Positions 1 through 64,000 of a stretch of 64,000 nucleotides of DNA are shown one piece after another. This DNA is from Paenibacillus fonticola DSM 21315 (GTDB lineage: Bacteria > Bacillota > Bacilli > Paenibacillales > Paenibacillaceae), in assembly GCF_000381905.1 (NCBI RefSeq), contig NZ_KB907246.1:1-64000 (forward strand). Reading direction: 5' to 3'. Each line of letters opens with the position of its first letter. Position 1 is the first letter of the stretch. Position numbers and translations under genes: made by a program. The notes under the pieces are model-generated. The model was not told the DNA's origin, searched no databases, and saw only the letters and a program-made list of their open reading frames with translations.

Positions 1-604
1 CAAGAAAGGCACTTGACAAGCTCACGCCGGAGCACGAGGCCCGGGAGCAAACGAAGGTTCGGGAGAGAATATGCGTGATTCGTTTGCACTAGGTTTGCCA
101 AGAACTGAACGTGCGTTTCTAGCTTGCAAAAGCTCTCCTTGACGAAGACATAACATGTGGTACCCAACCCACGGATAGCAGCGTGCCGACCGTCGCTCGC
201 ATTTTTGCTCTCGTGCCACGTGCTCAGGCAGAAAAAATAGAGGGTTTGACAAAAACGTTCATAGCAACGAATCTCAGCCACGCTATTTGCGGTTTATCCT
301 CTGTTTGGAGCAGTAAAGATTGAAATAACGTTGCCCAGCTTCGTTACATTTTGAGAAGGGTTATTTTTAAACAGATAGCGATTATCAGCTTCGTTATAAA
401 ATTTCGTTCACGTTCTGAGTCACATTTTCGATCTAAGCCCTGGGAAAGGAATCGTCTTGGATGGCAAACAAGAGCAAGAAAGAAATAAACCAGTTTAACT
501 TGTAAGTGAAAGTGACAAATAACACTGAACTTGAACAGATTTGTGGTCAGGCTAGCGTCTTTAGGTGCAGTTTGGCAACAGGGAATTATCCCCCGAAGAG
601 CAAA
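1..604. other. Intergenic region with no convincing gene
   Basis: No reading frame here has a ribosome binding site and a recognisable product. The visible structure is a diverged copy of the dispersed inverted-repeat element at 265-396 and a 14-codon frame beginning MANKSKKE at 461 that stops at 505. That start resembles the first residues of IS200-type TnpA transposases, and the hairpin at 605-623 resembles the end of such an element, so an internally deleted IS200 relic is possible. This is a weak inference. Confidence 0.4.
265..396. repeat. Diverged copy of dispersed inverted-repeat element (locus D)
   Basis: Three units of 21 bp with a 7-7-7 layout lie at 265-285, 326-346 and 376-396. 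The two later units end in TTCGTTA and begin TAACGTT and TAGCGAT. Their spacing of 61 and 50 bp matches the last three units of the better copies at 15396-15578 and 61090-61273. The divergence suggests an old or variant copy. Confidence 0.5.
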
Positions 605-623
605 CCACCCGTTGGACGGGTGG
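605..623 (+). repeat. Perfect hairpin, possible IS200/IS605-type element end
   Basis: CCACCCGT and ACGGGTGG flank a 3-nt loop, giving an 8-bp perfect stem followed by TCATGATT. Hairpins of this type sit at the subterminal ends of IS200/IS605 elements, which have no terminal inverted repeats. No transposase gene remains between here and the MANKSKKE frame at 461. It could also be an unrelated terminator-like hairpin, although it has no T-run. Confidence 0.35.
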
Positions 624-683
624 TCATGATTGATGGCAAAGAAAGAGGATGGAAATCAACAGGGCCAAGCTGTCAGCTGGTTA

Positions 684-713
684 AAAAAGGGGCTCTGCCA
701 TGATGACAGAGCC
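684..713 (-). terminator. Rho-independent terminator of the cidAB operon
   Basis: On the minus strand GGCTCTG and CAGAGCC pair around a short loop and are followed by six T residues. It lies about 45 nt past the cidB stop codon. Confidence 0.85.
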
Positions 714-754
714 TAAATCATCTATATTAATTTAAGAAACCCCTGAAAAAAACA

Positions 755-1438
755 TCAACCCAGCAGGAGGGAGATCAGCACGGGCGCAGCTCCCAGCGTG
801 AACAGGGCAGCTAAAATCATGGAGATGCTGGAAATCGTTCCGGTTAGAGAACTAAACTCAAAGGCTTTGGAAGTTCCCGTACCATGGGCTCCCGTGCCGA
901 GCAATACGCCGCGGGCAATTTCATTTTCAATCCGGAACCATTTCAGGACAAACGGCCCGATAATGCTGCCGAGCAGCCCGGTAATGACTGCGAAAACGGC
1001 GGTAATATTCGGGACCCCGCCGATCGCTTGGGAGACACTCATGGCGATCGGAGCCGTTACGGAACGGGGAATCAGGCTGCTGACAAGCTGATGGTCAAGC
1101 CGCATCCATTCCGCCAGCAAGGCGGAGGAGAGCATGGCGACGATCGAGCCGGACAGCACGCTGATGAGAATGACAGCCGCATGCTTTTTGAGCACGTTAT
1201 AGTATTTATACAGAGGTATGGCAAAAGCAATCGTTGCGGGCTGGAGCATATCGCTCAGCCACTGGCCTCCGGAGTTGTATGATTCGTAAGGGATATTCGT
1301 CCACATCAGACCTGCAATAAGTACGATGGGAGTAACAAGTAAGGGGGACAAATAGACACGCGGTCTAGCCTGGTACAGCCGTTTCGATAAACTATAGATC
1401 AGGAGGGTAAGGACAAGCCAGAACAGACCGGTCATCAT
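755..1438 (-). CDS. cidB: LrgB/CidB family holin-associated membrane protein
   Basis: A 227-residue polytopic inner-membrane protein of the LrgB/CidB (YwbG) family. The family pairs with small CidA/LrgA holin-like proteins and affects murein hydrolase activity, overflow metabolism and cell death. Visible family features are the early SPLLVTP segment, the RSVTAPIAM stretch in the middle and the GTGAHGTGTSKAFE motif near residue 180, with hydrophobic segments throughout. The length is normal for the family. Its ATG overlaps the cidA stop by 4 bp, so the two are translationally coupled, and a strong terminator follows. The divergent LysR gene is the likely regulator. Whether the physiological role is pyruvate/acetate export or lysis control cannot be read from sequence. 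Confidence 0.9.
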   Translation of the reverse strand: MMTGLFWLVLTLLIYSLSKRLYQARPRVYLSPLLVTPIVLIAGLMWTNIPYESYNSGGQWLSDMLQPATIAFAIPLYKYYNVLKKHAAVILISVLSGSIVAMLSSALLAEWMRLDHQLVSSLIPRSVTAPIAMSVSQAIGGVPNITAVFAVITGLLGSIIGPFVLKWFRIENEIARGVLLGTGAHGTGTSKAFEFSSLTGTISSISMILAALFTLGAAPVLISLLLG

Positions 1439-1815
1439 GAAGCTTTACTCTCCCTTCGCTTCGTTATGCGTGAGGCAATCAGCCCCGAGCTAAGCATAAC
1501 GATAAATGTGCTGGCAATAACGACAATCAGAATCCGGACACCATCGCTCTCCAGGAGCGGAATATATTTCATGACGCCGACCGCGGACGGAACGAAGAAC
1601 AACAGCAGTTCGGCCAGAAGCAGGTTTGCCCCTTGCTCGACCCAGGTCAGCTTGATTACTTTGCTTTTTAGCAGTACGAAAATAACGATAATCCCCAAAA
1701 TGGAACCCGGAACAGGCAAATGAAGCAGCTCGGCCAATCTGTTCATTGCGATCGAAATGAAGAATAAAATTGTTACCTGAACAACGCTTGTCGTCATCTT
1801 TTGCAGCTTTTCCAT
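1435..1815 (-). CDS. cidA: CidA/LrgA family holin-like protein
   Basis: A 126-residue membrane protein of the CidA/LrgA (YwbH) family with four predicted transmembrane segments. The family signature is visible as AELLHLPVPGSILGIIV around residues 28-44, followed by WVEQGANLLLAELLLFFVPSAVGVM. The C-terminus is short and basic (SRITKRRESKAS). AAAGGAG lies about 10 nt before the ATG. It is the first gene of the cidA-cidB operon, transcribed away from the LysR regulator. By analogy with Bacillus and Staphylococcus it should respond to acetate or pyruvate overflow. Confidence 0.9.
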   Translation of the reverse strand: MEKLQKMTTSVVQVTILFFISIAMNRLAELLHLPVPGSILGIIVIFVLLKSKVIKLTWVEQGANLLLAELLLFFVPSAVGVMKYIPLLESDGVRILIVVIASTFIVMLSSGLIASRITKRRESKAS

Positions 1816-1848
1816 CGCCTTTAGGCTCCTTTCGTCATAGTTTTGGTA

Positions 1849-1876
1849 ATGAAAATATTACAACAGTTACTTTCAT
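1849..1876. promoter_or_regulatory. Dyad between cidA and cidR, possible LysR operator
   Basis: ATGAAA and TTTCAT, 16 nt apart, form an imperfect AT-rich dyad in the 139-bp divergent gap. LysR-type regulators usually bind such T-N11-A-like dyads between their own gene and the divergent target. The assignment is by position and symmetry only. Confidence 0.4.
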
Positions 1877-1954
1877 GAGTAAAATGAATAATAATAATGT
1901 ATACTATTCCTAAAAGTTATCATTAAATCAGGCCAGAGGAGATTGGATTCAATT

Positions 1955-2842
1955 ATGGATATTCGTCAGCTTCAGTACTTAATCGAAGTAGCCCGGTTTA
2001 GAAGCTTCACGAAAGCAGCGGAATCTTTATTTATTACGCAGCCAGCAATCAGCAAGGCGATCAAAGCGATGGAGACCGAGCTTGGGGTAGTGCTGTTCGA
2101 CAGGCAGGGAAAAAAAGTAGAGCTGACCGACGCCGGGCAGATCATTGCTGGACAGGCTCAGCATATCGTTGCCTCCTTCCACAATCTGACCTCTGAACTG
2201 GATGATTTGCGCAATTTGAAAAAGGGGCATATCCGCATCGGCCTGCCGCCGATGGTCGGCGCCAGCTTTTTTCCAAAAGTGATCGGTCAATTTCATAAAC
2301 AGTATCCGGACATTACCATCCAGCTGTACGAAGACGGAGCGAAGAAAGTAGAGCTTGAAGTCGCCGCTGGCTCGCTGGAAGTAGGTGTAGTCGTGCTGCC
2401 GACGACGCAGGAGGGCTTATGCAGCTTTCCGTTTGTCGAGGAAAAATTGAACCTGGTCGTGCATCCTTCTCATCCATTAGCGGAGCAGAGCGAGGTGGAG
2501 CTGCCTCAGCTGGCCCAGGACGATTTCGTTCTGTTCCGGGAAGACTTCACGCTGCATGACCGGATTATCGGCGAATGCGCGAGATTTGGATTTCAGCCTC
2601 ATGTCATTTATGAGAGCTCGCAATGGGATTTGATCAGTGAAATGGTGGCGGTAGGCCTGGGCATTACCTTGCTGCCGGAGACGATTTGCCGGGAGATCGA
2701 TAATAAACGGGTCAGAATTATCCCGCTCGTGAAGCCTGTCATTCCGTGGAAACTGGGGATCATATGGCGGGAGGACCGGTATATGTCATTCGCGACCAGA
2801 GAATGGATTGCTTTTGCCAAGTCGGAGCTGGCCCAGGTATGA
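1955..2842 (+). CDS. cidR: LysR-type regulator of the cid operon (CidR-like)
   Basis: A 295-residue LysR-family regulator. The N-terminal winged helix reads MDIRQLQYLIEVARFRSF, with the recognition helix around TQPAISKAIKAMETELG. The rest is a periplasmic-binding-like effector domain. An in-frame TTG at 1943 exists, but it abuts the GAGGAGA ribosome binding site, so the ATG at 1955, giving the typical LysR start, was chosen. The gene diverges from cidAB, the arrangement of ywbI/ywbHG, where the effector is acetate/pyruvate metabolism. A 33-bp segment covering its last codons and stop is duplicated in tandem just downstream (2819-2886). Confidence 0.85.
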   Translation: MDIRQLQYLIEVARFRSFTKAAESLFITQPAISKAIKAMETELGVVLFDRQGKKVELTDAGQIIAGQAQHIVASFHNLTSELDDLRNLKKGHIRIGLPPMVGASFFPKVIGQFHKQYPDITIQLYEDGAKKVELEVAAGSLEVGVVVLPTTQEGLCSFPFVEEKLNLVVHPSHPLAEQSEVELPQLAQDDFVLFREDFTLHDRIIGECARFGFQPHVIYESSQWDLISEMVAVGLGITLLPETICREIDNKRVRIIPLVKPVIPWKLGIIWREDRYMSFATREWIAFAKSELAQV

Positions 2843-2886
2843 TAAGCGCAGCTAAGTCGGAGCTGGCCCAAGTATGATAAACGCAG
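2819..2886 (+). repeat. Tandem duplication over the cidR stop codon
   Basis: A 33-bp segment starting AAGTCGGAGCTGGCCCA occurs at 2819-2851 and again at 2854-2886 with only 2 differences. The first copy carries the cidR stop; the second lies after it and feeds a weak hairpin at 2878-2904 (TAAACGC ... GCGTTTA) without a T-run. Confidence 0.9.
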
Positions 2887-3060
2887 GAGTGGGCTCCGCG
2901 TTTATCTGTGATGATCATGGGCTGAAATACATTCCGATGGTATAATAAGGACATGAATCAACTGAAAAATGAACAATGTTATGAACCACGTTATGAAAAA
3001 AATGAAATATGAAAAATGAGAAATGGGATGTTGATGCTTTCATTAGAGGGGGAGACAGAA

Positions 3061-4107
3061 ATGGCAGTTCAAGTAGGACTAATTGGCTTCGGATTATCCG
3101 GTTCGGTGTTTCATGCTCCATTAATTCATTGGACGGAGGGCTTGAAACTGGCGGCAGTCGTATCTTCTCAGCAGGACAAAGTTCATGAGAGCTATCCGGA
3201 TGCAAAAGTGTACCAGGATGTAGAATCTATGCTGCAGGATAATGATATTCGCATCGTAGTCATCTCCAGTCCCAACTTGACGCACTATGATTATGCAGCC
3301 CGGGCATTGGAAGCAGGCAAGCATGTCGTCGTCGAGAAACCTTTTACGAACAGCTCAGAGGAGGCCGAACGGCTTATTGCGCTTGCCAGAGAGAAGAACT
3401 TGCTGCTTACGGTATATCATAACCGCCGCTGGGACAATGATTTCCTGACGATTACCCGTCTTTTGGAGTCCGGCGTGCTGGGCAGCATTTCTTATTATGA
3501 AGCGCATTTTGACCGCTTCCGTCCGCAGGTGACCCGGCGCTGGCGGGAGCAAGATTTGCCTGGATCCGGTATGTTGTACGATTTGGGTTCGCATCTGATC
3601 GATCAGGCTTTGACCTTATTCGGCAAGCCGAACACGGTGTGGGCGGATTTACGCAAAGAGCGGAAGGGCGGTAAGGCCAACGATTATTTCCATCTGGTGC
3701 TTGGGTATTCAAATCTTAGAGTAGTGCTGCACGCCGGATCATTGGTTCGTGAGCAGGGTCCGCGATTTATTTTGCACGGAGACCGGGGAAGTTTTATCAA
3801 GCATGGATTTGACCCGCAGGAAGCGCAGCTTAGAAAAGGGCTGGGTCCTGGCGGCGAGGATTGGGGTCGGGATGCTGAAGATCAATTCGGCAAGCTGACG
3901 ACAGATATCGGCGGTCTTCCCTTTACCGGTACGATTGAGACGGTGCTTGGAAGCTATGAGATGTTCTACCGGAAGCTTGCGGATGCCGTAAGTCAAGGAG
4001 GGCAAGCGCCTGTGCCAGCAGAGGATGCGTGTGATGTGATCCGCATTATTGAATTGGCTATGAAAAGCCATTCCCTGGGACGGGTTGTTACGCTGGACAA
4101 CCGTTAA
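3061..4107 (+). CDS. iolW: Gfo/Idh/MocA family dehydrogenase, IolW-like
   Basis: A 348-residue NAD(P)-dependent oxidoreductase of the Gfo/Idh/MocA family. The Rossmann motif GLIGFGLSGSVFHAP is at residues 6-20, VVEKPFT (catalytic-lysine motif) near 95-101, and YHNRRWDNDF near 120. The last stretch and DLGSHLIDQ are very close to B. subtilis YvaA/IolW, an NADP-dependent scyllo-inositol dehydrogenase, so this is the best specific guess. The ATG at 3061 has GAGGGGGAG at good spacing; an upstream in-frame ATG at 3016 has no good site. No other inositol genes are nearby, so the substrate is uncertain. Confidence 0.8.
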   Translation: MAVQVGLIGFGLSGSVFHAPLIHWTEGLKLAAVVSSQQDKVHESYPDAKVYQDVESMLQDNDIRIVVISSPNLTHYDYAARALEAGKHVVVEKPFTNSSEEAERLIALAREKNLLLTVYHNRRWDNDFLTITRLLESGVLGSISYYEAHFDRFRPQVTRRWREQDLPGSGMLYDLGSHLIDQALTLFGKPNTVWADLRKERKGGKANDYFHLVLGYSNLRVVLHAGSLVREQGPRFILHGDRGSFIKHGFDPQEAQLRKGLGPGGEDWGRDAEDQFGKLTTDIGGLPFTGTIETVLGSYEMFYRKLADAVSQGGQAPVPAEDACDVIRIIELAMKSHSLGRVVTLDNR

Positions 4108-4288
4108 TGATTTTATCCAGCTAGAATGACGCGTTGAATAGCGGTGCCTAGCTCTGCCACGCTATGTGCCAGAACGGAAGCATTACATGACGGTGATCGA
4201 CCGCATGCATGGTCTCCGCTGAAAGATGCTATATGATCTCCTATGTGACATAACCTAATTTCCCCGTGACATCACCTTAATTTAGCGA

Positions 4289-4334
4289 GGAGGCTATCCT
4301 GCAAGTCGTAAAGGGCTTGGGGTAGCCTCTTTTT
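4289..4334 (+). terminator. Rho-independent terminator after the IolW-like gene
   Basis: GAGGCTATCC pairs with GGTAGCCTC around a 20-nt loop and is followed by TTTTTG. The rest of the 4108-4420 gap shows no gene or other structure. Confidence 0.8.
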
Positions 4335-4420
4335 GTTGTGGGATGTGAGGCATGCATATTTTCCAATGTTCGAGCAGACAATACAAAAACCGATTATGAA
4401 AAAAAAGGAGAGAACCATCG

Positions 4421-5239
4421 ATGAGAATGGTTTTGATGTCTGCAATAGCGGCTTGTTGTCTCCTCGGATTAATTTATGGAGGGCAGGTAAGCCCGGCTTC
4501 AGCTGCAGCAGACGGGCCATACCATTTCGGCTTTAAGAGAAGCGTTAACGGGCAGCTTCCCTCGATCAATGAAGAAGGATTCAAGCCGATCGTGGATAAA
4601 CATGGGGCGTTATTTCTGGGAGATACATCGCGCAAGGAGTTGTTTTTAACATTTGATAACGGCTATGAGAACGGGTATACAACTTTTATTTTAGATACGC
4701 TCAAGGCAAAGAAAGTGCCGGCGGTTTTTTTTGTGACGGGGCATTTTGTGAAAGATCAGCCAGCACTCGTGAAACGAATGGCTGCGGAAGGACATATCGT
4801 AGGCAATCACTCATGGAGCCATCCGGATATGACGGCGATTTCCGACGCTCAGATCAAGGAGGAACTTGAAAGGGTCAACAAGGAAATTGTAGCTTTAACC
4901 GGACGCAGCGACAGAGGCTATTTACGGCCGCCTCGGGGGATTTTTAACGAACGGACACTGCGCGTAACGAAGGAGCTTGGCTATACGAACGTTTTCTGGT
5001 CGGCCGCCTACAAGGATTGGGATACGAAGGAGCAGCATGGCAGTGATTATGCCTTTAAAAAAGTAGTGTCCCAGCTGCATCCGGGGGCGATTATTTTGCT
5101 GCACTCGGTTTCAAAGGATAATAAAGAAGCGCTTGGCGCCATTATTGATGAGGCCCGGCGGCAAGGGTATGAGTTCAAAGCATTCCCTGAATTGCGGGGG
5201 ATGGACCTGCCCTTCATGCCCTTTGGCATGGCGATGTAG
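4421..5239 (+). CDS. pdaA: Polysaccharide deacetylase PdaA (muramic delta-lactam synthesis)
   Basis: A 272-residue secreted carbohydrate esterase family 4 protein. The signal peptide covers roughly residues 1-28, ending near SPASA. The NodB domain shows LTFDNGYENGY (Asp of motif 1), HSWSHPD (motif 2), LRPPRG (motif 3) and LLHSVSKDN. Both TFDNGYENGY and VTGHFVKDQP are characteristic of PdaA, which removes N-acetyl groups from MurNAc so that cortex peptidoglycan can form muramic delta-lactam, needed for germination-specific lysis. AAGGAG precedes the ATG. It stands alone between two terminators. In sporulating relatives it is expressed in the forespore; no sigma-G promoter was confirmed here. 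Confidence 0.92.
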   Translation: MRMVLMSAIAACCLLGLIYGGQVSPASAAADGPYHFGFKRSVNGQLPSINEEGFKPIVDKHGALFLGDTSRKELFLTFDNGYENGYTTFILDTLKAKKVPAVFFVTGHFVKDQPALVKRMAAEGHIVGNHSWSHPDMTAISDAQIKEELERVNKEIVALTGRSDRGYLRPPRGIFNERTLRVTKELGYTNVFWSAAYKDWDTKEQHGSDYAFKKVVSQLHPGAIILLHSVSKDNKEALGAIIDEARRQGYEFKAFPELRGMDLPFMPFGMAM

Positions 5240-5284
5240 CAGGCAGCAAAGCAGCGGTGTATAAAAATGGCACAATTCAAAACA

Positions 5285-5332
5285 GGGGGCCGTCGCAAGT
5301 AGAAATCATCTACTTGCCGCGGCTCCTTTTTA
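5285..5332 (+). terminator. Rho-independent terminator after pdaA
   Basis: GCAAGTAG and CTACTTGC form the upper stem and GGGCCG/CGGCTCC the lower, followed by TTTTTAA. Confidence 0.8.
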
Positions 5333-5526
5333 ATGTCAGAACAACGGGGAGTAAGGCTGATGGACGATGGCGTATACGGGTGCGTATGCGTGCGGTTTAC
5401 TGCGGGTTCGCCTGGTGTAATCGCGGTATTTGACATTGAAAAATGACGGAAATATAATTAGGTGTACTAATAAATAGGAATGCTAATTATTAAATAGTAT
5501 AAATAAATTTCAGGGGAGATGATCGT

Positions 5527-6018
5527 GTGATTATGGGCGACGATCCGGTAGCCCAACGTCTTATTGAAGCAGTTCACCGTTTTCGCCGCGCGGAATGGCA
5601 CAAGATGGCGATAAATGGCTGGAGCAATAGTGAAATCAAGATGCTGATGTGTATTCAGTGGGGGTGTACTCAGGATGAGAGAGGCTCCTCTGTTTCCTCG
5701 CTAAGCTCCATGATGCAGGTGACCTCGCCGACCATTACCCAGTTGATCAAGAGCCTGGAGCGCGGGGAGCTGGTTACCAGATATAACGATCAGGAGGACC
5801 GGCGCGTTGTCAGGGTGAAGCTCACAGAGAAGGGGAAGGCTGTGACTAAGCAAGCCCGGGAGGATATGACCAGCAGATTCAAGGATCTATATGCGCATTT
5901 GGGGAAGGAGAAGACCGAGCAGCTTGCCTCGCTGCTTGAACAGGTCTACGAGCATTTGGAGGCTCATTTGCAAGAAAAGCGCGATATTGATAGAGAAAGT
6001 GGAGATGAGGGACGATGA
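5527..6018 (+). CDS. MarR-family transcriptional regulator
   Basis: A 163-residue winged-helix regulator of the MarR family. The recognition region reads VSSLSSMMQVTSPTITQLIKSLE, and the wing is YNDQEDRRVVRVKLTEKGK, the DRR motif typical of MarR proteins. GTG at 5527 is preceded by AGGGGAG at 8-nt spacing. Its stop overlaps the start of the following ABC exporter gene (ATGA), so it is the first cistron of a MarR-ABC-ABC operon. By analogy it should repress the operon until a drug or stress ligand binds. The AT-rich promoter region at 5450-5510 contains TAATTAT and TAAATAG repeats but no clear palindrome. Confidence 0.88.
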   Translation: MIMGDDPVAQRLIEAVHRFRRAEWHKMAINGWSNSEIKMLMCIQWGCTQDERGSSVSSLSSMMQVTSPTITQLIKSLERGELVTRYNDQEDRRVVRVKLTEKGKAVTKQAREDMTSRFKDLYAHLGKEKTEQLASLLEQVYEHLEAHLQEKRDIDRESGDEGR

Positions 6019-7742
6019 TCAAGCTTTTTCGATATTTGAAGCCGTACTGGCTGCTGGTACTCGCCGTGCTAGTACTGGTGTTTTTTCAATCGCTGTCCGA
6101 GCTGTACCTGCCAACGCTTATGGCGGATATCGTAGATATTGGTGTTGTAAAAGGAGATACGCCCTATATTTGGAAGATTGGCTCCTTTATGCTGCTTGTA
6201 GCGCTCGGAGGCATGTTCTGCTCCATTGCAGCAAGTTATTTCTCTGCCAGAGCGGCGACGGGATTTGGCAAAATTTTGCGCGGAAAAGTATTTAACCATG
6301 TTGAAAATTTCTCGCTGGAGGAATTCGACAAAGTCGGTACTGCCTCGCTGATAACACGTACAACGAACGATATTACGCAAATTCAGCAGGTGCTGATTAT
6401 GATGCTGCGTATGATGGTCATGGCTCCTATGATGTGTATCGGCGGCATTATTATGGCCATCTCGAAGGACGCCCGGCTGTCGCTTATTTTCGTAGTCGTT
6501 CTGCCTGTGCTGGCGCTGGCTATTTTCCTGATTGCCCGGAAAGGGCTTCCTTTATTCAAAGCGATCCAGAAGAAGATCGACAAGCTGAATCTCGTCCTGC
6601 GGGAAAATTTGACCGGGATTCGCGTCATTCGTTCCTTCAACCGCATTCAGCATGAGAAAATGCGCTTTGATCAGGCGAACTACGATTTGACGGATACCTC
6701 GATCAAGGTGAACAAAATTATGGCTTTCATGATGCCGGTCATGATGCTGGTAATGAACTTATCGTCCGTAGCGATCATTTGGTTCGGCGGGCTTCGTATT
6801 GATGCAGGATCGATGCAGGTGGGCGATCTGATGGCATTTCTGCAGTATGCGATGCAGATCATGTTCTCGCTCCTCATGGTTTCGATGATGTTTGTCATGG
6901 TTCCGCGGGCCTCAGTTTCGGCAGTCCGAATTAATGAGGTGCTTGATATGGAGCCGGTAATCAAAGATACAGAGACCGTTGGAAGTCCAACTGGACAAAA
7001 AGGCTATGTCGAGTTCCAGAACGTAACATTCAGCTATCCCGGCGCGGAGCAGCCGGCTATTCAAAATATCAGCTTCGCCGCTCGCCCGGGGGAAGTAACG
7101 GCGATTATAGGCGGCACAGGCTCAGGTAAATCAACGCTTATCAGCATGATCCCGAGATTTTACGATGTGGAGAGTGGACGCGTGCTTGTAAATGGCACCG
7201 ATGTGCGGGATATGCCGCAGCAGGAGCTGCGTGCGAAGATCGGCTTCGTTCCGCAGAAGGCGGTTCTGTTCACGGGAACAATTGGCGAGAACATTCGCTA
7301 CGGCAAAGAGGATGCTACCGATGAGGAAGTATGGCATGCGGCGCAAATAGCTCAGGCTGCGGATTTCGTCGCTAAGATGGAGGACGGCTATGAATCTCCA
7401 ATCGCTCAAGGCGGCACGAATCTTTCCGGGGGACAGAAGCAGCGTCTCTCCATTGCGCGCGCTTTGGTGCGGCAGGCGGAAGTTTATATATTTGATGACA
7501 GTTTCTCGGCGCTCGATTTCAAGACCGATTCCAAGCTGCGTGCAGCGCTGAAGCAGGAAACGAAACAGTCTACCGTCATTATCGTTGCTCAAAGAGTAAG
7601 CACGGTGCTTGAGGCTGACCAGATCATCGTAATGGATGAGAGCAAAATTGCAGGAATCGGCAAGCACCACGAACTTATGGAGACGTGTGACGTGTACAAA
7701 GAAATCGTCTTGTCTCAGCTTTCAGAGGAGGAGATCGCATGA
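6015..7742 (+). CDS. ABC exporter half-transporter with degenerate ATPase site
   Basis: A 575-residue half-transporter: an N-terminal type I exporter membrane domain (about residues 1-310, six helices) and a C-terminal nucleotide-binding domain. Walker A is GGTGSGKST, the signature LSGGQKQR, and Walker B IFDDSFSALD. The catalytic glutamate after Walker B is replaced by aspartate, and the switch histidine by glutamine (VIIVAQRVST). This is the pattern of the degenerate subunit in heterodimeric exporters such as TM287/288. It overlaps the MarR gene and the partner gene by 4 bp each. Likely role: multidrug or lipid-like substrate export with the next protein. Confidence 0.9.
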   Translation: MIKLFRYLKPYWLLVLAVLVLVFFQSLSELYLPTLMADIVDIGVVKGDTPYIWKIGSFMLLVALGGMFCSIAASYFSARAATGFGKILRGKVFNHVENFSLEEFDKVGTASLITRTTNDITQIQQVLIMMLRMMVMAPMMCIGGIIMAISKDARLSLIFVVVLPVLALAIFLIARKGLPLFKAIQKKIDKLNLVLRENLTGIRVIRSFNRIQHEKMRFDQANYDLTDTSIKVNKIMAFMMPVMMLVMNLSSVAIIWFGGLRIDAGSMQVGDLMAFLQYAMQIMFSLLMVSMMFVMVPRASVSAVRINEVLDMEPVIKDTETVGSPTGQKGYVEFQNVTFSYPGAEQPAIQNISFAARPGEVTAIIGGTGSGKSTLISMIPRFYDVESGRVLVNGTDVRDMPQQELRAKIGFVPQKAVLFTGTIGENIRYGKEDATDEEVWHAAQIAQAADFVAKMEDGYESPIAQGGTNLSGGQKQRLSIARALVRQAEVYIFDDSFSALDFKTDSKLRAALKQETKQSTVIIVAQRVSTVLEADQIIVMDESKIAGIGKHHELMETCDVYKEIVLSQLSEEEIA

Positions 7743-9619
7743 GCCAAAGCCAAAAACAAAGCGGCCGAAAATCCGGCGGCTTCGGTCCGGGCGGGGGACC
7801 GGGACATGGCGCCCCAGGCATGAGAATGCCGGCCGAGAAGGCGAAGGATTTCAAAGGTACGCTCAAACGATTGATGAGTTACATGCGGCCATTCAGGGTG
7901 CAATTAGGCTCTGTTGTGCTCATGGCTGTCCTCAGTACGGTGTTTGCTATTCTTACCCCGAAGGTGATGGGGGAAGCAACGACCAAGCTGTTCGAAGGTA
8001 TTATGATTCCGGGAGCAGCGATCGATTTTGATGCCATAGGAAGAATTATCGTATATTTGCTTGGCCTGTACTTATTAAGTGCCTTATTCAGTTATTTCCA
8101 GCAATATTTAATGGCGGACGTTTCTCAGAAGACGGTCTACAACTTGCGGAAGCAAGTGAATGACAAGTTATCGAGACTGCCGCTCAAGTACTATGATGCG
8201 AGAACGCATGGCGAAATTTTGAGCCGGGTAACGAACGATATGGACAATATCAGCTCGACTCTGCAGCAGAGCATGACGCAGCTGATCACTTCGATCCTGA
8301 CTATCATTGGGGTTATCGTGATGATGCTTTCGATTAGTCCGCTGATGACGCTAATAGCGGTATTGACGATTCCGTTGAGCATCGTGGCGATTACCTCGAT
8401 CGCCAAACGCTCCCAGCAGCAGTTCGTCCGCCAGCAGAAAGAGCTTGGACTTTTGAATGGCCATGTGGAAGAAATGTACACCGGCCACACTGTCATTAAA
8501 GTATTCGGCCGCGAGCAGAAATCGCTCGAGCAATTCGATGAGATTAACGAGCGCCTGTATGAAGCGGGCTGGAAGGCGCAGTTTATTTCCGGTGTAATCA
8601 TGCCGATCATGAGCTTCATCGGCAATATCGGTTATGTGCTTGTTGCCGTGGTCGGCGGCATTTTGGTCTTGAAGGGACAAATCAAGATCGGGGACGTGCA
8701 GGCGTTCATCCAGTATACAAGACAGCTGTCCCATCCGATCTCGCAGACAGCTAACATTGCTAATATCATTCAATCCACCGTCGCTTCCTCGGAGCGTGTA
8801 TTCGAGGTGCTGGATGAGGTTGAAGAAATCCCTGACCCGGCCAAACCGGTTGATATTAAAGAGCCGCAAGGGGTAGTCTCCTTCAATCACGTCCGTTTCG
8901 GCTACGAGGATCAAGCACTGCTGATCGAGGATATGAACATTCATGCCGCAAAAGGCCAGACAATTGCGATCGTTGGTCCTACCGGCGCCGGGAAGACGAC
9001 GCTGATCAATCTGCTCATGCGTTTCTATGAAGTGAACGGCGGCTCGATTACGATCGACGGTGTCAATATTGCGGACATGAACCGCGGCGACCTGCGCAGT
9101 CTGTTCGGAATGGTACTGCAGGATACATGGCTGTTCAACGGCACGATTCGCGACAATATCGGCTACGGACGGGAAGGAGCGACGGAGGAGGAAATTATCC
9201 AGGCGGCGAGGACGGCGCATGCCGACCACTTCATCCGCACGCTGCCGGATGGCTATGATACGATTTTGAACGAGGAAGCGTCCAACATTTCGCAAGGCCA
9301 GAAGCAGCTCTTGACGATCGCACGGGCCGTTCTCGCCGATCCGGCTATTCTTATTCTGGATGAAGCGACGAGCAGCGTCGATACACGGACTGAAATTTAT
9401 ATTCAGAAGGCGATGAACGAGCTCATGAAGGGGCGTACTAGCTTTGTTATTGCGCACCGTTTATCGACGATTAAGGACGCGGACATCATTTTGGTGATGA
9501 ATCACGGGTCTGTCATCGAGCAGGGGACCCATGACGAACTGCTGGCGCAGGACGGATTTTATGCCGATCTGTATAACAGCCAATTTTCCAAGGGCGGCTT
9601 TGAACTGGAAGTTGGATAA
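7739..9619 (+). CDS. ABC exporter half-transporter with canonical ATPase site
   Basis: A 626-residue half-transporter and the probable partner of the preceding protein. The first 40 residues are a glycine- and basic-rich cytoplasmic extension (FGPGGGPGHGAPG). The membrane domain follows, then Walker A GPTGAGKTT, signature ISQGQKQL, Walker B ILILDEATSS with catalytic glutamate, and switch histidine in VIAHRLST. It therefore supplies the hydrolysing chemistry, while the signature of this chain reads SQGQ rather than SGGQ. Order and overlaps match YfiB/YfiC-type pairs. A MarR-controlled heterodimeric drug exporter is the best inference; the substrate is unknown. Confidence 0.9.
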   Translation: MSQSQKQSGRKSGGFGPGGGPGHGAPGMRMPAEKAKDFKGTLKRLMSYMRPFRVQLGSVVLMAVLSTVFAILTPKVMGEATTKLFEGIMIPGAAIDFDAIGRIIVYLLGLYLLSALFSYFQQYLMADVSQKTVYNLRKQVNDKLSRLPLKYYDARTHGEILSRVTNDMDNISSTLQQSMTQLITSILTIIGVIVMMLSISPLMTLIAVLTIPLSIVAITSIAKRSQQQFVRQQKELGLLNGHVEEMYTGHTVIKVFGREQKSLEQFDEINERLYEAGWKAQFISGVIMPIMSFIGNIGYVLVAVVGGILVLKGQIKIGDVQAFIQYTRQLSHPISQTANIANIIQSTVASSERVFEVLDEVEEIPDPAKPVDIKEPQGVVSFNHVRFGYEDQALLIEDMNIHAAKGQTIAIVGPTGAGKTTLINLLMRFYEVNGGSITIDGVNIADMNRGDLRSLFGMVLQDTWLFNGTIRDNIGYGREGATEEEIIQAARTAHADHFIRTLPDGYDTILNEEASNISQGQKQLLTIARAVLADPAILILDEATSSVDTRTEIYIQKAMNELMKGRTSFVIAHRLSTIKDADIILVMNHGSVIEQGTHDELLAQDGFYADLYNSQFSKGGFELEVG

Positions 9620-9635
9620 TTCCTGAAATGGCGAC

Positions 9636-9664
9636 TTGCTCTAAAATGAGATTCATGGTAAAAA
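9636..9664 (+). promoter_or_regulatory. Probable promoter of the ABC-F leader
   Basis: TTGCTC, 17-bp spacer, TAAAAA, with TGG just upstream of the -10 resembling an extended -10. It would start transcription near 9671, about 30 nt before the leader ribosome binding site. The match to consensus is moderate. Confidence 0.45.
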
Positions 9665-9701
9665 TAGAGGAGTAATACAAAACCCATAATTTTAAAAATT
9701 C

Positions 9702-9829
9702 AGGAGGACCCTTAGACGATGGAGTAAGAACACGTTCCCACAAGACAACTTGTCAGCAGGCAAGCGGCGCTCTCGAGGCATTGAGAGCGGGTCAGGGATA
9801 CGTGTGTCGACTTAGGGTCTTCTTTTTTT
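9702..9829 (+). promoter_or_regulatory. Candidate ribosome-mediated attenuator with two-codon leader ORF
   Basis: AGGAGG (9702-9707) precedes ATG-GAG-TAA at 9719-9727. The same site is part of the 5' arm (9704-9715) of a long stem whose 3' arm (9811-9822) runs into seven T residues. Nested hairpins lie inside: GCTCTC/GAGAGC at 9769-9788, CAAG/CTTG at 9742-9753 and ACACG/CGTGT. A GGGTC at 9789-9793 could pair with GACCC at 9707-9711 as an anti-terminator. Known ABC-F resistance genes (vmlR, lmo0919) are controlled by antibiotic-stalled ribosomes on very short leader ORFs, so this is probably the same type. Confidence 0.65.
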
Positions 9830-10035
9830 GTACTTATAAAGAGTAATACGATCATGAGGAAAACTGAATGGATGCCTATTTTTGGCGTGTAAGCTCTATT
9901 TCCGTTATCAGTTACCAGATCCTGGACATTTGGTGATCGTACCCCTATTTCCATTTCCACGTACCCGACCGTGTGCCGCTGGCCACGGTTATTTGCATTT
10001 TCGCCATAAACTGGCTAAACGGGGGATGATGTGGT

Positions 10036-12123
10036 ATGACGATGGTTTTAAATGTGAGAGAAGTAAAAAAGGAATGGAACGGAGCGTCTTTGTTTGCGGA
10101 CGTTTCGTTTGAAGTAGGCCGGGGAGAGCGGCTGGCGCTATTTGGCCGCAACGGCTCCGGGAAAACGACGCTGCTGCAGGGCTTACTTGGGAAGATCGCA
10201 TTCGACTCCGGCCGCGTGCATCGGATATTGCCGCTGGAAGAGTGGGGCTGGATGGAGCAGCAGGCTGATCCCGGCTCACGGCTTACGCTGCTGGAATACG
10301 TCCAGTCCAGATCCGGGGAAATCTATAGGGTGAAGAAGGAACTGGAACGATTGCAGAGTGAAATGGGATCCGGCCAGGCTTCGGAGGCAATCGTGGAGCG
10401 GTACGGCTTGTTTTATGAGCAATATATGCAGCTGGGCGGCTATGACTGGGAGGTCAAAGTAGAGAAACGCCTGGGGCAAATGAATTTACCAGCAGAGCTG
10501 TGGAACTTGCCGTTCGGGCAATTGAGCGGCGGGCAAAAGACGAGAGCGCAGCTCACCGCCCTCATGGTTCGGGAGCCGAAGTTCATTCTGCTGGATGAGC
10601 CGACGAACCATTTGGATACAGCATCTCTGAACGACCTTGAGGAGTGGGTGCGGGGCTATGAAGGGACGATTTTGTATGTGTCGCATGATCGGACGTTCAT
10701 GGACCGGACGGCCACGTCCATCCTGGAGCTGCAGGCGGATGGATGCCGGCGCTATGCCGGCGGCTACAGCGATTACCGCCAGCAGAAGGAGGTGGAGCGG
10801 CGCACCCAAATGACGCTGTACAAAAAGCAGGAGCTGGAGCGGCAAGCTCTGGAGCAATCGATTCGGCGATATCAGGAGTGGTTTCACCAGGCCCATCGGG
10901 CCGCTCGCGCCGACAATTTGGATGTGGCCATCACGGCCAGCTTCTACAAGGCGAAGGCAAAGAAAAATATTTCCCGCTATCATGCGAAGCAGAAGGAGCT
11001 GGAGCGGCTGGAGCAGAATCGGGTGGAGAAGCCCCGCGAGACCAAGACGCTGCGGATGAACCTGCAGGAAGGGGCATTTGCGGCGTCGACCTTGCTGCGT
11101 CTGAGCGATGTGGGATTCGGCTACGGCTATGACCACAGGGACGGCAATGACCCCGGTAACGGCAACGGTAACGGCTATGCCCACGGTAACGGTAATGGCA
11201 ACGGATATGATCCCGGGAACGACAACGACAATGGCAATGGTCACGACCCTGGTTGCGGATGCGATCGTTGTCATAGCCACGCCCTCGGGCAGGGCCATGA
11301 CAACGGTGATGGCAACGACCACGGTAACGATCACGATCCCGATTCCGGCTCCGGCTCCGGCCAGAACTTGCTGTTCCGCCACTTCAACCTCCAGGTAGAA
11401 CGGGGGGATCGAATTGGTGTACTGGGGCCGAACGGAACGGGCAAGTCCACATTATTGAAGCTGGTTACGGGCCAGCTCGCTCCTTCTTCAGGCACGATTA
11501 CGCTGCATCCGCAGGCCTCGATCGGCTATTTTGCCCAAGAGCTTCACAACCTGGACGAGAGCAAGAGCATTCTGGACAGCTTGCTGGTGCTGCCGGATAT
11601 GACTGAATCGCATGCTAGGACGATATTGGGCTGCTTTTTATTTTCCCGCGATGAGGTGTATAAAAAAATAGAAGATTTGAGCATGGGCGAAAAGTGCCGG
11701 GTAGCGTTTTTGAAACTGTTTTTTGGCCAGTCCAATTTGCTCATCCTTGATGAACCGACGAATTATTTGGACATCGATACGCGGGAAGTCGTTGAGGAAG
11801 CGCTATGTGTGTATCCGGGAGCGCTCATGATCGTAACGCATGACAGGTATTTGGCCCGCAAGGTATGCAATCGGCTGCTGATGCTGGACGGACGGAAGGA
11901 GCCAGAATGGTTTCCGGGCACAGTAGAAGAATACGAGGCCAGGGATCGGACGAACCGGCTGGACCCGGCTGGTCAATGGGCAGAGAATGAGCGGGAGCGT
12001 CTCGAACTGGAGCTGGCTTTCCTGATGGGGCGTGAGGAGCCGCCAACGCTTGAGGAGCGGGAGAAACTGATGACGATGATCGCTGAACTTCGCAGGAAAA
12101 TTAAAGCTCTCTCCGAGGCATAA
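10036..12123 (+). CDS. ABC-F ATPase, probable ribosome-protection antibiotic resistance factor
   Basis: A 695-residue soluble protein with two ABC domains and no membrane segments. NBD1: GRNGSGKTTL, LSGGQKTR, LLDEPTNHLD, SHDR. The arm/linker is at about residues 225-345, rich in Arg/Lys/Gln. NBD2: GPNGTGKSTL, LSMGEKCR, LILDEPTNYLD, THDRY. Size, linker and charged C-terminal helix resemble VmlR/Vga/Lsa proteins that eject PLS_A drugs from the ribosome. Residues 366-442 are an extraordinary Gly/Asn/Asp/His insertion, just after the aromatic A-loop region of NBD2; see findings. GGGGGA lies 9 nt before the ATG. The attenuator-like leader upstream supports an inducible resistance role. Housekeeping translation factors such as Uup/YfmR are the alternative. 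Confidence 0.85.
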   Translation: MTMVLNVREVKKEWNGASLFADVSFEVGRGERLALFGRNGSGKTTLLQGLLGKIAFDSGRVHRILPLEEWGWMEQQADPGSRLTLLEYVQSRSGEIYRVKKELERLQSEMGSGQASEAIVERYGLFYEQYMQLGGYDWEVKVEKRLGQMNLPAELWNLPFGQLSGGQKTRAQLTALMVREPKFILLDEPTNHLDTASLNDLEEWVRGYEGTILYVSHDRTFMDRTATSILELQADGCRRYAGGYSDYRQQKEVERRTQMTLYKKQELERQALEQSIRRYQEWFHQAHRAARADNLDVAITASFYKAKAKKNISRYHAKQKELERLEQNRVEKPRETKTLRMNLQEGAFAASTLLRLSDVGFGYGYDHRDGNDPGNGNGNGYAHGNGNGNGYDPGNDNDNGNGHDPGCGCDRCHSHALGQGHDNGDGNDHGNDHDPDSGSGSGQNLLFRHFNLQVERGDRIGVLGPNGTGKSTLLKLVTGQLAPSSGTITLHPQASIGYFAQELHNLDESKSILDSLLVLPDMTESHARTILGCFLFSRDEVYKKIEDLSMGEKCRVAFLKLFFGQSNLLILDEPTNYLDIDTREVVEEALCVYPGALMIVTHDRYLARKVCNRLLMLDGRKEPEWFPGTVEEYEARDRTNRLDPAGQWAENERERLELELAFLMGREEPPTLEEREKLMTMIAELRRKIKALSEA
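11131..11361 (+). repeat. In-frame simple-sequence insertion encoding Gly/Asn/Asp/His
   Basis: About 230 bp built from degenerate 6-bp units such as GGTAAC, GGCAAC and GACAAC. It encodes 77 residues of GN, GD and DH repeats, with a Cys-Gly-Cys-x2-Cys-His-x-His cluster in the middle. It interrupts the first beta-hairpin of the second ABC domain of the ABC-F protein without breaking the frame. Confidence 0.9.
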
Positions 12124-12207
12124 GGAAAATGCCAACTGAAGAATGCTGCAAATTAAGGCAGACCGTGCTCATGTTTAGCAGCTGATACTGATAATTAAGA
12201 GAAACGT

Positions 12208-12251
12208 AAAAAGACGCCGGATTGGGTCGCTAACCAAACTGGCGTCTTTTT
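12208..12251. terminator. Bidirectional terminator between convergent genes
   Basis: AAAAAGACGCC and GGCGTCTTTTT flank a 22-nt loop, giving T-runs in both directions. It serves the ABC-F gene and the glycosylation operon. Confidence 0.9.
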
Positions 12252-12264
12252 CACGGATATGCGT

Positions 12265-12609
12265 TTAACGGGCTAGCAAGTACACGCCGAATAAAATGAC
12301 GGCAACGCCGGCTAGCTTACTCGCTGAGATGGATTCGCCAAATAAGAAGTATGCAGGAAGGAGAGCGAGAACATAGGCGAAGGCTTGCATCGGATAAGCT
12401 ACACTCAGCGGCAAGCGGGTCAGGACGGCGAACCACAGCACGGTAGCAAGTCCATAAAGCCCGATTCCGCCGAGAATCATCGGCGACAGAAGCAGCTTGC
12501 CCCATACGAGCCCGCCTGATCGGGTCAGTCCGATCTTGAAAAGAACCTGCCCCGTGACCAGCAGCAATATGTTGCCGAGTAGCATCACATAACTAATTGT
12601 TTTTTCCAT
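12265..12609 (-). CDS. EamA/SMR-type small membrane protein, probable lipid-linked sugar flippase
   Basis: A 114-residue protein with four predicted transmembrane helices of the small multidrug resistance/EamA type. LPLSVAYPMQAFAYVLALLPAYFLFGE resembles the conserved half-repeat of ArnE/ArnF, which flip undecaprenyl-phosphate aminoarabinose. It is the last gene of a four-gene operon containing a polyprenol-phosphate sugar transferase and a GT-C transferase, which supports a flippase role rather than drug efflux. It overlaps the DUF2304 gene by 17 bp. Confidence 0.75.
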   Translation of the reverse strand: MEKTISYVMLLGNILLLVTGQVLFKIGLTRSGGLVWGKLLLSPMILGGIGLYGLATVLWFAVLTRLPLSVAYPMQAFAYVLALLPAYFLFGESISASKLAGVAVILFGVYLLAR

Positions 12610-12940
12610 AAAGAGCCTCCCGCGCCTTGAGGATCGCCACCTCCTGGGTCAGACGGAGCACCTGGCTCGTCAGCTTGGTAATGACGATCGTAAGATGAAG
12701 TATGAGTGAAAAGCAGAACAGCAGGCCGAAGAGGAAAAGAACGGCTGGGGCGTATTTTACGCCGAGCTGGTCTGCAATCCATTCCATCAGGGATACATTT
12801 AACGAAACGGTGAGCAGCACGATACTGAACAAGATCCATAGCAAGGAGTATTGTTCCCGCAGTCTCTGTCTACGCACAAGCTCCAGCACGACGACGAGAA
12901 ATGTGATGGCTATCGATACCGATAGAACGTTAATGAACAT
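12593..12940 (-). CDS. DUF2304 family membrane protein
   Basis: A 115-residue membrane protein with three hydrophobic segments and a basic/coiled C-terminus (LTQEVAILKAREALYGK). EQYSLLWILFSIVLL is typical of DUF2304 proteins, which are often encoded beside dolichol-phosphate-mannose-type glycosyltransferases; their biochemical role is not established. The ATG follows the GT2 stop codon directly, so translation is coupled. Confidence 0.8.
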   Translation of the reverse strand: MFINVLSVSIAITFLVVVLELVRRQRLREQYSLLWILFSIVLLTVSLNVSLMEWIADQLGVKYAPAVLFLFGLLFCFSLILHLTIVITKLTSQVLRLTQEVAILKAREALYGKNN

Positions 12941-13663
12941 CTATTTGATCACCGCCGTTCTATTATAGCGCATTGCGCTCATAATTACAGAGAAGGTTAC
13001 TTTGATCATATAATAGACGGACCTGGCCGGAGTGATCGAGGATCGGCCTGCTTTTCGCCGGTGCATTTCCGTGGATACCTCCGTAATTTTGCAGCCATGC
13101 CGTTTAAGATAGACGAGGGACTCCACCTCCGGGTAATCGATTGGATAATAGCTCGCATACAAGTCGATGACTTTGCGTCCGGCAGCGCGGAAGCCGCTGG
13201 TCGTATCCGTGAATTGCTGTCTCGTAAGAAGCGTAACCAACTGGGAGAAAAAGATCATGCCGATGCGGCGCATATACGGCGAGCGGTATGACGTGGATTC
13301 CACGTACCTGGAGCCGATTACGAGATCGTATCTGGACGCTTGTTCGATCAATTTAGGCAGCTCTTTCGCCGGATGCTGGCCGTCCGCATCCATTTGCACC
13401 GCCACATCATAGCCCTGCCTCCTGGCATATATATATCCCGTTTGCATGCCGCCGCCAATCCCTACGTTGTAAGGCATGGTCAAGACGTTGGCGCCGCTAG
13501 CCTTGGCGATTTCCTCCGTCCGGTCCGTGGAGCCGTCGTTGATGACGACGATATCTGCTTCCGGCACATGCCCGCGGATATCAGCGATCACGGCGGCTAT
13601 GCTGCCTTCCTCGTTATAGGCTGGGATGATGATGAGAGTTTTCATGGTTTTCATTGTCTTCAT
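12941..13663 (-). CDS. Family 2 glycosyltransferase, polyprenol-phosphate sugar synthase type
   Basis: A 240-residue GT2 enzyme of the dolichol-phosphate mannose synthase type. IIIPAYNEEGSIAAVI is the nucleotide-binding start, INDGSTDRTEE the first acidic motif, MDADGQHP the DXD metal site and GSRYVE the acceptor region. There are no C-terminal transmembrane helices, unlike CsbB or GtrB. The frame starts with three MKT repeats; the first ATG (13663) has AGGAGG 9 nt upstream inside the end of the preceding gene. Likely reaction: transfer of a sugar from a nucleotide donor to undecaprenyl phosphate at the inner face of the membrane, for use by the GT-C enzyme after flipping. Confidence 0.88.
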   Translation of the reverse strand: MKTMKTMKTLIIIPAYNEEGSIAAVIADIRGHVPEADIVVINDGSTDRTEEIAKASGANVLTMPYNVGIGGGMQTGYIYARRQGYDVAVQMDADGQHPAKELPKLIEQASRYDLVIGSRYVESTSYRSPYMRRIGMIFFSQLVTLLTRQQFTDTTSGFRAAGRKVIDLYASYYPIDYPEVESLVYLKRHGCKITEVSTEMHRRKAGRSSITPARSVYYMIKVTFSVIMSAMRYNRTAVIK

Positions 13664-13667
13664 GGCG

Positions 13668-14972
13668 TCATCGTCCTCCTCCTTTTTTTATTGAACCGTT
13701 ATTGGAAAGCTGGCTGATGTACCTGAGAAGCTGTTCTATGAAATAGGACCCGAATAGTATTAACAGAATCATGTTTGGATAGCCATACCGGTTAAAGGCG
13801 ACGAATGGAATATAGATGATGGTGAAATAACCGAGGGCCAGCACGAGCGGCAGCAGCCTGTCCCAGCGGTGCTTCAGCAGGGCCAGGCCGATGCCGAGCA
13901 TATTGATGATCATCAGTATCACTTGGATGACGTTCATAATCGGTCTTGTGACGGGCCAAATGGGCCGGGAATAGAACGGGTGAAAATATAGCTCCATCCA
14001 GCGGCCTACTGTAAACCAGTACAAATACTTGAGCGGCTCGTGCTTGAACCCGTATTTGATAATGTCGAGGCCTTTTTGGACTGCAAAGCGGTCAGAGCCT
14101 TGAAACAGCGTTGTTGGATCGTACTGCGGGTGCGCTTCGAAGAAACTGGCCGGCGGCAGCTCTCCATGGATTCGGGTTCCGAGCAGGAAAGGGCTGCCCC
14201 CGGAGTTGGTAAACAAAATGAACTTGTGGAATGTGAGCCAGTTACGTACCCACCAGGGTGTAAGCAGAACAATATAAGTTCCGGCTATGAGCAGGGCATA
14301 TTTCAACACATGGCGCCACGGGACCCGATGCCTCCACCAGAGGACAACGAAAACAGCCGGGTACAGGGAGGCGTGGGGTTTGAAATAAGCAGCTGCGGCT
14401 GTCAGTACACCGAGCAAGATGTAATAGCGCGCCTTATTTTGTTCCAGCGCAATGATCGTGACGCATAGCAGGAGCAGGAGAAGTGTTCTGAAGGTCGTCT
14501 CGGACAGGATGACGCCGGAGGAGAAAAAGTCCGGCAAATAAAGCGCGCTGATCGTGCAGGCAATCAAGCCGACGCGAGTATTGAAAATGCGCTTGCCTAA
14601 CCAGAAGACCAGATAAATCGACAGCACTTGCAGGACGCATTGATACAGACGGTAAGCGATGACACCGCCGTCATCCTGGCCAAACAGGGCCATGAACCCT
14701 GCCAGTATAAACGGCAGCCCAGGCATGATGAAGGCCGATGGCTTGTCTCCCGTATTATAGGCAAGAACTCCTTCATTCAGCAGAAGGCGGGAGGTCTGAA
14801 TGTATTTGACGTCATCATTATTAGGCTTAAGCGGATCACCAAGAAAAAAATAATCATTATAGGCCAAAACCACGATACAAGAAACAATGCCGACGAAAGC
14901 CATTAAGCCGGCTAAATACAGCTTGGCTCCGCGGCTCACTCCTCCAATTCTGAACAAAAGCTTCAACTCCAC
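13668..14972 (-). CDS. GT-C fold glycosyltransferase (ArnT/PMT-like membrane protein)
   Basis: A 434-residue protein with about ten transmembrane helices. An early loop contains the acidic pair in KPNNDDVKY, the place of the catalytic Asp/Glu of GT-C enzymes. YFKPHASLYPAVF and PWWVRNW fit the ArnT/PMT (GT39/GT83) pattern. It probably takes sugar from a lipid-linked donor on the outer face and attaches it to a cell-wall or membrane acceptor. It is the first gene of the operon with GT2, DUF2304 and flippase genes, 4 bp before the next start. GTG at 14972 has only a weak ribosome binding site, so the start is less certain. Confidence 0.8.
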   Translation of the reverse strand: MELKLLFRIGGVSRGAKLYLAGLMAFVGIVSCIVVLAYNDYFFLGDPLKPNNDDVKYIQTSRLLLNEGVLAYNTGDKPSAFIMPGLPFILAGFMALFGQDDGGVIAYRLYQCVLQVLSIYLVFWLGKRIFNTRVGLIACTISALYLPDFFSSGVILSETTFRTLLLLLLCVTIIALEQNKARYYILLGVLTAAAAYFKPHASLYPAVFVVLWWRHRVPWRHVLKYALLIAGTYIVLLTPWWVRNWLTFHKFILFTNSGGSPFLLGTRIHGELPPASFFEAHPQYDPTTLFQGSDRFAVQKGLDIIKYGFKHEPLKYLYWFTVGRWMELYFHPFYSRPIWPVTRPIMNVIQVILMIINMLGIGLALLKHRWDRLLPLVLALGYFTIIYIPFVAFNRYGYPNMILLILFGSYFIEQLLRYISQLSNNGSIKKGGGR

Positions 14973-15258
14973 TCTACTAGAAAATGTTCAAATATATATA
15001 TAAACAAGTTCCGGCGTTTTAAATATGCAGTATGTATAATGTGTGGCATGTGTAGTATGTAGTGTATATGTAGTGTGTATGTGTGGTGCGTATGTAGTGC
15101 GTGTGTAGTGTATATGTGCAGTATGTGGTGCGTGTAGGCATGTGTGACTTGTACGATGTATCTATGGGTATGCATGATATGTGTTTGTACGTCGCGTGTG
15201 TAGATTTTTTTTGCTAATACTAATATTATTACTCGAATTCCACTCACACTCAATTTGT

Positions 15259-15328
15259 CACCAAATAGCACCAAATACCACCAAATGTCACCAAATGTTA
15301 CCAAATATCACTAAATGTTACCAAGTGC
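15259..15328 (+). repeat. Seven 10-bp repeats, possibly curved DNA
   Basis: Consensus CACCAAATGT, seven copies at exactly 10-bp intervals. An AAA tract recurs once per helical turn, which predicts intrinsic curvature. Confidence 0.85.
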
Positions 15329-15395
15329 TATTAACTTCCGCCAAACCGCCAACTAATTACTGGTTAATCCCTGACCGAAAAATGCTAAGTAGAGC

Positions 15396-15578
15396 TAGCG
15401 GACCGTAGATCCGCTATTTGGCCAATAATGCGAAAATGATTGCACTAACGGACCCTGGTTCCGCTATTGCGCAGAAAACTAGCCGATTTGGGGCAATTAG
15501 GGCCAGATAGCAGCTTCTGTGTCCGTAAAGCTGCGAATATCACGGAAATCGGCGAAATAGCGGATCGTATGTCCGCTA
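15396..15578 (+). repeat. Dispersed inverted-repeat element (locus A)
   Basis: Four 21-bp units of the form TARCGGA-N7-TCCGYTA lie at 15396, 15446, 15508 (degenerate, TAGCAGC ... TCCGTAA) and 15558. Offsets 0/50/112/162 equal those at 61090-61273. The central 7 bases differ in every unit, while the arms are conserved. Linkers contain TATTTGGCCAA-like sequence, shared with the other copy. Confidence 0.9.
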
Positions 15579-15645
15579 GGATCATCAAAATAGCCATAAT
15601 AAGTTAACTTGAACCATATTCAATGGCCGCTCCTTTCAGTCATCA

Positions 15646-15802
15646 ACCACTGGCATGCACCACTGGCATGCACCACTGGCATGCACCACTGGCATGCACC
15701 ACTGGCATGCATCACTGGCATGCACCACTGGCATGCACCACTGGCATGCACCACTGGCATGCACCACTGGCATGCACCACTGGCATGCACCACTGGCATG
15801 CG
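15646..15802 (+). repeat. 13-bp minisatellite, twelve copies
   Basis: ACCACTGGCATGC repeats at strict 13-bp intervals from 15646, with one substitution (ATCAC) in the fifth spacing and a decayed last copy. Every unit contains the palindrome GCATGC. Since 13 is not a multiple of 3, all three forward frames stay open and encode the same 13-residue repeat; no ribosome binding site supports translation. Confidence 0.95.
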
Positions 15803-16000
15803 CCATTGGCTTCAGGTATAACCGCTCATCGCTACTCCAATCATTGTAGGTTTACGTATGTTACCTATTATACCTAGTATGGGGAATTACCCCATAAATA
15901 TGAAGTGTCCTAGGGTCGAAATTTATTTTACGGTGTCATCCCTTATAAAATGGTTTCTATGATCGCAGGCTGCCTTTTAAGTGCTCGATAGACGTTTTTC

Positions 16001-16663
16001 CTAATTAGAGAGGAGTTGATCGAGCGTTTGGCCGGAGTCTACATGTCCGATATTGATTGCTTCCCATAAATAGAGGGAGGCGACCGAACCGTACGGGCTC
16101 CATAAGCCCATGACCTGTTGCAGATACTTGCGATCCGCCCGCTCCTCCAGACCATAAAGCCACCTGGCGGCGCGCTGCAGCCCGGCATCCCCCACAGATA
16201 CGACATCCTCGCGGCCGAGCCCGAAGATCAGGAACATCTCGGCCGTCCACTTGCCGATGCCTTTAATTGAAGTCAGCGCCTGGATAACTGCATCGTCGCT
16301 CTTTTCGTGCAGGCGCTCTAGCACGACTTCGCCCGACTGTACTTTACTGGATAGGTCGCGGAGATATGCTACCTTGGAAGCGGACAGTCCCGCACCCCGC
16401 AAGGCTTCGTCATTTACCGCCGATAAGGCGTCCGGGGAGAGCTCGCCGGCCAATCCCAGCACCCTGCCACGGATCGTAGCCGCAGCCTTGACGGAAATTT
16501 GCTGGCTGATGATCGAGCGGGCAAGGGCAGCGAAATGCGGGCCTTGCGGCGCCGCCTTGATCTCGCCGATTAGTGTGATCAAGGCTCCCATGCGGGCATC
16601 GGCCTCAGACAAGGCAGCAATACGAGGGTCATCCATCTGAAGATGGAAGGAAATCGGGTTCAT
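16001..16663 (-). CDS. DNA-3-methyladenine glycosylase II-like (AlkA/HhH-GPD)
   Basis: A 220-residue base-excision repair glycosylase of the HhH-GPD superfamily. The helix-hairpin-helix is ALTSIKGIGKWTAEM, and the catalytic aspartate lies about 20 residues later in VVSVGDAGLQRA. ARSIISQQISVKAA is the conserved N-terminal helix. It lacks the extra N-terminal domain of E. coli AlkA, like other short bacterial versions. The start at 16663 was chosen because AAGGAG lies 10 nt upstream. It is transcribed in the same direction as the ABC-F gene upstream and may be co-transcribed with it (38 bp apart). Confidence 0.88.
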   Translation of the reverse strand: MNPISFHLQMDDPRIAALSEADARMGALITLIGEIKAAPQGPHFAALARSIISQQISVKAAATIRGRVLGLAGELSPDALSAVNDEALRGAGLSASKVAYLRDLSSKVQSGEVVLERLHEKSDDAVIQALTSIKGIGKWTAEMFLIFGLGREDVVSVGDAGLQRAARWLYGLEERADRKYLQQVMGLWSPYGSVASLYLWEAINIGHVDSGQTLDQLLSN

Positions 16664-16701
16664 TGGACATTCACTCCTTATTTGCTGAAATAACGATCCC
16701 A

Positions 16702-18759
16702 TCACTTCTCTAGAAGAGAGATATATTTATCAATGAGCGGGTCGAGATTCCGCTGAACTTGATTACGCTCCTCCAGCAGAACGGATAGTTTCTCTGCGTT
16801 GCTCCCGATGCCTGGATCAAGCATAGCTTTAGCGATCTGTGCAATCCTCTCCTCCATGGAGGATATTTCCTGTTCCATTTTGCGAAGTGTGGCAGGGTTA
16901 GCGGCGGAAGAGGCTGCATTGCCGTGCTCTTGTCCCATGGTCTGTCCTGCTTTGTTTCGCACTTTACCATTAGAGGCAGCTTCCGAAACCGGCAATTTGG
17001 GGCGAGCGGAATTTCTCGCCGAGTTGAATTCGTATGCCTGCGTGGGTTCTCCATTTTGCCCAGAGGGCTTAGATTGTCTAGGCATCTCACCCTGCGTGGG
17101 CTGTCCAAGTGCAGCCAACTGCCGCTTCTTCAGCTCAGCCTGATAGTCTTCATAGCTGCCTTCGGTGATGAACATTTTGCCCCCAGCAAGCTCCCATATC
17201 TGGTCTGCGATCTTGTTGATGAAATATCGGTCATGGGAGATGACGAGCACGGAGCCGGCATAATCCTCGAGTGCGTCTTCCAGGGCTTCCCGGGAGTCGA
17301 TGTCCAGATGGTTGGTCGGTTCATCCAGGAGCAGCAAATTCGGTTTTCGGTACATCAGCATAGCCAGTCTCAGCCTGGTCCACTCACCGCCTGAAAGACT
17401 GTGAACCTTCTTAAATACATCACTTCCGTAAAAGAGGAAGCGTGCAAGTTGATTACGGGCTTCCCCGGCTTCCATGCCGAGCTCATTCCGGAAATACTCC
17501 AACACCGTGCAGGGATCGTCCTTGGGTGCCGATCCTTGTGCAAGATAGCCGGTTTCTACCCGCGAGCCGAGCAAAATCTCTCCCTCCTGGACGGATTCTT
17601 TACCTAATATGCACTTCATGAGCGTCGTTTTTCCAGCGCCGTTTCCGCCGATTAAGGCAGCATTCTCTCCGTAGCGAAGCGTATGATTTATGCCGCGGTA
17701 CAGCGTGCGTTCTCCTATGCTTTTCCCTGCTTCACGCAGGACGATAACATCTTTGCCAGAACGGTCAGACTGCGTCAGCTGCAGATCGATGCGTTTTCGT
17801 TCGAGTACGGGTTTCTTCAGCTTGATCATGCGGTCCAGCGCCTTTTGCATAGAGGCTGCTCTGCGGTGGAATCCCGCGTTCGGCGGGTTGGAGCGGTTTC
17901 CCCATTCGATCAGCTGCTTGATGGCCTCCTGCATTTTCTTGATTTTCTTCTGCTGTTCCTGGTAGTCGGCAAATTGCTGGAGCAGCCTGCGCTCCTTCTC
18001 TTTTTTGTATTCGCTGTAGCTGCAGGGGTAGGTAAATGCTTCACCGTCCTCGATTTCGATGATTTTACCGGCCACCCTGTCGAGAAAGTAGCGGTCATGG
18101 GAGATCACGGCAACGGTACCTTTAAAAGCACGCAGAAATTCCTCTAGCCAATGGACGGCAGCCATATCCAAATGATTGGTCGGCTCATCAAGCAGAAGAA
18201 CATCCGGCTGCTGCAGCAAGATGACGGCTAGACCGATCTTCGTCTTCTCTCCGCCGGATAAGGAGCTGAAGGCCTGCTTGTAGGTACTGGCAGAGATACC
18301 GAGCCCTTGAGTCACCCGCTCGATGGACGCCTCCATTTCAAAGCCGCCGTTATGCTCAAAGGCCTCCTGTAAGCTTCCATACTGCTGGAGCAGGCGATCC
18401 ATGTTAGAGCTGTTCATGCCTGATGAGGATAGCGCGGACATTTCCGCTTCCAGCTGCCTCATTTGCGCATGGACCGCGAGCAAAGGTTCAAAGGCGGATT
18501 GCAGCACATCGTATACTGTCATACGGTTGGCATAATCAGGAATCTGGGCGAGAACGCCAAACGTAGTATCTTTGCGGATGGCGATAGAGCCATGATCGGG
18601 CGTTTCACTGCCGGATAAGAGGCGGATCAGCGTCGTCTTGCCGCTTCCGTTGCGGCCGATCAAGCCTACCTTCTCCCCGGATTTGATTTCAAAGGTAACA
18701 TCACTGAGCACCAGCTCGGCACCGTAATATTTTTGGACATTTATGCATTGGATAATCAT
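16702..18759 (-). CDS. ABC-F ATPase (second copy), translation or resistance factor
   Basis: A 685-residue twin-ABC protein without membrane segments. NBD1: GRNGSGKTTL, LSGGEKTK, LLDEPTNHLD, SHDRYFLD. NBD2: GGNGAGKTTL, LSGGEWTR, LLDEPTNHLD, SHDRYF. The interdomain arm is at about residues 245-330. After NBD2 comes a Gln/Ser/Asn-rich linker (about 545-610) and a C-terminal coiled coil (RKMEQEISSMEERIAQI), as in YdiF/Uup-type proteins. The ATG at 18759 has AAAGGAGA 9 nt upstream; an in-frame ATG at 18783 is less likely. A terminator (18822-18848) and a 51-codon leader frame lie upstream on the same strand. It differs from the first ABC-F, so they are not recent duplicates. Confidence 0.87.
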   Translation of the reverse strand: MIIQCINVQKYYGAELVLSDVTFEIKSGEKVGLIGRNGSGKTTLIRLLSGSETPDHGSIAIRKDTTFGVLAQIPDYANRMTVYDVLQSAFEPLLAVHAQMRQLEAEMSALSSSGMNSSNMDRLLQQYGSLQEAFEHNGGFEMEASIERVTQGLGISASTYKQAFSSLSGGEKTKIGLAVILLQQPDVLLLDEPTNHLDMAAVHWLEEFLRAFKGTVAVISHDRYFLDRVAGKIIEIEDGEAFTYPCSYSEYKKEKERRLLQQFADYQEQQKKIKKMQEAIKQLIEWGNRSNPPNAGFHRRAASMQKALDRMIKLKKPVLERKRIDLQLTQSDRSGKDVIVLREAGKSIGERTLYRGINHTLRYGENAALIGGNGAGKTTLMKCILGKESVQEGEILLGSRVETGYLAQGSAPKDDPCTVLEYFRNELGMEAGEARNQLARFLFYGSDVFKKVHSLSGGEWTRLRLAMLMYRKPNLLLLDEPTNHLDIDSREALEDALEDYAGSVLVISHDRYFINKIADQIWELAGGKMFITEGSYEDYQAELKKRQLAALGQPTQGEMPRQSKPSGQNGEPTQAYEFNSARNSARPKLPVSEAASNGKVRNKAGQTMGQEHGNAASSAANPATLRKMEQEISSMEERIAQIAKAMLDPGIGSNAEKLSVLLEERNQVQRNLDPLIDKYISLLEK

Positions 18760-18821
18760 TCTATATAATCTCCTTTGGCTCATGCCGCTTTCACCGAAGC
18801 AAAGCTACCTTGGAGACGAAA

Positions 18822-18848
18822 AAAGGCTGCAGAAATTCTGCAGCCTTC
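18822..18848 (-). terminator. Terminator in the 5' leader of the second ABC-F gene
   Basis: On the minus strand AAGGCTGCAG and CTGCAGCCTT pair around AATTT and are followed by a T-run. It lies between the promoter/leader ORF and the ABC-F start codon, about 65 nt before it, so it is placed to attenuate rather than to end an upstream gene. Confidence 0.75.
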
Positions 18849-18864
18849 TTCACGTAACGTTCCG

Positions 18865-19020
18865 TTAGGTTAAGGTAGGAGCGGCATTTCGCAAGTGTAA
18901 TTTGGATATCGAACAGCTAAAAATGGACAGACTTCTCCCGTTGTCAGCTGCGCCATGAACAATGCCAAATAATGCCATAGGCAATTGGCTGATTCGATTC
19001 CATGCGTACTTGCGGTCCAC
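18865..19020 (-). CDS. Putative 51-residue leader ORF upstream of ABC-F gene
   Basis: GTG at 19020 is preceded by AAGGAGGTG, an almost perfect ribosome binding site, and lies about 27 nt after the predicted transcription start. The frame begins VDRKYAWNRISQLPMALFG and stops 17 nt before the terminator. I do not recognise the product. Its position between promoter and attenuator suggests a regulatory leader whose translation status controls readthrough. A stand-alone small protein is the alternative. Confidence 0.55.
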   Translation of the reverse strand: MDRKYAWNRISQLPMALFGIVHGAADNGRSLSIFSCSISKLHLRNAAPTLT

Positions 19021-19053
19021 TCTACCCACCTCCTTCTAAATATAATTATTTAA

Positions 19054-19082
19054 ATTGTATCCGTTTTGGCATTTATTTTCAA
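19054..19082 (-). promoter_or_regulatory. Promoter of the second ABC-F leader
   Basis: TTGAAA, 17-bp spacer, TACAAT on the minus strand: a near-consensus housekeeping promoter. It lies at the broken 5' edge of the truncated permease gene. Confidence 0.7.
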
Positions 19083-19083
19083 C

Positions 19084-19446
19084 AGCCCCCTGGCTGACAT
19101 AAAAAAGGGATTGACGAAATCGGGGTTAGAAGGGCAATGGGAGGCTGCTTATTCTCTGGGAATGTCCCGTGTTCAGGCGCTTCGGCATGTTGTATTGCCC
19201 CAAGCAGCACGGGTGTCTGTTCCGCCGCTTGGCAACTCTTTTATTAGCCTTGTTAAAGATACATCGCTTGCCTTTACGGTTACTTATGCGGAAATGTTTC
19301 GAAAAGCGCAGGAAATCACTTCAGCGACTTACGAACCGCTGATTGTATATAGCGAGACTGCCCTGATTTATTTGATGTTCAGCACAATCCTTTCCGCTTT
19401 ACAAAGTTATACGGAGAAGCGGCTTGGTGGCTTTTACACCAAATAA
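19084..19446 (+). pseudogene. 5'-truncated amino-acid ABC transporter permease
   Basis: The frame encodes only the C-terminal half of a polar amino-acid uptake permease (HisM/TcyB type): EGQWEAAYSLGMSRVQALRHVVLPQAARVSVP is the EAA loop that contacts the ATPase, followed by SLVKDTSLAFTV and two more helices ending in KRLGGFY. The first two or three transmembrane helices and a proper start are missing. Upstream is the divergent ABC-F leader. No binding protein or ATPase gene is adjacent. It is therefore a remnant left by deletion or rearrangement, probably non-functional. Confidence 0.85.
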
Positions 19447-19567
19447 AATAATGGTTGCTCTGTTATTCATTTCTGGAATCCGTTGCATTATAATGAGTAA
19501 GGCAAAAACGTTCTGATTACACAATCAGATACGAAGTGTCAATCTAAAAGAAGCAAGGGGAGTCTAA

Positions 19568-20017
19568 TTGGAAAGAACAGCAAAATGTATTATTGACGAA
19601 TTGCTGACGCAGTCCGGCAGTAAGGTTTCGGTCGACGTGCGCTTGCGGTTTCCCGGCGGTCGGAACGTAGGCGGCAAATACAGTATGGCCCATCATAAGG
19701 TTACGATGTATTTGGAAGAGATCAAAAAGCAATGTTTAAGTCTATTTGGCTCACTAGATGCTTTTCCGCAAGTGTTTCGTATTGTATTTGCTCATGAGCT
19801 TGGGCATGCAGAGGATGCCAGTCTGAAGGTGCTGTCAGATCTTCTAGATGCTAGCGGCTATGAAATGGAGCGCAACAGAATCGCTCTTCGCATCGAAGAG
19901 AATGCCTGGGATTATGCCAAAACGCTCATTCCCGAGGAAGATCAAAGCATCATGCAGACGGTTATTTATTGCTCGCTGAAGTCTTACCGCGATGCTATCG
20001 CGGGTGAGATCGCCTAG
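19568..20017 (+). CDS. Small HExxH protein, putative zinc metallopeptidase
   Basis: A 149-residue soluble protein. I do not recognise a named family. HELGHA at about residues 78-83 is an HExxH zinc-binding and catalytic motif, and about 40 residues later EENAWDYAKTLIPEE resembles the third-ligand helix of ImmA/IrrE-like peptidases (E-x-x-A-x-x-A-x-x-L). No signal peptide is visible. The TTG start has AAGGGGAG 6 nt upstream. It stands alone between the truncated permease and the convergent DUF4097 operon. A regulatory protease acting on a cytoplasmic factor is possible but speculative. Confidence 0.65.
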   Translation: MERTAKCIIDELLTQSGSKVSVDVRLRFPGGRNVGGKYSMAHHKVTMYLEEIKKQCLSLFGSLDAFPQVFRIVFAHELGHAEDASLKVLSDLLDASGYEMERNRIALRIEENAWDYAKTLIPEEDQSIMQTVIYCSLKSYRDAIAGEIA

Positions 20018-20180
20018 TGATCGCAAACGAACCGCCTATCGTAATCACGGCGGGATCACAATCGAAAATCACAGCAGAATTACCCAGCGAAATAGTTACG
20101 TAGCTGCAATGGAATCGTAGTGGTTCCGCGGCCGAGTTACAATGGAACTAGCGGAATACCATTTAGCATGCCATATGTCA

Positions 20181-20214
20181 AATAGCCCCCAGTGTCTAAA
20201 AACCGGGGGCTATT
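20181..20214. terminator. Bidirectional hairpin terminator
   Basis: AATAGCCCCC and GGGGGCTATT with short T/A runs, between convergent genes. Confidence 0.7.
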
Positions 20215-20239
20215 TTCGGATAATCCCAAAAGGATCAGT

Positions 20240-21193
20240 TTATTTAATCGTAATGTTTCCTGAAGTGGAGCGCACCTTGATGAGGTCATCGGTTACGCCA
20301 GGCGAGACGGGTGATTCGATTCGGCCTGATGTGGCCTTCAGGTCGTATGTGCCTTGAAATTCAGGATCGGCGGAAAGGCTTACGTTTCCGGAGTGGATCG
20401 AAATATCCAATGAGTCCGAGCGCTGCTCCCTAATTGCTATGTTACCGGAGGTGGATTTAAATGTTCCGTTTCCAGTCCAGTCGTTGATATTAATATTGCC
20501 AGAAGTCATCGTAGCATGGATATCGCCTTGTAGGTTTCGGGCCGAGAAATCACCAGAAGTCATTTTGGAAGTTAAATTTCCTGTGAAATGGTCGAGCTTC
20601 ACATTGCCAGAGGTTACGTTAAGCTCGGTGTCAGCCGCAACTTGCTCAAGTGATACTTTACCGGAGAAGTTTTTTATCTGCAAGCGATCGGCAGCCAAAT
20701 CCTGGACTGCCAGGTTGCCTGAATTCGTCTTCAGTGACATTTCTTTGGCGCGTAAAGCCTTAAAGTTTCCATTGTTGGCGAGCAGATCGACGTCGATTCG
20801 ATTTAACATCTGCTCCGGGTCGGTCAATGCCACCGTCACATACTGGGTTGAGGATTGAAAGTCGAGGTCGAGGAAACGAACGATACGCTCCTCCATGAAT
20901 TGCAGGGCAAGGCTTTGGTCGGCGATTTTCGTATCCGTCAGTTTATCGATGGATTTCTGCGGCATATTCCCGCTGGCTTCCACGTAGTTCGTCCCGTCAG
21001 GGCTGGTGATGAATTCAAATTCGACGTCATATTCGCTGTTGATGGAGAGAAGTTGCAGTTCATTATCGTTAAAAGTCCATTTCTGTGTATAGGCGGGCTT
21101 TTTTTCTTCGAAGTTGAAACCTTGATAGATCATTCCGCTGATACCCAGGATGACGCAAATGGTCGCCAGTAGGGTCCATCCTTTTTTATTCAT
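20240..21193 (-). CDS. DUF4097-family beta-repeat membrane-anchored protein
   Basis: A 317-residue protein with one N-terminal transmembrane segment (about 6-25) and a long extracellular or lumenal part made of repeats such as SGNVKLDHF, SGDFSARNL and SGNININDW. TSGN/TSGD recurs every 18-20 residues, as expected for a beta-helix/adhesin-like DUF4097 (YvlB) domain. The start at 21193 has AAAGGAG 9 nt upstream and overlaps the preceding gene by 8 bp. It is the third gene of the PadR-HAAS-DUF4097 operon. DUF4097 proteins act around envelope-stress systems, but the precise function is unknown. Confidence 0.85.
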   Translation of the reverse strand: MNKKGWTLLATICVILGISGMIYQGFNFEEKKPAYTQKWTFNDNELQLLSINSEYDVEFEFITSPDGTNYVEASGNMPQKSIDKLTDTKIADQSLALQFMEERIVRFLDLDFQSSTQYVTVALTDPEQMLNRIDVDLLANNGNFKALRAKEMSLKTNSGNLAVQDLAADRLQIKNFSGKVSLEQVAADTELNVTSGNVKLDHFTGNLTSKMTSGDFSARNLQGDIHATMTSGNININDWTGNGTFKSTSGNIAIREQRSDSLDISIHSGNVSLSADPEFQGTYDLKATSGRIESPVSPGVTDDLIKVRSTSGNITIK

Positions 21194-21791
21194 TGATTTT
21201 AACTCCTTTGGCGACTCGGACATTCCATGCCCAATAAGACGCGCTTAATTTAATGATGCCGGAAAAGGCGCGACGCGAGCCCATGGCCAGAAAGATACCG
21301 ATGCCGACCATCGTGAGGGCGGCAAACGCTTTTGCCGGTAGAAAGGGCCCGTTAAATACATATTCAAGCACAAGGAAGACAGGGCTGATCATGCCGCTGA
21401 CGGCTGCTAGTACAAGAGCTAGGCCAAATGCCCATATTACAGCTAGCAGAGGAAGCATAACCAGGTTGAGGAAGAACAATCCGGCATAAATGGCGGAAGC
21501 AGCTTTCCGGTAAGGGATGTCGCTAGTTTCAGGAGGGGCTGTGCTCGTCTGTCCCTGCGGTTGTTCTCCAAACCAATATAAGGGGTTCAGAGGAACTGAC
21601 CGGTTGCCGAGGGCTTCCTGGGCCAATTCGGCCGGATCGCCCAGTTCGCGGACGATCTCCTCCTCGGTCTTGCCATTCTGAAGACCGAAAGCAAAATGTG
21701 CTTCATAGTCCTCCATCAGTTCATTGCGCTCCTCAGGCGGGAGTGCCGATAAATGGTTGCTAAGCAGCGAGATGAATTCACTCTTGTTCAT
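21186..21791 (-). CDS. HAAS (DUF1700) domain membrane protein
   Basis: A 201-residue protein. Residues 1-70 are a HAAS domain (FISLLSNHLSALPPEERNELMEDYEAHF ... ELGDPAELA), and the rest holds three or four membrane helices. HAAS proteins are commonly encoded right after PadR regulators and are thought to link to them functionally. The ATG at 21791 has AGAGAGG upstream and overlaps the padR stop by 4 bp. Confidence 0.87.
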   Translation of the reverse strand: MNKSEFISLLSNHLSALPPEERNELMEDYEAHFAFGLQNGKTEEEIVRELGDPAELAQEALGNRSVPLNPLYWFGEQPQGQTSTAPPETSDIPYRKAASAIYAGLFFLNLVMLPLLAVIWAFGLALVLAAVSGMISPVFLVLEYVFNGPFLPAKAFAALTMVGIGIFLAMGSRRAFSGIIKLSASYWAWNVRVAKGVKINE

Positions 21792-22114
21792 AGATGGTTT
21801 CCTCTCTCGATTAAATTGGATACGTTGCTGACGAATCGTTTCCATTCAATCACCAGCTTTTTCATGTGAATTTCCCCTTGGGGGGTCAATTTATAATATT
21901 TACGGGGAGGACCCTCGCTCGATTCCTGTAAATATGTCGTGCAGTGTCCTTCGTTCACGAGCCTGCGGAGCAGGGGGTACAGAGCGCCTTCCGCCACTTC
22001 GATATGCTCTGAGACGGATTGGGCCAACTCATAGCCATAGCGATCCTTCTCATGGATGAGTACGAGCACGCAAATTTCCAAGGCGCCTTTTTTGAATTGG
22101 ATACTGATATCCAA
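21788..22114 (-). CDS. PadR-family transcriptional regulator
   Basis: A 108-residue winged-helix protein. KKGALEICVLVLIHEKDRYGYELAQ and EGALYPLLRRLVNEG are diagnostic of PadR, with the wing at GPPRKYYKLTPQG. First gene of the three-gene envelope operon; it is likely to autoregulate it. The ribosome binding site GGCGATGCC before the start is weak. Confidence 0.9.
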   Translation of the reverse strand: MDISIQFKKGALEICVLVLIHEKDRYGYELAQSVSEHIEVAEGALYPLLRRLVNEGHCTTYLQESSEGPPRKYYKLTPQGEIHMKKLVIEWKRFVSNVSNLIERGNHL

Positions 22115-22213
22115 GTGGCATCGCCTCTTTTTCCCATAATTTTATCAGTGTTTATCAGCTGTCTTCACTCTACATAATATCACCCAGTACTGAACAAAGC
22201 AATGTAGCTGATC

Positions 22214-22243
22214 AAAAGAAAGGCACCTGCCGGTGCTTTCTTA
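22214..22243. terminator. Terminator after the Rieske oxidoreductase gene
   Basis: On the minus strand GAAAGCACC and GGTGCCTTTC pair with one bulge, followed by TTTTG. It ends the yhfW transcript just upstream of the padR promoter region. Confidence 0.7.
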
Positions 22244-22283
22244 TAACGTGTGTCTTATTGTTCGCATGTCCTCACTGCTGCTG

Positions 22284-23837
22284 TTAGGGCTGCTGACTGA
22301 GCAGCGGCAGATTTTCCGTAGCCGGTCCTTCCAGCACTTCTCCTTTGTAGTTGAACCTTGACCCGTGACACGGGCAGTCCCAGGAGCGCTCAGCATCGTT
22401 CCATTCCACCTCACAGCCGAGATGTGTGCATGTCGTGTCGACGATATATAGTCTGCCTTCCGCATCCTTATAGCCGCCGGCCCGCTTGCCAAGATGCCGC
22501 ACGACCCCGCCTTCATCAGCCTTTAATTGTTCTGCTCTGCGTTGGATCATTTCTACCTTGCCGGATACCCATTCCTTGGCTACATCTGCGTTTTGTACGG
22601 CAAAGTTTTTAATCCCCGGATTTGCTTTGAAGCGGGAAGGCTTGTACAGGTCTGTATACTTGTTGCCGTGGCCCATAATGAGATCACGGAACATCAGGGC
22701 GGCTACGGTCCCGTTCGTCATTCCCCATTTAGCAAAGCCCGTGGCCACCATAACATGATCCTCGTCCGCAGTGATGGTTCCGATGTAAGGGACTTCGTCC
22801 AGCGTAATGAGATCTTGAGTCGACCAGCGATAAGGAATGCGTTTGGCTCCGAACAGCTTGCCGCCGAATTTCTCCAATTCTTCATAGTGCTTGAACGTGC
22901 ATTCTCCTTTGCCCGTCTTATGCGATTCTCCGCCGACCAGAATGACCTGCTCGCCGTTTAGCAGAGCCGATCTCAGTGAGCGCTTAGGGCTGCCGCAATT
23001 AATGTACATGCCCTGCTCCAACGGAATTTCCGGTTCTATGGCAACTACGTAAGAACGTTCCGCATACAATCTCGTAAAGTAGAACCCGCTTCCGTCATAG
23101 AACGGGAAGTGCGAGGCAGAGATTGCATATTTGCAAGTAATCTTATAACCGTTCTCGGTAGTGAGCTGCCGCCGCCCATTCCCGGTGTTGACGGCCGCAT
23201 CCTCCAGGGTTGTATTTTCGTACAGCGTTCCGCCATGTGATGTTACATATTCGACGAGGGTGCCCAGGTACTGCAGCGGGTGGAACTGGGCCTGATTTTT
23301 CATTCGGATCGCTCCATGGACTTGGATGGGAATCGGCAAGGTGTCGCACCATTCGCCCGGCAGCTCCAGGTGTTCGTATGCCTCCCATTCCGTGCGAAGC
23401 TGCTTTGCCTGTTCCTCAGAGTCGGCATACAAATAGGCGTCCTGCTGTTGCAATTGACAGTCAATTTGATGCTCTTCCACCGTAGATCGAATGAAGGAGA
23501 GAGCTTCCTCATTCGCTTCGTAATACAGTCTGGCTTCCTTATCCCCAAAATGTTTCCTCAGCTTGTCGTAAATTAACCCGTGCTGCGAAGTGATTTTTGC
23601 CGTCGTAAACCCGGTAGTCCCATCAAGAATTACTGCTGCGTCCACTACGGTAACCTTAAAGCCTGCTTGGCACAGCAGATAGGCGGTAGTAATACCCGTA
23701 ATGCCAGCGCCGATGATGGCGATATCGGTCTCGATATTTTCTTTTAGCTGGGGAAAAGAGGGCAAGTCAGTCGTATGCCTCCACATCGACTGAGGAAAGC
23801 GGGGCAAAGCGCCGGAGTCGTATGCTTGTTTAGTCAT
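22284..23837 (-). CDS. yhfW: FAD-dependent oxidoreductase with C-terminal Rieske domain
   Basis: A 517-residue protein with a DAO-type FAD domain (IAIIGAGITGITTAYLL at about 39-55) and a C-terminal Rieske [2Fe-2S] domain with ligands in CTHLGC and CPCHGS. This fusion is characteristic of B. subtilis YhfW; the physiological substrate is not known. AAGGAGATTACC precedes the ATG. It is a single gene with its own terminator, divergent from the ger operon. Confidence 0.9.
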   Translation of the reverse strand: MTKQAYDSGALPRFPQSMWRHTTDLPSFPQLKENIETDIAIIGAGITGITTAYLLCQAGFKVTVVDAAVILDGTTGFTTAKITSQHGLIYDKLRKHFGDKEARLYYEANEEALSFIRSTVEEHQIDCQLQQQDAYLYADSEEQAKQLRTEWEAYEHLELPGEWCDTLPIPIQVHGAIRMKNQAQFHPLQYLGTLVEYVTSHGGTLYENTTLEDAAVNTGNGRRQLTTENGYKITCKYAISASHFPFYDGSGFYFTRLYAERSYVVAIEPEIPLEQGMYINCGSPKRSLRSALLNGEQVILVGGESHKTGKGECTFKHYEELEKFGGKLFGAKRIPYRWSTQDLITLDEVPYIGTITADEDHVMVATGFAKWGMTNGTVAALMFRDLIMGHGNKYTDLYKPSRFKANPGIKNFAVQNADVAKEWVSGKVEMIQRRAEQLKADEGGVVRHLGKRAGGYKDAEGRLYIVDTTCTHLGCEVEWNDAERSWDCPCHGSRFNYKGEVLEGPATENLPLLSQQP

Positions 23838-24017
23838 TGGTAATCTCCTTATATTCGTAGTCGTTCTTCATTATTACCACGTTGTTTGTTAATTAAAGCA
23901 TGGTCAGCTCTGCTTCTTGACGGGAGTGCTTTTTTCGATCGTTTGTATTGCCGCCCGCATGAAATTGAGGCAGTTAGCAAATAATGGGGATATGTTAAGG
24001 GACAGGAGCTGCCAGGC

Positions 24018-26702
24018 ATGAAACGCAATCAATTTATCGGTAGAAGCAGACGCCAATTGCAAGGAAACTACGAGCAGAAGAAAAGCGAGAGCAATCTCGG
24101 CGCCAGCCACGGGATGAGCCGAGGTAAGGACGAGACCGAGACCGATTCCCGAGCAGACGCTAATTCTCAGCAGATTCAGACGGGCTCTCAAAGCAGTGCT
24201 AGAACTCACCAGGGTGATGCAGGGTCACAAAGTGGCGGCAGTGGGGACCAGGATAAAGTGGGGCCTCAGAGTGATAGTGGCAGGTACCAGGGTGATACAG
24301 GGTCTCACAGCAGCGGCATTGGGGATCAAAGTCAAGCTGGGCGACAGAATGGTGATAGTTCACAGAACGGCAATAGTTCACGGAATGGTACAGGGTCTCA
24401 GAGAAATAGTACGTATCAGGGGGACGCGGGTTCTCAGCACTACGGCAGCTCCCGAAGTGGCTTTAGCTCGCAGAGTAGTGCAAATTTGCAAGGTAATGGC
24501 GGTTCATGGAATAGCACCTCCTCCCAGACGGGTTCTGCACAGGGCGGTTCAGGATCGCAAGAAATTTCCGGATCCGAGGGCAGTGCTGGTTCCCAGGGAG
24601 GCGGTAATTCGCAAAGCAGTTCAATATATCAGAGCAGCGCAATTTCTCAGGGCGGTACTCATTCCCAAGCCAGCGCGAAGAATACACAGGGAGCCGGTAA
24701 TAAGGCCATTTCAGGAGATTTGCAGCAGACTGTTCAGCGTATTCAGAAAGAAACCGGAGACAGCCCCGATATCGTCGTGCGAAAAATGAGTTTAGGCGGG
24801 GAGAAGCCTACTTCGGTAGCTGTCATTTATTTAAATGGCTTAAGCGATCAAATGATAATCAACACTTTCGTTATGGAAACCCTATCCGGCCTAGGAGAGG
24901 TAGAAGCGAAGGATTCAGAAGCATTATTGGATCAATTGCAATACAGCTTGCTGTCCCTGGGAGAATCTAAAGTAGTGTCGGAGTGGAACGATGTCGTATT
25001 TGATATTTTGTCCGGGGATACGGCTATATTTTTGGAGGGAAGCACTAGAGCCATAATAGCTGGAACCCGTGGCGGGGAATGGAGATCCATTACGGAATCT
25101 ACCACGGAGCTGGTCGTTCGGGGTCCGAAAGACAGTTTTGTTGAGTCGATTGCAACCAATATATCACTTATTAGGCGCAGAATCAGGAATACGGATTTAT
25201 GGCTGGAGACCATGAAAGTCGGAACCGTTACTCATACAAATGTAGCGATGATGTATATTCAGAGTCTGGCTGATCCCAAGCTTGTCCGGGAAGTCAGGCA
25301 GCGTCTGGAGAACATTCAGCTTAACGGAGTACTGGAATCCGGTTATATCGAAGAGTTTATTCAGGATAAGACTTTTACTCCGTTCCCTACCGTATACAAC
25401 ACAGAGAGGCCTGACACGGCAACAGGACATTTGCTGGAGGGGCGGGTAATCATCCTTGTTGACGGGACACCGTTCGTCTTAATTTTACCAACCGTATTCG
25501 GCCATTTCTTTCAATCGCCGGAGGATTATTCGCAGCGTTTCGATATCGTCATTCTGATGCGTTCGATTCGCTATCTTAGCTTTATCATACTGCTTCTTGG
25601 ACCGGCTATATACATAGCGCTAACAACGTTTCACTATGAGATGCTTCCTTCGCTGCTGCTGGTTAGTCTGCTTGCACAGCGGGAAGGGGTTCCTTTTCCG
25701 GCATTTGTCGAAGCTTTGCTGATGGAGGTTACCTTTGAGCTGCTCCGTGAAGCGGGGCTCCGTATGCCGAGGGCTGTCGGAAATACGATATCGATTGTGG
25801 GTGCGCTTATTCTGGGAACAGCCGTGGTTGAAGCGGGACTGATTACTCCGGGAATGGTTATCGTCGTTGCCTTGACGGGAATTGCGAGCTTTGCGCCTAC
25901 TGCCTACAACATCGCCGTTGCTGGGCGGTTGATACGGTTTCTATTTATGGTTCTGGCTGGCATGTTCGGACTGTACGGCATTACCTTGGGAATTCTGATG
26001 CTGCTCATCCACATGAACAGTCTTCGGTCTTTTGGAGTTCCGTATCTAGCTCCAATTACCCCGTTCGTTCCGAAGGACCAGAAGGACACGTTCTTCCGTA
26101 TGCCGGCTTGGATCTTAAGAACTCCGCCAAACAAGGTTAGAGAGCAGCAGCTTATTCGAGAGGGCCGGAATAAAAATTCGATAGGGCCCAATCAGCAGCA
26201 AGGCCAGGCAGGCCAGGCAGGCCAGCAGTGGCAGCAGAGCCAGCAGTGGCAGCAGGGCCAGCAGAGCCAGCAGGGCCAGCAGGGCCAGCAGAGCCAGCAG
26301 GGCCAGCAGGGCCAGCAGAGCCAGCAGAGCCAGCAGGGCCAGCAGGGCCAGCAGGGCCAGCAAGGCCAGCAAGGCCAGCAGAGCCAGCAGGGCCAGCAGG
26401 GCCAGCAGGGCCAGCCAGGCCAACAGAGCCAGCAGGGCCAGCCAGGCCAGCAGTGGCAGCAAGGCCAACAGGGCCAGCAGTGGCAGCAGGGCCAGCAGAG
26501 CCAGCAGGGCCAGCAGGGCCAGCAGAGCCAGCAGAGCCAGCAGTGGCAGCAGGGCCAGCAAGGCCAGCAAGGCCAGCAGTGGCAGCAGGGCCAGCCAGGC
26601 CAGCAGGGCCACCAGAGCCAGCAGAGCCAGCAGGGCCAGCCAGGCCAGCAGTGGCAGCAAGGCCAACAGGGCCAGCAAGGGGGCTCTGATCACGGCGTTT
26701 AA
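24018..26702 (+). CDS. GerA-family germinant receptor A subunit with giant low-complexity ends
   Basis: An 894-residue spore inner-membrane germination protein. The GerA domain covers about residues 235-715: the cytoplasmic part begins LQQTVQRIQKETGDSPDIVVRK, and the membrane part runs from LSFIILLLGPAIYIAL to GITLGILMLLIHM. Residues 1-232 are Ser/Gly/Gln-rich repeats, and residues 725-890 are QQG, QQS and QQW repeats encoded by 9-bp units. Usual GerA proteins are 480-530 residues long. AGGAG lies 9 nt before the ATG. First gene of gerA-gerC-gerB. With the other two it should sense small-molecule germinants; the ligand is unknown. Confidence 0.9.
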   Translation: MKRNQFIGRSRRQLQGNYEQKKSESNLGASHGMSRGKDETETDSRADANSQQIQTGSQSSARTHQGDAGSQSGGSGDQDKVGPQSDSGRYQGDTGSHSSGIGDQSQAGRQNGDSSQNGNSSRNGTGSQRNSTYQGDAGSQHYGSSRSGFSSQSSANLQGNGGSWNSTSSQTGSAQGGSGSQEISGSEGSAGSQGGGNSQSSSIYQSSAISQGGTHSQASAKNTQGAGNKAISGDLQQTVQRIQKETGDSPDIVVRKMSLGGEKPTSVAVIYLNGLSDQMIINTFVMETLSGLGEVEAKDSEALLDQLQYSLLSLGESKVVSEWNDVVFDILSGDTAIFLEGSTRAIIAGTRGGEWRSITESTTELVVRGPKDSFVESIATNISLIRRRIRNTDLWLETMKVGTVTHTNVAMMYIQSLADPKLVREVRQRLENIQLNGVLESGYIEEFIQDKTFTPFPTVYNTERPDTATGHLLEGRVIILVDGTPFVLILPTVFGHFFQSPEDYSQRFDIVILMRSIRYLSFIILLLGPAIYIALTTFHYEMLPSLLLVSLLAQREGVPFPAFVEALLMEVTFELLREAGLRMPRAVGNTISIVGALILGTAVVEAGLITPGMVIVVALTGIASFAPTAYNIAVAGRLIRFLFMVLAGMFGLYGITLGILMLLIHMNSLRSFGVPYLAPITPFVPKDQKDTFFRMPAWILRTPPNKVREQQLIREGRNKNSIGPNQQQGQAGQAGQQWQQSQQWQQGQQSQQGQQGQQSQQGQQGQQSQQSQQGQQGQQGQQGQQGQQSQQGQQGQQGQPGQQSQQGQPGQQWQQGQQGQQWQQGQQSQQGQQGQQSQQSQQWQQGQQGQQGQQWQQGQPGQQGHQSQQSQQGQPGQQWQQGQQGQQGGSDHGV
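26189..26690 (+). repeat. 9-bp minisatellite inside gerA
   Basis: About fifty units of CAGCAGGGC/CAGCAGAGC/CAGTGGCAG type, always in frame, encoding Gln-Gln-Gly/Ser/Trp. Larger blocks also recur, for instance the CCAGGCCAGCAGTGGCAGC block at 26442 and 26640, indicating several rounds of unequal exchange. Confidence 0.95.
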
Positions 26703-26781
26703 GGAGATAGTCCGCTGTATGAATAAAGCCAGGCGATATGTATTTTACACCTTAATCTGTTTCGAGCAGGAGGAGCGTTCC

Positions 26782-27990
26782 ATGATAAAGAGAACAATAG
26801 CCATCGTTTTGGCTTTTTGCTGCATGGTACTGATGACCGGCTGCTGGGACGCTATCGAATTGAACCGGAGAGCGATTGTATCTGGGATTGGCATCGATCA
26901 AGCACCGGAAGACGAGAGAAAGCTGCTGGTTACTTTTCAGGTTATCATTGCCGACGAAATTACAGGGAAAACAGGCAGAGGAGCTACTCCCACTTCGACT
27001 TACAGTGGCACAGGGTACACGATTAGCGAAGCGATCCGCAACGCTTCCCGCCAAGTACCGCGGCTGACTTCGACAGCACATGCCCGGTTCATTGCCATAT
27101 CCGAGAGTGTTGCCCGAAAAGGGATTACGGAAGTGATGGACTTCTTGGACAGGGACTCCGATATCCGGTTGACTTCCGATGTTGTCATTGTCAAACAAGA
27201 AATCTCAGCCGAAGCGGTGACGGCTTCGCTAACGCCCATCGGCAAAATCACGGCATATTCCCTTTCGCAAAAGGCCGAATTTGCCTCTAAGGAGCATGGA
27301 GAAAATTATACCATGGAAATAGACGACATTATTCGAGATTTACTGACTCCGGGTGGGGGGGCTGTTATCAACGGCGTGGGAGTGGTCGGCGATGTGAATG
27401 AGACAGGCAAAAAAAGCAGTTTAGAAAAAACGAAAAGCCCGTTGGTGGTACTCGAGGATCCTGCTATCTTCAAAGGCGATAAGCTGGTGGACTGGCTAGC
27501 CCCGAATGAGAGCCGCGGGATGGTATGGATAAAGAATAAAATGAAAAAAACCTCGATAGTCTTAGAGCCAGATCAGGAAAAAGGCGATATAGGCATCGAC
27601 GTTATTCGATCCAAAACCGGATTGCAAGCAAAGCTGAACGATCCGCTTCATCCGGTTATCCAAGTCAGCGTCAACGTGCAGTTGTCCATAAGAGAGGTCA
27701 ACACTGCCATTGATTTGAAGAATCCCGATATGCTTCACAAAATTGAAGCTAAAGCGAATGAGGCGATTGCCAAGGATCTGCGGGCCGCTGTCCAAAAAGC
27801 CCAATCCGTGAACAGCGATATTTTCGGGTTTGGGGAAGTCGTTCAGCGTCAAAGTCCTGCGGCTTGGAAAAAGATACAGCATCAGTGGGGGGATCTGTTT
27901 CCACAGCTCGAGGTTGAGTATAAAGTCAATTCCGTCATACGCAATACGCAGCTGCGCGACCGCTCCTATAAATTTAACCAGCGCTCCTAA
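26782..27990 (+). CDS. Ger(x)C family germination lipoprotein
   Basis: A 402-residue lipoprotein subunit of the germinant receptor. MIKRTIAIVLAFCCMVLMTGC is a type II signal peptide with lipobox LMTGC; WDAIELNRRAIVSGIGID is the family start. The C-terminal Ger domain includes PVIQVSVNVQLSIREV. The ATG at 26782, with AGGAGGAG 6 nt upstream, was chosen over an in-frame ATG at 26719 that would put 21 residues before the signal peptide. 79 bp after gerA and 14 bp before gerB. Confidence 0.9.
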   Translation: MIKRTIAIVLAFCCMVLMTGCWDAIELNRRAIVSGIGIDQAPEDERKLLVTFQVIIADEITGKTGRGATPTSTYSGTGYTISEAIRNASRQVPRLTSTAHARFIAISESVARKGITEVMDFLDRDSDIRLTSDVVIVKQEISAEAVTASLTPIGKITAYSLSQKAEFASKEHGENYTMEIDDIIRDLLTPGGGAVINGVGVVGDVNETGKKSSLEKTKSPLVVLEDPAIFKGDKLVDWLAPNESRGMVWIKNKMKKTSIVLEPDQEKGDIGIDVIRSKTGLQAKLNDPLHPVIQVSVNVQLSIREVNTAIDLKNPDMLHKIEAKANEAIAKDLRAAVQKAQSVNSDIFGFGEVVQRQSPAAWKKIQHQWGDLFPQLEVEYKVNSVIRNTQLRDRSYKFNQRS

Positions 27991-28004
27991 GGAGGAATAA
28001 CGAC

Positions 28005-29273
28005 GTGGAAAAGATCAGAATCACTCCTATGCAAATATTTTCGTTAATACTCTTGTTTGAGTTGGGTACGGGGCTTGTCGTCAATTTGGGGATGGAAGCC
28101 CATAAGGATGAATGGCTGGCCGTTCTGCTTGGAATGATTATTGGGCTCTTGCTATATGCCGGCTATACGATGTTATATCTATGGTTTCCGGATATGCTGC
28201 CTACGGCGTATTATAAACTGTTGCTGGGTAAATACTTGGGGACTTTGCTGGGGATCGGTTATATGGTGTTTTTCATGTACAAAGCATCAAGGGACTTAAT
28301 GGACGGCGGGCTGCTGGTCATTGCCACTACGCTGCGGGAAACCCCCGTTTTTATTGTCAATATGCTTATGATGCTTACCGTCGCTTATACGCTGCATAAA
28401 GGATTGGAGGTGCTGGCCCGAACATCATTGATCTTCTTTGCGTTTATGATGGTAGTTGGCGTACTGAGCCTGCTTCTCATTGCTTTCGCACATATTGTCG
28501 ACATTAACCGCCTGCTGCCCGTTCTTGGCGATGGGATAGGGCCGGTGCTGCAATCGGTGTCCCGAACAAATTATCAGTTTCCGTTCGCAGAAGTCGTTGC
28601 GTTTACAATGCTGCTTCCATACCTGAATCATTCAAAAAAAGGAATTAAAGCCGGATATTTAGCCCTTCTATTCTCCGGCTTAATACTTAGCTTTGGCGTT
28701 GCGACGACGATAGCCGTGCTTGGGGTTGACATTGCCGAGCGATCGTATTTTCCGATGCTGATAACGGTCGGAAAGGCTTCAATCTCCGACTTCATTCAGC
28801 GGCCGGATATTTTTATCGTCATGACGTTTATTATCGGAATCTATTTTAAAATTTGCATTTACTTTTTTGCGGCGGTAATAGGGATATCGAATATTTTCAA
28901 TATTCCGTACCAAAAGGTGGTGTACCCGCTTACACTCATCATTTTGACTTTGACGGCTGGGATAGGCCGTTCTTATAGCGAGTTTTTATTGAAAGGGGGA
29001 AAGATGCTGTATCTGGTCGATCCTATATTTTTTATTGTGCTTCCGTTCATCCTTTTGATAGCGGCCATGATTCGAAAGCTTGTTTTCCGCTCAAGATCCG
29101 GACCCGGAACCGGCGGGGGATTCGGGACAGGAACCGGGGACGGGGGAATGGGCGGGGCTGGAACTGGTACCGCTGGAACCTATACCGGAGCTGAAGGCAG
29201 TTCCGGACCCGGATGTGAAATTCCCGGAGGCGGCCCGGGAAGCGGTGGAGGCATCGGCGGTGGTGGAAGTTGA
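28005..29273 (+). CDS. GerB-type spore germination permease (amino-acid permease fold)
   Basis: A 422-residue polytopic membrane protein of the GerAB/spore permease family with ten helices; MQIFSLILLFELGTGLVVNLG is the family start. The last 60 residues (about 363-422) are a Gly/Ser/Pro-rich tail (GTGGGFGTGTGDGG ...) not found in ordinary GerB proteins. GTG start with AAGGAGGAA 7 nt upstream. The tail-coding DNA is overlapped by a convergent frame on the other strand. Confidence 0.88.
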   Translation: MEKIRITPMQIFSLILLFELGTGLVVNLGMEAHKDEWLAVLLGMIIGLLLYAGYTMLYLWFPDMLPTAYYKLLLGKYLGTLLGIGYMVFFMYKASRDLMDGGLLVIATTLRETPVFIVNMLMMLTVAYTLHKGLEVLARTSLIFFAFMMVVGVLSLLLIAFAHIVDINRLLPVLGDGIGPVLQSVSRTNYQFPFAEVVAFTMLLPYLNHSKKGIKAGYLALLFSGLILSFGVATTIAVLGVDIAERSYFPMLITVGKASISDFIQRPDIFIVMTFIIGIYFKICIYFFAAVIGISNIFNIPYQKVVYPLTLIILTLTAGIGRSYSEFLLKGGKMLYLVDPIFFIVLPFILLIAAMIRKLVFRSRSGPGTGGGFGTGTGDGGMGGAGTGTAGTYTGAEGSSGPGCEIPGGGPGSGGGIGGGGS

Positions 29274-29510
29274 ACTGCCGGCTGATCTTTTCTTTTGCGT
29301 AAATAAAGCACGGAACAGGTCGGGAACAACGAGGAACAGGAGCAGTATTCTGGCCGCCCATTGTTCTGCGCCTGTAAAGAAGAAATGGCTCATGTTGATA
29401 AATAGAGTGTTCCATGGCAAGCCTGCTCGGACATCGACCCACATGCTAAATGCGGCGCATAACAGGGTGAACAAAATGGTGATTACATACTTTTTTATTA
29501 ACATAGGCAA
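29091..29510 (-). CDS. Possible small membrane protein convergent with and overlapping gerB
   Basis: A 139-codon frame. The first 75 residues form two hydrophobic helices (YVITILFTLLCAAFSMWV and ARILLLFLVVPDLFRALF) separated by a short loop, and this part lies outside gerB. The rest is Ser/Thr/Gly-rich and antisense to the gerB glycine tail. The start is TTG at 29510 or ATG at 29504; AAGGAT lies upstream at poor spacing. No other gene explains 29274-29510. The membrane part looks real, but the frame may be a chance extension. Confidence 0.45.
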   Translation of the reverse strand: MPMLIKKYVITILFTLLCAAFSMWVDVRAGLPWNTLFINMSHFFFTGAEQWAARILLLFLVVPDLFRALFTQKKRSAGSSTSTTADASTASRAASGNFTSGSGTAFSSGIGSSGTSSSPAHSPVPGSCPESPAGSGSGS

Positions 29511-29689
29511 CCCATCCCATCCTTTTGATAAAAATTATAGTCTTATTATGTGAAAGGACGCGGTATTCCCATGCAGATTTTGAATTTTGTCAGGAACATT
29601 GAGCCGGGAGCATGGCGGCCTAGCTTGACGGATAATGAAATAAGACTTATACTAATTCTAAAATCAAATCATAAGGAATGATTCTATAT

Positions 29690-30079
29690 ATGAAATCGCT
29701 AAATTTAACGACGCAGCGTAAAGCGGTTTATGATGTCGTCCGCAGTGCGAATGACCATCCGACTGCAGCGGAAGTAATGAATCGCCTTGTGGAACAGGGA
29801 TATAATTTCGCATACGGCACAGTTTACAATTCGCTCAGGTACTTAACCGATAAGGAACTGATTCGCGAATTGAAGCTGGGCGAGGCCGCAAGCCGCTATG
29901 ACGCCAAGCTTGATGATCACCAGCATATTTTGTGCGAGGTGTGCGGAAGGGTGGATGAAGTCATGTCGAAGGTTCCAGAGGAATGGACCGCTGAGGTAGC
30001 CAAGGAGACCGGATATGACGTGCATCATGCACATGTCGTATTTGGGGGGGTGTGCCAATCATGCAGGCAGAAGAAATAA
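29690..30079 (+). CDS. Fur-family regulator, PerR-like
   Basis: A 129-residue metalloregulator. The DNA-binding half has TTQRKAVYDVV and GTVYNSLRYL, very like PerR TVYNNLRVF. The dimer half has SRYDAKLDDHQHILCEVCGRVDEV, with the regulatory His-x-His, Asp candidates and the first CxxC, and the second CxxC in GGVCQSC. The position equal to PerR Asp104 reads Glu here (DE), so metal choice (peroxide sensing versus iron) is uncertain. ATG 29690 follows AAGGA; an ATG at 29678 abuts it. The gene overlaps the next one by 19 bp. Confidence 0.82.
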   Translation: MKSLNLTTQRKAVYDVVRSANDHPTAAEVMNRLVEQGYNFAYGTVYNSLRYLTDKELIRELKLGEAASRYDAKLDDHQHILCEVCGRVDEVMSKVPEEWTAEVAKETGYDVHHAHVVFGGVCQSCRQKK

Positions 30080-30888
30080 AAGGAAGAGTGCAGGGCGGAT
30101 CGGTGACCCTTTTCAGGCGTCCCGGACAAGAGCTTGCATACAATGATGAGCCGTTCGGCAATACTCAGCTTCAGCCTCAGGCATGTTCTGTTACGCAGCG
30201 CGTCATACTCGTTAGCCCTTTTCCGAGTGAAATATATGAGCTGGTAAGAGATTTGTCGGTAGGCTGCTTCGATGTCCTTGTATTCCATCATTTAGAGCAG
30301 GGCATCCGCAATGCTCCGTCTGCTGATCTGGTTATATTTGACCTGACGGCTTATCGCGGCAGTGAAGAGGCTGGAATGATCACTAATCTGATGCTTCGAG
30401 ACCTCGAAAACGTGCCTTCACTCCTGCTGGTGAATAAAGCTATGCTGCCGCAAATGGATCAGAGCTTAATGCACCTAGAGCTCCTCGTCTGGCCATCCTC
30501 GCCCCACGAGATACTGTATCATGTTCAGCGGATTATTCGCACAAGCAATCACCGGCCGGCCGCTTCCGGCGCTTTGTCTGCAGCGGATACGGCTGCTGCC
30601 TATAAAGATCTTTGGATCGACCGCAAAAAGATGCAGGTGTACCGTGCCGGGACGGCGATCGACTTGACCAAGACCGAATATGAGCTGTTGATCAAATTGC
30701 TGGACCATGAAGGTAGCGTCCTGTCAAGGGAAGAGCTGCTGGCAGATGTGTGGGAGACCTCTTTTATGGGGGGGAGCAATGTGGTGGACGTGCATATCAA
30801 GAGCTTGCGGAAGAAGCTCGGCGACCGGGCGGCGAATCCGACTTATATCGCGACTGTCCGAGGGGTAGGGTATCGTTTGGCCGACTAG
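30061..30888 (+). CDS. Orphan winged-helix regulator with degenerate receiver domain
   Basis: A 275-residue protein. The C-terminal third is an OmpR/PhoB winged helix (IDLTKTEYELLIKLLDHEGSVLSREELL ... VDVHIKSLRKKLGD ... TVRGVGYRL). The N-terminal part (about 48-165) has the fold order of a receiver: VILVSPFPS lacks the acidic pair, LVIFDLTAY keeps an aspartate, and LLLVNK keeps the lysine. No histidine kinase gene is adjacent. A 40-residue unrelated N-terminal extension precedes it. It overlaps the PerR-like gene, which suggests a joint stress response. Phosphorylation-independent control is likely. Confidence 0.8.
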   Translation: MQAEEIKGRVQGGSVTLFRRPGQELAYNDEPFGNTQLQPQACSVTQRVILVSPFPSEIYELVRDLSVGCFDVLVFHHLEQGIRNAPSADLVIFDLTAYRGSEEAGMITNLMLRDLENVPSLLLVNKAMLPQMDQSLMHLELLVWPSSPHEILYHVQRIIRTSNHRPAASGALSAADTAAAYKDLWIDRKKMQVYRAGTAIDLTKTEYELLIKLLDHEGSVLSREELLADVWETSFMGGSNVVDVHIKSLRKKLGDRAANPTYIATVRGVGYRLAD

Positions 30889-30934
30889 AAAGCCTGTTTA
30901 AAAACGCACTGATACTATTGTAAAAAAACAAACT

Positions 30935-30968
30935 AAACCGTTCGCTGTATCAGTTGAGCGGTTTTTTT
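30935..30968 (+). terminator. Rho-independent terminator
   Basis: AAACCGTTC pairs with GAGCGGTTT (one G-T pair) followed by a T-run; it ends the PerR-like/winged-helix operon. Confidence 0.85.
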
Positions 30969-31078
30969 GCGTTATTATTTAGAGGGAAATATGTGATTTA
31001 TGTCGAATATAACAAGATAAAAGTTACATATAAAGTGGGTCAAATGGATTAATTCTATGAGGGAAAGGAACTGGATTA

Positions 31079-32320
31079 ATGAAAAAGCGGGTAACGTTCT
31101 CATTGTTTATGGCTAGTGCCTTGATTGCCGTTGTACCTGTCGTATTGCTGCTGTTGATGGGGGATTCATTAAAATGGATCGCGATAGTAATATCTATTGT
31201 CTTTGCCCTGCTGGTCGCTATGCTTCTCGTTCGCAGCGTAACAGGGCCTCTTCAGCGGTTAAGCGAATCTATTCAAAGCATTAGCCGAGGCGACTTGTCG
31301 AAGAGAGTCGGCGGAGCTGATCGTAACGATGAAATTGGCATGGTGGCGAAACGGCTGCAGGAGGCGGTCGATAGCTGGAATGTCACGCTGACAGAGATGC
31401 GGCAGGCGTCCAACCAGGTCAACTTATCGGCGAATCAGTTGTCGGCCAGTGCCGACCAGACGACCAAAGCGATCGAGCATGTGACTTTGGCGATTCAAGA
31501 AGTAGCTTCGGGAAGCGAGCGGCAAACGCATAATATGAGCCACGGCGTAGAAGGTATCGAGGATATTTCAAGACAGGCTGAGGCAATTTCCAGCCATATT
31601 CAAGATGTGGCCGAGACGATGGAGCAGACGACAGCTGTGGCCGAGGAAGGAAATACGTCCGTAATCAGCGTCGTAGAGAAAATAGAGCACATCCACCAAA
31701 CGGTTGATGAACTCGGCGCGGTCATTCAAACCTTAAGCGAGCATACCGAGAATATCGGTGGAATTGTTGGCGTCATTACAGGCATCGCTCAGCAGACGAA
31801 TTTGCTTGCGTTGAACGCATCGATTGAAGCAGCCAGAGCTGGGGAGGAAGGCCGGGGATTTGCCGTCGTCGCTTCCGAGGTCCGGAAGCTTGCCGAAGGC
31901 TCAGAGACCTATGCCCATCAGATTGAAGAACTTATTGAAGGCATTCAGTCGGAAGTGCAGCGGGCGCTGGAGTCGATGGAGAACGCGAAGACGCGCGTAG
32001 AGGAAGGGATCGTTGCCGTCGACTTATCCGGCCGGAGCTTCTCTCGGATCCGCAGAGCCGTCCGGGGGTCGGCAGACAAAATCGAAGAGGTATCCAGCGC
32101 AGCACGGGAATTGACGATTGGTGCGGGGAAAGTATCGGAGACGATATCCGAAATCCGCAACATTACTGAAGAAGGTGCAGACAATGTCGGGACGATTTCC
32201 GCGGCCGCCGAGGAGCAGCTTGCCTCGATCCAGGAAATTGCGTCCTCCACGTCCCAACTGTCCTCGGTTGCCGGACGGCTGGAGGAAATGGTGGGCAAAT
32301 TTAAATTGCGGAAATCCTAG
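31079..32320 (+). CDS. Methyl-accepting chemotaxis protein without an external sensor domain
   Basis: A 413-residue chemoreceptor. Two transmembrane helices (about 9-26 and 31-50) are separated by only a few residues, so there is no periplasmic ligand domain. A HAMP domain ([22 protein letters not shown]) and a full signalling helix bundle follow, with the hairpin tip [38 protein letters not shown] (read in pieces here). It may sense membrane or cytoplasmic state. AAAGGA is 10 nt before the ATG. Monocistronic, with a terminator downstream. Confidence 0.9.
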
Positions 32321-32357
32321 ATGCAATAGAGTATGACCATGGCTATGGCTATGGAAT

Positions 32358-32400
32358 GCTGCCTCGCAGTCGTTCAAATGACAGCGCGGCAGCGTTTTTT
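32358..32400 (+). terminator. Rho-independent terminator after the chemoreceptor
   Basis: GCTGCC and GGCAGC with inner CGC/GCG pairing, followed by GTTTTTT. Confidence 0.75.
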
Positions 32401-32579
32401 GTGTCCAGAGAACATTTTGACCTGATGTGACTGATTCTTAAGTTGGATGCATAAATGCTTCATCTGGAATTCATTCTAACGAGAAAGATGCAATAGAACG
32501 ATTTACTTAACCCCCGGTGTCGTTTAAGCTTATGGTAAACGAAGCTTCTGTTGAAGATAGCGAATACGGGGGTAGAGAA

Positions 32580-33413
32580 GTGGCTAGAAGATTAGAAGGT
32601 AAGCGAATTGCGTTGACCGGGCCTCGCCGCGCGGAGGAACTGGGGAAGCTGATCGAAAATATGGGTGGAATTCCGCTGTACCGCCCAGCGCAGGGAACTG
32701 TGTTTCTGGATGACGAGAAACTTCGCCAGGGGATTCAGACGTGGGTAAATCAACCGCCTGACTGGTCAATTTTTACGACGGGTATCGGGCTTAACGCCCT
32801 GTTCGAGATGGCCGGGGAGATGGGGCTGCTGGCTCCATTGCTGGACAACTTGTCTAAATCGCATATTGCCGCACGGGGATACAAAACGGTAAACGTTCTG
32901 AAGAAGCACGAGCTTGCGCCACATGCCCGCGACGACGACGGCAGTACGGATGGACTGATCCGTGAATTGGCAGCATATAATTTGAAGGAAGCTACGGTAT
33001 TGCTGCAATTATACGGTGATCCAGCGCCAAAGCTGGTGGCCTGGCTGGAGCAGCAGGGGGCAGTTTGCACGGAAATATTGCCCTATCGTCATATTGCGCC
33101 GCCGGAGGAAGACTTGAGCCGCTTATTGCTGGACATTGTGGAGGGGCACGTCCATGCCGTATCCTTTACAAGCAGTCCGCAGGTAAGGTTCCTGCTTGAA
33201 TATGCGGAGAAGCAAGGCCGCTTTGACGAGCTGATCTCTGCGCTGCGGGGGCCGGTCATCGCCGTTGCGGTGGGCAAAGTGACCGCCCAAGGATTGTATG
33301 AAGCGGGAATTCCCCGCGTGGTCGCTCCAAAGGAAGAACGAATGGGTAGCATGATTGTCGAACTGGCGCGTTATTTTGCCGGCGAGAGCGATCCCCTGCT
33401 GGCTAGCAAATAA
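32580..33413 (+). CDS. Uroporphyrinogen-III synthase-like (HemD fold) protein
   Basis: A 277-residue protein with the two-lobed HemD pattern: RIALTGPRRAEELGKLIENMGG at the start, FTTGIGLNALFEMA, and VSFTSSPQVRFLLEYA near the C-terminus. HemD cyclises hydroxymethylbilane to uroporphyrinogen III. No hem operon is nearby, so this may be a paralogue with another role. GTG at 32580 with GGGGGTAGAGAA upstream was chosen; longer in-frame starts at 32517 and 32532 lack a ribosome binding site. Confidence 0.72.
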   Translation: MARRLEGKRIALTGPRRAEELGKLIENMGGIPLYRPAQGTVFLDDEKLRQGIQTWVNQPPDWSIFTTGIGLNALFEMAGEMGLLAPLLDNLSKSHIAARGYKTVNVLKKHELAPHARDDDGSTDGLIRELAAYNLKEATVLLQLYGDPAPKLVAWLEQQGAVCTEILPYRHIAPPEEDLSRLLLDIVEGHVHAVSFTSSPQVRFLLEYAEKQGRFDELISALRGPVIAVAVGKVTAQGLYEAGIPRVVAPKEERMGSMIVELARYFAGESDPLLASK

Positions 33414-33461
33414 GCCCTGACCTGCTGGGGATGGGAACTTTACGGACAGGAGGAGCAGTTC

Positions 33462-34100
33462 ATGAATAAGAAGAGAGCACTGCTGATCGGAGATTATACT
33501 CATCCTAAATTTTATCCCCTGCAAGGGGTTGACCGGGAAATCACCCATATTTTGAATGACAGCTTTTCGGTGCAATGTACAGAGAACAACCATATGCTTG
33601 AGGAGAGCAACTTACAGTCGTTTGATCTTTGCATTTCCTATCATGATAGCTGGAGAGAGAAGCTGTCTTCCAAGCAGACGTCAGGTCTTCTGTCCTGCAT
33701 CAGCGGCGGACGCGGACTGTTAGTTCTTCATAACGGCATTGTGCTGCAAAAAAAATACGAGATCGCGCAGCTCATTGGTGCCAGAAACGTATCGCACCCT
33801 TCCTTGCAAACATTGCAAATGCGTGTGACAGCGCCGGATCATGACATCATGCTTCACATTTCGCCCTTTGAAATTGAGGACGAGCCGTATCGATTCGAGT
33901 TCGATCCGTTTTGCGAAACGACGATTTTGCTCGAATACGAAATGGATGGGGAGTGGCACCCGGCGGCATGGGCGCATAGCTATGGGCTCGGCCGTGTAGT
34001 CTATCTGCTTCCGGGACGTGATCAGGCCGTGTTCCAGCACCCGGAATATCGCAAACTTGTGCTGCAGGCTGCGAAGTGGGCGGCAAGGTCGCCGGGTTAA
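33462..34100 (+). CDS. ThuA-like domain protein
   Basis: A 212-residue protein of the ThuA/trehalose-utilisation class I glutamine amidotransferase-like superfamily. KRALLIGDYTHPKFYPLQGVD, GRGLLVLHNG and FEIEDEPYRFEFD match ThuA motifs, and GLGRVVYLLPGRD the end of the fold. ThuA is linked to trehalose/ketosugar metabolism; here there is no sugar operon next to it, so the role is open. AGGAGGAGC lies upstream of the ATG. Confidence 0.8.
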   Translation: MNKKRALLIGDYTHPKFYPLQGVDREITHILNDSFSVQCTENNHMLEESNLQSFDLCISYHDSWREKLSSKQTSGLLSCISGGRGLLVLHNGIVLQKKYEIAQLIGARNVSHPSLQTLQMRVTAPDHDIMLHISPFEIEDEPYRFEFDPFCETTILLEYEMDGEWHPAAWAHSYGLGRVVYLLPGRDQAVFQHPEYRKLVLQAAKWAARSPG

Positions 34101-34194
34101 GCGGGTTTAGGCCTTCAGGTTTCATGCTTCAGCTTTAGGCTTTGAGGCAGGGAGGTCTCTAGCTGTGAGAACTGTGAGAGCTGTAAGAAAGTAA

Positions 34195-34350
34195 GAGCTG
34201 AAAGAGCTAAAAGAACTAAAAGAGCTAAAAGAACTAAAAGAACTAAAAGAACTAAAAGAACTAAAAGAACTAAAAGAACTAAAAGAAGCTGCAAAAGCTG
34301 CAAAAGCTGCAAAAGCTGCAAAAGCTGCAAAAGCTGCAAAAGCGTCATGA
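34195..34350 (+). repeat. Two adjacent 9-bp minisatellites
   Basis: About twelve AAAGAACTA units followed by seven GCTGCAAAA units. In one forward frame this is an uninterrupted 51-codon run of Glu-Leu-Lys repeats and then Ala-Ala-Lys repeats ending AKAS-stop, but the frame follows a stop and has no start codon or ribosome binding site. The rest of 34101-34572 shows only short degenerate AGGCTAAAGGC-like repeats and no gene. Confidence 0.85.
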
Positions 34351-34572
34351 CTGGGACCGCAACAAGCTGCTGCAAATGGCCGGAACGCTGACTGGATGGC
34401 GGGTCCGGTCTTTTTTAAGCAAGCAACTGTAATATAAGCGAGAGGAACCTAGCGCTAAAGGCTAGCGGTTCAAGGCTAAAGGCAAGAGGTTAAATGTTTA
34501 ATGTTAAAGGCGGTCTGTCTACTTAGAGAGTACGTCTTAAGGCAGGACTATTAAAGGACGAGGTGGATATAT

Positions 34573-36033
34573 TTGACGACTTTCGATCAATGGGGCATTG
34601 CGCCTGAGCTTGTTCGGACATTACAAAGTTATGGCATCAGCACTCCGACGCCGGTACAGGAAGAGGCCATACCCGTGCTGCTTACAGGGGAGGATGCGAT
34701 CGTCCAAGCGCAGACGGGAACGGGCAAGACGCTGGCTTTCTTGCTGCCGATCATGGACAAGCTGAGAGCGGACCGCCCTGATGCGCAGGCGCTGATCATT
34801 ACGCCGACCCGGGAATTAGCCATCCAAATTACGGCGGAGGCACGCAAACTGGCTGCTGCCCGCGAGGGGATATCGGTTCTCGCTGCCTATGGAGGGCAAG
34901 ATGTGGAGCGGCAGCTTCGTAAATTGCACAATGGCGCGCAGCTGGTCATCGGTACGCCGGGACGCTTGCTCGATCACTTGCGCCGGGGCTCGCTGGTGCT
35001 GGGCGCTGTGCGCATGCTTGTGCTCGACGAAGCGGACCAGATGCTGCACATGGGCTTCCTGGCCGAGGTAGAGTCGATTATTCGCATGGTTCCGAAGAGC
35101 CGCCAGACGATGCTGTTCTCTGCGACGATGCCGGATAACGTAAAGCGGCTTGCCCGGTCATATATGGTGCGGCCGCAGGATATCCGGATCGCGGAAACCT
35201 CCCGCGTCACACTGGATAGCATCCGGCAAATTTTAGTGGAATGCACCGATCGGGGCAAGCAGGGGGCATTGATCGAGCTTATTCGCACCCATCGACCTTA
35301 TTTGGCGGTTATTTTCTGCCGAACGAAGCGGCGGGCCAGCAAGCTGAACGAAGCTTTGCAGGAGGCCGGCTTTGCCTCTGACGAACTGCACGGTGATTTA
35401 TCCCAATCTAAACGGGAGCAGGTGATGCGCGCGTTCCGCGAGGCGAAGCTGGAACTGCTCGTCGCCACTGATGTAGCGGCCAGAGGGATCGATGTTGAAG
35501 GCGTAACCCATGTGTTTAACTATGATATTCCCCAGGACGTGGACAGCTACATTCACCGGATCGGCCGTACGGGCCGGGCCGGCGGGAAAGGGGTTGCGAT
35601 AACTTTTGCTTCTCCAAGGGATATCGATGCGCTCCGTCATATCGAGCGGGGCATTTCGATGAAGCTAGAGCGGCACCGCCAGGAGAAAAGCGAGACAGCA
35701 GCCTCTATGAGCCGGGATACAGCAGGCAAACGGGAATCCAGGGATTCCGCCGGGAAAGGGAGAAGGCCTGAGGGCAGAAAACAGGCAGGCGGAGAAGTGG
35801 GCGGAAGAGTAGGCAGAGAAGCGTCTGGAAGAGCAGGTGGAAGAGCGCGCGGAGAAACAGGCGAAGGGCGCCGCGGCCAAGGCAGCGGGAAGGGCAATCG
35901 TGAACGTCATACCTCCCCGTTCGGCCGGGGCAGAGGCGGCAAGCCGTCCAACGCAAGAAGCGGACATGCCTCCCGCAGCGAAGGCGGCGGCCGTCGCAGC
36001 GGAACAGAACGCGGAGGGCGCCGGGGACGTTAG
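34573..36033 (+). CDS. DEAD-box RNA helicase with RGG-like tail
   Basis: A 486-residue RNA helicase. Q motif at residues 3-30 (FDQWGIAPEL ... TPVQEEAIP), motif I AQTGTGKT, Ia PTRELA, Ib GTPGR, II VLDEAD, III SAT, IV VIFCRTK, V ATDVAARGIDV, VI HRIGRTGRAG. After the helicase core (about 365) there is a 120-residue Arg/Gly/Ser-rich basic tail, typical of RNA-binding tails in CshA-type cold-shock and degradosome helicases. TTG start with GAGGTGG 7 nt upstream. Confidence 0.92.
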   Translation: MTTFDQWGIAPELVRTLQSYGISTPTPVQEEAIPVLLTGEDAIVQAQTGTGKTLAFLLPIMDKLRADRPDAQALIITPTRELAIQITAEARKLAAAREGISVLAAYGGQDVERQLRKLHNGAQLVIGTPGRLLDHLRRGSLVLGAVRMLVLDEADQMLHMGFLAEVESIIRMVPKSRQTMLFSATMPDNVKRLARSYMVRPQDIRIAETSRVTLDSIRQILVECTDRGKQGALIELIRTHRPYLAVIFCRTKRRASKLNEALQEAGFASDELHGDLSQSKREQVMRAFREAKLELLVATDVAARGIDVEGVTHVFNYDIPQDVDSYIHRIGRTGRAGGKGVAITFASPRDIDALRHIERGISMKLERHRQEKSETAASMSRDTAGKRESRDSAGKGRRPEGRKQAGGEVGGRVGREASGRAGGRARGETGEGRRGQGSGKGNRERHTSPFGRGRGGKPSNARSGHASRSEGGGRRSGTERGGRRGR

Positions 36034-36146
36034 CCGGATGCAGCCGGATTGAAGTTAAACGCAACATAATGCGGTTAAAATACGTTTTAAAGATTAGAAA
36101 TCATGTTTCATCCTTTAGGAGAAGAGGGTCAGGGGGAGAGAGTAAG

Positions 36147-37082
36147 GTGAATGATCGAAACATATCGATAGAAATACTGCGCGGGAGTTGTGCTGGGCGA
36201 AAGCATCCGTTTAAGCTATCGGCGGTTGTGTTGATTTGCATATTGTTGGCTGTCGCCATGACGGCTTGCGGCAAGGAGAATTCACCGCAGCCGGATAATT
36301 CATCGCAGCCGGATAATTCGGCTGCAGTGTCCGAGCCGGGAGCTAACCCGTCGAATAGCGGGAACGAGGAACAAGGTGATCCAGCAGGGGAAAATACGAG
36401 TCAGAACACCGGACCGGATGCGGAGCAGGCGCCTGCGGCTAAAGATCCGCAGGAAGGCTCCTCAGTGGCAGACAAGGCTGCTGCCGCCGACCCTCACAGT
36501 ATTGCCGTGCTTGTCAATAAAGAGCTGGCTCTGCCCGAAGATTATAAGCCTTCCGATCTGGTCTATCCGGATGTCCGGTTTACATTTAAGGAGAAGATCG
36601 AGAAGCGGATGATGCGCAGCGAAGCTGCCGAGGCGCTGGAGGAGATGTTCGCTGGAGCCGAGCAGGACGGCATTTATTTGGCTGGCGTATCAGCCTATCG
36701 GTCCCACAGTACGCAAAGATCTTTGTTCAACCGCTATGTAGAGAGGGACGGAGAAGAGAAAGCGAAGACGTACAGTGCGGTTCCGGGGCATAGCGAGCAT
36801 GAGACCGGGCTTGCGATCGACGTCTCAGGAAGCGATGGAAAGTGCGCCGCAGAGGATTGCTTCGGAGGGACGAAGGAGGCGGAGTGGCTTGCCCAGCATT
36901 CCGCGGAATACGGTTTTATCATTCGTTATCCCGAAGGAAAAGAAGCGATCACAGGCTACAAGTATGAGCCTTGGCATCTGCGCTATGTCGGAAAGGAAAT
37001 CGCCGCGGATATTTTTGAACGGGACATTACCTTGGAGGAATATTACGATGCTGTCCCGGTATCCGGAACTCCTAAAAGTTAA
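36147..37082 (+). CDS. D-alanyl-D-alanine carboxypeptidase, VanY family lipoprotein
   Basis: A 311-residue lipoprotein peptidase (M15B). The lipobox is AMTAC, followed by a Pro/Asn/Ser/Gly-rich linker containing repeated QPDNS. The catalytic domain has SAYRSHSTQ, GHSEHETGLAIDVS (zinc His and Asp) and EPWHLRYVG (catalytic Glu and zinc His). It trims the terminal D-Ala of peptidoglycan stem peptides at the cell surface. GTG at 36147 with AGGGGGAG was chosen; the longer frame from 36069 would place 26 residues in front of the signal. Confidence 0.88.
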   Translation: MNDRNISIEILRGSCAGRKHPFKLSAVVLICILLAVAMTACGKENSPQPDNSSQPDNSAAVSEPGANPSNSGNEEQGDPAGENTSQNTGPDAEQAPAAKDPQEGSSVADKAAAADPHSIAVLVNKELALPEDYKPSDLVYPDVRFTFKEKIEKRMMRSEAAEALEEMFAGAEQDGIYLAGVSAYRSHSTQRSLFNRYVERDGEEKAKTYSAVPGHSEHETGLAIDVSGSDGKCAAEDCFGGTKEAEWLAQHSAEYGFIIRYPEGKEAITGYKYEPWHLRYVGKEIAADIFERDITLEEYYDAVPVSGTPKS

Positions 37083-37172
37083 GCTTTTGACGACCGGATT
37101 TATGATTCATCCCGCTGCCGGACGGGTTATGTAGTAACGAACTCCAACTAAACTTTAAGGAGGCGTATGGAC

Positions 37173-37517
37173 ATGTCCGAGCATAACCATGTAGTCAACA
37201 AAGAAGGCGAGCTGGCGCTGAATAAGGTGGATGATGTGCTTAAGCGTATGGACGGGGAGCGGAAGGAAGATATCCTCGAAAATTTCAATGCCTTTAAACG
37301 TTATTTGGGCGAGCGGATCGAGCTGGCTCAAGGTATAGGGCTTAGCGAAGAGACGTTAGCGAAGACAGCGGAGAAGATCGGCGATTACCTTGCAGCTAAC
37401 GAGGAGCCGCGTAACCGGGAAGAGAAGCTGCTGAAAGAGCTGTGGAATGCCGGGGAGCAGGAGCATCGCCATGCTTTGGCCCATATCCTGGTAAGGCTTG
37501 CTAAAACGACGCAATAA
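37173..37517 (+). CDS. DUF3243 family protein
   Basis: A 114-residue soluble, charged protein matching DUF3243 (YmfJ-like): LNKVDDVLKRMDGERKEDILENFNAFKRYLGERIELAQGIGLSEE. Function not established. ATG at 37173 lies 9 nt from AAGGAGG; an ATG at 37167 is too close. A terminator follows. Confidence 0.85.
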   Translation: MSEHNHVVNKEGELALNKVDDVLKRMDGERKEDILENFNAFKRYLGERIELAQGIGLSEETLAKTAEKIGDYLAANEEPRNREEKLLKELWNAGEQEHRHALAHILVRLAKTTQ

Positions 37518-37536
37518 GATCGATTGATGTTTGCTG

Positions 37537-37568
37537 AAGGTGGTTTCCTTAGGGAAATCACCTTTTTC
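37537..37568 (+). terminator. Rho-independent terminator after the DUF3243 gene
   Basis: AGGTG-x-TTTCC pairs with GGAAA-x-CACCT, then TTTTT. Confidence 0.85.
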
Positions 37569-37570
37569 TA

Positions 37571-37599
37571 TTGACAAATGATAATGATTATCAGTATCT
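37571..37599 (+). promoter_or_regulatory. Promoter with perfect Fur box in the spacer
   Basis: TTGACA, 17-bp spacer, GTATCT. The spacer contains TGATAATGATTATCA (37579-37593), an exact 7-1-7 Fur box. Iron-loaded Fur binding would block RNA polymerase, so the downstream siderophore ATPase and probably the FhuF-like gene should be induced by iron starvation. Confidence 0.88.
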
Positions 37600-37684
37600 T
37601 TAAAACAGAAGGTTTTTGTTAGATAATGGTCGCATTGTGTTCATATAAATATTTAATAAGTCGTTTGCGGAAAGGGAGATTGTT

Positions 37685-38545
37685 ATGGTCGCACTAAATA
37701 CATCTCATTTGAATATTGCTTATGGAGACCGTCTCATTGTAGAAGATTTGAATATCAGCATTCCTAAAGGGAAAATCACCGCTCTTGTCGGCGCGAATGG
37801 CTCCGGGAAATCGACGGTTCTGAAAACGATGGCCCGTATTCTTCAGCCGAAGGACGGAGCGGTGCTGTTGAACGGGAAATCCATTCATAAGCAATCCACC
37901 CGAGAAGTGGCTAAGCAGCTGGCCATTCTGCCCCAGAACCCGACCGCACCCGACGGGCTTACGGTTTACGAGCTTGTGTCGTACGGCCGTTTTCCGCACC
38001 AGAAAGGATTCGGAAGCCTGAAGTCCGAGGACCGGAAAATCGTGGATTGGGCAATAGATGCCACCGCAATGAATGAGTTCGCGGACCGGGCGCTCGAGCA
38101 GTTGTCTGGAGGACAGCGGCAGCGGGCCTGGATCGCCATGGCGTTGGCTCAGGAGACGGACATTCTATTTCTGGATGAGCCGACGACCTTCCTGGATATG
38201 GCGCATCAGTTGGAGGTGCTGCAGCTGCTGGAGCAGTTGAATGCGGAATCCAGTCGGACCATCGTCATGGTTGTGCATGACTTGAACCATGCCGCAAGGT
38301 ATGCTCATCATATGATCGCCATCAAGAAAGGGCAGGCTATCGCGGAAGGAGCGCCGGCCGAAGTGGTCACTTCTTCCGTCCTGCGCGAAGTATTCGGCAT
38401 TGAGGCGGATATCGTAACGGATCCGCGAAGCGGAGTGCCTCTTTGTCTTCCATATGAGCTTTACCGTGTAGCGGAGAGTAGGGGACAGCTTCCGAACAAC
38501 AGCGTACTGACAGGTGCCGTTGATAAGGTGGCCGCCCTAAGATAG
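37685..38545 (+). CDS. Iron-siderophore ABC transporter ATPase (YusV/FecE type)
   Basis: A 286-residue ATPase: Walker [10 protein letters not shown], signature LSGGQRQR, Walker [12 protein letters not shown], switch H in [29 protein letters not shown] is highly similar to YusV, the ATPase shared by several Bacillus siderophore importers. No permease or binding protein is adjacent, consistent with a shared ATPase working for systems encoded elsewhere. AAGGGAG precedes the ATG. Fur-controlled promoter upstream. Confidence 0.9.
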
Positions 38546-38625
38546 TCGCAGAAGCGTTAGGAGACACGGTGGGAAGCAGAAGCATGGAGTGAAGCTGAGG
38601 CACAGAGTGAAAGCAGGAGGATCAT

Positions 38626-39480
38626 ATGCAGCGATTGGCCATCGACTATCAATTCCTAGAAGAGCAATGTTATATAGTTCGTGAACGCAGAGAACAGGCA
38701 ATATATACAATCGAGGGAGAGGAACTGCTCGATCGGCTGCGGACCGAGCAGTTTTTGGTTCGGTATCAATCCGAGATCAAAGGGCTCGATATTCAGGTCG
38801 CAGCGACTTATTTCGTGGCCAGTTGGCGTGTTCTTTGCACGGCGCTGCATTATATGGCGTCATTGACGCTCACCCGGTTAAATTTCCAATTGGACAATCT
38901 GACACTGCAGATCGTTCCGGTGCATCAATTTCCGATGGTCTTCTTCGTGCTGCGGGACGATTCGGAGTCCGCGTGGCCGGCAGTAGCTGATAAGGCCGTT
39001 GAAGCTGGCGAGTCTGGTGAAGCTGGCGAGGCCGATGGCTGGCAGGAGCAGCAATTAGGGAGCTTCTATAAGGAGACCTTGCAGCCGGTGATGGAATCGG
39101 TAGCCGGTGTGTCCAAGCTGCCGGTGACGCAGCTCTGGGGGCAGCTGCCTCTCGGAATTGCTTATTATATCAAGCAACTGGCGAATAGGCTGGACACAGC
39201 AGAGCAGCGGGAACGGTTATGGGCGGATCATGAATCCGTCAAGGAAATGTCTGCTGAATGGTTTGGCGTCAAGCGCAATCCGTTTACGATTAAGGAAATT
39301 CTGGTGGATAATCCTTATTCGCCTGGCGAGAAGACGCCCTTGAAGCCAACCTGCTGTCTTGCGTATCGCACTAAGACCGATATAGGCTACTGCTACGCCT
39401 GCCCTAAGCTGACGAAGCAGCAGAGGGAAGAGAAGCGGATAGAGCTAATGCAAAGGCAATTGGAATCCAGCAACAAATAA
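38626..39480 (+). CDS. FhuF-like siderophore-iron reductase
   Basis: A 284-residue protein. The C-terminal CCLAYRTKTDIGYCYACP provides a Cys-Cys-x10-Cys-x2-Cys cluster motif as in FhuF, a [2Fe-2S] protein that reduces ferric hydroxamate siderophores in the cytoplasm. The N-terminal part shows no catalytic motif I can name. Residues ~126-140 are a Glu/Ala/Gly-rich run (EAGESGEAGEADG) that looks like a repeat expansion. It lies 80 bp after the YusV-like gene, so it is probably in the same Fur regulon and supplies intracellular iron release. AGGAGG precedes the ATG. Confidence 0.8.
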   Translation: MQRLAIDYQFLEEQCYIVRERREQAIYTIEGEELLDRLRTEQFLVRYQSEIKGLDIQVAATYFVASWRVLCTALHYMASLTLTRLNFQLDNLTLQIVPVHQFPMVFFVLRDDSESAWPAVADKAVEAGESGEAGEADGWQEQQLGSFYKETLQPVMESVAGVSKLPVTQLWGQLPLGIAYYIKQLANRLDTAEQRERLWADHESVKEMSAEWFGVKRNPFTIKEILVDNPYSPGEKTPLKPTCCLAYRTKTDIGYCYACPKLTKQQREEKRIELMQRQLESSNK

Positions 39481-39526
39481 GCCGCCCGAATTGACCTTTT
39501 TAGGTCGCTTTAACAGGCGGCTTTTT
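39478..39526. terminator. Bidirectional terminator
   Basis: AAGCCGCC and GGCGGCTTTTTG around a loop that itself contains GACCT/AGGTC, between convergent genes. Confidence 0.85.
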
Positions 39527-39542
39527 GTTGAAGATTAGCCGA

Positions 39543-40175
39543 TTACTTTAGCGACTGCAAAGCCTGGACGAGCGGGGTTTCCCCCGTCATCAAGTTAAAG
39601 GCGGTATGCTCCGTCTCAGGTAGTTTTAAGGCAAGAACCGCCGCTTCGGCCACATCGTTTCGGGAAATGAATCCCGAATAGGTGAACCCCTCGCGGATCG
39701 ATACTTTGCCTAAAGGCAAATCATCGGTCAGACCCCCCGGACGTATAATCGTATGGCATAAAATACTGTCTTCCAGCACTTTTTCAGCCCGGCGCTTAGC
39801 TAATAAATACGGCTTCAAAATTTTCGGCATGCGTTCCGGCTCCAGCGTTCCCATCGAGCTGATCAGAATGAAGCGCTTAACGCCGAGCAAGGCGGATTGC
39901 TCGATCAAACGAACGGTTCCGAGGTGGTCAATTTCTTCCGGATCGCCCTTATCTCCCGCGCCGACCGCGCAAATAACGGCGTCCGCCCCATCGATCCCTT
40001 CCGAGAACACCGTCCTCAAATCACCGATGTATGGCTTTGCCCCCGATTCCTGCAAGTTATCCCGCTGCAATTCATTGCGTACCAGCCCCCTGACTTCATA
40101 ATTTTCTCTCTGGAGCTTTCTAATAATATGACGGCCTGTTCTTCCGTGCGCTCCCGCTACAAAAACAGTATACAT
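39543..40175 (-). CDS. Atypical SDR, NAD(P)-binding protein (YhfK/YwnB-like)
   Basis: A 210-residue Rossmann protein: VFAGAHGRTGRHI-like motif at the start (VAGAHGRTGRHIIRKL), GDLRT (adenine-binding Asp), AVGAG, ISSMG, and YLLAKRRAEKVLE. It belongs to the NAD(P)H-binding flavin-reductase/YhfK group of atypical SDRs. The substrate is unknown. It diverges from nox, with the Rex/Fnr operators between them. Confidence 0.85.
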   Translation of the reverse strand: MYTVFVAGAHGRTGRHIIRKLQRENYEVRGLVRNELQRDNLQESGAKPYIGDLRTVFSEGIDGADAVICAVGAGDKGDPEEIDHLGTVRLIEQSALLGVKRFILISSMGTLEPERMPKILKPYLLAKRRAEKVLEDSILCHTIIRPGGLTDDLPLGKVSIREGFTYSGFISRNDVAEAAVLALKLPETEHTAFNLMTGETPLVQALQSLK

Positions 40176-40264
40176 GGGCAGCCCTCCGGTGCTAGATGAT
40201 GTTAGTAATATCCTTAATTTGTAGGGATAATTATCATTACCCTAACAAAAATTTTCATAACCCC

Positions 40265-40293
40265 TTGCAATGTGAAAAAGATCACACTATAAT
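40265..40293 (+). promoter_or_regulatory. nox promoter with operator 1 filling the spacer
   Basis: TTGCAA, 17-bp spacer, TATAAT. The spacer holds TGTGAAAAAGATCACA (40271-40286), a TGTGA-N6-TCACA palindrome. Such a site between -35 and -10 can only repress. Confidence 0.85.
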
Positions 40294-40304
40294 AAGAGTC
40301 ACAA

Positions 40305-40320
40305 GGTGAATGTTTTCACA
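40305..40320. promoter_or_regulatory. Operator 2 of nox (Rex/Fnr-type palindrome)
   Basis: GGTGAATGTTTTCACA, followed by A, matches the Rex consensus TTGTGAA-N4-TTCACAA in its second half fully. It lies just downstream of the predicted transcription start. Confidence 0.7.
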
Positions 40321-40336
40321 ACATTTTATTTTTATA

Positions 40337-40352
40337 AGTGATATATTTCACA
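40337..40352. promoter_or_regulatory. Operator 3 of nox (Rex/Fnr-type palindrome)
   Basis: AGTGATATATTTCACA followed by A; second half TTCACAA is a perfect Rex half-site. Centre-to-centre distances between the three sites are 34 and 32 bp, about three helical turns. Confidence 0.7.
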
Positions 40353-40412
40353 ATAAACACCCCGATTTTTGAACAATATATAACATCGGGCCATTATAAG
40401 GAGGAAGAAATC

Positions 40413-41774
40413 ATGAGAGTAGCAGTTATTGGATGTACACATGCGGGGACGGCGGCTATTGTAAATACAGCAAAACTATACCCTAAGGCGGAGATTACCG
40501 TATATGAGCGCAATGACAATATTTCCTTCCTGTCGTGTGGGATCGCTTTATATGTCGGCGGCGTGGTAAAGGATCCTCAGGGATTGTTCTATTCATCGCC
40601 CGGTCAGCTGGCAGAGCTTGGCGTAAAGACGAAAATGCTTCATGAAGTGACCGCCGTGGACACGGACCGGAAGCAGTTAACAGCACGAAATCTGCAGACT
40701 GGAGAAGAATTTACGGACCATTTCGACAAGCTGATCGTAACGACGGGATCGTGGCCTGTCGTGCCCCGATTCCCAGGAATTGAGTTGGATAACATTATTT
40801 TGTCCAAAAACTTCAATCATTCCAATATGATCATTGAGAAAGGGAAGGAAGCGCAAAATATCGTCGTTGTCGGCGCAGGCTACATCGGCATTGAGCTCGT
40901 CGAAGCCTTCCAAATGAACGGCAAAAATGTGACGCTGATTGACGCGGAAGAACGGGTCTTAAGCAAATATCTCGATGCGGAGTACACCGATGTCATCGAG
41001 GATACGCTGCGCGAGCGCGGAATAGTCCTGGCGCTTGGCGAGAAGGTCGTGAGCTTTGAAGGAAGGGCGGGCAGGGTGAATACCGTTATAACCGATCATG
41101 GCCGGTATGCCGCGGACGTCGTCATTCTCTGCATCGGCTTTAAGCCGAATACGGAGCTGCTGAAAGGCCAGGTCGATATGCTGGATAACGGGGCGATTAT
41201 CGTTGACGAGTATATGCAAACGAGCAAACGAGACGTATTCGCAGCAGGCGACAGCTGCGCGGTATATTATAATCCGCTTAAAAACCATGCCTATATTCCG
41301 CTTGCCACCAATGCCGTACGCATGGGGACGTTAGCCGCGCGCAACCTGGTATCGCCGACGGTGAAATACCTCGGCACTCAAGGGACCTCGGGTATCAAGA
41401 TTTACGAGGATAACATTGCGGCAACCGGGCTGACAGAGTCTGCAGCTATAGAGGCCGGGCTTGAAGCAGACTCGGTACTGGTGACAGACAGCTATCGGCC
41501 GGAATTCATGCCGACCCATGAGAAGGTTACGCTGAAGCTCGTATATGAGCAAGGAACAAGACGCATTCTCGGCGCGCAAATCATGTCCAAGGTGGATTTG
41601 ACGCAAGCGATCAATACGATCTCCGTCTGCATCCAGAACGATATGAAAATGGAGGAGCTTGCATTCGTCGATTTCTTTTTCCAGCCGCATTTTAACAAGC
41701 CATGGAATTTCTTGAACAGTGCCGGATTGCAGGCCCTGCCTGAAGTGCGGGCAGAGGAAATCGTCCACGTTTAA
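40413..41774 (+). CDS. nox: NADH oxidase / CoA-disulfide-reductase family flavoprotein
   Basis: A 453-residue FAD protein. The first Rossmann motif begins MRVAVIGCTHAGTAA, the redox-active cysteine is in FLSCGIALY (about residue 43), VVVGAGYIGIELVEAF is the NADH-binding motif, and VFAAGDSCAV the second FAD motif. A single active-site Cys is typical of water-forming NADH oxidases and related reductases. It removes NADH with oxygen and so restores redox balance. ATG 40413 has AAGGAGGAAG upstream. Three Rex/Fnr-type operators overlie the promoter, fitting derepression at high NADH. Confidence 0.88.
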   Translation: MRVAVIGCTHAGTAAIVNTAKLYPKAEITVYERNDNISFLSCGIALYVGGVVKDPQGLFYSSPGQLAELGVKTKMLHEVTAVDTDRKQLTARNLQTGEEFTDHFDKLIVTTGSWPVVPRFPGIELDNIILSKNFNHSNMIIEKGKEAQNIVVVGAGYIGIELVEAFQMNGKNVTLIDAEERVLSKYLDAEYTDVIEDTLRERGIVLALGEKVVSFEGRAGRVNTVITDHGRYAADVVILCIGFKPNTELLKGQVDMLDNGAIIVDEYMQTSKRDVFAAGDSCAVYYNPLKNHAYIPLATNAVRMGTLAARNLVSPTVKYLGTQGTSGIKIYEDNIAATGLTESAAIEAGLEADSVLVTDSYRPEFMPTHEKVTLKLVYEQGTRRILGAQIMSKVDLTQAINTISVCIQNDMKMEELAFVDFFFQPHFNKPWNFLNSAGLQALPEVRAEEIVHV

Positions 41775-41886
41775 TTGCTGCAAGAGACAAGACGCAAACA
41801 GGATACAGGACGGACGAAAGAGACAAGACGTGGACTCTATAATTATCAAGTATCGCGGATGCTGCCGCTAATTATGGTGATATGGC

Positions 41887-41928
41887 CACTGCCGGGGAAG
41901 CAGCTTCCCTGTGCGGTGGCTTCTTCGT
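41887..41928 (+). terminator. Probable terminator after nox
   Basis: GCCAC/GTGGC and GGGGAAG/CTTCCC form a two-part stem followed by TTCTTC, a weak T-run. Confidence 0.5.
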
Positions 41929-41934
41929 ATCTAT

Positions 41935-41978
41935 AGTGACTAATGTTACATTGCCGGCAAGCCAAGGCACGATACAAT
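41935..41978 (+). promoter_or_regulatory. Promoter of the formate/nitrite channel with Fnr-like box
   Basis: TTGCCG, 16-bp spacer, TACAAT (41951-41978). Immediately upstream AGTGACTAATGTTACA (41935-41950) matches TGTGA-N6-TCACA in 8 of 10 positions. Its centre is about 42 bp upstream of the predicted start, the position from which Fnr/Crp-type proteins activate. Confidence 0.6.
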
Positions 41979-42025
41979 GAGGATAAAATAGAGAAAGATT
42001 ATTGCATCAAGAGGAGATGATAACC

Positions 42026-42856
42026 ATGGCTTATTACAAACCGCCGCAAATTGCGGAAATAACCGTGGATACGGGAGTCCAGAAGGCGCGCAATCCGCTG
42101 CTGACTGTAATGATATTAGGATTTCTCGGCGGGGCTTTTATCGCGCTTGGATTTCTGCTCGATATACGGGTGATCAGCAACGCGCCGCAGGAATGGGGGA
42201 GCATCGTTAATTTCATCGGTGCCGCCGTTTTCCCGATCGGTCTGATTCTCGTCCTGCTTGCTGGCGGCGAGCTGTTGACGGGCAACATGATGGCCGTGCC
42301 GCTCGCACGGATGGCCAAGCGTATCACGACGCTGGAAATGCTGAAAAATATCGTACTGATTACGATCGCCAACTTTCTAGGTGCTGTCTTTGTAGCTTAT
42401 TTTTTCGGGCATATCGTCGGGCTGACGGCCAGCGGTCCTTATCTCGATAAATTGATCGCGATGGCCGGACATAAGCTGGATGACAGCTTCCTGCAGGCGT
42501 TCGTATCCGGGATCGGCTGTAACTGGCTCGTTGCGCTTGCCGTATGGCTCTCCTACGGCGCCGATAATATGAGCGGCAAAATCCTCGGCATCTGGTTCCC
42601 GACGATGGCCTTTGTCGCCATCGGCTTTCAGCACGTTGTCGCCAATATGTTCCTCATACCTGCAGCAATATTCGAGGGTTATTTCTCTTGGGGAGACTAT
42701 ATCCGAAATTTTGTGCCCGTCTGGCTCGGCAATTTGACCGGTGGCGCCCTGTTTGTCGCAGGCGCATACTGGATGGCTTATTTGAAGGACAGAAATCCGA
42801 AAGCTGTGCAGCAGTCCGCAGAGCGTGCATCCGTTCCCGTAAGCAAGCACGCATAA
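42026..42856 (+). CDS. Formate/nitrite transporter (FocA/NirC family)
   Basis: A 276-residue pentameric channel protein with six helices. LLAGGELLTGNMM, ANFLGAVFVAYFFG and GIGCNWLVALAVWLSYGADNMSGKI carry the FNT signatures, including the central lumen region. It moves formate or nitrite across the membrane. ATG 42026 has GAGGAGA 9 nt upstream. It lies before the molybdopterin oxidoreductase, so formate or nitrite metabolism may be linked, but a terminator separates the two. Confidence 0.9.
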   Translation: MAYYKPPQIAEITVDTGVQKARNPLLTVMILGFLGGAFIALGFLLDIRVISNAPQEWGSIVNFIGAAVFPIGLILVLLAGGELLTGNMMAVPLARMAKRITTLEMLKNIVLITIANFLGAVFVAYFFGHIVGLTASGPYLDKLIAMAGHKLDDSFLQAFVSGIGCNWLVALAVWLSYGADNMSGKILGIWFPTMAFVAIGFQHVVANMFLIPAAIFEGYFSWGDYIRNFVPVWLGNLTGGALFVAGAYWMAYLKDRNPKAVQQSAERASVPVSKHA

Positions 42857-42886
42857 CAAGTACGCATAATTAATAACTGAAAAACG

Positions 42887-42922
42887 AATCAGCCTGTTGA
42901 TTACTCAACAGGCTGATTTTTT
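42887..42922 (+). terminator. Rho-independent terminator
   Basis: AATCAGCCTGTTGA and TCAACAGGCTGATT, a perfect 14-bp stem with loop TTAC, then TTTT. Confidence 0.92.
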
Positions 42923-43037
42923 CATGTATTCAAACTGGAAATCGTTGTAGTCAAATTATTTCATGATCAGTCAAATCTGTTGCTATGAGCTGAAATCCTG
43001 AAGTGATTAAATAAGATCCAGAGCATATATAGGGAGG

Positions 43038-43154
43038 GCGAACACGAGTGCAACCGTGGAAGAAGTGGCGCTGGCGCTCGGCTATGATAATAGGAGCTAT
43101 TTCGTTAAGCTGTTCAAAAAGTATTATGGCGTGTCGCCAAGCCGGTTGATTTAA
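43038..43154 (+). pseudogene. C-terminal fragment of an AraC-family regulator
   Basis: 38 codons ending in a stop read ATVEEVALALGYDNRSYF and KLFKKYYGVSPSRLI, the second helix-turn-helix and C-terminus of AraC/XylS proteins. The first helix-turn-helix and the rest of the gene are missing. A 35-bp segment around its stop codon is duplicated downstream. It must be a gene remnant. Confidence 0.88.
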
Positions 43155-43207
43155 GGTTTCAGTAGAATGTCCTGTCGCCAAACAGATTGATTTAAGGTTT
43201 CAGTAGA
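43132..43207 (+). repeat. Duplicated 35-bp segment at the AraC remnant
   Basis: The segment starting TGTCGCCAA and ending GGTTTCAGTAGA occurs at 43132-43166 and 43173-43207 with three or four differences. It copies the final codons and stop of the remnant, like the duplication at the cidR stop. Confidence 0.85.
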
Positions 43208-43270
43208 CACCGGTCCGTCTTTTTCCTAAGATTATGACATTAGGAAGACATGAGGATAGGGGATGTTTAC

Positions 43271-45358
43271 ATGGTCCGAGAGGAGAACGGAATATTTCCG
43301 GCTGTATGTCCATTGGATTGTCCGGACACTTGCGGCCTGTTACTGCATAAAGAAGACGGAAAGATCGTAAAGGTGACGGGGAACCCCGAGCATCCGATCA
43401 CGAAAGGCGCGATTTGCAATAAAGTTCGCAACATGACGGAGCGGGTATACCATCCCGAGCGCATTCTTTACCCGCTGCGGCGGACGGGAGCCAAGGGTGA
43501 GGGGAATTTCGAACGGATTACTTGGGATGAGGCCATTGGCGAAATTGCCGGGAAATTTACGGAATTGATTCGCGATTTCGGCTCCGAAAGCATTATGCCC
43601 TACAGCTTCTACGGCAATATGGGAGCGCTAAGCGTAGATGGCATGGACCGCCGTTTCTTTCACCGGCTTGGCTCAACCCGGCTGGACCAGGGCATCTGCA
43701 ATGCCGCTGGCAACGCAGGCTGGAAGTATACGATGGGATTCATGGGCGGAACAAGCCCGGAAGAGACCGCCAAAGCCAAGCTGTTCATCGTATGGGGACA
43801 GAACACGATCAGCACGAATATGCACGCCTGGTCCATTATGGAGAAGGCGCGCAAGCAAGGGGCGAAGCTGGTCGTTATTGATGTGCACCGGAATCGGACC
43901 GGCGACCGGGCGGACTGGTTCATTCCGCTCCATCCAGGAACGGACTCGGCTCTGGCGCTTGGCTTGATGCATGTCCTGTTCGACCGCGGCCTGGTGAATG
44001 AGGAGTTTATAGAGAAATATACCGTGGGCCATAACGAACTGCGCGAGCATGTGAAGCAGTATACACCGGACAAGGTGGCAGCTATTACTGGGGTGCCGGT
44101 GGAGGATATCGTCAAGCTGGCCGTGATGTACGGGGAGACATCCCCGGCGTTCATACAAATCGGCAACGGGCTGCAGCATCACGATAACGGCGGCATGAAC
44201 ATCCGGGCAATCGTCTGTCTTCCGGCCTTGACGGGCCAGTGGCTTGTCGAGGGAGGCGGCGCCATTAAATCGAATGGCGATTATTCCAAATTCAATGGAG
44301 CCGCCTTGGCGCGTCCCGACCTCCGGCAGAATCCGAATGCCCGCATCGTCAGCATGAATCAGCTTGGAGAGACGCTGCTGTCCCTCGATCCGCCGATCCG
44401 GGGCATGTTCGTCTACTGCGCCAATCCGGCCGTGGTAGCCCCGGATACGGACAAGGTGGAACGAGGCTTGCGGCGCGAGAATTTGTTCACGGTTGTGCAC
44501 GATCTGTTCATGACTGATACGGCTCGATATGCAGATATTATCCTGCCGGCCACATCAACCTTTGAGAATATGGACGTGTACCGGTCTTACTGGCATCACT
44601 ACGTCCAGCTTCAGGAGCCGGTCATTTCCCCGCAGGGCGAGAGCAAGAGCAACATGGAGGTCTTCAAGCTGCTTGCGCAGGCGATGGGGTTCACGGAGGA
44701 GGCTTTCCAAGATTCAGAAGAGGATATGATTCGTCAGGCGCTAGATCACCCGGCAAATCCGTATATTGAGCATGTTACGCTGGAAGGTTTGAAGGAGCAT
44801 CGCTTCCTCAAGCTGAACATGGAGCATCAGGGCCGTTATCTCGAGACGCTTACTACCCCTTCCGGCAAAATCGAGCTGTATTCGCAGCGCATGGCCGAGG
44901 CCGGACTTCCGCCGCTGCCGACTTACGTTCCGCTTGTGGAAGGCTACGACGGCAAACGGCGGCCAGGTAAAGGCTCCCGCTATCCGCTCATGTTCATTTC
45001 GCCGCCGAACCACAGTTTCCTCAACTCCACCTTCGCCAATGTGGAGAAGCTGGCAGTGCTGGAGAAGCAGCCGACGCTGCAAATTCATCCGGAGGATGCG
45101 ATGGCGCGGGGAATAGCGGACGGGGACCAGGTCCTCGTGTGGAACGATCGCGGGCAGTTCGAAGTAACGGCGGCGGTGACGGATAAAATGCTGCCAGGCA
45201 CCGTTGTCAGCCAGGGGCTGTGGTGGGAACAGGAAGGCAAGCGCCAGCGTGCGAACGCACTTACACCGGAGCGCCTTGCCGATATGGGGAGCGGAGCGAC
45301 CTTTTTCTCGACTATTGTCGAGGTAAAGCGTCAACGGAAGTGCTTGCCGAATCAGTAG
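43271..45358 (+). CDS. Molybdopterin oxidoreductase, formate dehydrogenase-like (YoaE type)
   Basis: A 695-residue molybdopterin bis-MGD enzyme. The N-terminal [4Fe-4S] site is VCPLDCPDTC ... ICNKV, and the catalytic-domain motifs YSFYGNMG, FIVWGQN and VIDVHRNRTGDRADWFIPLHPG bind the pterin; the C-terminal domain includes PLMFISPPNHSFLNSTFAN. It is closest to B. subtilis YoaE. Specific substrate unknown; formate is possible given the FNT channel next door. No signal peptide or Tat motif, so it is cytoplasmic. ATG 43271 has AGGGG at 8 nt; an ATG at 43250 is also possible. No electron-transfer partner gene follows. Confidence 0.88.
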   Translation: MVREENGIFPAVCPLDCPDTCGLLLHKEDGKIVKVTGNPEHPITKGAICNKVRNMTERVYHPERILYPLRRTGAKGEGNFERITWDEAIGEIAGKFTELIRDFGSESIMPYSFYGNMGALSVDGMDRRFFHRLGSTRLDQGICNAAGNAGWKYTMGFMGGTSPEETAKAKLFIVWGQNTISTNMHAWSIMEKARKQGAKLVVIDVHRNRTGDRADWFIPLHPGTDSALALGLMHVLFDRGLVNEEFIEKYTVGHNELREHVKQYTPDKVAAITGVPVEDIVKLAVMYGETSPAFIQIGNGLQHHDNGGMNIRAIVCLPALTGQWLVEGGGAIKSNGDYSKFNGAALARPDLRQNPNARIVSMNQLGETLLSLDPPIRGMFVYCANPAVVAPDTDKVERGLRRENLFTVVHDLFMTDTARYADIILPATSTFENMDVYRSYWHHYVQLQEPVISPQGESKSNMEVFKLLAQAMGFTEEAFQDSEEDMIRQALDHPANPYIEHVTLEGLKEHRFLKLNMEHQGRYLETLTTPSGKIELYSQRMAEAGLPPLPTYVPLVEGYDGKRRPGKGSRYPLMFISPPNHSFLNSTFANVEKLAVLEKQPTLQIHPEDAMARGIADGDQVLVWNDRGQFEVTAAVTDKMLPGTVVSQGLWWEQEGKRQRANALTPERLADMGSGATFFSTIVEVKRQRKCLPNQ

Positions 45359-46311
45359 TATTCCGCGATACTAAAAAATGACTATTGAAATGAGCTATTG
45401 ATAAGTGAATTCAATTCCGGGGCCACGTTCGTCCATTTTAGCGTTTGCTGGTTCAAGTATTAAAGTGTTTCTCTGATCGCTGTTGCTTCAAGATTTCTTG
45501 AATGATATAGGTTCGTAATCATATTTTCTTAGAGGTAAAGGTTCTGGGAGGGATCTAGCACAAAGGCGACCACAAAGTCGACTACAAAGTCGACTACAAG
45601 GACGATCATAAGGATGGCCACAAGGGTGAACATAGGACGAGCACAAGGGTGAACATAGGACGAGCACAAGGGTGACCACAGGACAAGCATAGGACGAGCA
45701 TGGGGGTGACCACAGGACGGTCATTAGAACGAGCAAAAGGAAGACTACAGGACGATCAGAAGGACGAGCACAAGCTTATGTCCCCAATGTGGCTTTCTTA
45801 CACCAAGCTGGGTTGTACACTAAATGGAATTCATGTATCTAATTATGCACCAAACGAATGTATCCGGGGATTAGATGGATTTTATGTACTTAAAATCAAG
45901 TATTCAGCCCAGGATTGGTAATTCCCGTTCTTCTAACGACACGAAATCCATTTAAATCTACTTTCCCTTCTTTGCGGCAGAAATTAACTACTATAAATCC
46001 ATTTATATAGGTTGAAAACTATTACATATGGATGTAGGGCATGTACGTAAAATGATCCTACGGCCGCTGTTGCTCCCGGATTTCTTGGATGACATAGCTT
46101 CTTTAGTTTATCTTGCATAGATTTTATTTTTTTTTGTATAGTTACTTACTTTTTTGTAAATCGCTTATTTCTTGCATAAATACTTACTCCTTGAATAGCT
46201 ACTTGCTTCTTGTATAGATACATGCTTCTTGAATAGTTACTCATTTCTTATATAGTTACTTATTTCTCCTATAGTTACTTATTTCTTGTATAGATAATTA
46301 TTTTTGTGTAT
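45359..46311. other. Repeat-rich intergenic region without a credible gene
   Basis: The stretch holds two related fragments (45480-45513 and 46058-46090), a 12-bp-like tandem array (45560-45770), about 270 bp of AT-rich plain sequence and an AT-rich array of about 18-20-bp units (46105-46300, variants of CTTGTATAGTTACTTATTT). The open frames across the arrays have no ribosome binding sites. Confidence 0.75.
45560..45770 (+). repeat. Degenerate tandem array
   Basis: Units related to GACGAGCACAAGGGTGAC and GTCGACTACAAA, 12 or 18-21 bp long. One block, CACAAGGGTGAACATAGGAC, is repeated exactly. Confidence 0.75.
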
Positions 46312-46338
46312 AGGAAAAGCCCGTGAGGGCTTTTTCCT
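46312..46338 (+). terminator. Terminator hairpin just upstream of an MFS gene
   Basis: AGGAAAAGCCC and GGGCTTTTTCCT with loop GTGA. It ends 27 nt before the MFS start codon, with no gene shortly upstream on this strand, so it may be an attenuator. Confidence 0.7.
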
Positions 46339-46365
46339 CTTCATGCAGATGGTGGGCGATAACGA

Positions 46366-47586
46366 ATGAAGTTTTTGGAGCAGTACCCTAAAGAAGTAAA
46401 AGGTTTTTTAATCGCGAGTCTTGTCAATTCCGCGGGCGGGTCGCTTATGTGGCCGCTCGTGTCCATGTATGTGTTTGATGAGCTGGGCCGCAGCATGGCG
46501 GACGCCGGTTTCGTCATTTTGATCCAATCGGTCGGGGGCATCGCCGGACAGCTTCTCGGAGGCGGGCTGTATCACAAAATCGGCGTCAAAAAGTTGATCG
46601 TCGGCTCCCTGATCCTGAATGCGCTCGGATTGTTTACACTGTCTTTCATCAGCAGCTACTGGCTGTTGTTCGTGGCAATGATGGGCTTCATCGGTTTCTG
46701 CAATGCCGTGTCGCTTCCGGCAATCCAGGCGTTTATCGGCTTTCGGTTTGCTGATCGGCGCGGAGAGCTGTTCAATGTCATTTATGTAGCCAACAATATT
46801 GGAGTGGCCGCAGGTACGGCGATGAGCGGATTTTTGGCTGAATTTTCGTATCATTTGAGCTTTATACTGAACGGGGTAACCTCAGCAGGCTTCGCACTGT
46901 TCTTCTTCGCGTATTTGTCACGAGTTGACGGCGTCGGTTCTGAGGCCGCAGTGAGGTTGAAGAAGGGAGCTCCACCCGAAGGCAAGGGGATGGGGCTGCT
47001 GCTTGGGAATACGCGCATTTATCTCTATATGGGACTGGGCTCGTTGTTTCTCTGGTTCGGCAACTCGATATGGAACACCGGGGTGTCCCCGTACATTATT
47101 TCCGAAGGGATGTCCAAAACCGCTTACGGCTATTTATGGACGTTGAACGGCATATTGATCTTCGTCGCTCAACCGTTGACGTCAGCGATCAAGCGGTTGT
47201 TTGCCCGCACGGAAAATGTCCAGATGACGATTAGCGCCATGTTCTACCTGTCGGCATACGCCGTCATCGTCATCATGAACAATTATCCGGGCATGGTGCT
47301 GGCGATGGTGCTGGCCACACTTGGAGAAATGCTGATATCCCCCGCGATCCCTTCGTTTATCGCCGAGCGGTGCGGTAAGGAGGCTCCGTTCTATATCGGG
47401 CTTGTAGGCGGATTGGGTGCTGCAGGGAGGGTGATCGGCCCGTATATTATGGGATCGATGTATGATGGCGGCGGTCTTCCACCGGTTGCATGGTTGGCTG
47501 CCGGGACTGCGGTGCTGTCTATCAGCTTCTTCTTCGTCCACTCCCGGATGAACCGGATGCAGACTCGGGTAAAGGAGACGATCTAA
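46366..47586 (+). CDS. MFS transporter, drug-efflux type
   Basis: A 406-residue membrane protein with twelve predicted helices. GGGLYHKIGVKK is the loop 2-3 motif of the major facilitator superfamily, and FIGFRFADRRGELFNVIYVANNIGVAAG resembles bacterial multidrug-efflux members (YttB-like). The substrate is unknown. The ribosome binding site is poor (GGTGGG), and a terminator hairpin lies just before it. Confidence 0.85.
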   Translation: MKFLEQYPKEVKGFLIASLVNSAGGSLMWPLVSMYVFDELGRSMADAGFVILIQSVGGIAGQLLGGGLYHKIGVKKLIVGSLILNALGLFTLSFISSYWLLFVAMMGFIGFCNAVSLPAIQAFIGFRFADRRGELFNVIYVANNIGVAAGTAMSGFLAEFSYHLSFILNGVTSAGFALFFFAYLSRVDGVGSEAAVRLKKGAPPEGKGMGLLLGNTRIYLYMGLGSLFLWFGNSIWNTGVSPYIISEGMSKTAYGYLWTLNGILIFVAQPLTSAIKRLFARTENVQMTISAMFYLSAYAVIVIMNNYPGMVLAMVLATLGEMLISPAIPSFIAERCGKEAPFYIGLVGGLGAAGRVIGPYIMGSMYDGGGLPPVAWLAAGTAVLSISFFFVHSRMNRMQTRVKETI

Positions 47587-47677
47587 CCATGTTATATGGT
47601 GCGTCCACTGTAATGGTATAATAGAACCAAATAGAACCAGATAGAACCAGCAAATTATTACTGGGACGAGTGAAGGG

Positions 47678-48460
47678 ATGGCGGCAAAAATGTCGTATGA
47701 ACGATACAACCCTCATGGATCGATCAACGCCGATGGATTAATCACCCCTGATGAATCAATCATCGCTGATGTACCAATCAGCCCTGATGAACCAATCATC
47801 GCTGATGAGCCAATCCACCCTGAAGGGTTGGACAACCCTAATGAATCAAACTATCCTAATGAATCAAACCGTCCTAATGAACGAGTCAATCCTGATGGAT
47901 TAAATCCTGCTGGGTTAATCAATCCTAATGAACCAAATAACCCTGACGGATCAAACAGGCTTCATGAACGAGCGATATGGGTAAGGCTGTCGGACCTGAG
48001 GGATGCAAGCAGGCTGATGGAGCTTGATGCGCTGGTGTGGGATAGCAGAACAAGTCCTTCTTCCATGTCGTGGACTTCCCGGGAGAAGTTTTTACAGCAT
48101 TGCCCGCCGGGCCGACAACTTGTTGCCGGGGTAGAGGATGAGCTGTGCGGGTATTTGGGCTTTGCCTCGCCGACCGCCATGTCGTGCCACCAGCATGTAT
48201 ATGATATCCATATAGCGGTCCATCCTGCCTACCAGGGCCAGGGGCTCGGACGCGAGCTGATGGAAGCGATGAAACAGCTGGCAGCCGAACAAGGAATCAG
48301 GAAACTGTCCCTGCGGGTGCTCAGCACGAACCCTCGGGCCATCGCATTCTATGAAAGCTGCGGCTTTAAGCCGCAGGGCAGGCTGGTTGCGGAGTACTAT
48401 ATCGATGGGCAGTATGTGGATGATATTTTGATGTGGTACCCGATAACACCATGTCTGTAA
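47678..48460 (+). CDS. GNAT acetyltransferase with repetitive N-terminal extension
   Basis: A 260-residue protein. Residues 100-255 are a GNAT domain: IHIAVHPAYQGQGLGRELMEAM is the acetyl-CoA pyrophosphate-binding motif (Q-x-x-G-x-G), and RVLSTNPRAIAFYESCGFK the C-terminal motif. Residues 10-95 consist of 6-residue repeats such as NPNESN, RPNERV and SPDEPI encoded by 18-bp units. The acceptor molecule is unknown. GAAGGG is the ribosome binding site. The extension may be mostly disordered. Confidence 0.83.
   Translation: MAAKMSYERYNPHGSINADGLITPDESIIADVPISPDEPIIADEPIHPEGLDNPNESNYPNESNRPNERVNPDGLNPAGLINPNEPNNPDGSNRLHERAIWVRLSDLRDASRLMELDALVWDSRTSPSSMSWTSREKFLQHCPPGRQLVAGVEDELCGYLGFASPTAMSCHQHVYDIHIAVHPAYQGQGLGRELMEAMKQLAAEQGIRKLSLRVLSTNPRAIAFYESCGFKPQGRLVAEYYIDGQYVDDILMWYPITPCL
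47723..47962 (+). repeat. 18-bp in-frame minisatellite in the GNAT gene
   Basis: Degenerate units of CCTAATGAATCAAAC/CCTGATGGATTAATC type, in frame, encoding Pro-Asn/Asp-Glu/Gly repeats. A 10-bp array, AATAGAACC-like, lies at 47620-47650 just upstream of the gene. Confidence 0.85.
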
Positions 48461-48626
48461 TTATTTTAGCTGTCTCCGGCTGGTCAGACGTAGTACTTCT
48501 GCCATTGAACTATTACGAAGTTATCGGTATATTTATAAGAAGAAAAATCGGGAAAACATCCGGCTCAACAAGCCCTCTCTAGGGCATTAATGTAGAAGTA
48601 TTATGACAAAGGAAAGGTTGATATGC

Positions 48627-50351
48627 GTGGAAGTTAACAACAGGAACAGTACCCCTCCAAACTTTATCAAAAATATTATTACCGAGGATTTGCAAAACGG
48701 TAAAGTGAAAGAGATCGTCACGCGCTTTCCGCCGGAGCCTAACGGTTACTTGCATATCGGGCATGCCAAGGCGATCTGGATTAACTTCACGATCGCCGAT
48801 GAATTCGGCGGCCGCACGCATCTGCGCTTTGACGATACGAACCCCGTCAAGGAGGACGTAGAGTACGTCAACTCGATCAAGGAAGACGTGAAATGGCTTG
48901 GCTTCGATTGGGAAGAGCTGCATTTTGCTTCGGATTATTTCGAAGAGATGTATGAGCGGGCGATCGTACTGATCAAGAAAGGCAAAGCCTATGTCGACGA
49001 CCAAAGCCCGGAGGAGATTCGCGCGACCCGCGGAACGCTGACCGAGCCGGGGCAAAACAGCCCCTACCGCGACCGTTCCGTGGAGGAGAACCTCGATCTA
49101 TTCGCCCGGATGCGTGCGGGAGAATTCAAGGACGGCGAGAAGGTGCTGCGCGCCAAAATCGACATGGCCTCCCCGAACATCAATCTGCGGGATCCAGTCA
49201 TTTACCGTATTCTCCATGCTTCTCATCACAACACGGGAGACAAGTGGTGCATCTATCCGATGTATACCTACGCGCATCCGCTGGAGGACGCGGTCGAGGG
49301 TATCACCCACTCGCTCTGCACGACGGAGTTTGAAGATCAACGCCCGTTCTACGACTGGGTCATCGAAGAGACGGAAATGCCAAGCGTTCCGCGCCAGTAT
49401 GAATTTGGACGCTTGAATCTGACCCAGACGGTAACGAGCAAGCGCAAGCTGAAGCTGCTGGTCGACGAAGGCATCGTAGACGGCTGGGACGACCCGAGAA
49501 TGCCGACGATATCCGGTCTGCGCCGTCGCGGCGTAACGCCGGAAGCGATCAAGGCTTTCGTGTTCGAAGCGGGCATATCCAAGGCGTACGGGGAAATCGA
49601 TCTGAAGATGCTCGATCATTTCATCCGCGAGGATTTGAAGCTAAAGGCGCCTAGGACGATGGCCGTCCTTGATCCGCTTAAAGTCGTGATCACGAACTAT
49701 CCTGAGGGACAAAGCGAGCTGCTGGAGGCCGAGAACAACATTGAGAATATGGAGATGGGAAATCGTCAAATTCCTTTCTCGCGTGAAATTTATATTGAAC
49801 GTGAAGACTTTATGGAGAACCCGCCGAGTAAATATTTCCGGTTGTTCCCGGGGAACGAAGTTCGGCTAAAGCACGCTTACTTTATTAAATGCCATGACGT
49901 AATCAAAGATTCGGAAGGCAACGTGCTCGAAATTCATTGTACTTATGACCCGGAAACGAAGAGCGGCAGCGGCTTCACCGGCCGGAAGGTAAAGGGCACT
50001 ATCCATTGGGTGGACGCCTCACAAGCTGTCCCTGCTGAGTTCAGGCTGTATGAACCGCTCATTCGCGAGCAAGGGCCGGAAGATCCTGCCGAACTTGAGA
50101 GTGAGATTGAAGAGGAGGGGAAAGAAGGAGTAGAAGAGAAGACCTTTATGGATTTTCTGAATCCCGATTCCTTGAAAATCGTCCATGGTTTTGTGGAGCC
50201 TGGAATGAAGGACGTTCAACCGCAGGATAAATTCCAATTTTTCCGCCACGGCTATTTTAACGTGGACTCCAAATATTCCAAACCTGGACATCCGGTATTT
50301 AATCTGATTGTCTCCTTGAAGAGTTCTTTCCAGCTGCCGGATAAGAAGTAA
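48627..50351 (+). CDS. glnS: Glutaminyl-tRNA synthetase
   Basis: A 574-residue class I aminoacyl-tRNA synthetase that charges tRNA-Gln with glutamine. [16 protein letters not shown] contains the HIGH motif (about residues 43-46), RFDDTNP and TVTSKRKL the KMSKS-equivalent; the two C-terminal beta-barrels ([21 protein letters not shown]) bind the anticodon. Near residue 490 an acidic run ([15 protein letters not shown]) looks like an insertion. Most Firmicutes form Gln-tRNA with GatCAB instead, so a GlnRS here suggests acquisition by transfer. GTG at 48627 has AAGGAAAGG 9 nt upstream; an ATG at 48603 is possible. No T-box was seen upstream. Confidence 0.93.
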
Positions 50352-50391
50352 CCCGGACCCAGGATTTGTAAAAAATAACCACCCGCATAAG

Positions 50392-50425
50392 AGACCCGCT
50401 TTAAGCCTCGCTCAAAGCGGGTCTT
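50392..50425 (+). terminator. Rho-independent terminator after glnS
   Basis: AGACCCGCT and AGCGGGTCT with additional TT/AA pairing, then TTTG. Confidence 0.8.
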
Positions 50426-50469
50426 TGCGTTAAGCAGCAGTATATATGTGCGTTGGATTTACGATGAAT

Positions 50470-50490
50470 TAGCGGAATCTGTGTCCGTTA
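50470..50490 (+). repeat. Single unit of the dispersed inverted repeat (locus B)
   Basis: TAGCGGA-ATCTGTG-TCCGTTA, one clean 21-bp unit between glnS and the DUF378 gene. A partial TAGCGAG relic follows at 50527. The rest of 50352-50661 shows no gene. Confidence 0.85.
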
Positions 50491-50661
50491 GCTCATCAGA
50501 AACAACAATAAGGAGGGAATAGCTAATAGCGAGACCTCTTAAATGGATTTACTGAACTTGCAAATTTTTTCAAAAATTGTTTTTAAAAGCTGCCATTTTA
50601 GGAAATAGTATAACGTAACAAGATATAATTTAAATTAGATTTCCCGATAGGAGGATTTAAC

Positions 50662-50880
50662 GTGAAAACATTAGATACGATTGCTCTTACACTGCTTATT
50701 ATTGGCGGCATTAACTGGTTGCTGGTTGGATTGTTCCAGTATGACCTGGTAGCCTCGATCTTTGGCGGTCAAACGAGTTCAGGGGCCCGGATTATTTATG
50801 CGATCGTGGGAATTTGCGCTCTGTACTGCATTAAATTTTTCGGTGGCACGGCCGTGGATAATAATAGGGCGACTCGTTAA
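50662..50880 (+). CDS. DUF378 small membrane protein (YuzA-like)
   Basis: A 72-residue protein with two transmembrane helices and the family signature LTLLIIGGINWLLVGLFQYDLV. GARIIYAIVGICALYCI is the second helix. Function unknown. AGGAGG lies 7 nt before the ATG. Confidence 0.9.
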   Translation: MKTLDTIALTLLIIGGINWLLVGLFQYDLVASIFGGQTSSGARIIYAIVGICALYCIKFFGGTAVDNNRATR

Positions 50881-50944
50881 TACGAGTAATGCCTACCCGG
50901 AACCTATTCACTTCTTGGCAAAACTTGAACCATGTCTGCACAAA

Positions 50945-50997
50945 AGAAAGCTGCCCCAGATTCATCAAAGGATGATCTCTGCCAGGGCAGCTTCTTT
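50945..50997 (+). terminator. Rho-independent terminator after the DUF378 gene
   Basis: AGAAAGCTGCCC and GGGCAGCTTCTTT with a long loop and T-rich end. Confidence 0.75.
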
Positions 50998-51266
50998 CTT
51001 TTGAAAAATTGCTAAGCCAATTTCTGAGCTGATACTGAGCCAATGCTAAGCCAATGCTGAATCAATTCAATACTACACTAATCAATGCTAAACCAGTCAA
51101 AGCCAAGCCATACTTAGCCCATAGACAATCGGAGATGTCAGATAAGTTGTCTCTAACGCATCTATCCAAAGGTAACGCAATTAATTCAAACTATACAACG
51201 CAACTAATCCAAAACTATACAGTAACGTAACTAACCTAAAATACGGTGACGTATTTGATCCAAAAA
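50998..51266. repeat. Intergenic stretch with degenerate short repeats
   Basis: Units similar to GCTAAGCCAAT (51010-51115) and to AACGCAACTAATCCAAAACTATACAGT (51175-51260). No gene or terminator for the LacI gene is visible. Confidence 0.6.
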
Positions 51267-52244
51267 CTAAACGCTGGAACGCTCAATAAGCTTAAAACCG
51301 AGCTCTTGGATGGTCGTGCTGTCAGTTTGCTCGCTAATATGCCTGTAGATGATGCGGAAGGCCTCCGCACCGATTTCGTTTAGCCGGTTATCGATTGTGG
51401 TAATGCCGAGAAGTTTGGAAATCGGCTGGTTATCGAGGCCGATCAAGGCAAGATCGTCTGGAATCTGTACGCCTTGTTTTTGCGCGGCAATCGTTAACCC
51501 GGCGGCAACCTGATCTCCGGTGACGAGGAGTGCGGTCGGCGGATCATCCATGGATATGATCTTATTCAGTAGCACAGCGCCATCCTCAAGGTGAAGACAG
51601 TTGTCGAAGATCCAGGCTTCGCGGCCCTCGCCTCCAAGGGAAGCCAGCGTTTCCAGGTAAGCCTTATGGCGGGTGGCGCTGCTGGCGCTATTTCTGCGGT
51701 TCACTGTGTAGCCGATGCGGCGATGCCCCTTACTCCACAAATAGATGAGTGCTTTTTGGAAGGAGGCGTAATGATCGAAATATACGCAGGACAAGGGGCG
51801 TCCGCGCACTTCCTCGCAAAGCGTAATGGGGCCATATGCGGCATACTTCTCGATCTGATTCAAGGAAAGCGAACGCGAGATGATGATAAGCCCATCAACA
51901 ATCTTATCCCTCAGCATATGCAGTGCCTTCCGTTCCTCATGTGTACGATAGCCCGTCTGGCATAACATTAACTGGTAGTTCACCTGAAGCGCCTGCTGCC
52001 CGATCCCTTCCACGACTTTGCCAAAGTAGGCATTATTGATCTGGGGAAGAATAACGCCTATCGTTTGCGTCGCTCCTTTCACAAGATGGACGGCATTCAT
52101 GTTCCTTGTGTACTGCAGGCGCTCAATCGCTTTGTATACGGCCTGGCGTTTGTCTTCCCGTACATACGGATGCCCGTTCAGCACCCGGGATACCGTGCTT
52201 ACCGACACACCGGCAGCTTCGGCCAGCTGTTTAATATTTGGCAT
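51267..52244 (-). CDS. LacI-family transcriptional regulator
   Basis: A 325-residue repressor. The helix-turn-helix NIKQLAEAAGVSVSTVSRVLNG starts at residue 3, the hinge helix follows, and the sugar-binding domain begins QTIGVILPQINNAYFG. The last part (DDLALIGLDNQPISKLLGITTIDN) matches the LacI core. ATG 52244 was chosen because it gives the standard LacI start; AAGGAG is 12 nt upstream. It shares its orientation with the MFS gene upstream, but a terminator lies between. It may regulate that transporter. Confidence 0.9.
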   Translation of the reverse strand: MPNIKQLAEAAGVSVSTVSRVLNGHPYVREDKRQAVYKAIERLQYTRNMNAVHLVKGATQTIGVILPQINNAYFGKVVEGIGQQALQVNYQLMLCQTGYRTHEERKALHMLRDKIVDGLIIISRSLSLNQIEKYAAYGPITLCEEVRGRPLSCVYFDHYASFQKALIYLWSKGHRRIGYTVNRRNSASSATRHKAYLETLASLGGEGREAWIFDNCLHLEDGAVLLNKIISMDDPPTALLVTGDQVAAGLTIAAQKQGVQIPDDLALIGLDNQPISKLLGITTIDNRLNEIGAEAFRIIYRHISEQTDSTTIQELGFKLIERSSV

Positions 52245-52392
52245 GGCGGGCAGCTCTCCTTCTTGCAAAAAATTTGATCTGAAATGCATTTCATAGTTTA
52301 AAATGAAAATGTACTGGGAAACAACACTTCTGCTTTGGCGTGACCAGATGGGCGTAACGAAGCAAGAAGGTTGTTTTCTTTTTTCTATTTGT

Positions 52393-52423
52393 AAAAAAAT
52401 CCGGCACCTATAGGCGTACCGGA
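52393..52423 (-). terminator. Rho-independent terminator after an MFS gene
   Basis: On the minus strand TCCGGTAC pairs with GTGCCGGA and is followed by seven T residues. Confidence 0.8.
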
Positions 52424-52437
52424 GGACATGCGAATAA

Positions 52438-53646
52438 TTAAGGCTCTTCAGAGCGGGGCAGGGGGGAATACCCAACCTTATAAATACGGTACCACATTGC
52501 AGCAAAGCCTGCTGCCCCAAATAACGTTAGAGTAACGCCGAACCGGTACATGATGACCGCTCCAAAGCTCTGAAACAGCCATCCCCCAAGAAAGCCGGCC
52601 AAGAGGAAGGCGAGACCGCTCAGCGCAAAGGTATATACGGCTTGCCCTGATGAGCGGAAAGGCCGGGGCAGCAGCAGTGCAGTGAGCCGGGTGCCTACAT
52701 AAAAAAATCCGCCGAAGGTTACGGAATGCAGCACTTGGATCATAATGATCTGGAGTGGCGTAAAGGCTTCGGACATCAGCTGCCAGCGCAAGGCGAACAG
52801 AAAGCTGACAATCGTAATGCAAGCCAGTAAATAAGTCATTTTTCGTTTAAGAAAACGATGCAGCAGCGTGAACGCTCCAGCCTCAAATATCGTGGAAAGG
52901 AACACCGCTCCTCCAACTTGCAGCCGGGAGCTGCCAAGATCATTCATGAATAAAGGGAAAAAAATACTGTTAATGGCATTAGGAATTGAGACCATCAAAC
53001 CAAACACGATAAAAGCGATAAAATACTTGCTGTGTAGGACCCGGGCCAATTCCGAGGACTTCATCCAAGGCGTATCCGTCGTTTTCCGGATGGAGGGAAG
53101 GACCAATGTAGTGCCGATCGCCAGCATTAAGGTCAAGCTGAACAGAAGGGAAATGCCGTTATGACCGGCTTGATCAATGACCAGCCCAGAAGCCAATGCG
53201 ATGAAAGCCCAGCCTAAAGAACCCCAAATCCGATAAGTGCTGAATTTCAAGCCGGTTCCCTCAATATAGCCGAGAATAAGACTGTTGCTTTGTGACAACA
53301 GAGGACTTTGAAAAAAATACAGCAATACCATCGTAACATAGAGCGCTGTGTAGGTATTCACTTTAAAAACCATGTGACCTGCGACCAGCAGGCCTGTCAG
53401 CATAATGAGCAGAATAAAGCGAACATTGTGAGTTCGATCACTTAAGTGCCTCCAGAACGGGTGGGCCAACAAAGAAACTAGGGGAGCGATAGCCATCAGG
53501 CTGCCGATCTCAAACTTGTCCATGCCTACGTCCAGCAAATATAATTGGAAGAAGGCTGCGAAGATAACCATAGTTCCATATATGAAAAAATTAAGCAGCC
53601 CTAAGGGCAGTAAAGTATTTGACGGATTTTCAGCATTTTTCCGCAA
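52438..53646 (-). CDS. MFS transporter, sugar/nucleoside symporter-like
   Basis: A 402-residue protein with twelve helices, of the MFS_1-like group related to phenylpropionate (HcaT) and oligosaccharide symporters: LMAIAPLVSLLAHPFWRHLSDR is the loop 2-3 motif, and GYIEGTGLKFSTYRIWGSLGWA is typical. The start is unsure. TTG at 53646 gives 9-nt spacing from AAAGGA; the ATG at 53655 abuts it, and a TTG at 53673 has no site. The LacI gene downstream suggests import of a sugar or nucleoside. Confidence 0.8.
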   Translation of the reverse strand: MRKNAENPSNTLLPLGLLNFFIYGTMVIFAAFFQLYLLDVGMDKFEIGSLMAIAPLVSLLAHPFWRHLSDRTHNVRFILLIMLTGLLVAGHMVFKVNTYTALYVTMVLLYFFQSPLLSQSNSLILGYIEGTGLKFSTYRIWGSLGWAFIALASGLVIDQAGHNGISLLFSLTLMLAIGTTLVLPSIRKTTDTPWMKSSELARVLHSKYFIAFIVFGLMVSIPNAINSIFFPLFMNDLGSSRLQVGGAVFLSTIFEAGAFTLLHRFLKRKMTYLLACITIVSFLFALRWQLMSEAFTPLQIIMIQVLHSVTFGGFFYVGTRLTALLLPRPFRSSGQAVYTFALSGLAFLLAGFLGGWLFQSFGAVIMYRFGVTLTLFGAAGFAAMWYRIYKVGYSPLPRSEEP

Positions 53647-53802
53647 ATGCGCCATTCCTTTCTGTCCGATCAATCACTAAAATAATTAATGGTTACGTTC
53701 TCAATGTAACACAGGGATGAAAAAGGATACAAACCATCTTTTTCCGTTTTTGCAGAAATTAATACTAATTACAGCCTTTCTTTAACACAAGGAGACATTG
53801 AT

Positions 53803-54567
53803 ATGGAGTGGACAGCGATAATTTTGGCTGGAGGACAATCAAGCAGGATGGGAACGAACAAAGCGGTTCTTCCATTGGCAGGTTCGCCTGTCATAGAGCG
53901 GATAGTGGCTGAGATGAAGAAGGTTACGGGGCATATTGTTTTGTCCGGCGGTCAATCAACGGCCTATGCTTATTTGGGCCTTCCTGTGCTGCAGGACATT
54001 TATCCGGGGCGCGGGCCGCTGGCCGGATTGCATGCTGGGCTGAAGGCATCGTCTACAGACTGGAATCTTGTGGTCAGCTGTGACATGCCCTTTGTGAACG
54101 CCCCTTTAATGCAATATTTGGCGTGCCAGGCATTTAGCGCAGAGCAATCTCGAATAGAGCAATCCCATATGCAGCAGTCACGGTTCGAGCAACGCTTTTG
54201 GGATCAAAAAGGAAAGGAAAAGGAAGTAGAAGTAATAGTAGAAGCAGAAGTAAAAGGAGAAGACGACTTGAAAGAAGAAGGGAGAGGGAAACAAAAACGG
54301 ATTGAAGCGATTATTCCCCGCGTGAACTGCCGGGAGCATCCGTTGTTAGCGATGTACCGGCGCAGTGTGCTGCCCGGATTGGAGCAGGCCCTGGAACAGG
54401 GGAGCTTGAGAGTGAACGGCTGGAGCTCTGAACTTGCGGTAAAATATATTTCAGGAGAAGAGTTAAGCAGCGCTTCGGGTCTTCCTGCTGAGGTGGCTGC
54501 CTTCAATATGAATCGGCCGGAGGATTATGAAGCCGCCAAACTTTATTATGAACATTATTTATTATGA
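53803..54567 (+). CDS. mobA: Molybdenum cofactor guanylyltransferase MobA
   Basis: A 254-residue enzyme that adds GMP to molybdopterin to form the MGD cofactor. ILAGGQSSRMGTNKAVLPL is the GTP-binding motif, GPLAGLHAGL and VSCDMPFV the catalytic and Mg-binding regions, and NCREHPLLAMYR the conserved C-terminal motif. Usual length is about 190-200 residues. The extra length comes from residues ~110-166, a Gln/Ser then Lys/Glu-rich insertion (QKGKEKEVEVIVEAEVKGED) between the two halves. AAGGAGAC lies upstream. It likely serves the molybdopterin oxidoreductase at 43.3 kb. Confidence 0.9.
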   Translation: MEWTAIILAGGQSSRMGTNKAVLPLAGSPVIERIVAEMKKVTGHIVLSGGQSTAYAYLGLPVLQDIYPGRGPLAGLHAGLKASSTDWNLVVSCDMPFVNAPLMQYLACQAFSAEQSRIEQSHMQQSRFEQRFWDQKGKEKEVEVIVEAEVKGEDDLKEEGRGKQKRIEAIIPRVNCREHPLLAMYRRSVLPGLEQALEQGSLRVNGWSSELAVKYISGEELSSASGLPAEVAAFNMNRPEDYEAAKLYYEHYLL

Positions 54568-54604
54568 ACATTTTAAATAAATAAAGTTGAAAAAGAGGTG
54601 AACG

Positions 54605-54690
54605 AGCGGCTCTCCGCCCGTAATTGTTATTTTGCGCAGCCCCATCGAAGCGAGGGAGGCGATCGTCTCCTTTCATGGAAGTGGCGCAAA
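54605..54690 (+). ncRNA. Candidate molybdenum-cofactor riboswitch or relic of one
   Basis: A compact structured region. TTTGCGC (54631-54637) pairs perfectly with GCGCAAA (54684-54690), enclosing the hairpin GGAGGCGATCGTCTCC (54655-54670); GCGG/CCGC (54606-54616) forms another. CTCCGCC, GGGAGGCGAT and GGAAGTGGCG recall conserved parts of the Moco RNA motif as I remember it. It lies right after mobA and before a TorD-like gene, a fitting context. No intact gene follows directly; only a 13-codon TTG frame with GAGGAG starts at 54718. A covariance-model search would be decisive. Confidence 0.45.
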
Positions 54691-54759
54691 TTTTATAGTT
54701 ACCTTAGAGGAGTCGATTTGCAGGCTCACAGAGTTAACCAAAATGTAAAAAATATCACA

Positions 54760-54773
54760 TAAAGCGCTTTCAT
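54760..54773 (+). promoter_or_regulatory. Cre-like site upstream of the candidate small RNA
   Basis: ATAAAGCGCTTTCA matches the palindromic catabolite-responsive element (TGAAAGCGCTTTCA) in all but two positions. It lies just upstream of the TATAAT at 54782-54787, where CcpA would repress. Confidence 0.6.
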
Positions 54774-54793
54774 TTCTGTTGTATAATGAAATT

Positions 54794-54877
54794 GAACGAT
54801 ACATGACCCCCTTAATCATGTGTCGGTATATGCCACTTGGATGATTTCCGAGCCATTTAAGGAAGTCATCTTTTTTT
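54794..54877 (+). ncRNA. Candidate small RNA with C-rich loop
   Basis: About 84 nt from the start predicted 7 nt after TATAAT (54782-54787) to a terminator T-run. Hairpin 1 has a perfect 10-bp stem CGATACATGA/TCATGTGTCG with loop CCCCCTTAA. Hairpin 2 is the terminator GATGATTTCC/GGAAGTCATC followed by TTTTTTT. Loops rich in C are the pairing regions of Firmicute regulatory RNAs such as RoxS/RsaE and FsrA that block Shine-Dalgarno sites. No good -35 is visible. It could instead be a leader of the TorD-like gene. Confidence 0.5.
54840..54877 (+). terminator. Terminator of the candidate small RNA or mobA transcript
   Basis: A 10-bp stem with one T-G pair and seven T residues; 73 bp before the TorD-like start codon. 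Confidence 0.82.
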
Positions 54878-54950
54878 CTAACAAGTCAGACATAATTTTT
54901 AACATACAGATCTATACTTGTCTTATATTTCTCGCAGGGAGATGATCAAT

Positions 54951-55637
54951 ATGACCATGTTGTTCAAGGAACCTGTTACAACACCGCCGGAGCAAGCCGC
55001 CTGGCTGGGACGCCGGGGCTGGGTATATGAGTTGCTGATGGATTTTCTGAGCCGTCCTCCGCGTATGTCATTAATTGCACACTGGCGCAGACGGGCCGAG
55101 ACGAGCCATTCGATTCCAAACAGCAGAGGCGGCAGACGTTTGAGAAGCTACTTGGAGGCTATACCCGGGGAGCAGTTCCGCAGCGTTTGCCAGCAGGAGG
55201 CGGAGGAATATAGACGTCTTTTTATGGATCATAAGGTACCGCTGATTCCGTGCGAAGGAGCGTTTCGGGCGAAGCGGGATGGCGCTGATGCTTATGCTTG
55301 TACTGCTCATATCCGGGCGATGTATGCGGAGAGCGGGGTAGTGTTCAATAAATTGTATGGGGAAAGTGACGACCACATCGCAATGGAGTTGGAGTTCATG
55401 GCTGTGCTGTCGGAAGTCATGCAGAGCAGGTTGGACTTGCGCCATAGCTGTCTGGAGCTTACCGACACGCAAATACGTTTTCTGGAGACTCATTTGCTTC
55501 AATGGGCGCCTCGTTTTGCAGAGGAACTGATCAGGGCGACAACGAGTCCATTATATACCGGTCTTGCTGAATTGCTCCGGGAATTTCTGATCTACGACCT
55601 GGAACAGCTTCGCAGATGGAGGGCTAGTTTAAGCTGA
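54951..55637 (+). CDS. TorD-family molybdoenzyme chaperone
   Basis: A 228-residue all-helical cytoplasmic protein. YRRLFMDHKVPLIPCEGAFR contains the E-Y-x-x-L-F and P-x-x-P-x-E-type features of TorD/DmsD/NarJ chaperones, and ESDDHIAMELEFMAVLSEVM the conserved D-H-I-x-x-E-L-E-F-M helix. Such proteins bind the apo-enzyme and help cofactor insertion. The partner may be the molybdopterin oxidoreductase at 43.3 kb, or an enzyme elsewhere. ATG 54951 has AGGGAGA 8 nt upstream. Confidence 0.82.
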   Translation: MTMLFKEPVTTPPEQAAWLGRRGWVYELLMDFLSRPPRMSLIAHWRRRAETSHSIPNSRGGRRLRSYLEAIPGEQFRSVCQQEAEEYRRLFMDHKVPLIPCEGAFRAKRDGADAYACTAHIRAMYAESGVVFNKLYGESDDHIAMELEFMAVLSEVMQSRLDLRHSCLELTDTQIRFLETHLLQWAPRFAEELIRATTSPLYTGLAELLREFLIYDLEQLRRWRASLS

Positions 55638-55700
55638 TTCAAAAATTAATAAAGACAGTCCGCACCGCAGGCAACTCGTGCAGACTGTCTTCGTATTATT

Positions 55701-55733
55701 AGGCTAGCCAGAATGTTCTGGCTAGCCTTTTTT
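55701..55733 (+). terminator. Strong Rho-independent terminator
   Basis: AGGCTAGCCAGAA-TG-TTCTGGCTAGCCT, a 13-bp perfect stem, followed by six T. A second hairpin (GACAGTCCGCA/TGCAGACTGTC) lies at 55655-55691. Confidence 0.92.
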
Positions 55734-55738
55734 CGTTG

Positions 55739-55985
55739 TTATGAGGCGTTCTGAGATGCTGCCGATTCACTTGGGATATCTTGAATAATATCGTTCAACT
55801 TATGCATATTAGCCGTTTTCCAATTGCTGGATGGTTCATTTACGAATCCGTAGGTTACGGTAGCCGGCAGTGTGCCTGTTTCTACGAAACGGCCGTTGCC
55901 ATAATGGCAGGCTTCGGTGCCGTGATAGCTAGACCGGAGAATAACAAAGACAAAGATAACAGGAATAGGGGCAAAGTCAGCAGTT
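55739..55985 (-). pseudogene. Possible truncated coding remnant
   Basis: An 80-codon minus-strand frame without a start codon reads, near its end, FVETGTLPATVTYGFVNEP and KTANMHKLNDIIQDIPSE. The composition looks protein-like (alternating hydrophobic, then an amphipathic helix). A stop and then unrelated sequence lie upstream. I do not recognise the family. The plus-strand ATG frame at 55781-56140 over the same DNA looks less natural. Confidence 0.3.
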
Positions 55986-56183
55986 TTTCAATGGTACAAA
56001 TTTGTTCGTCTATCGAGTTTAATATTTTGGGATACGTTATAATAGAGAGGGGCTATACGGGGCAAAAAGGCCTTATATACGGTTTTATAGGGCTCTCGGA
56101 CATAATGATTAGGAAGAAAGTTATCAATCATGTAAAATAGAGTCACTACAGTATCGCAGCATAACGTGAAAAGGAGTACAACC

Positions 56184-57692
56184 ATGAGACGTGGATTGCA
56201 AATTATTTTAATCGCCGCCATACTTATAGCGTTTTATTATTTTGGTTTCGGCGTCTTTGGGAAATTTGGGGGTACCCTTGTGAGTATTTTCCAGACCTTG
56301 ACGGTCATTACAATTGGCTTCGCCATATTTATGGAAAATCGCAATCCATCGAGTACTGTTGCCTGGATTTTAGTGCTTGCGCTGCTCCCGGTTATCGGTT
56401 TAGTTTTTTACTTCTTATTTGGCCAAAACTACTTCAAACGTCGTAATTTCGATAAAAAAGCGGAGGAAGACCGCAGAAGCTACGAACGAATTGATAATAA
56501 AGCGAATATGCTCCCTCGCGATTTGTCGCAATTTACGCCTGAAGAGCAGCGTTTGCTGCAATTGTCCCAGCGCCTGGCCCGCACACCCTTTTCCATGGCG
56601 ACGAGGACGAAGGTGCTGACGAATGGGGAAGAGACTTTTTCTTCAATACTTCGGGAATTGAAAAAGGCTGAACATCACATACATATGGAGTATTATATTT
56701 ACCGTGCTGATGATATCGGGCGGGAAATCCAGAGGACGCTGATCGAGAAGGCGAAAGCCGGGGTAGAAGTCCGCTTTATGTTTGATGCTGTCGGCAGCAT
56801 TGGCCTGCCCAAGTCTTTTATCCGCGAGCTGGAAGAAGCGGGCGTAAAGGTCGGTATTTACGGAAAGGTGCGTTTTTTGGCGTTGTCCAGCCGGGTCAAT
56901 TATCGGAATCACCGGAAAATTGTCGTCATTGACGGAACGACCGGCTTCATCGGCGGGCTGAATGTTGGGGACGAGTATTTGAGCCGCAGCACCACCTATG
57001 GTTTTTGGCGTGACACCCACATGCTGGTAAGAGGGGAAGCGGTACGGTCTTTGCAAATTATTTTTTTGCAGGACTGGAAATACGTCACCGGGGAAACGAT
57101 CATGGATTTGGAATATTTGTCGCCTGAGTTGGAGGAAGGCTGCAGCGGAGCGGTGCAAATCGTGCCTAGCGGTCCAGACAACGAAAGTCGGACACTTAAA
57201 AACATTTTTTTCTCAATGATGTCCTCGGCCAAGAAGTCCATTTGGCTTGCCACGCCGTATTTTATACCGGATGATGATATTTTTACGGCGCTGAAAGTGG
57301 CTGGATTGTCGGGACTCGACGTGCGGATTCTATTTCCGGCGAAGCCGGATAAATGGCTGCCGTTTCTGGCCTCGCATTCATATTTTCCAGAATTGCTGGA
57401 GGCCGGGGTCAAAATATTTGAGTATGAGAAGGGCTTTCTTCACTCCAAGCTGCTTATTGTGGACGGCGAAGTGGCCACTGTAGGCACAGCGAATATGGAT
57501 ATGCGCAGTTTTCATTTGAATTTTGAGGTAAACGCCTTGCTTGTGCAGAACGACAGTGTGGCCAAAATCGTCAAAGATTTTGAACGTGATTTGTTGTTTA
57601 CGAAGCAGATTGATCCGAAGTCGTTCATGGACAAGAGGCTGTTTGTACGATTGATGGAATCCGCTGCCCGGCTGTTCTCGCCGTTGCTTTAG
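56184..57692 (+). CDS. cls: Cardiolipin synthase (phospholipase D family)
   Basis: A 502-residue membrane enzyme that joins two phosphatidylglycerol molecules to cardiolipin. Two N-terminal helices (about 5-22 and 30-75), then two HKD motifs: NHRKIVVIDGTTGFIGGLN (about residue 245) and HSKLLIVDGEVATVGTANMD (about 420). Length and order are those of bacterial Cls. ATG 56184 has AAAGGAG 7 nt upstream; a GTG frame from 56166 would include the ribosome binding site. Confidence 0.95.
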   Translation: MRRGLQIILIAAILIAFYYFGFGVFGKFGGTLVSIFQTLTVITIGFAIFMENRNPSSTVAWILVLALLPVIGLVFYFLFGQNYFKRRNFDKKAEEDRRSYERIDNKANMLPRDLSQFTPEEQRLLQLSQRLARTPFSMATRTKVLTNGEETFSSILRELKKAEHHIHMEYYIYRADDIGREIQRTLIEKAKAGVEVRFMFDAVGSIGLPKSFIRELEEAGVKVGIYGKVRFLALSSRVNYRNHRKIVVIDGTTGFIGGLNVGDEYLSRSTTYGFWRDTHMLVRGEAVRSLQIIFLQDWKYVTGETIMDLEYLSPELEEGCSGAVQIVPSGPDNESRTLKNIFFSMMSSAKKSIWLATPYFIPDDDIFTALKVAGLSGLDVRILFPAKPDKWLPFLASHSYFPELLEAGVKIFEYEKGFLHSKLLIVDGEVATVGTANMDMRSFHLNFEVNALLVQNDSVAKIVKDFERDLLFTKQIDPKSFMDKRLFVRLMESAARLFSPLL

Positions 57693-57744
57693 CGGCATGA
57701 GTGTTCATTCTAATTTAATCAAGAGCAATATAAGGAGGGGCAAT

Positions 57745-58773
57745 ATGGGAAATACGTCCGGACGCAAAAGTGAGCATATCCGCATATGTCTGGAGGAGCA
57801 GGTGGGCGCGGAAGGCATTTTAACCGGGTTTCAAAAATACATTTTCCGCCATAATGCGCTGCCTGAGCTGAATTTTGATGAAATTAGTCTGAAAACGACT
57901 TTTCTGGGCGCATCCGTGCGGACGCCATTCTTGGTCAGCTCCATGACCGGCGGAAGCGAGCTGGCCGGAGTGATTAATGACCGGCTCGCAGAGGTAGCGG
58001 AGCATCGCGGCTGGGCGCTCGGCGTAGGCTCTGTCCGGGCCGCGGTGGAGCGCGAGGAATTGGCCGCTACATTTGCGGTGCGCAGTAAAGCGCCGACGAT
58101 TCCCATTATCGCCAATTTGGGCGCAGTGCAGCTGAATTACGGCTTCGGGGCAGAGGAATGCATGCGTGCTGTAGACATTGCCGGAGCGGACATGCTTGTG
58201 CTGCATTTGAACGGACTGCAGGAAATATTTCAGCCGGAAGGCAATACCGCTTTTCGTGGATTGCTCGTTCGCATCGAGGAACTGTGCCGAAAGCTGTCCA
58301 TACCGGTCGGCGTAAAAGAGGTCGGCTGGGGGATCGACGGCATCACCGCGAAGCGCCTCCGGGAAGCGGGCACAGCCTTCATCGATGTGGCCGGTGCAGG
58401 CGGGACGTCCTGGAGCCAGGTCGAGAAGTTCCGCAGCGCCGACCCGGTACGGCGCATCGCAGCGGAAGCATTCGCGGATTGGGGCATCCCGACCGCCGAA
58501 TGCATCCGCGAAGTGCGGGCGGCGGTGCCGGACGCCGCCCTTATCGGCAGCGGAGGCCTGAACACCGGTGTGGACGCCGCCAAGGCGCTGGCGCTTGGGG
58601 CGGATTTGGCCGGGTTCGGCCGTGCGCTGCTGGAACCGGCGGTGCACTCTGCAGAGGCGCTCGACTCGCTGCTGGAGCGTGTCGAGCTGGAGCTGCGCAC
58701 CGCCATGTTCGGGATCGGCGCGGGAAGCATCCCGGCGCTGAGAGGCACGACGCGGCTGGTGCGTCGGGAATAA
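57745..58773 (+). CDS. fni: Type 2 isopentenyl-diphosphate delta-isomerase
   Basis: A 342-residue FMN enzyme that interconverts IPP and DMAPP for isoprenoid synthesis. Near the N-terminus RKSEHIRICLEE, then FLVSSMTGG (FMN region), IANLGAVQLNYG, LVLHLNGLQEIFQPEGN (substrate/Mg site with QE), VGVKEVGWG and GSGGLNTG (phosphate of FMN). AAGGAGGGG precedes the ATG. It follows cls by 52 bp and may be co-transcribed. GC content is visibly higher in its second half than in the neighbours. Confidence 0.93.
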   Translation: MGNTSGRKSEHIRICLEEQVGAEGILTGFQKYIFRHNALPELNFDEISLKTTFLGASVRTPFLVSSMTGGSELAGVINDRLAEVAEHRGWALGVGSVRAAVEREELAATFAVRSKAPTIPIIANLGAVQLNYGFGAEECMRAVDIAGADMLVLHLNGLQEIFQPEGNTAFRGLLVRIEELCRKLSIPVGVKEVGWGIDGITAKRLREAGTAFIDVAGAGGTSWSQVEKFRSADPVRRIAAEAFADWGIPTAECIREVRAAVPDAALIGSGGLNTGVDAAKALALGADLAGFGRALLEPAVHSAEALDSLLERVELELRTAMFGIGAGSIPALRGTTRLVRRE

Positions 58774-58990
58774 TGCTGGTGCGCCGAGGATAATGAATGA
58801 TGCGTGGGGAATAAGCTGGTGTACCGGGAACAAAGAAACCTAATAAACCCTATAAATCCGTTTAATTTATGGACGGAAGGTTATATTGCATCTGCTGATA
58901 TTCCCCTTTATATTGAAAGAAGAAGCCAACTTTCCGGGACGGCAGCGAAATCGGACCTGGCACAGCAAATGGACATTTACAACCACTTCA

Positions 58991-59022
58991 TCATCAGGCC
59001 TGCTCATGAGCAGTGCTGATGA
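58991..59022 (+). promoter_or_regulatory. Strong hairpin in the 5' leader of the ECF gene
   Basis: TCATCAG ... CTGATGA (7 bp) encloses the 14-nt palindrome CTGCTCATGAGCAG. It ends about 9 nt before GAGGGGG, the ribosome binding site of the ECF S-component, with no T-run. A translational control element is possible; no known riboswitch was recognised in 58774-59038. Confidence 0.5.
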
Positions 59023-59038
59023 TTTATCGAGGGGGAAT

Positions 59039-59605
59039 ATGATGAAACCATCCATTTGGAAATGGAGCACACGCACGGTCTTAGCGATTGGAAGCGGAGC
59101 CGCTCTTTATGGGATAACGAGCTGGATCGGAATTCCGATCGGGATGGAGGACACGCAACTGCGGCCGGCGGTAGCGCTGCTGGCGATTTTCGGAGCTCTA
59201 TTCGGGCCGGTCGTGGGCTTTCTCGCTGGCTTTATCGGCCATGTGATCAATGACTTGATTACGAACGGCACGGTCTGGTGGGGATGGGCGCTGGGTTCGG
59301 GCATTGCCGCTGGTTTTATGGGACTTATTTATTTGGCAAAAGGCTTCAATCCGCAGGGCGGTGAAATCAGAAAGATTCATATTTTACAGTTCACCATATA
59401 TGGAATTATCGGGATATTTGCAGCGCTGGCCTTCTCGTATTTATTTGACATATATATTGTGGGAGAGCCTGGCGATATAGTGGTCGTCCAAGCGGCACTC
59501 GCAGGATGCGGCAATATAGCTGTCTTTTTCATTCTTGGCATTCCAGCCGTATGGGCTTATGCGAAACGCACCCGGAATGATGTCAGCTTATATGTTGACA
59601 GATAG
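59039..59605 (+). CDS. ECF-type transporter S-component (UPF0397-like)
   Basis: A 188-residue membrane protein with five or six helices. AIGSGAALYGITSW, AVALLAIFGALFGPVVGFLAGFIGHVINDL and the WWGWALGSGIAAGFMGLIY segment are characteristic of UPF0397/ECF substrate-binding subunits. Vitamin or cobalt-type cargo cannot be assigned. No ECF ATPase or T-component is adjacent, so it must share a module encoded elsewhere. Start at 59039 (ATGATG) with GAGGGGG; the longer frame from 58886 reads through the hairpin. Confidence 0.85.
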   Translation: MMKPSIWKWSTRTVLAIGSGAALYGITSWIGIPIGMEDTQLRPAVALLAIFGALFGPVVGFLAGFIGHVINDLITNGTVWWGWALGSGIAAGFMGLIYLAKGFNPQGGEIRKIHILQFTIYGIIGIFAALAFSYLFDIYIVGEPGDIVVVQAALAGCGNIAVFFILGIPAVWAYAKRTRNDVSLYVDR

Positions 59606-59697
59606 CAGTTGTCCTTGAAATATGGACGGCGTATATGTACTATGATTGAAGAAGACAAGAAGCTGAGTAATTACTATAATGAGGAGTTGTCATTAAT

Positions 59698-60798
59698 ATG
59701 GCTTTAAAAGCAGGGATCGTGGGTCTGCCGAACGTTGGTAAATCCACACTGTTTAATGCAATAACACAAGCGGGTGCGGAATCCGCCAACTATCCGTTCT
59801 GTACGATTGATCCAAACGTCGGGGTGGTTGAGGTTCCGGACGAGCGTCTCGATAAATTAACAGAGCTGGTTGTTCCGAACCGTACGGTGCCGACTGCTTT
59901 TGAATTCGTCGATATCGCAGGTCTCGTGCGCGGTGCTAGCAAAGGGGAGGGACTCGGCAACAAGTTTCTGGCCCATATCCGCGAAGTCGATGCGATCGTG
60001 CATGTCGTTCGCTGCTTTGAGGACGAGAACATTACTCACGTAGACGGAAAAATCAATCCGATCAGCGACATCCAGACGATTAATCTGGAGCTCATTCTGG
60101 CCGACCTGGACAGTGTGGAGAAGCGGATCGAGCGTTCCCGCAAAAACATGAAGAGCGGCAACAAGCAGTACGCGCAGGAAGTTGAAGTGCTGGAGCGTGT
60201 GAAAGAAGCGCTGTACAACGACATGCCGGCACGCAGTGTGGAGCTGTCCGATGATGAGAAGCTGATCGTTCGCGATCTGCATCTGCTGACGCTAAAACCG
60301 GTGCTGTATGCGGCGAACGTAAGCGAGGATGGCGTGGCTGATGCAGACAGCAACCCGTTCGTGCAGCAGGTGAAGGAGTTCGCTGCGGCGGAAAATGCCG
60401 AAGTGGTACCGATCAGCGCCAAAGTAGAAGCGGAAATCGCCGAGCTGGAAGGCGATGACAAAGCGATGTTCCTGGAGGAGCTGGGCCTGGAGGCGTCGGG
60501 GCTGGATCGCTTGATCAACGCGGCTTATCGCCTGCTTGGTCTTTACACTTATTTTACGGCCGGGGTACAGGAAGTTCGGGCCTGGACAATCCGCAAAGGA
60601 ACGAAAGCTCCGGGTGCGGCTGGAGTTATTCACACGGACTTCGAGCGAGGATTCATTCGCGCCGAGGTCGTATCCTACGACGACCTGCTGGCGGCGGGTT
60701 CCATGAACGTAGTCAAGGAACGCGGCCAACTGCGTCTTGAAGGTAAGGAGTACGTTGTTCAGGACGGAGACATTATGCATTTCCGGTTCAATGTGTAG
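59698..60798 (+). CDS. ychF: YchF family translation-associated ATPase (Obg-like)
   Basis: A 366-residue P-loop protein: G1 GLPNVGKST near residue 8, G3 [17 protein letters not shown], and the C-terminal TGS domain ([27 protein letters not shown]). The length is exactly typical. It binds ATP in preference to GTP and associates with ribosomes and oxidative-stress control. GAGGAG lies upstream of the ATG. A terminator follows. Confidence 0.96.
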
Positions 60799-60824
60799 GT
60801 ACGAGGTAATCGAATATTAAAGGA

Positions 60825-60856
60825 GAAAGCTTGCCTGTACTGGCAAGCTTTCTTTA
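60825..60856 (+). terminator. Rho-independent terminator after ychF
   Basis: GAAAGCTTGCC and GGCAAGCTTTC with loop TGTACT, followed by TTT. Confidence 0.85.
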
Positions 60857-60920
60857 GTTGTCCGGCACAGCGCAGCTGTGGCTGATTTATTTTTTGGGTG
60901 CAGCCTTGGGTATGCAGGCA

Positions 60921-61070
60921 GAATGCGGTAGTGCCAATGCGGGCCGAATGTAGTAGTGCCAGTGCAGGCAGAATGCGGTAGTGCCAATGCGGGCCGAATG
61001 TAGTAGTGCCAGTGCAGGCCGAATGCAGTAGTGCCAGTGCAGGCAGAATGCAGCATGGGCAGGTACAGGC
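60921..61070 (+). repeat. 25-bp tandem repeat with 50-bp higher-order unit
   Basis: Five full copies start at 60921, 60946, 60971, 60996 and 61021 and a decayed sixth at 61046. Two variants (GAATGCGGTAGTGCCAATGC and GAATGTAGTAGTGCCAGTGC) alternate, so the array expanded in 50-bp steps. Confidence 0.92.
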
Positions 61071-61089
61071 ATGTTCGCCGGGCGGGCTC

Positions 61090-61273
61090 TAACGGACCTC
61101 AGATCCGCTATTTAGCCAAAAGTGCTGAGAAACTGTAGCTAACGGACACAGCAGCCCTTATTTGGCCAATTTCGAGGGGAAATAGGCTGATTTGTACCGA
61201 ATAGCGGAACCACGGTCCGTTAGGTTATCGAAATGGTCTTAATGCCGTGCAATAGCGGACCTCCTGTCCGTTG
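61090..61273 (+). repeat. Dispersed inverted-repeat element (locus C)
   Basis: Four 21-bp units at 61090, 61140 (degenerate, ends GCCCTTA), 61202 and 61253. Offsets 0/50/112/163 and the TATTTAGCCAAA/TATTTGGCCAA linkers match locus A in the same orientation, so the two loci share a common ancestor. Confidence 0.9.
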
Positions 61274-61507
61274 GCCCAACTGGCTTATACCATATCATGT
61301 AATCACAATCCACACTTTCCTCGGAGCGGCGCGTAATGGCAGCCGAACTAATGTGCGCATATTGCTCTATTGCTCTATCTATTCCATCGGGCTAGCTGAT
61401 CGAACTAGCCTCACTCTAACCCTCGTTCTAGTCCTCGCTCTCTAATCCCATCCTCATCGTCGTCCCATCCTCATCGTCCATCCAATCTTCCGATCCAATC
61501 TCCCGGT

Positions 61508-62449
61508 CTAATCCCCCATAATTTTGTAGGCGGTGGCTTCATCAGTAACGAGCATCTTGATGTAACCGCCTGTTAAAGCTGCTTTGATGCTTTCGATCTT
61601 GTGCAGTCCGAAAGCCAGGCCGACCACGTTATCGACCCGCTTCAATTGCTCCAGTCCAATGCCGATGACTTTGTTGCTGATCGGATGATCGACGACTTCT
61701 CCGTTCCTGTTAATGAATCTCGAGTTGATGTCGGCTACGGTATCCAGCTCCTTCAGCTCGCGAAGCACTGTTTCGTTTAAATAGCCATACCGTTCCATGG
61801 TGGACATAGAGTAGGGGTTGCCAATCCCCACTATCGCTAAATCTATCTTTTCTCCCTCCCGCAGGACGGATGCTATATTCGGCAACCTGACGATTTGCCC
61901 GTGCAGTTCTTCCGTCTCGACAATCGACGGCGCGTACAGTGATTCGCATTTCCCCCCGAGCCTTTTGGACAGCTCGTAGGCGATGTGATTCGAATGCACC
62001 TCGGTCCGTTCGTTGCCGGTTCCTCCAATGAGCGGAATGATTTTAACGTCATCCTTTTTGTCGAGCGGGAACTCCCTGACCATATGATACAACGAATTTC
62101 CCCAAGACACCCCAACCCTGTCCCCGTTCTTGATCAGTTTCTGTACGAATTGGGCTGCAGCTTTACCTACGGCGCTGGTAACGAGCTCTTTGTTCAAATC
62201 CCGCGTAGGCACAACGAGCACCTGCTGCAGCCGATAGGTCATTTCCAGCTCTTTTTCCAGTTCTGTCGTTTGCTGCGGATCATCATGCACGATGATTTCC
62301 ACAATGCCGATCTCCCGGGCTTTCTGAATCATTTTGGAAATGATCGGGCGTGATATGCCGAATTTCTCGGCGATTTTCTCCTGTGTCCAAGATTCATAGT
62401 AGTAGAGTTTGCAAATTTTCGTCATCAATTTGATGTTGTCGTCATTCAC
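61508..62449 (-). CDS. SorC/DeoR-type sugar-binding transcriptional regulator
   Basis: A 313-residue regulator. The helix-turn-helix is YYYESWTQEKIAEKFGISRPIISKMI (about 18-43), and the C-terminal SorC sugar-phosphate domain contains GDRVGVSWGNSLYHMV, IPLIGG, LAIVGIGNP and GLAFGLHKIESIKAALTGGYIKMLVTDEATA. GTG at 62449 has AAAGGTGG 8 nt upstream; the GTG at 62461 would overlap that site. No sugar operon is adjacent. Confidence 0.87.
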   Translation of the reverse strand: MNDDNIKLMTKICKLYYYESWTQEKIAEKFGISRPIISKMIQKAREIGIVEIIVHDDPQQTTELEKELEMTYRLQQVLVVPTRDLNKELVTSAVGKAAAQFVQKLIKNGDRVGVSWGNSLYHMVREFPLDKKDDVKIIPLIGGTGNERTEVHSNHIAYELSKRLGGKCESLYAPSIVETEELHGQIVRLPNIASVLREGEKIDLAIVGIGNPYSMSTMERYGYLNETVLRELKELDTVADINSRFINRNGEVVDHPISNKVIGIGLEQLKRVDNVVGLAFGLHKIESIKAALTGGYIKMLVTDEATAYKIMGD

Positions 62450-62700
62450 ATGCAAAGCCACCTTTATATTGAAAAATCTTCTCTAACGTAGGATCACAAC
62501 ATAGTATACACGATTATTTGGTGCAAAAAAGCGAGGCAGATTCGTTTGAGGCAAATTTTACAATCGGATGATATAGCTTTAACGTAACAAAAACAATGTC
62601 GATTTACAATTGTATTGTGACGGAACAAATGTAAAGCTTGGAGCGAAAAACTAGGCACAGATGGTTTCTGCATAAGAAGAGCTTGAGGTGAGTGAATGCA

Positions 62701-63435
62701 ATGGACATTAAAATTTTAGGTTACTGGGGAGGTTATCCTTCGGCTGGCGGGGCGACGGCCGGGTATTTGATCGACACGGGGGAAGGCCAAATCCTGCTTG
62801 ATTGTGGAAGCGGGGTGATGAGCCGGCTGGTGCAGTATACGAGCGTAGACAAGCTGGACGGAGTCATTCTGTCTCACCTTCATTATGATCATATGGCGGA
62901 TATCGGTATTTTGCAGTATGCGGCGGTTAACGCGATCCGCAACGGCAGAATGAAGAAGAAGCTGGTCCTGTTCGCTCCGGATGAGCCTGCTAATATTTTA
63001 AATACGCTGCATGGAGAGCATTCGGAGATTCACAGAATTGATCCGAACCGCGTAATCCGGCTTGCCGGGGCGGACATCGAGTTCGTACCCGTGTCCCATA
63101 CGGTTCCATGCTATGCGGTGAAGGTGACTTATCGAGAAAAAGTGATGGTCTACTCAGGTGATACGTCCTACTGTGATGCCTTGGTAGAGCTGGCGAGAGG
63201 GGCGGATATCTTCCTGTGTGAGGCAACGATTTGCGAAGGAAGCGTACATACGACCGGGGCGGGGCATATGAATGCAAGCCAGGCGGGCATGATCGCGGAT
63301 CAGGCGAATGTCAAGCGGCTGGTGCTGGTTCATTTACCGGGGGACGGCGACTTGGAGTTCATGCGCCAATCGGCTAGCGAAGCTTTCGGCGGTCCCGTCG
63401 AGCTTCCGGACACTTCAGTCCTTTATAGCGTTTGA
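62701..63435 (+). CDS. MBL-fold hydrolase (YhfI-like, RNase Z superfamily)
   Basis: A 244-residue metallo-beta-lactamase-fold protein. LSHLHYDHMADI is the H-x-H-x-D-H metal motif, preceded by LLDCGSG; VSHTVPCYAVKV, YSGDTSYCDALVELA and GHMNASQAGMIA supply further metal ligands. It is most similar to B. subtilis YhfI; the substrate is unknown. ATG 62701 with GAGGTGA upstream. Confidence 0.88.
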   Translation: MDIKILGYWGGYPSAGGATAGYLIDTGEGQILLDCGSGVMSRLVQYTSVDKLDGVILSHLHYDHMADIGILQYAAVNAIRNGRMKKKLVLFAPDEPANILNTLHGEHSEIHRIDPNRVIRLAGADIEFVPVSHTVPCYAVKVTYREKVMVYSGDTSYCDALVELARGADIFLCEATICEGSVHTTGAGHMNASQAGMIADQANVKRLVLVHLPGDGDLEFMRQSASEAFGGPVELPDTSVLYSV

Positions 63436-63519
63436 AGGTTTATTGAAGAGGCAAGAGCGACTAGAGAAGGAATGCCCGCCAAGAAATACTTGAATACAAA
63501 AGAGAGCAGGGATCAAACA

Positions 63520-64000
63520 TTGCAGATGGCATCGAGCAGACAAAATCCGGGTATAGCCCGGGGGCAGGGATTGTATCGGCTGCTGGCACTAGATATGGAT
63601 GGCACGCTGCTTAATCCTGCCAAGGTAATCACACCCGCCGTCCATGAGGCGGTCAGAGCATACATGCACAGCGGGGGCCAAGTTACGATCGCCTCCGGCC
63701 GATTTCCAGCTTCGGTCTGGCTGCATGCCAAAGCGGCTAAGATGAATGCGCCTTTAATTGCGCTAAACGGGGCGGTAATTTTGGACGATGCGACCGGTGG
63801 GCTGAAAACGGGAACTCCGCTGCCACTGGAGCATGTCCGTAAACTGATCCGGTTTGCAGACGAACGTGGAGCCTACATCCAGTTGTACGGATACAACAAG
63901 CTCTACGTCTGCGAGCTTAACGAGATGAATGCCCGCTGGCCGCTGGCGAATGTCGTCGTCTCCCCGGACAAGGAGTTGAACGAGCAAAATTATGCACAGC
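63520..64000 (+). CDS. HAD-family phosphatase (Cof type), 3' end outside the window
   Basis: 160 codons of a Cof/SupH-like HAD hydrolase. LLALDMDGTLLNP is the catalytic motif I (nucleophile and acid Asp), and TIASGRFPASV motif II. LNGAVILDD and YIQLYGYNKLYV begin the C2 cap. Such enzymes dephosphorylate sugar phosphates, flavin or pyridoxal nucleotides. The TTG at 63520 has AGGGA 8 nt upstream; the ATG at 63526 is also possible. Motifs III and IV lie beyond the window end. Confidence 0.88.
   Translation, partial: MQMASSRQNPGIARGQGLYRLLALDMDGTLLNPAKVITPAVHEAVRAYMHSGGQVTIASGRFPASVWLHAKAAKMNAPLIALNGAVILDDATGGLKTGTPLPLEHVRKLIRFADERGAYIQLYGYNKLYVCELNEMNARWPLANVVVSPDKELNEQNYAQ

Follow-up and report, generated by a model that had tools for sequence, protein, structure and literature searches.

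The locus at positions 15394..15580 of contig NZ_KB907246.1 of Paenibacillus fonticola DSM 21315 carries short palindromic units at regular offsets, and raises the question of what kind of element this is and how its copies came to be dispersed. A preliminary description made from the sequence alone considered a binding array for a dimeric or nucleoid protein, a folded RNA, or a mobile repeat spread by a transposase. In this work, we characterized the element by genome-wide pattern and covariance searches, comparisons with relatives, and the analysis of genes encoded beside its copies. The best reading of these results is a repeat-enzyme pair that would work like the REPIN-RAYT systems, with an unrelated enzyme.

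The four-unit element and its copies in the window

The window, i.e., the whole stretch of DNA analyzed here, comprises 64,000 nucleotides and corresponds to C2:1-64000 of the 6.3 Mb host genome (G000). Allowing up to 2 mismatches, the unit pattern was matched 8 times in the window versus 0.55 times expected from dinucleotide shuffles, which bears out the four-unit repeat first noticed at the 15396 and 61090 loci. The elements located in the window are:

15394..15580, unstranded: full four-unit family A element (pattern search; covariance model R1, 159.8 bits; nhmmer), with units at 15396-15416, 15446-15466, 15508-15528 (degenerate) and 15558-15578
61088..61275, unstranded: full four-unit family A element (R1, 146.5 bits), with units at 61090-61110, 61140-61160 (two mismatches), 61202-61222 and 61253-61273
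50406..50534, unstranded: decayed family A element (weak R1 match, E 0.005)
about 265-396 (266..396), unstranded: family B element with TAACGAATC arms and units 2-4, without unit 1

The degenerate unit of the first element, at 15508, reads TAGCAGCTTCTGTGTCCGTAA, and the 61088..61275 element has an ortholog at 74-76% identity in the relatives G022, G063, G004 and G011. Position 50470, which had been described as one single unit, marks the best-kept unit (unit 3, 50470-50490) of a relic of a four-unit element, and its orthologous place holds a full element in the same relatives (P. ihumii and three others). Likewise, the stretch at 265-396, formerly taken for a diverged third copy, belongs to a separate second family, which in an alignment of 17 copies displays the same four-unit layout at the same spacing as family A. 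This stretch has about 30 matches in four relatives, and together with its junction it is 93% identical over 392 bp to an element of the host located downstream of the second paralogue gene described below (G000:C56). Minisatellite-like direct repeats were also observed around both full family A copies (window 15260-15330, 15670-15880 and 60900-61060).

Each element spans about 187 bp and consists of four directed units of about 25 bp, arranged ->-> <-<- and starting at 0/50/112/162. The last two units repeat the first two in reverse complement, making the element a dyad of directed sites. The alignment of 217 elements yielded a unit consensus common to all four units, C-TAACGGAC-[AC][CT]N[AG]G[AT]-[GT]CCG[CT]TATTT, in which the centre positions are constrained, a correction to the freely varying centres of the earlier description. 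Conservation ends sharply at the outer tips CTAACGG/CCGTTAG. Using a position matrix at a threshold of 12, we found 114 unit matches in 1.12 Mb of G022 versus 6 in shuffled sequence, and strong units beyond the called elements numbered 6 in that stretch, so the units live as fours and not singly. In P. daejeonensis (L202, 7333-7640), at least 6 single units, all with the same orientation, follow one another every 50-51 bp and have no inverted partners; this is a different array made from the same kind of unit.

Abundance and genomic distribution

The genome-wide search proposed in the preliminary description was carried out, and gave 57 exact pattern matches in the whole host genome versus 1 for a reversed-pattern control. 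With both strands of eight elements used to build a covariance model, the search produced 104 hits on the two strands, corresponding to about 52 elements, and a host subfamily comprises about 30 elements, most of them 80-89% identical to one copy. Among 395 genomes of the order, the two-unit signature TAACGGA-N42..44-TAACGGA occurred in 220, reaching a maximum of 286 per genome (both strands counted), with the reversed-pattern control near zero. Random spacing or chance frequency is therefore rejected by the shuffles, the reversed controls and the few units outside elements. The same-genus relatives appear to include Paenibacillus woosongensis, P. ihumii, P. oralis and P. faecis. Full-length profile matches were also present in Bacillaceae (Alkalihalobacillus, Rossellomorea, Salibacterium and Gracilibacillus). 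A BLAST search with one young copy returned no match indicating plasmid or phage carriage, and pattern matches in IMG/VR resembled the chance background.

The claim that the copies are intergenic was confirmed in 1.12 Mb of the close relative G022, in which 26 of 26 called elements were intergenic and none of the 26 lay between a divergent gene pair. The elements listed for G022 and G063 seem less dense toward the middle of the replicon coordinates (~2.0-4.1 Mb of G022).

Covariation among the units

If the element acted as a folded RNA, or as a long hairpin of single-stranded DNA, unit 1 would pair with unit 4 and unit 2 with unit 3, and such pairs should co-vary most. The dyad does fold well, and RNAalifold chose the 1:4 stem. 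However, at matching positions the covariation in the direct pairs 1:2 and 3:4 was as strong as in the pairable units, and for the centres it was strongest between those direct units. Moreover, unit position 7 co-varied alike in all four units (MI 0.49-0.58), and in the host genome the complementarity of the 1:4 centres fell below that of shuffles (z -2.9). The search against Rfam 15 gave no match at gathering score in the window, and the element loci had chance-level hits only (E<=1). Read from the alignments, the covariation pattern is that of four copies of one putative recognition site. The covariation and the within-genome shuffles speak against selection on an RNA or a long hairpin, and we consider the folded element of the preliminary description very improbable.

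A candidate partner protein

Clustering of the open reading frames located beside elements at 101 loci produced one top cluster, with members from 8 different genomes, which corresponds to a protein of about 215 aa. Besides weak helix-turn-helix hits at the C-terminus, the proteins scanned had no meaningful match in Pfam, NCBIfam or PHROG, and none that exceeded the curated cut-offs of Pfam and NCBIfam. The protein was present in 296 of the 395 genomes of the order; it was found in all 147 genomes with at least 3 signatures, and each of the 99 genomes without it had at most 2, a chance-like level (Fisher 1.3e-24, uncorrected for phylogeny). Among 398 genomes sampled from the phylum, matches at E<=1e-20 were restricted to five genomes of the host's family and one distant genome.

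The protein gene is also a neighbor of the elements. A four-unit element lay closely downstream of the stop codon in 62 of 85 protein genes, and on either side in 67, versus 5 of 150 random genes with an element in a comparable downstream window. The remaining 23 genes had no clear downstream element at the threshold used, and 5 of these had an upstream one. At the held-out loci introduced below, the median gap between gene and element was 92 bp. The host carries two paralogues (C19 and C56), each adjoining its own element type:

52286-52930 (C19), minus strand: gene of the C19 paralogue, ~160 bp from the element C19:51939-52125, which has the exact pattern in all four units

The TAACGAA element downstream of the C56 paralogue gene was seen by eye, being under the automatic threshold; the pairing of gene and element in family B is clear in G063 and G004. 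A more diverged paralogue was observed in the host at G000 C2:145875-146408, and other genomes have similar matches at E 1e-30, several in some of them.

A structure model of the full protein (pLDDT 87) predicted an alpha/beta domain and a C-terminal winged helix, with winged-helix matches of Z 10-11 for residues 148-215. When the N-terminal domain was modelled on its own (pLDDT 89), its best match was the catalytic domain of I-Bth0305I (Z 11.3, 97 residues, rmsd 2.9), followed by the putative endonuclease-like protein NGO0050 (Z 10.1). Residues E59, D71, E84 and H91 were invariant in 85 proteins, and D94 was present in 84 of them. As modelled, the N-terminal domain resembles VSR/EDxHD endonucleases. 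The EDxHD homing endonucleases have I-Bth0305I as their type member, and this enzyme has been reported to dimerize on a target of nearly 60 bp (PMC3943268). The gene of the ~215-aa protein was seen in neither an intron nor an intein context.

Residue-base specificity

In 38 gene-element pairs, CGG arms went with R at residue 184 of the recognition helix, and CGA arms with Q. At residue 185, H or Q accompanied arms that have C as base 7, and Y accompanied arms that have A there. The corresponding prediction was recorded before 40 further loci were fetched. Q184 accompanied A at base 5 in 5/5 versus 0/30 training cases and in 5/6 versus 0/24 held-out cases (p=4e-5), and Y185 accompanied A at base 7 in 8/8 versus 0/21 and in 4/5 versus 1/20 cases, respectively (p=0.002), the held-out loci being drawn from the same search list and hence not phylogenetically independent of the training loci. 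A scan of all columns of the protein alignment ranked residue 184 first for predicting base 5 and residue 185 first for base 7, and the tree requires three changes of each arm label. Both host paralogues follow the code: C19 has R184/H185 beside a TAACGGAC element (CGGAC), and C56 has Q184/H185 beside a TAACGAA element (CGAA). Exceptions were found at L613 (P184), L630 (Y185 with C) and L637 (H185 with A), and mixed arms at L164 and L596; GGTTG or CGC arms lie beyond the two-letter code. Elements with CGGTTG and CGCTTG arms were observed beside paralogues at L589, L593 and L595, whose residues 184/185 are H/R, Q/H and N/R; these are further specificity classes, which might extend the code.

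Contacts between R and G and between Q and A are classical in the major groove, and direct reading of the arm by the recognition helix is for this reason the natural explanation. Binding of the protein to the units is strongly supported at the sequence level, and the binding array for a dimeric protein suggested in the preliminary description has gained good support from the cognate protein, its adjacency to elements, their co-occurrence and the held-out two-residue code.

Evolution of the elements

In 16 ungapped orthologous pairs of elements, substitutions per site amounted to 0.043 in arms, 0.083 in centres and 0.146 in linkers (p=7e-19). The linker rate exceeded the arm rate in 15 of the 16 pairs, and arms evolved about 3 times slower. 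Together with a 50/62/50 spacing maintained throughout the order, the slower evolution of arms than of linkers upholds the selection on spacing that had been proposed.

Nearly all elements examined in ~1.1 Mb of G022 and G063 were orthologous, the differences consisting of tandem copy number (3 to 1, 2 to 1 and 1 to 2). Tandem arrays were also observed at L448, L164 and L177 and at G022 C1:964878-965564 and 1671419-1672134, with periods of about 192, 250, 264 and 410-440 bp, and their copy number varies between close relatives.

The comparison of presence and absence between close strains, which the preliminary description had recommended, was carried out with four relatives. The 61088 element is orthologous in four relatives; the 15394 element is missing in four, along with several hundred bp of the surrounding low-complexity sequence, the intergenic region around it being ~0.9 kb longer in the host. 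Intergenic DNA next to the 61088 and 50457 loci was often unalignable in relatives, and no clean empty site was found in G022, G063, G004 or G011. Furthermore, 217 mostly old copies showed no significant flanking duplication of a target site. Neither a parent transposon with the same ends nor half-elements flanking a transposase were found in 1.12 Mb of one genome, and no such parent was found in the 8-kb loci. Most present copies are old and vertically inherited, as far as the sequences suggest, and the conservation of arms suggests that copies are kept; both features would be compatible alike with a protein that still engages the copies and with copies that benefit the host. Of the mobile repeat proposed earlier, amplification within genomes and a gene flanked by elements speak in favor, and the lack of a clean empty site or target-site duplication and the mostly vertical inheritance speak against.

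Origin and maintenance of the elements

We consider it probable that each element arrays four directed sites to which the ~215-aa protein binds, and that the protein gene plus its adjoining element or elements constitutes the source unit, with spread by cutting and copying. According to this mechanism, the protein would bind the four units, residue 184 reading arm base 5 and residue 185 base 7, and would dimerize on each unit. The dispersed intergenic elements would be non-autonomous partners of the protein gene. The unit-bound protein would cut or nick DNA at the element, and repair would place copies of the element at new intergenic positions, in the manner proposed for RAYTs and REPINs (PMC8049555); elements may then be kept through continued binding or host benefit. 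The sequence evidence supports the element, its geometry, the constraint on arms, the adjacency to the gene, the co-occurrence, the residue-base coupling and the predicted fold; physical binding, dimerization on each unit, cleavage, mobility and a host role are what we infer. Counted against this explanation are the lack of a clean empty site or target-site duplication, the sharing of elements between G022 and G063, the 23 of 85 genes without a clear downstream element, and the exceptions to the code. Moreover, the co-occurrence statistics are uncorrected for phylogeny, elements are also present in Bacillaceae, and in the phylum sample the matches to the protein at E<=1e-20 came from the host's family and one distant genome.

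A less likely origin, to which we nonetheless assign an appreciable minority share, is a domesticated chromosomal binding array: the protein would be a sequence-specific architectural or regulatory factor, whose nuclease domain may have lost its activity or may serve in repair. The elements would be its functional sites, maintained by selection, and any spread would lie in the past. Slow evolution of arms at fixed orthologous positions, vertical inheritance, and strictly intergenic sites that avoid divergent promoters all agree with such an array. It accounts poorly, however, for copy numbers that range from chance level to nearly 300 signatures within one order, for families homogenized within genomes, for a protein gene itself flanked by elements, and for the invariance of catalytic-type residues. 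An ordinary REP/REPIN spread by a RAYT (Y1 HUH), or a MITE of an insertion sequence, would likewise produce dispersed intergenic palindromic repeats with amplified subfamilies, and the terminal inverted repeats that define MITEs are present, units 1 and 4 being inverted at the two ends. Yet Y1_Tnp (PF01797) is absent in many element-rich genomes (G063, G004, G011, G021, G012, G130, G152, G185 and G187) and present in element-free genomes (G008, G017 and G033); target-site duplications were not detected, nor did half-elements flank a transposase in 1.12 Mb. A RAYT/HUH enzyme is ruled out by this co-occurrence, in which PF01797 does not track the elements, and we regard an origin of this kind as the least credible of all, below even the folded RNA.

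Relation to known systems

The RAYTs, to which REPINs are linked, are domesticated transposases present in single copy and inherited vertically (PMC8049555). The system described here shares with REPIN-RAYT (PMC3116915, PMC8049555, PMC3733652) high-copy intergenic palindromic repeats of long persistence, a low-copy gene that is maintained by vertical descent and adjoins copies of its own repeat (here in 62/85 cases downstream), and repeat classes matched to enzyme classes. It differs in the enzyme, an EDxHD/VSR-like domain with a winged helix instead of an HUH/Y1 protein, and in the layout, with four directed sites at 50/62/50 in contrast to the one or two hairpins of REPIN-RAYT. It also lacks the REP tag found at the foot of the palindrome, neither GTAG nor CGTC being part of the unit consensus CTAACGGAC...CCGYTATTT, and its specificity would be read by the recognition helix of the winged helix.

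The EDxHD homing endonucleases (I-Bth0305I, PMC3943268) resemble the protein in the N-terminal fold and in the conserved E, D, H and D (E59, D71, H91 and D94), which are putative active-site residues. In contrast to I-Bth0305I, the protein is tied to a dispersed family of elements and not to one intron target, and has a C-terminal winged helix; its cleavage activity is putative. Short intergenic inverted repeats in tens to hundreds of copies are also typical of the bcr1 MITEs of B. cereus and of stem-loop families, which include Bhal-1, of 74 bp (PMC2267715). Unlike bacterial MITEs, the present elements form a four-site array with a non-transposase cognate protein, and an insertion-sequence parent and target-site duplication were not found. 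TnsA of Tn7 has a comparable architecture, a restriction-endonuclease-like domain followed by a winged helix, with a fold match (Z 6.6) weaker than that of the EDxHD domain.

The system is not a RAYT (the enzyme is of the wrong type and the tag is lacking), nor demonstrably a MITE, nor an Rfam RNA, and its protein has no curated family. Enzyme, element and recognition mode all differ; on a more cautious view, the system could be a variation on the known repeat-plus-enzyme kind. We lean, by a modest degree, toward a new class in which an EDxHD-type nuclease fused to a winged helix spreads and maintains four-site arrays by means of a residue-to-base code, with several co-resident specificity classes per genome, and which evolved independently of RAYT/REPIN. 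No description of this repeat-enzyme system was found in the open literature; subscription papers were beyond the scope of the search, and an earlier description is possible. It would represent an apparently overlooked repeat system that spans a bacterial order, numbers tens to hundreds of copies in each genome and has a candidate partner protein. If true, it would also be a second and unrelated route to a lifestyle like that of REPIN-RAYT, so that the reasons for the long persistence of such enzymes and repeats could be tested by comparing the two. The specificity switches that occur naturally (R/Q at 184 and H/Y at 185) provide an experimental handle, and the protein is perhaps a programmable site-specific DNA-binding nuclease.

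Possible insertion sequences at the elements

Several loci may bear traces of insertion sequences. In one family A element of the host (G000 C1:334716-336193, L276), units 2 and 3 are separated by ~1.3 kb of sequence that is probably an insertion sequence. Window positions 475-634 match three places in G022, each located ~70 bp downstream of a Y1 (IS200-like) transposase gene, and this stretch is probably the remnant end of an IS200-like insertion sequence. Window positions 1-265 are nearly identical to a stretch of C56 (L579 1-600), and on the two contigs this stretch meets two different B elements at an identical base of the unit; by eye, the B elements joined on C2 and C56 are alike to about 88%. 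REPs are known targets of some insertion sequences, and the stretch shared by C2 and C56 may be the end of an insertion sequence targeting the family B unit, or a duplication.
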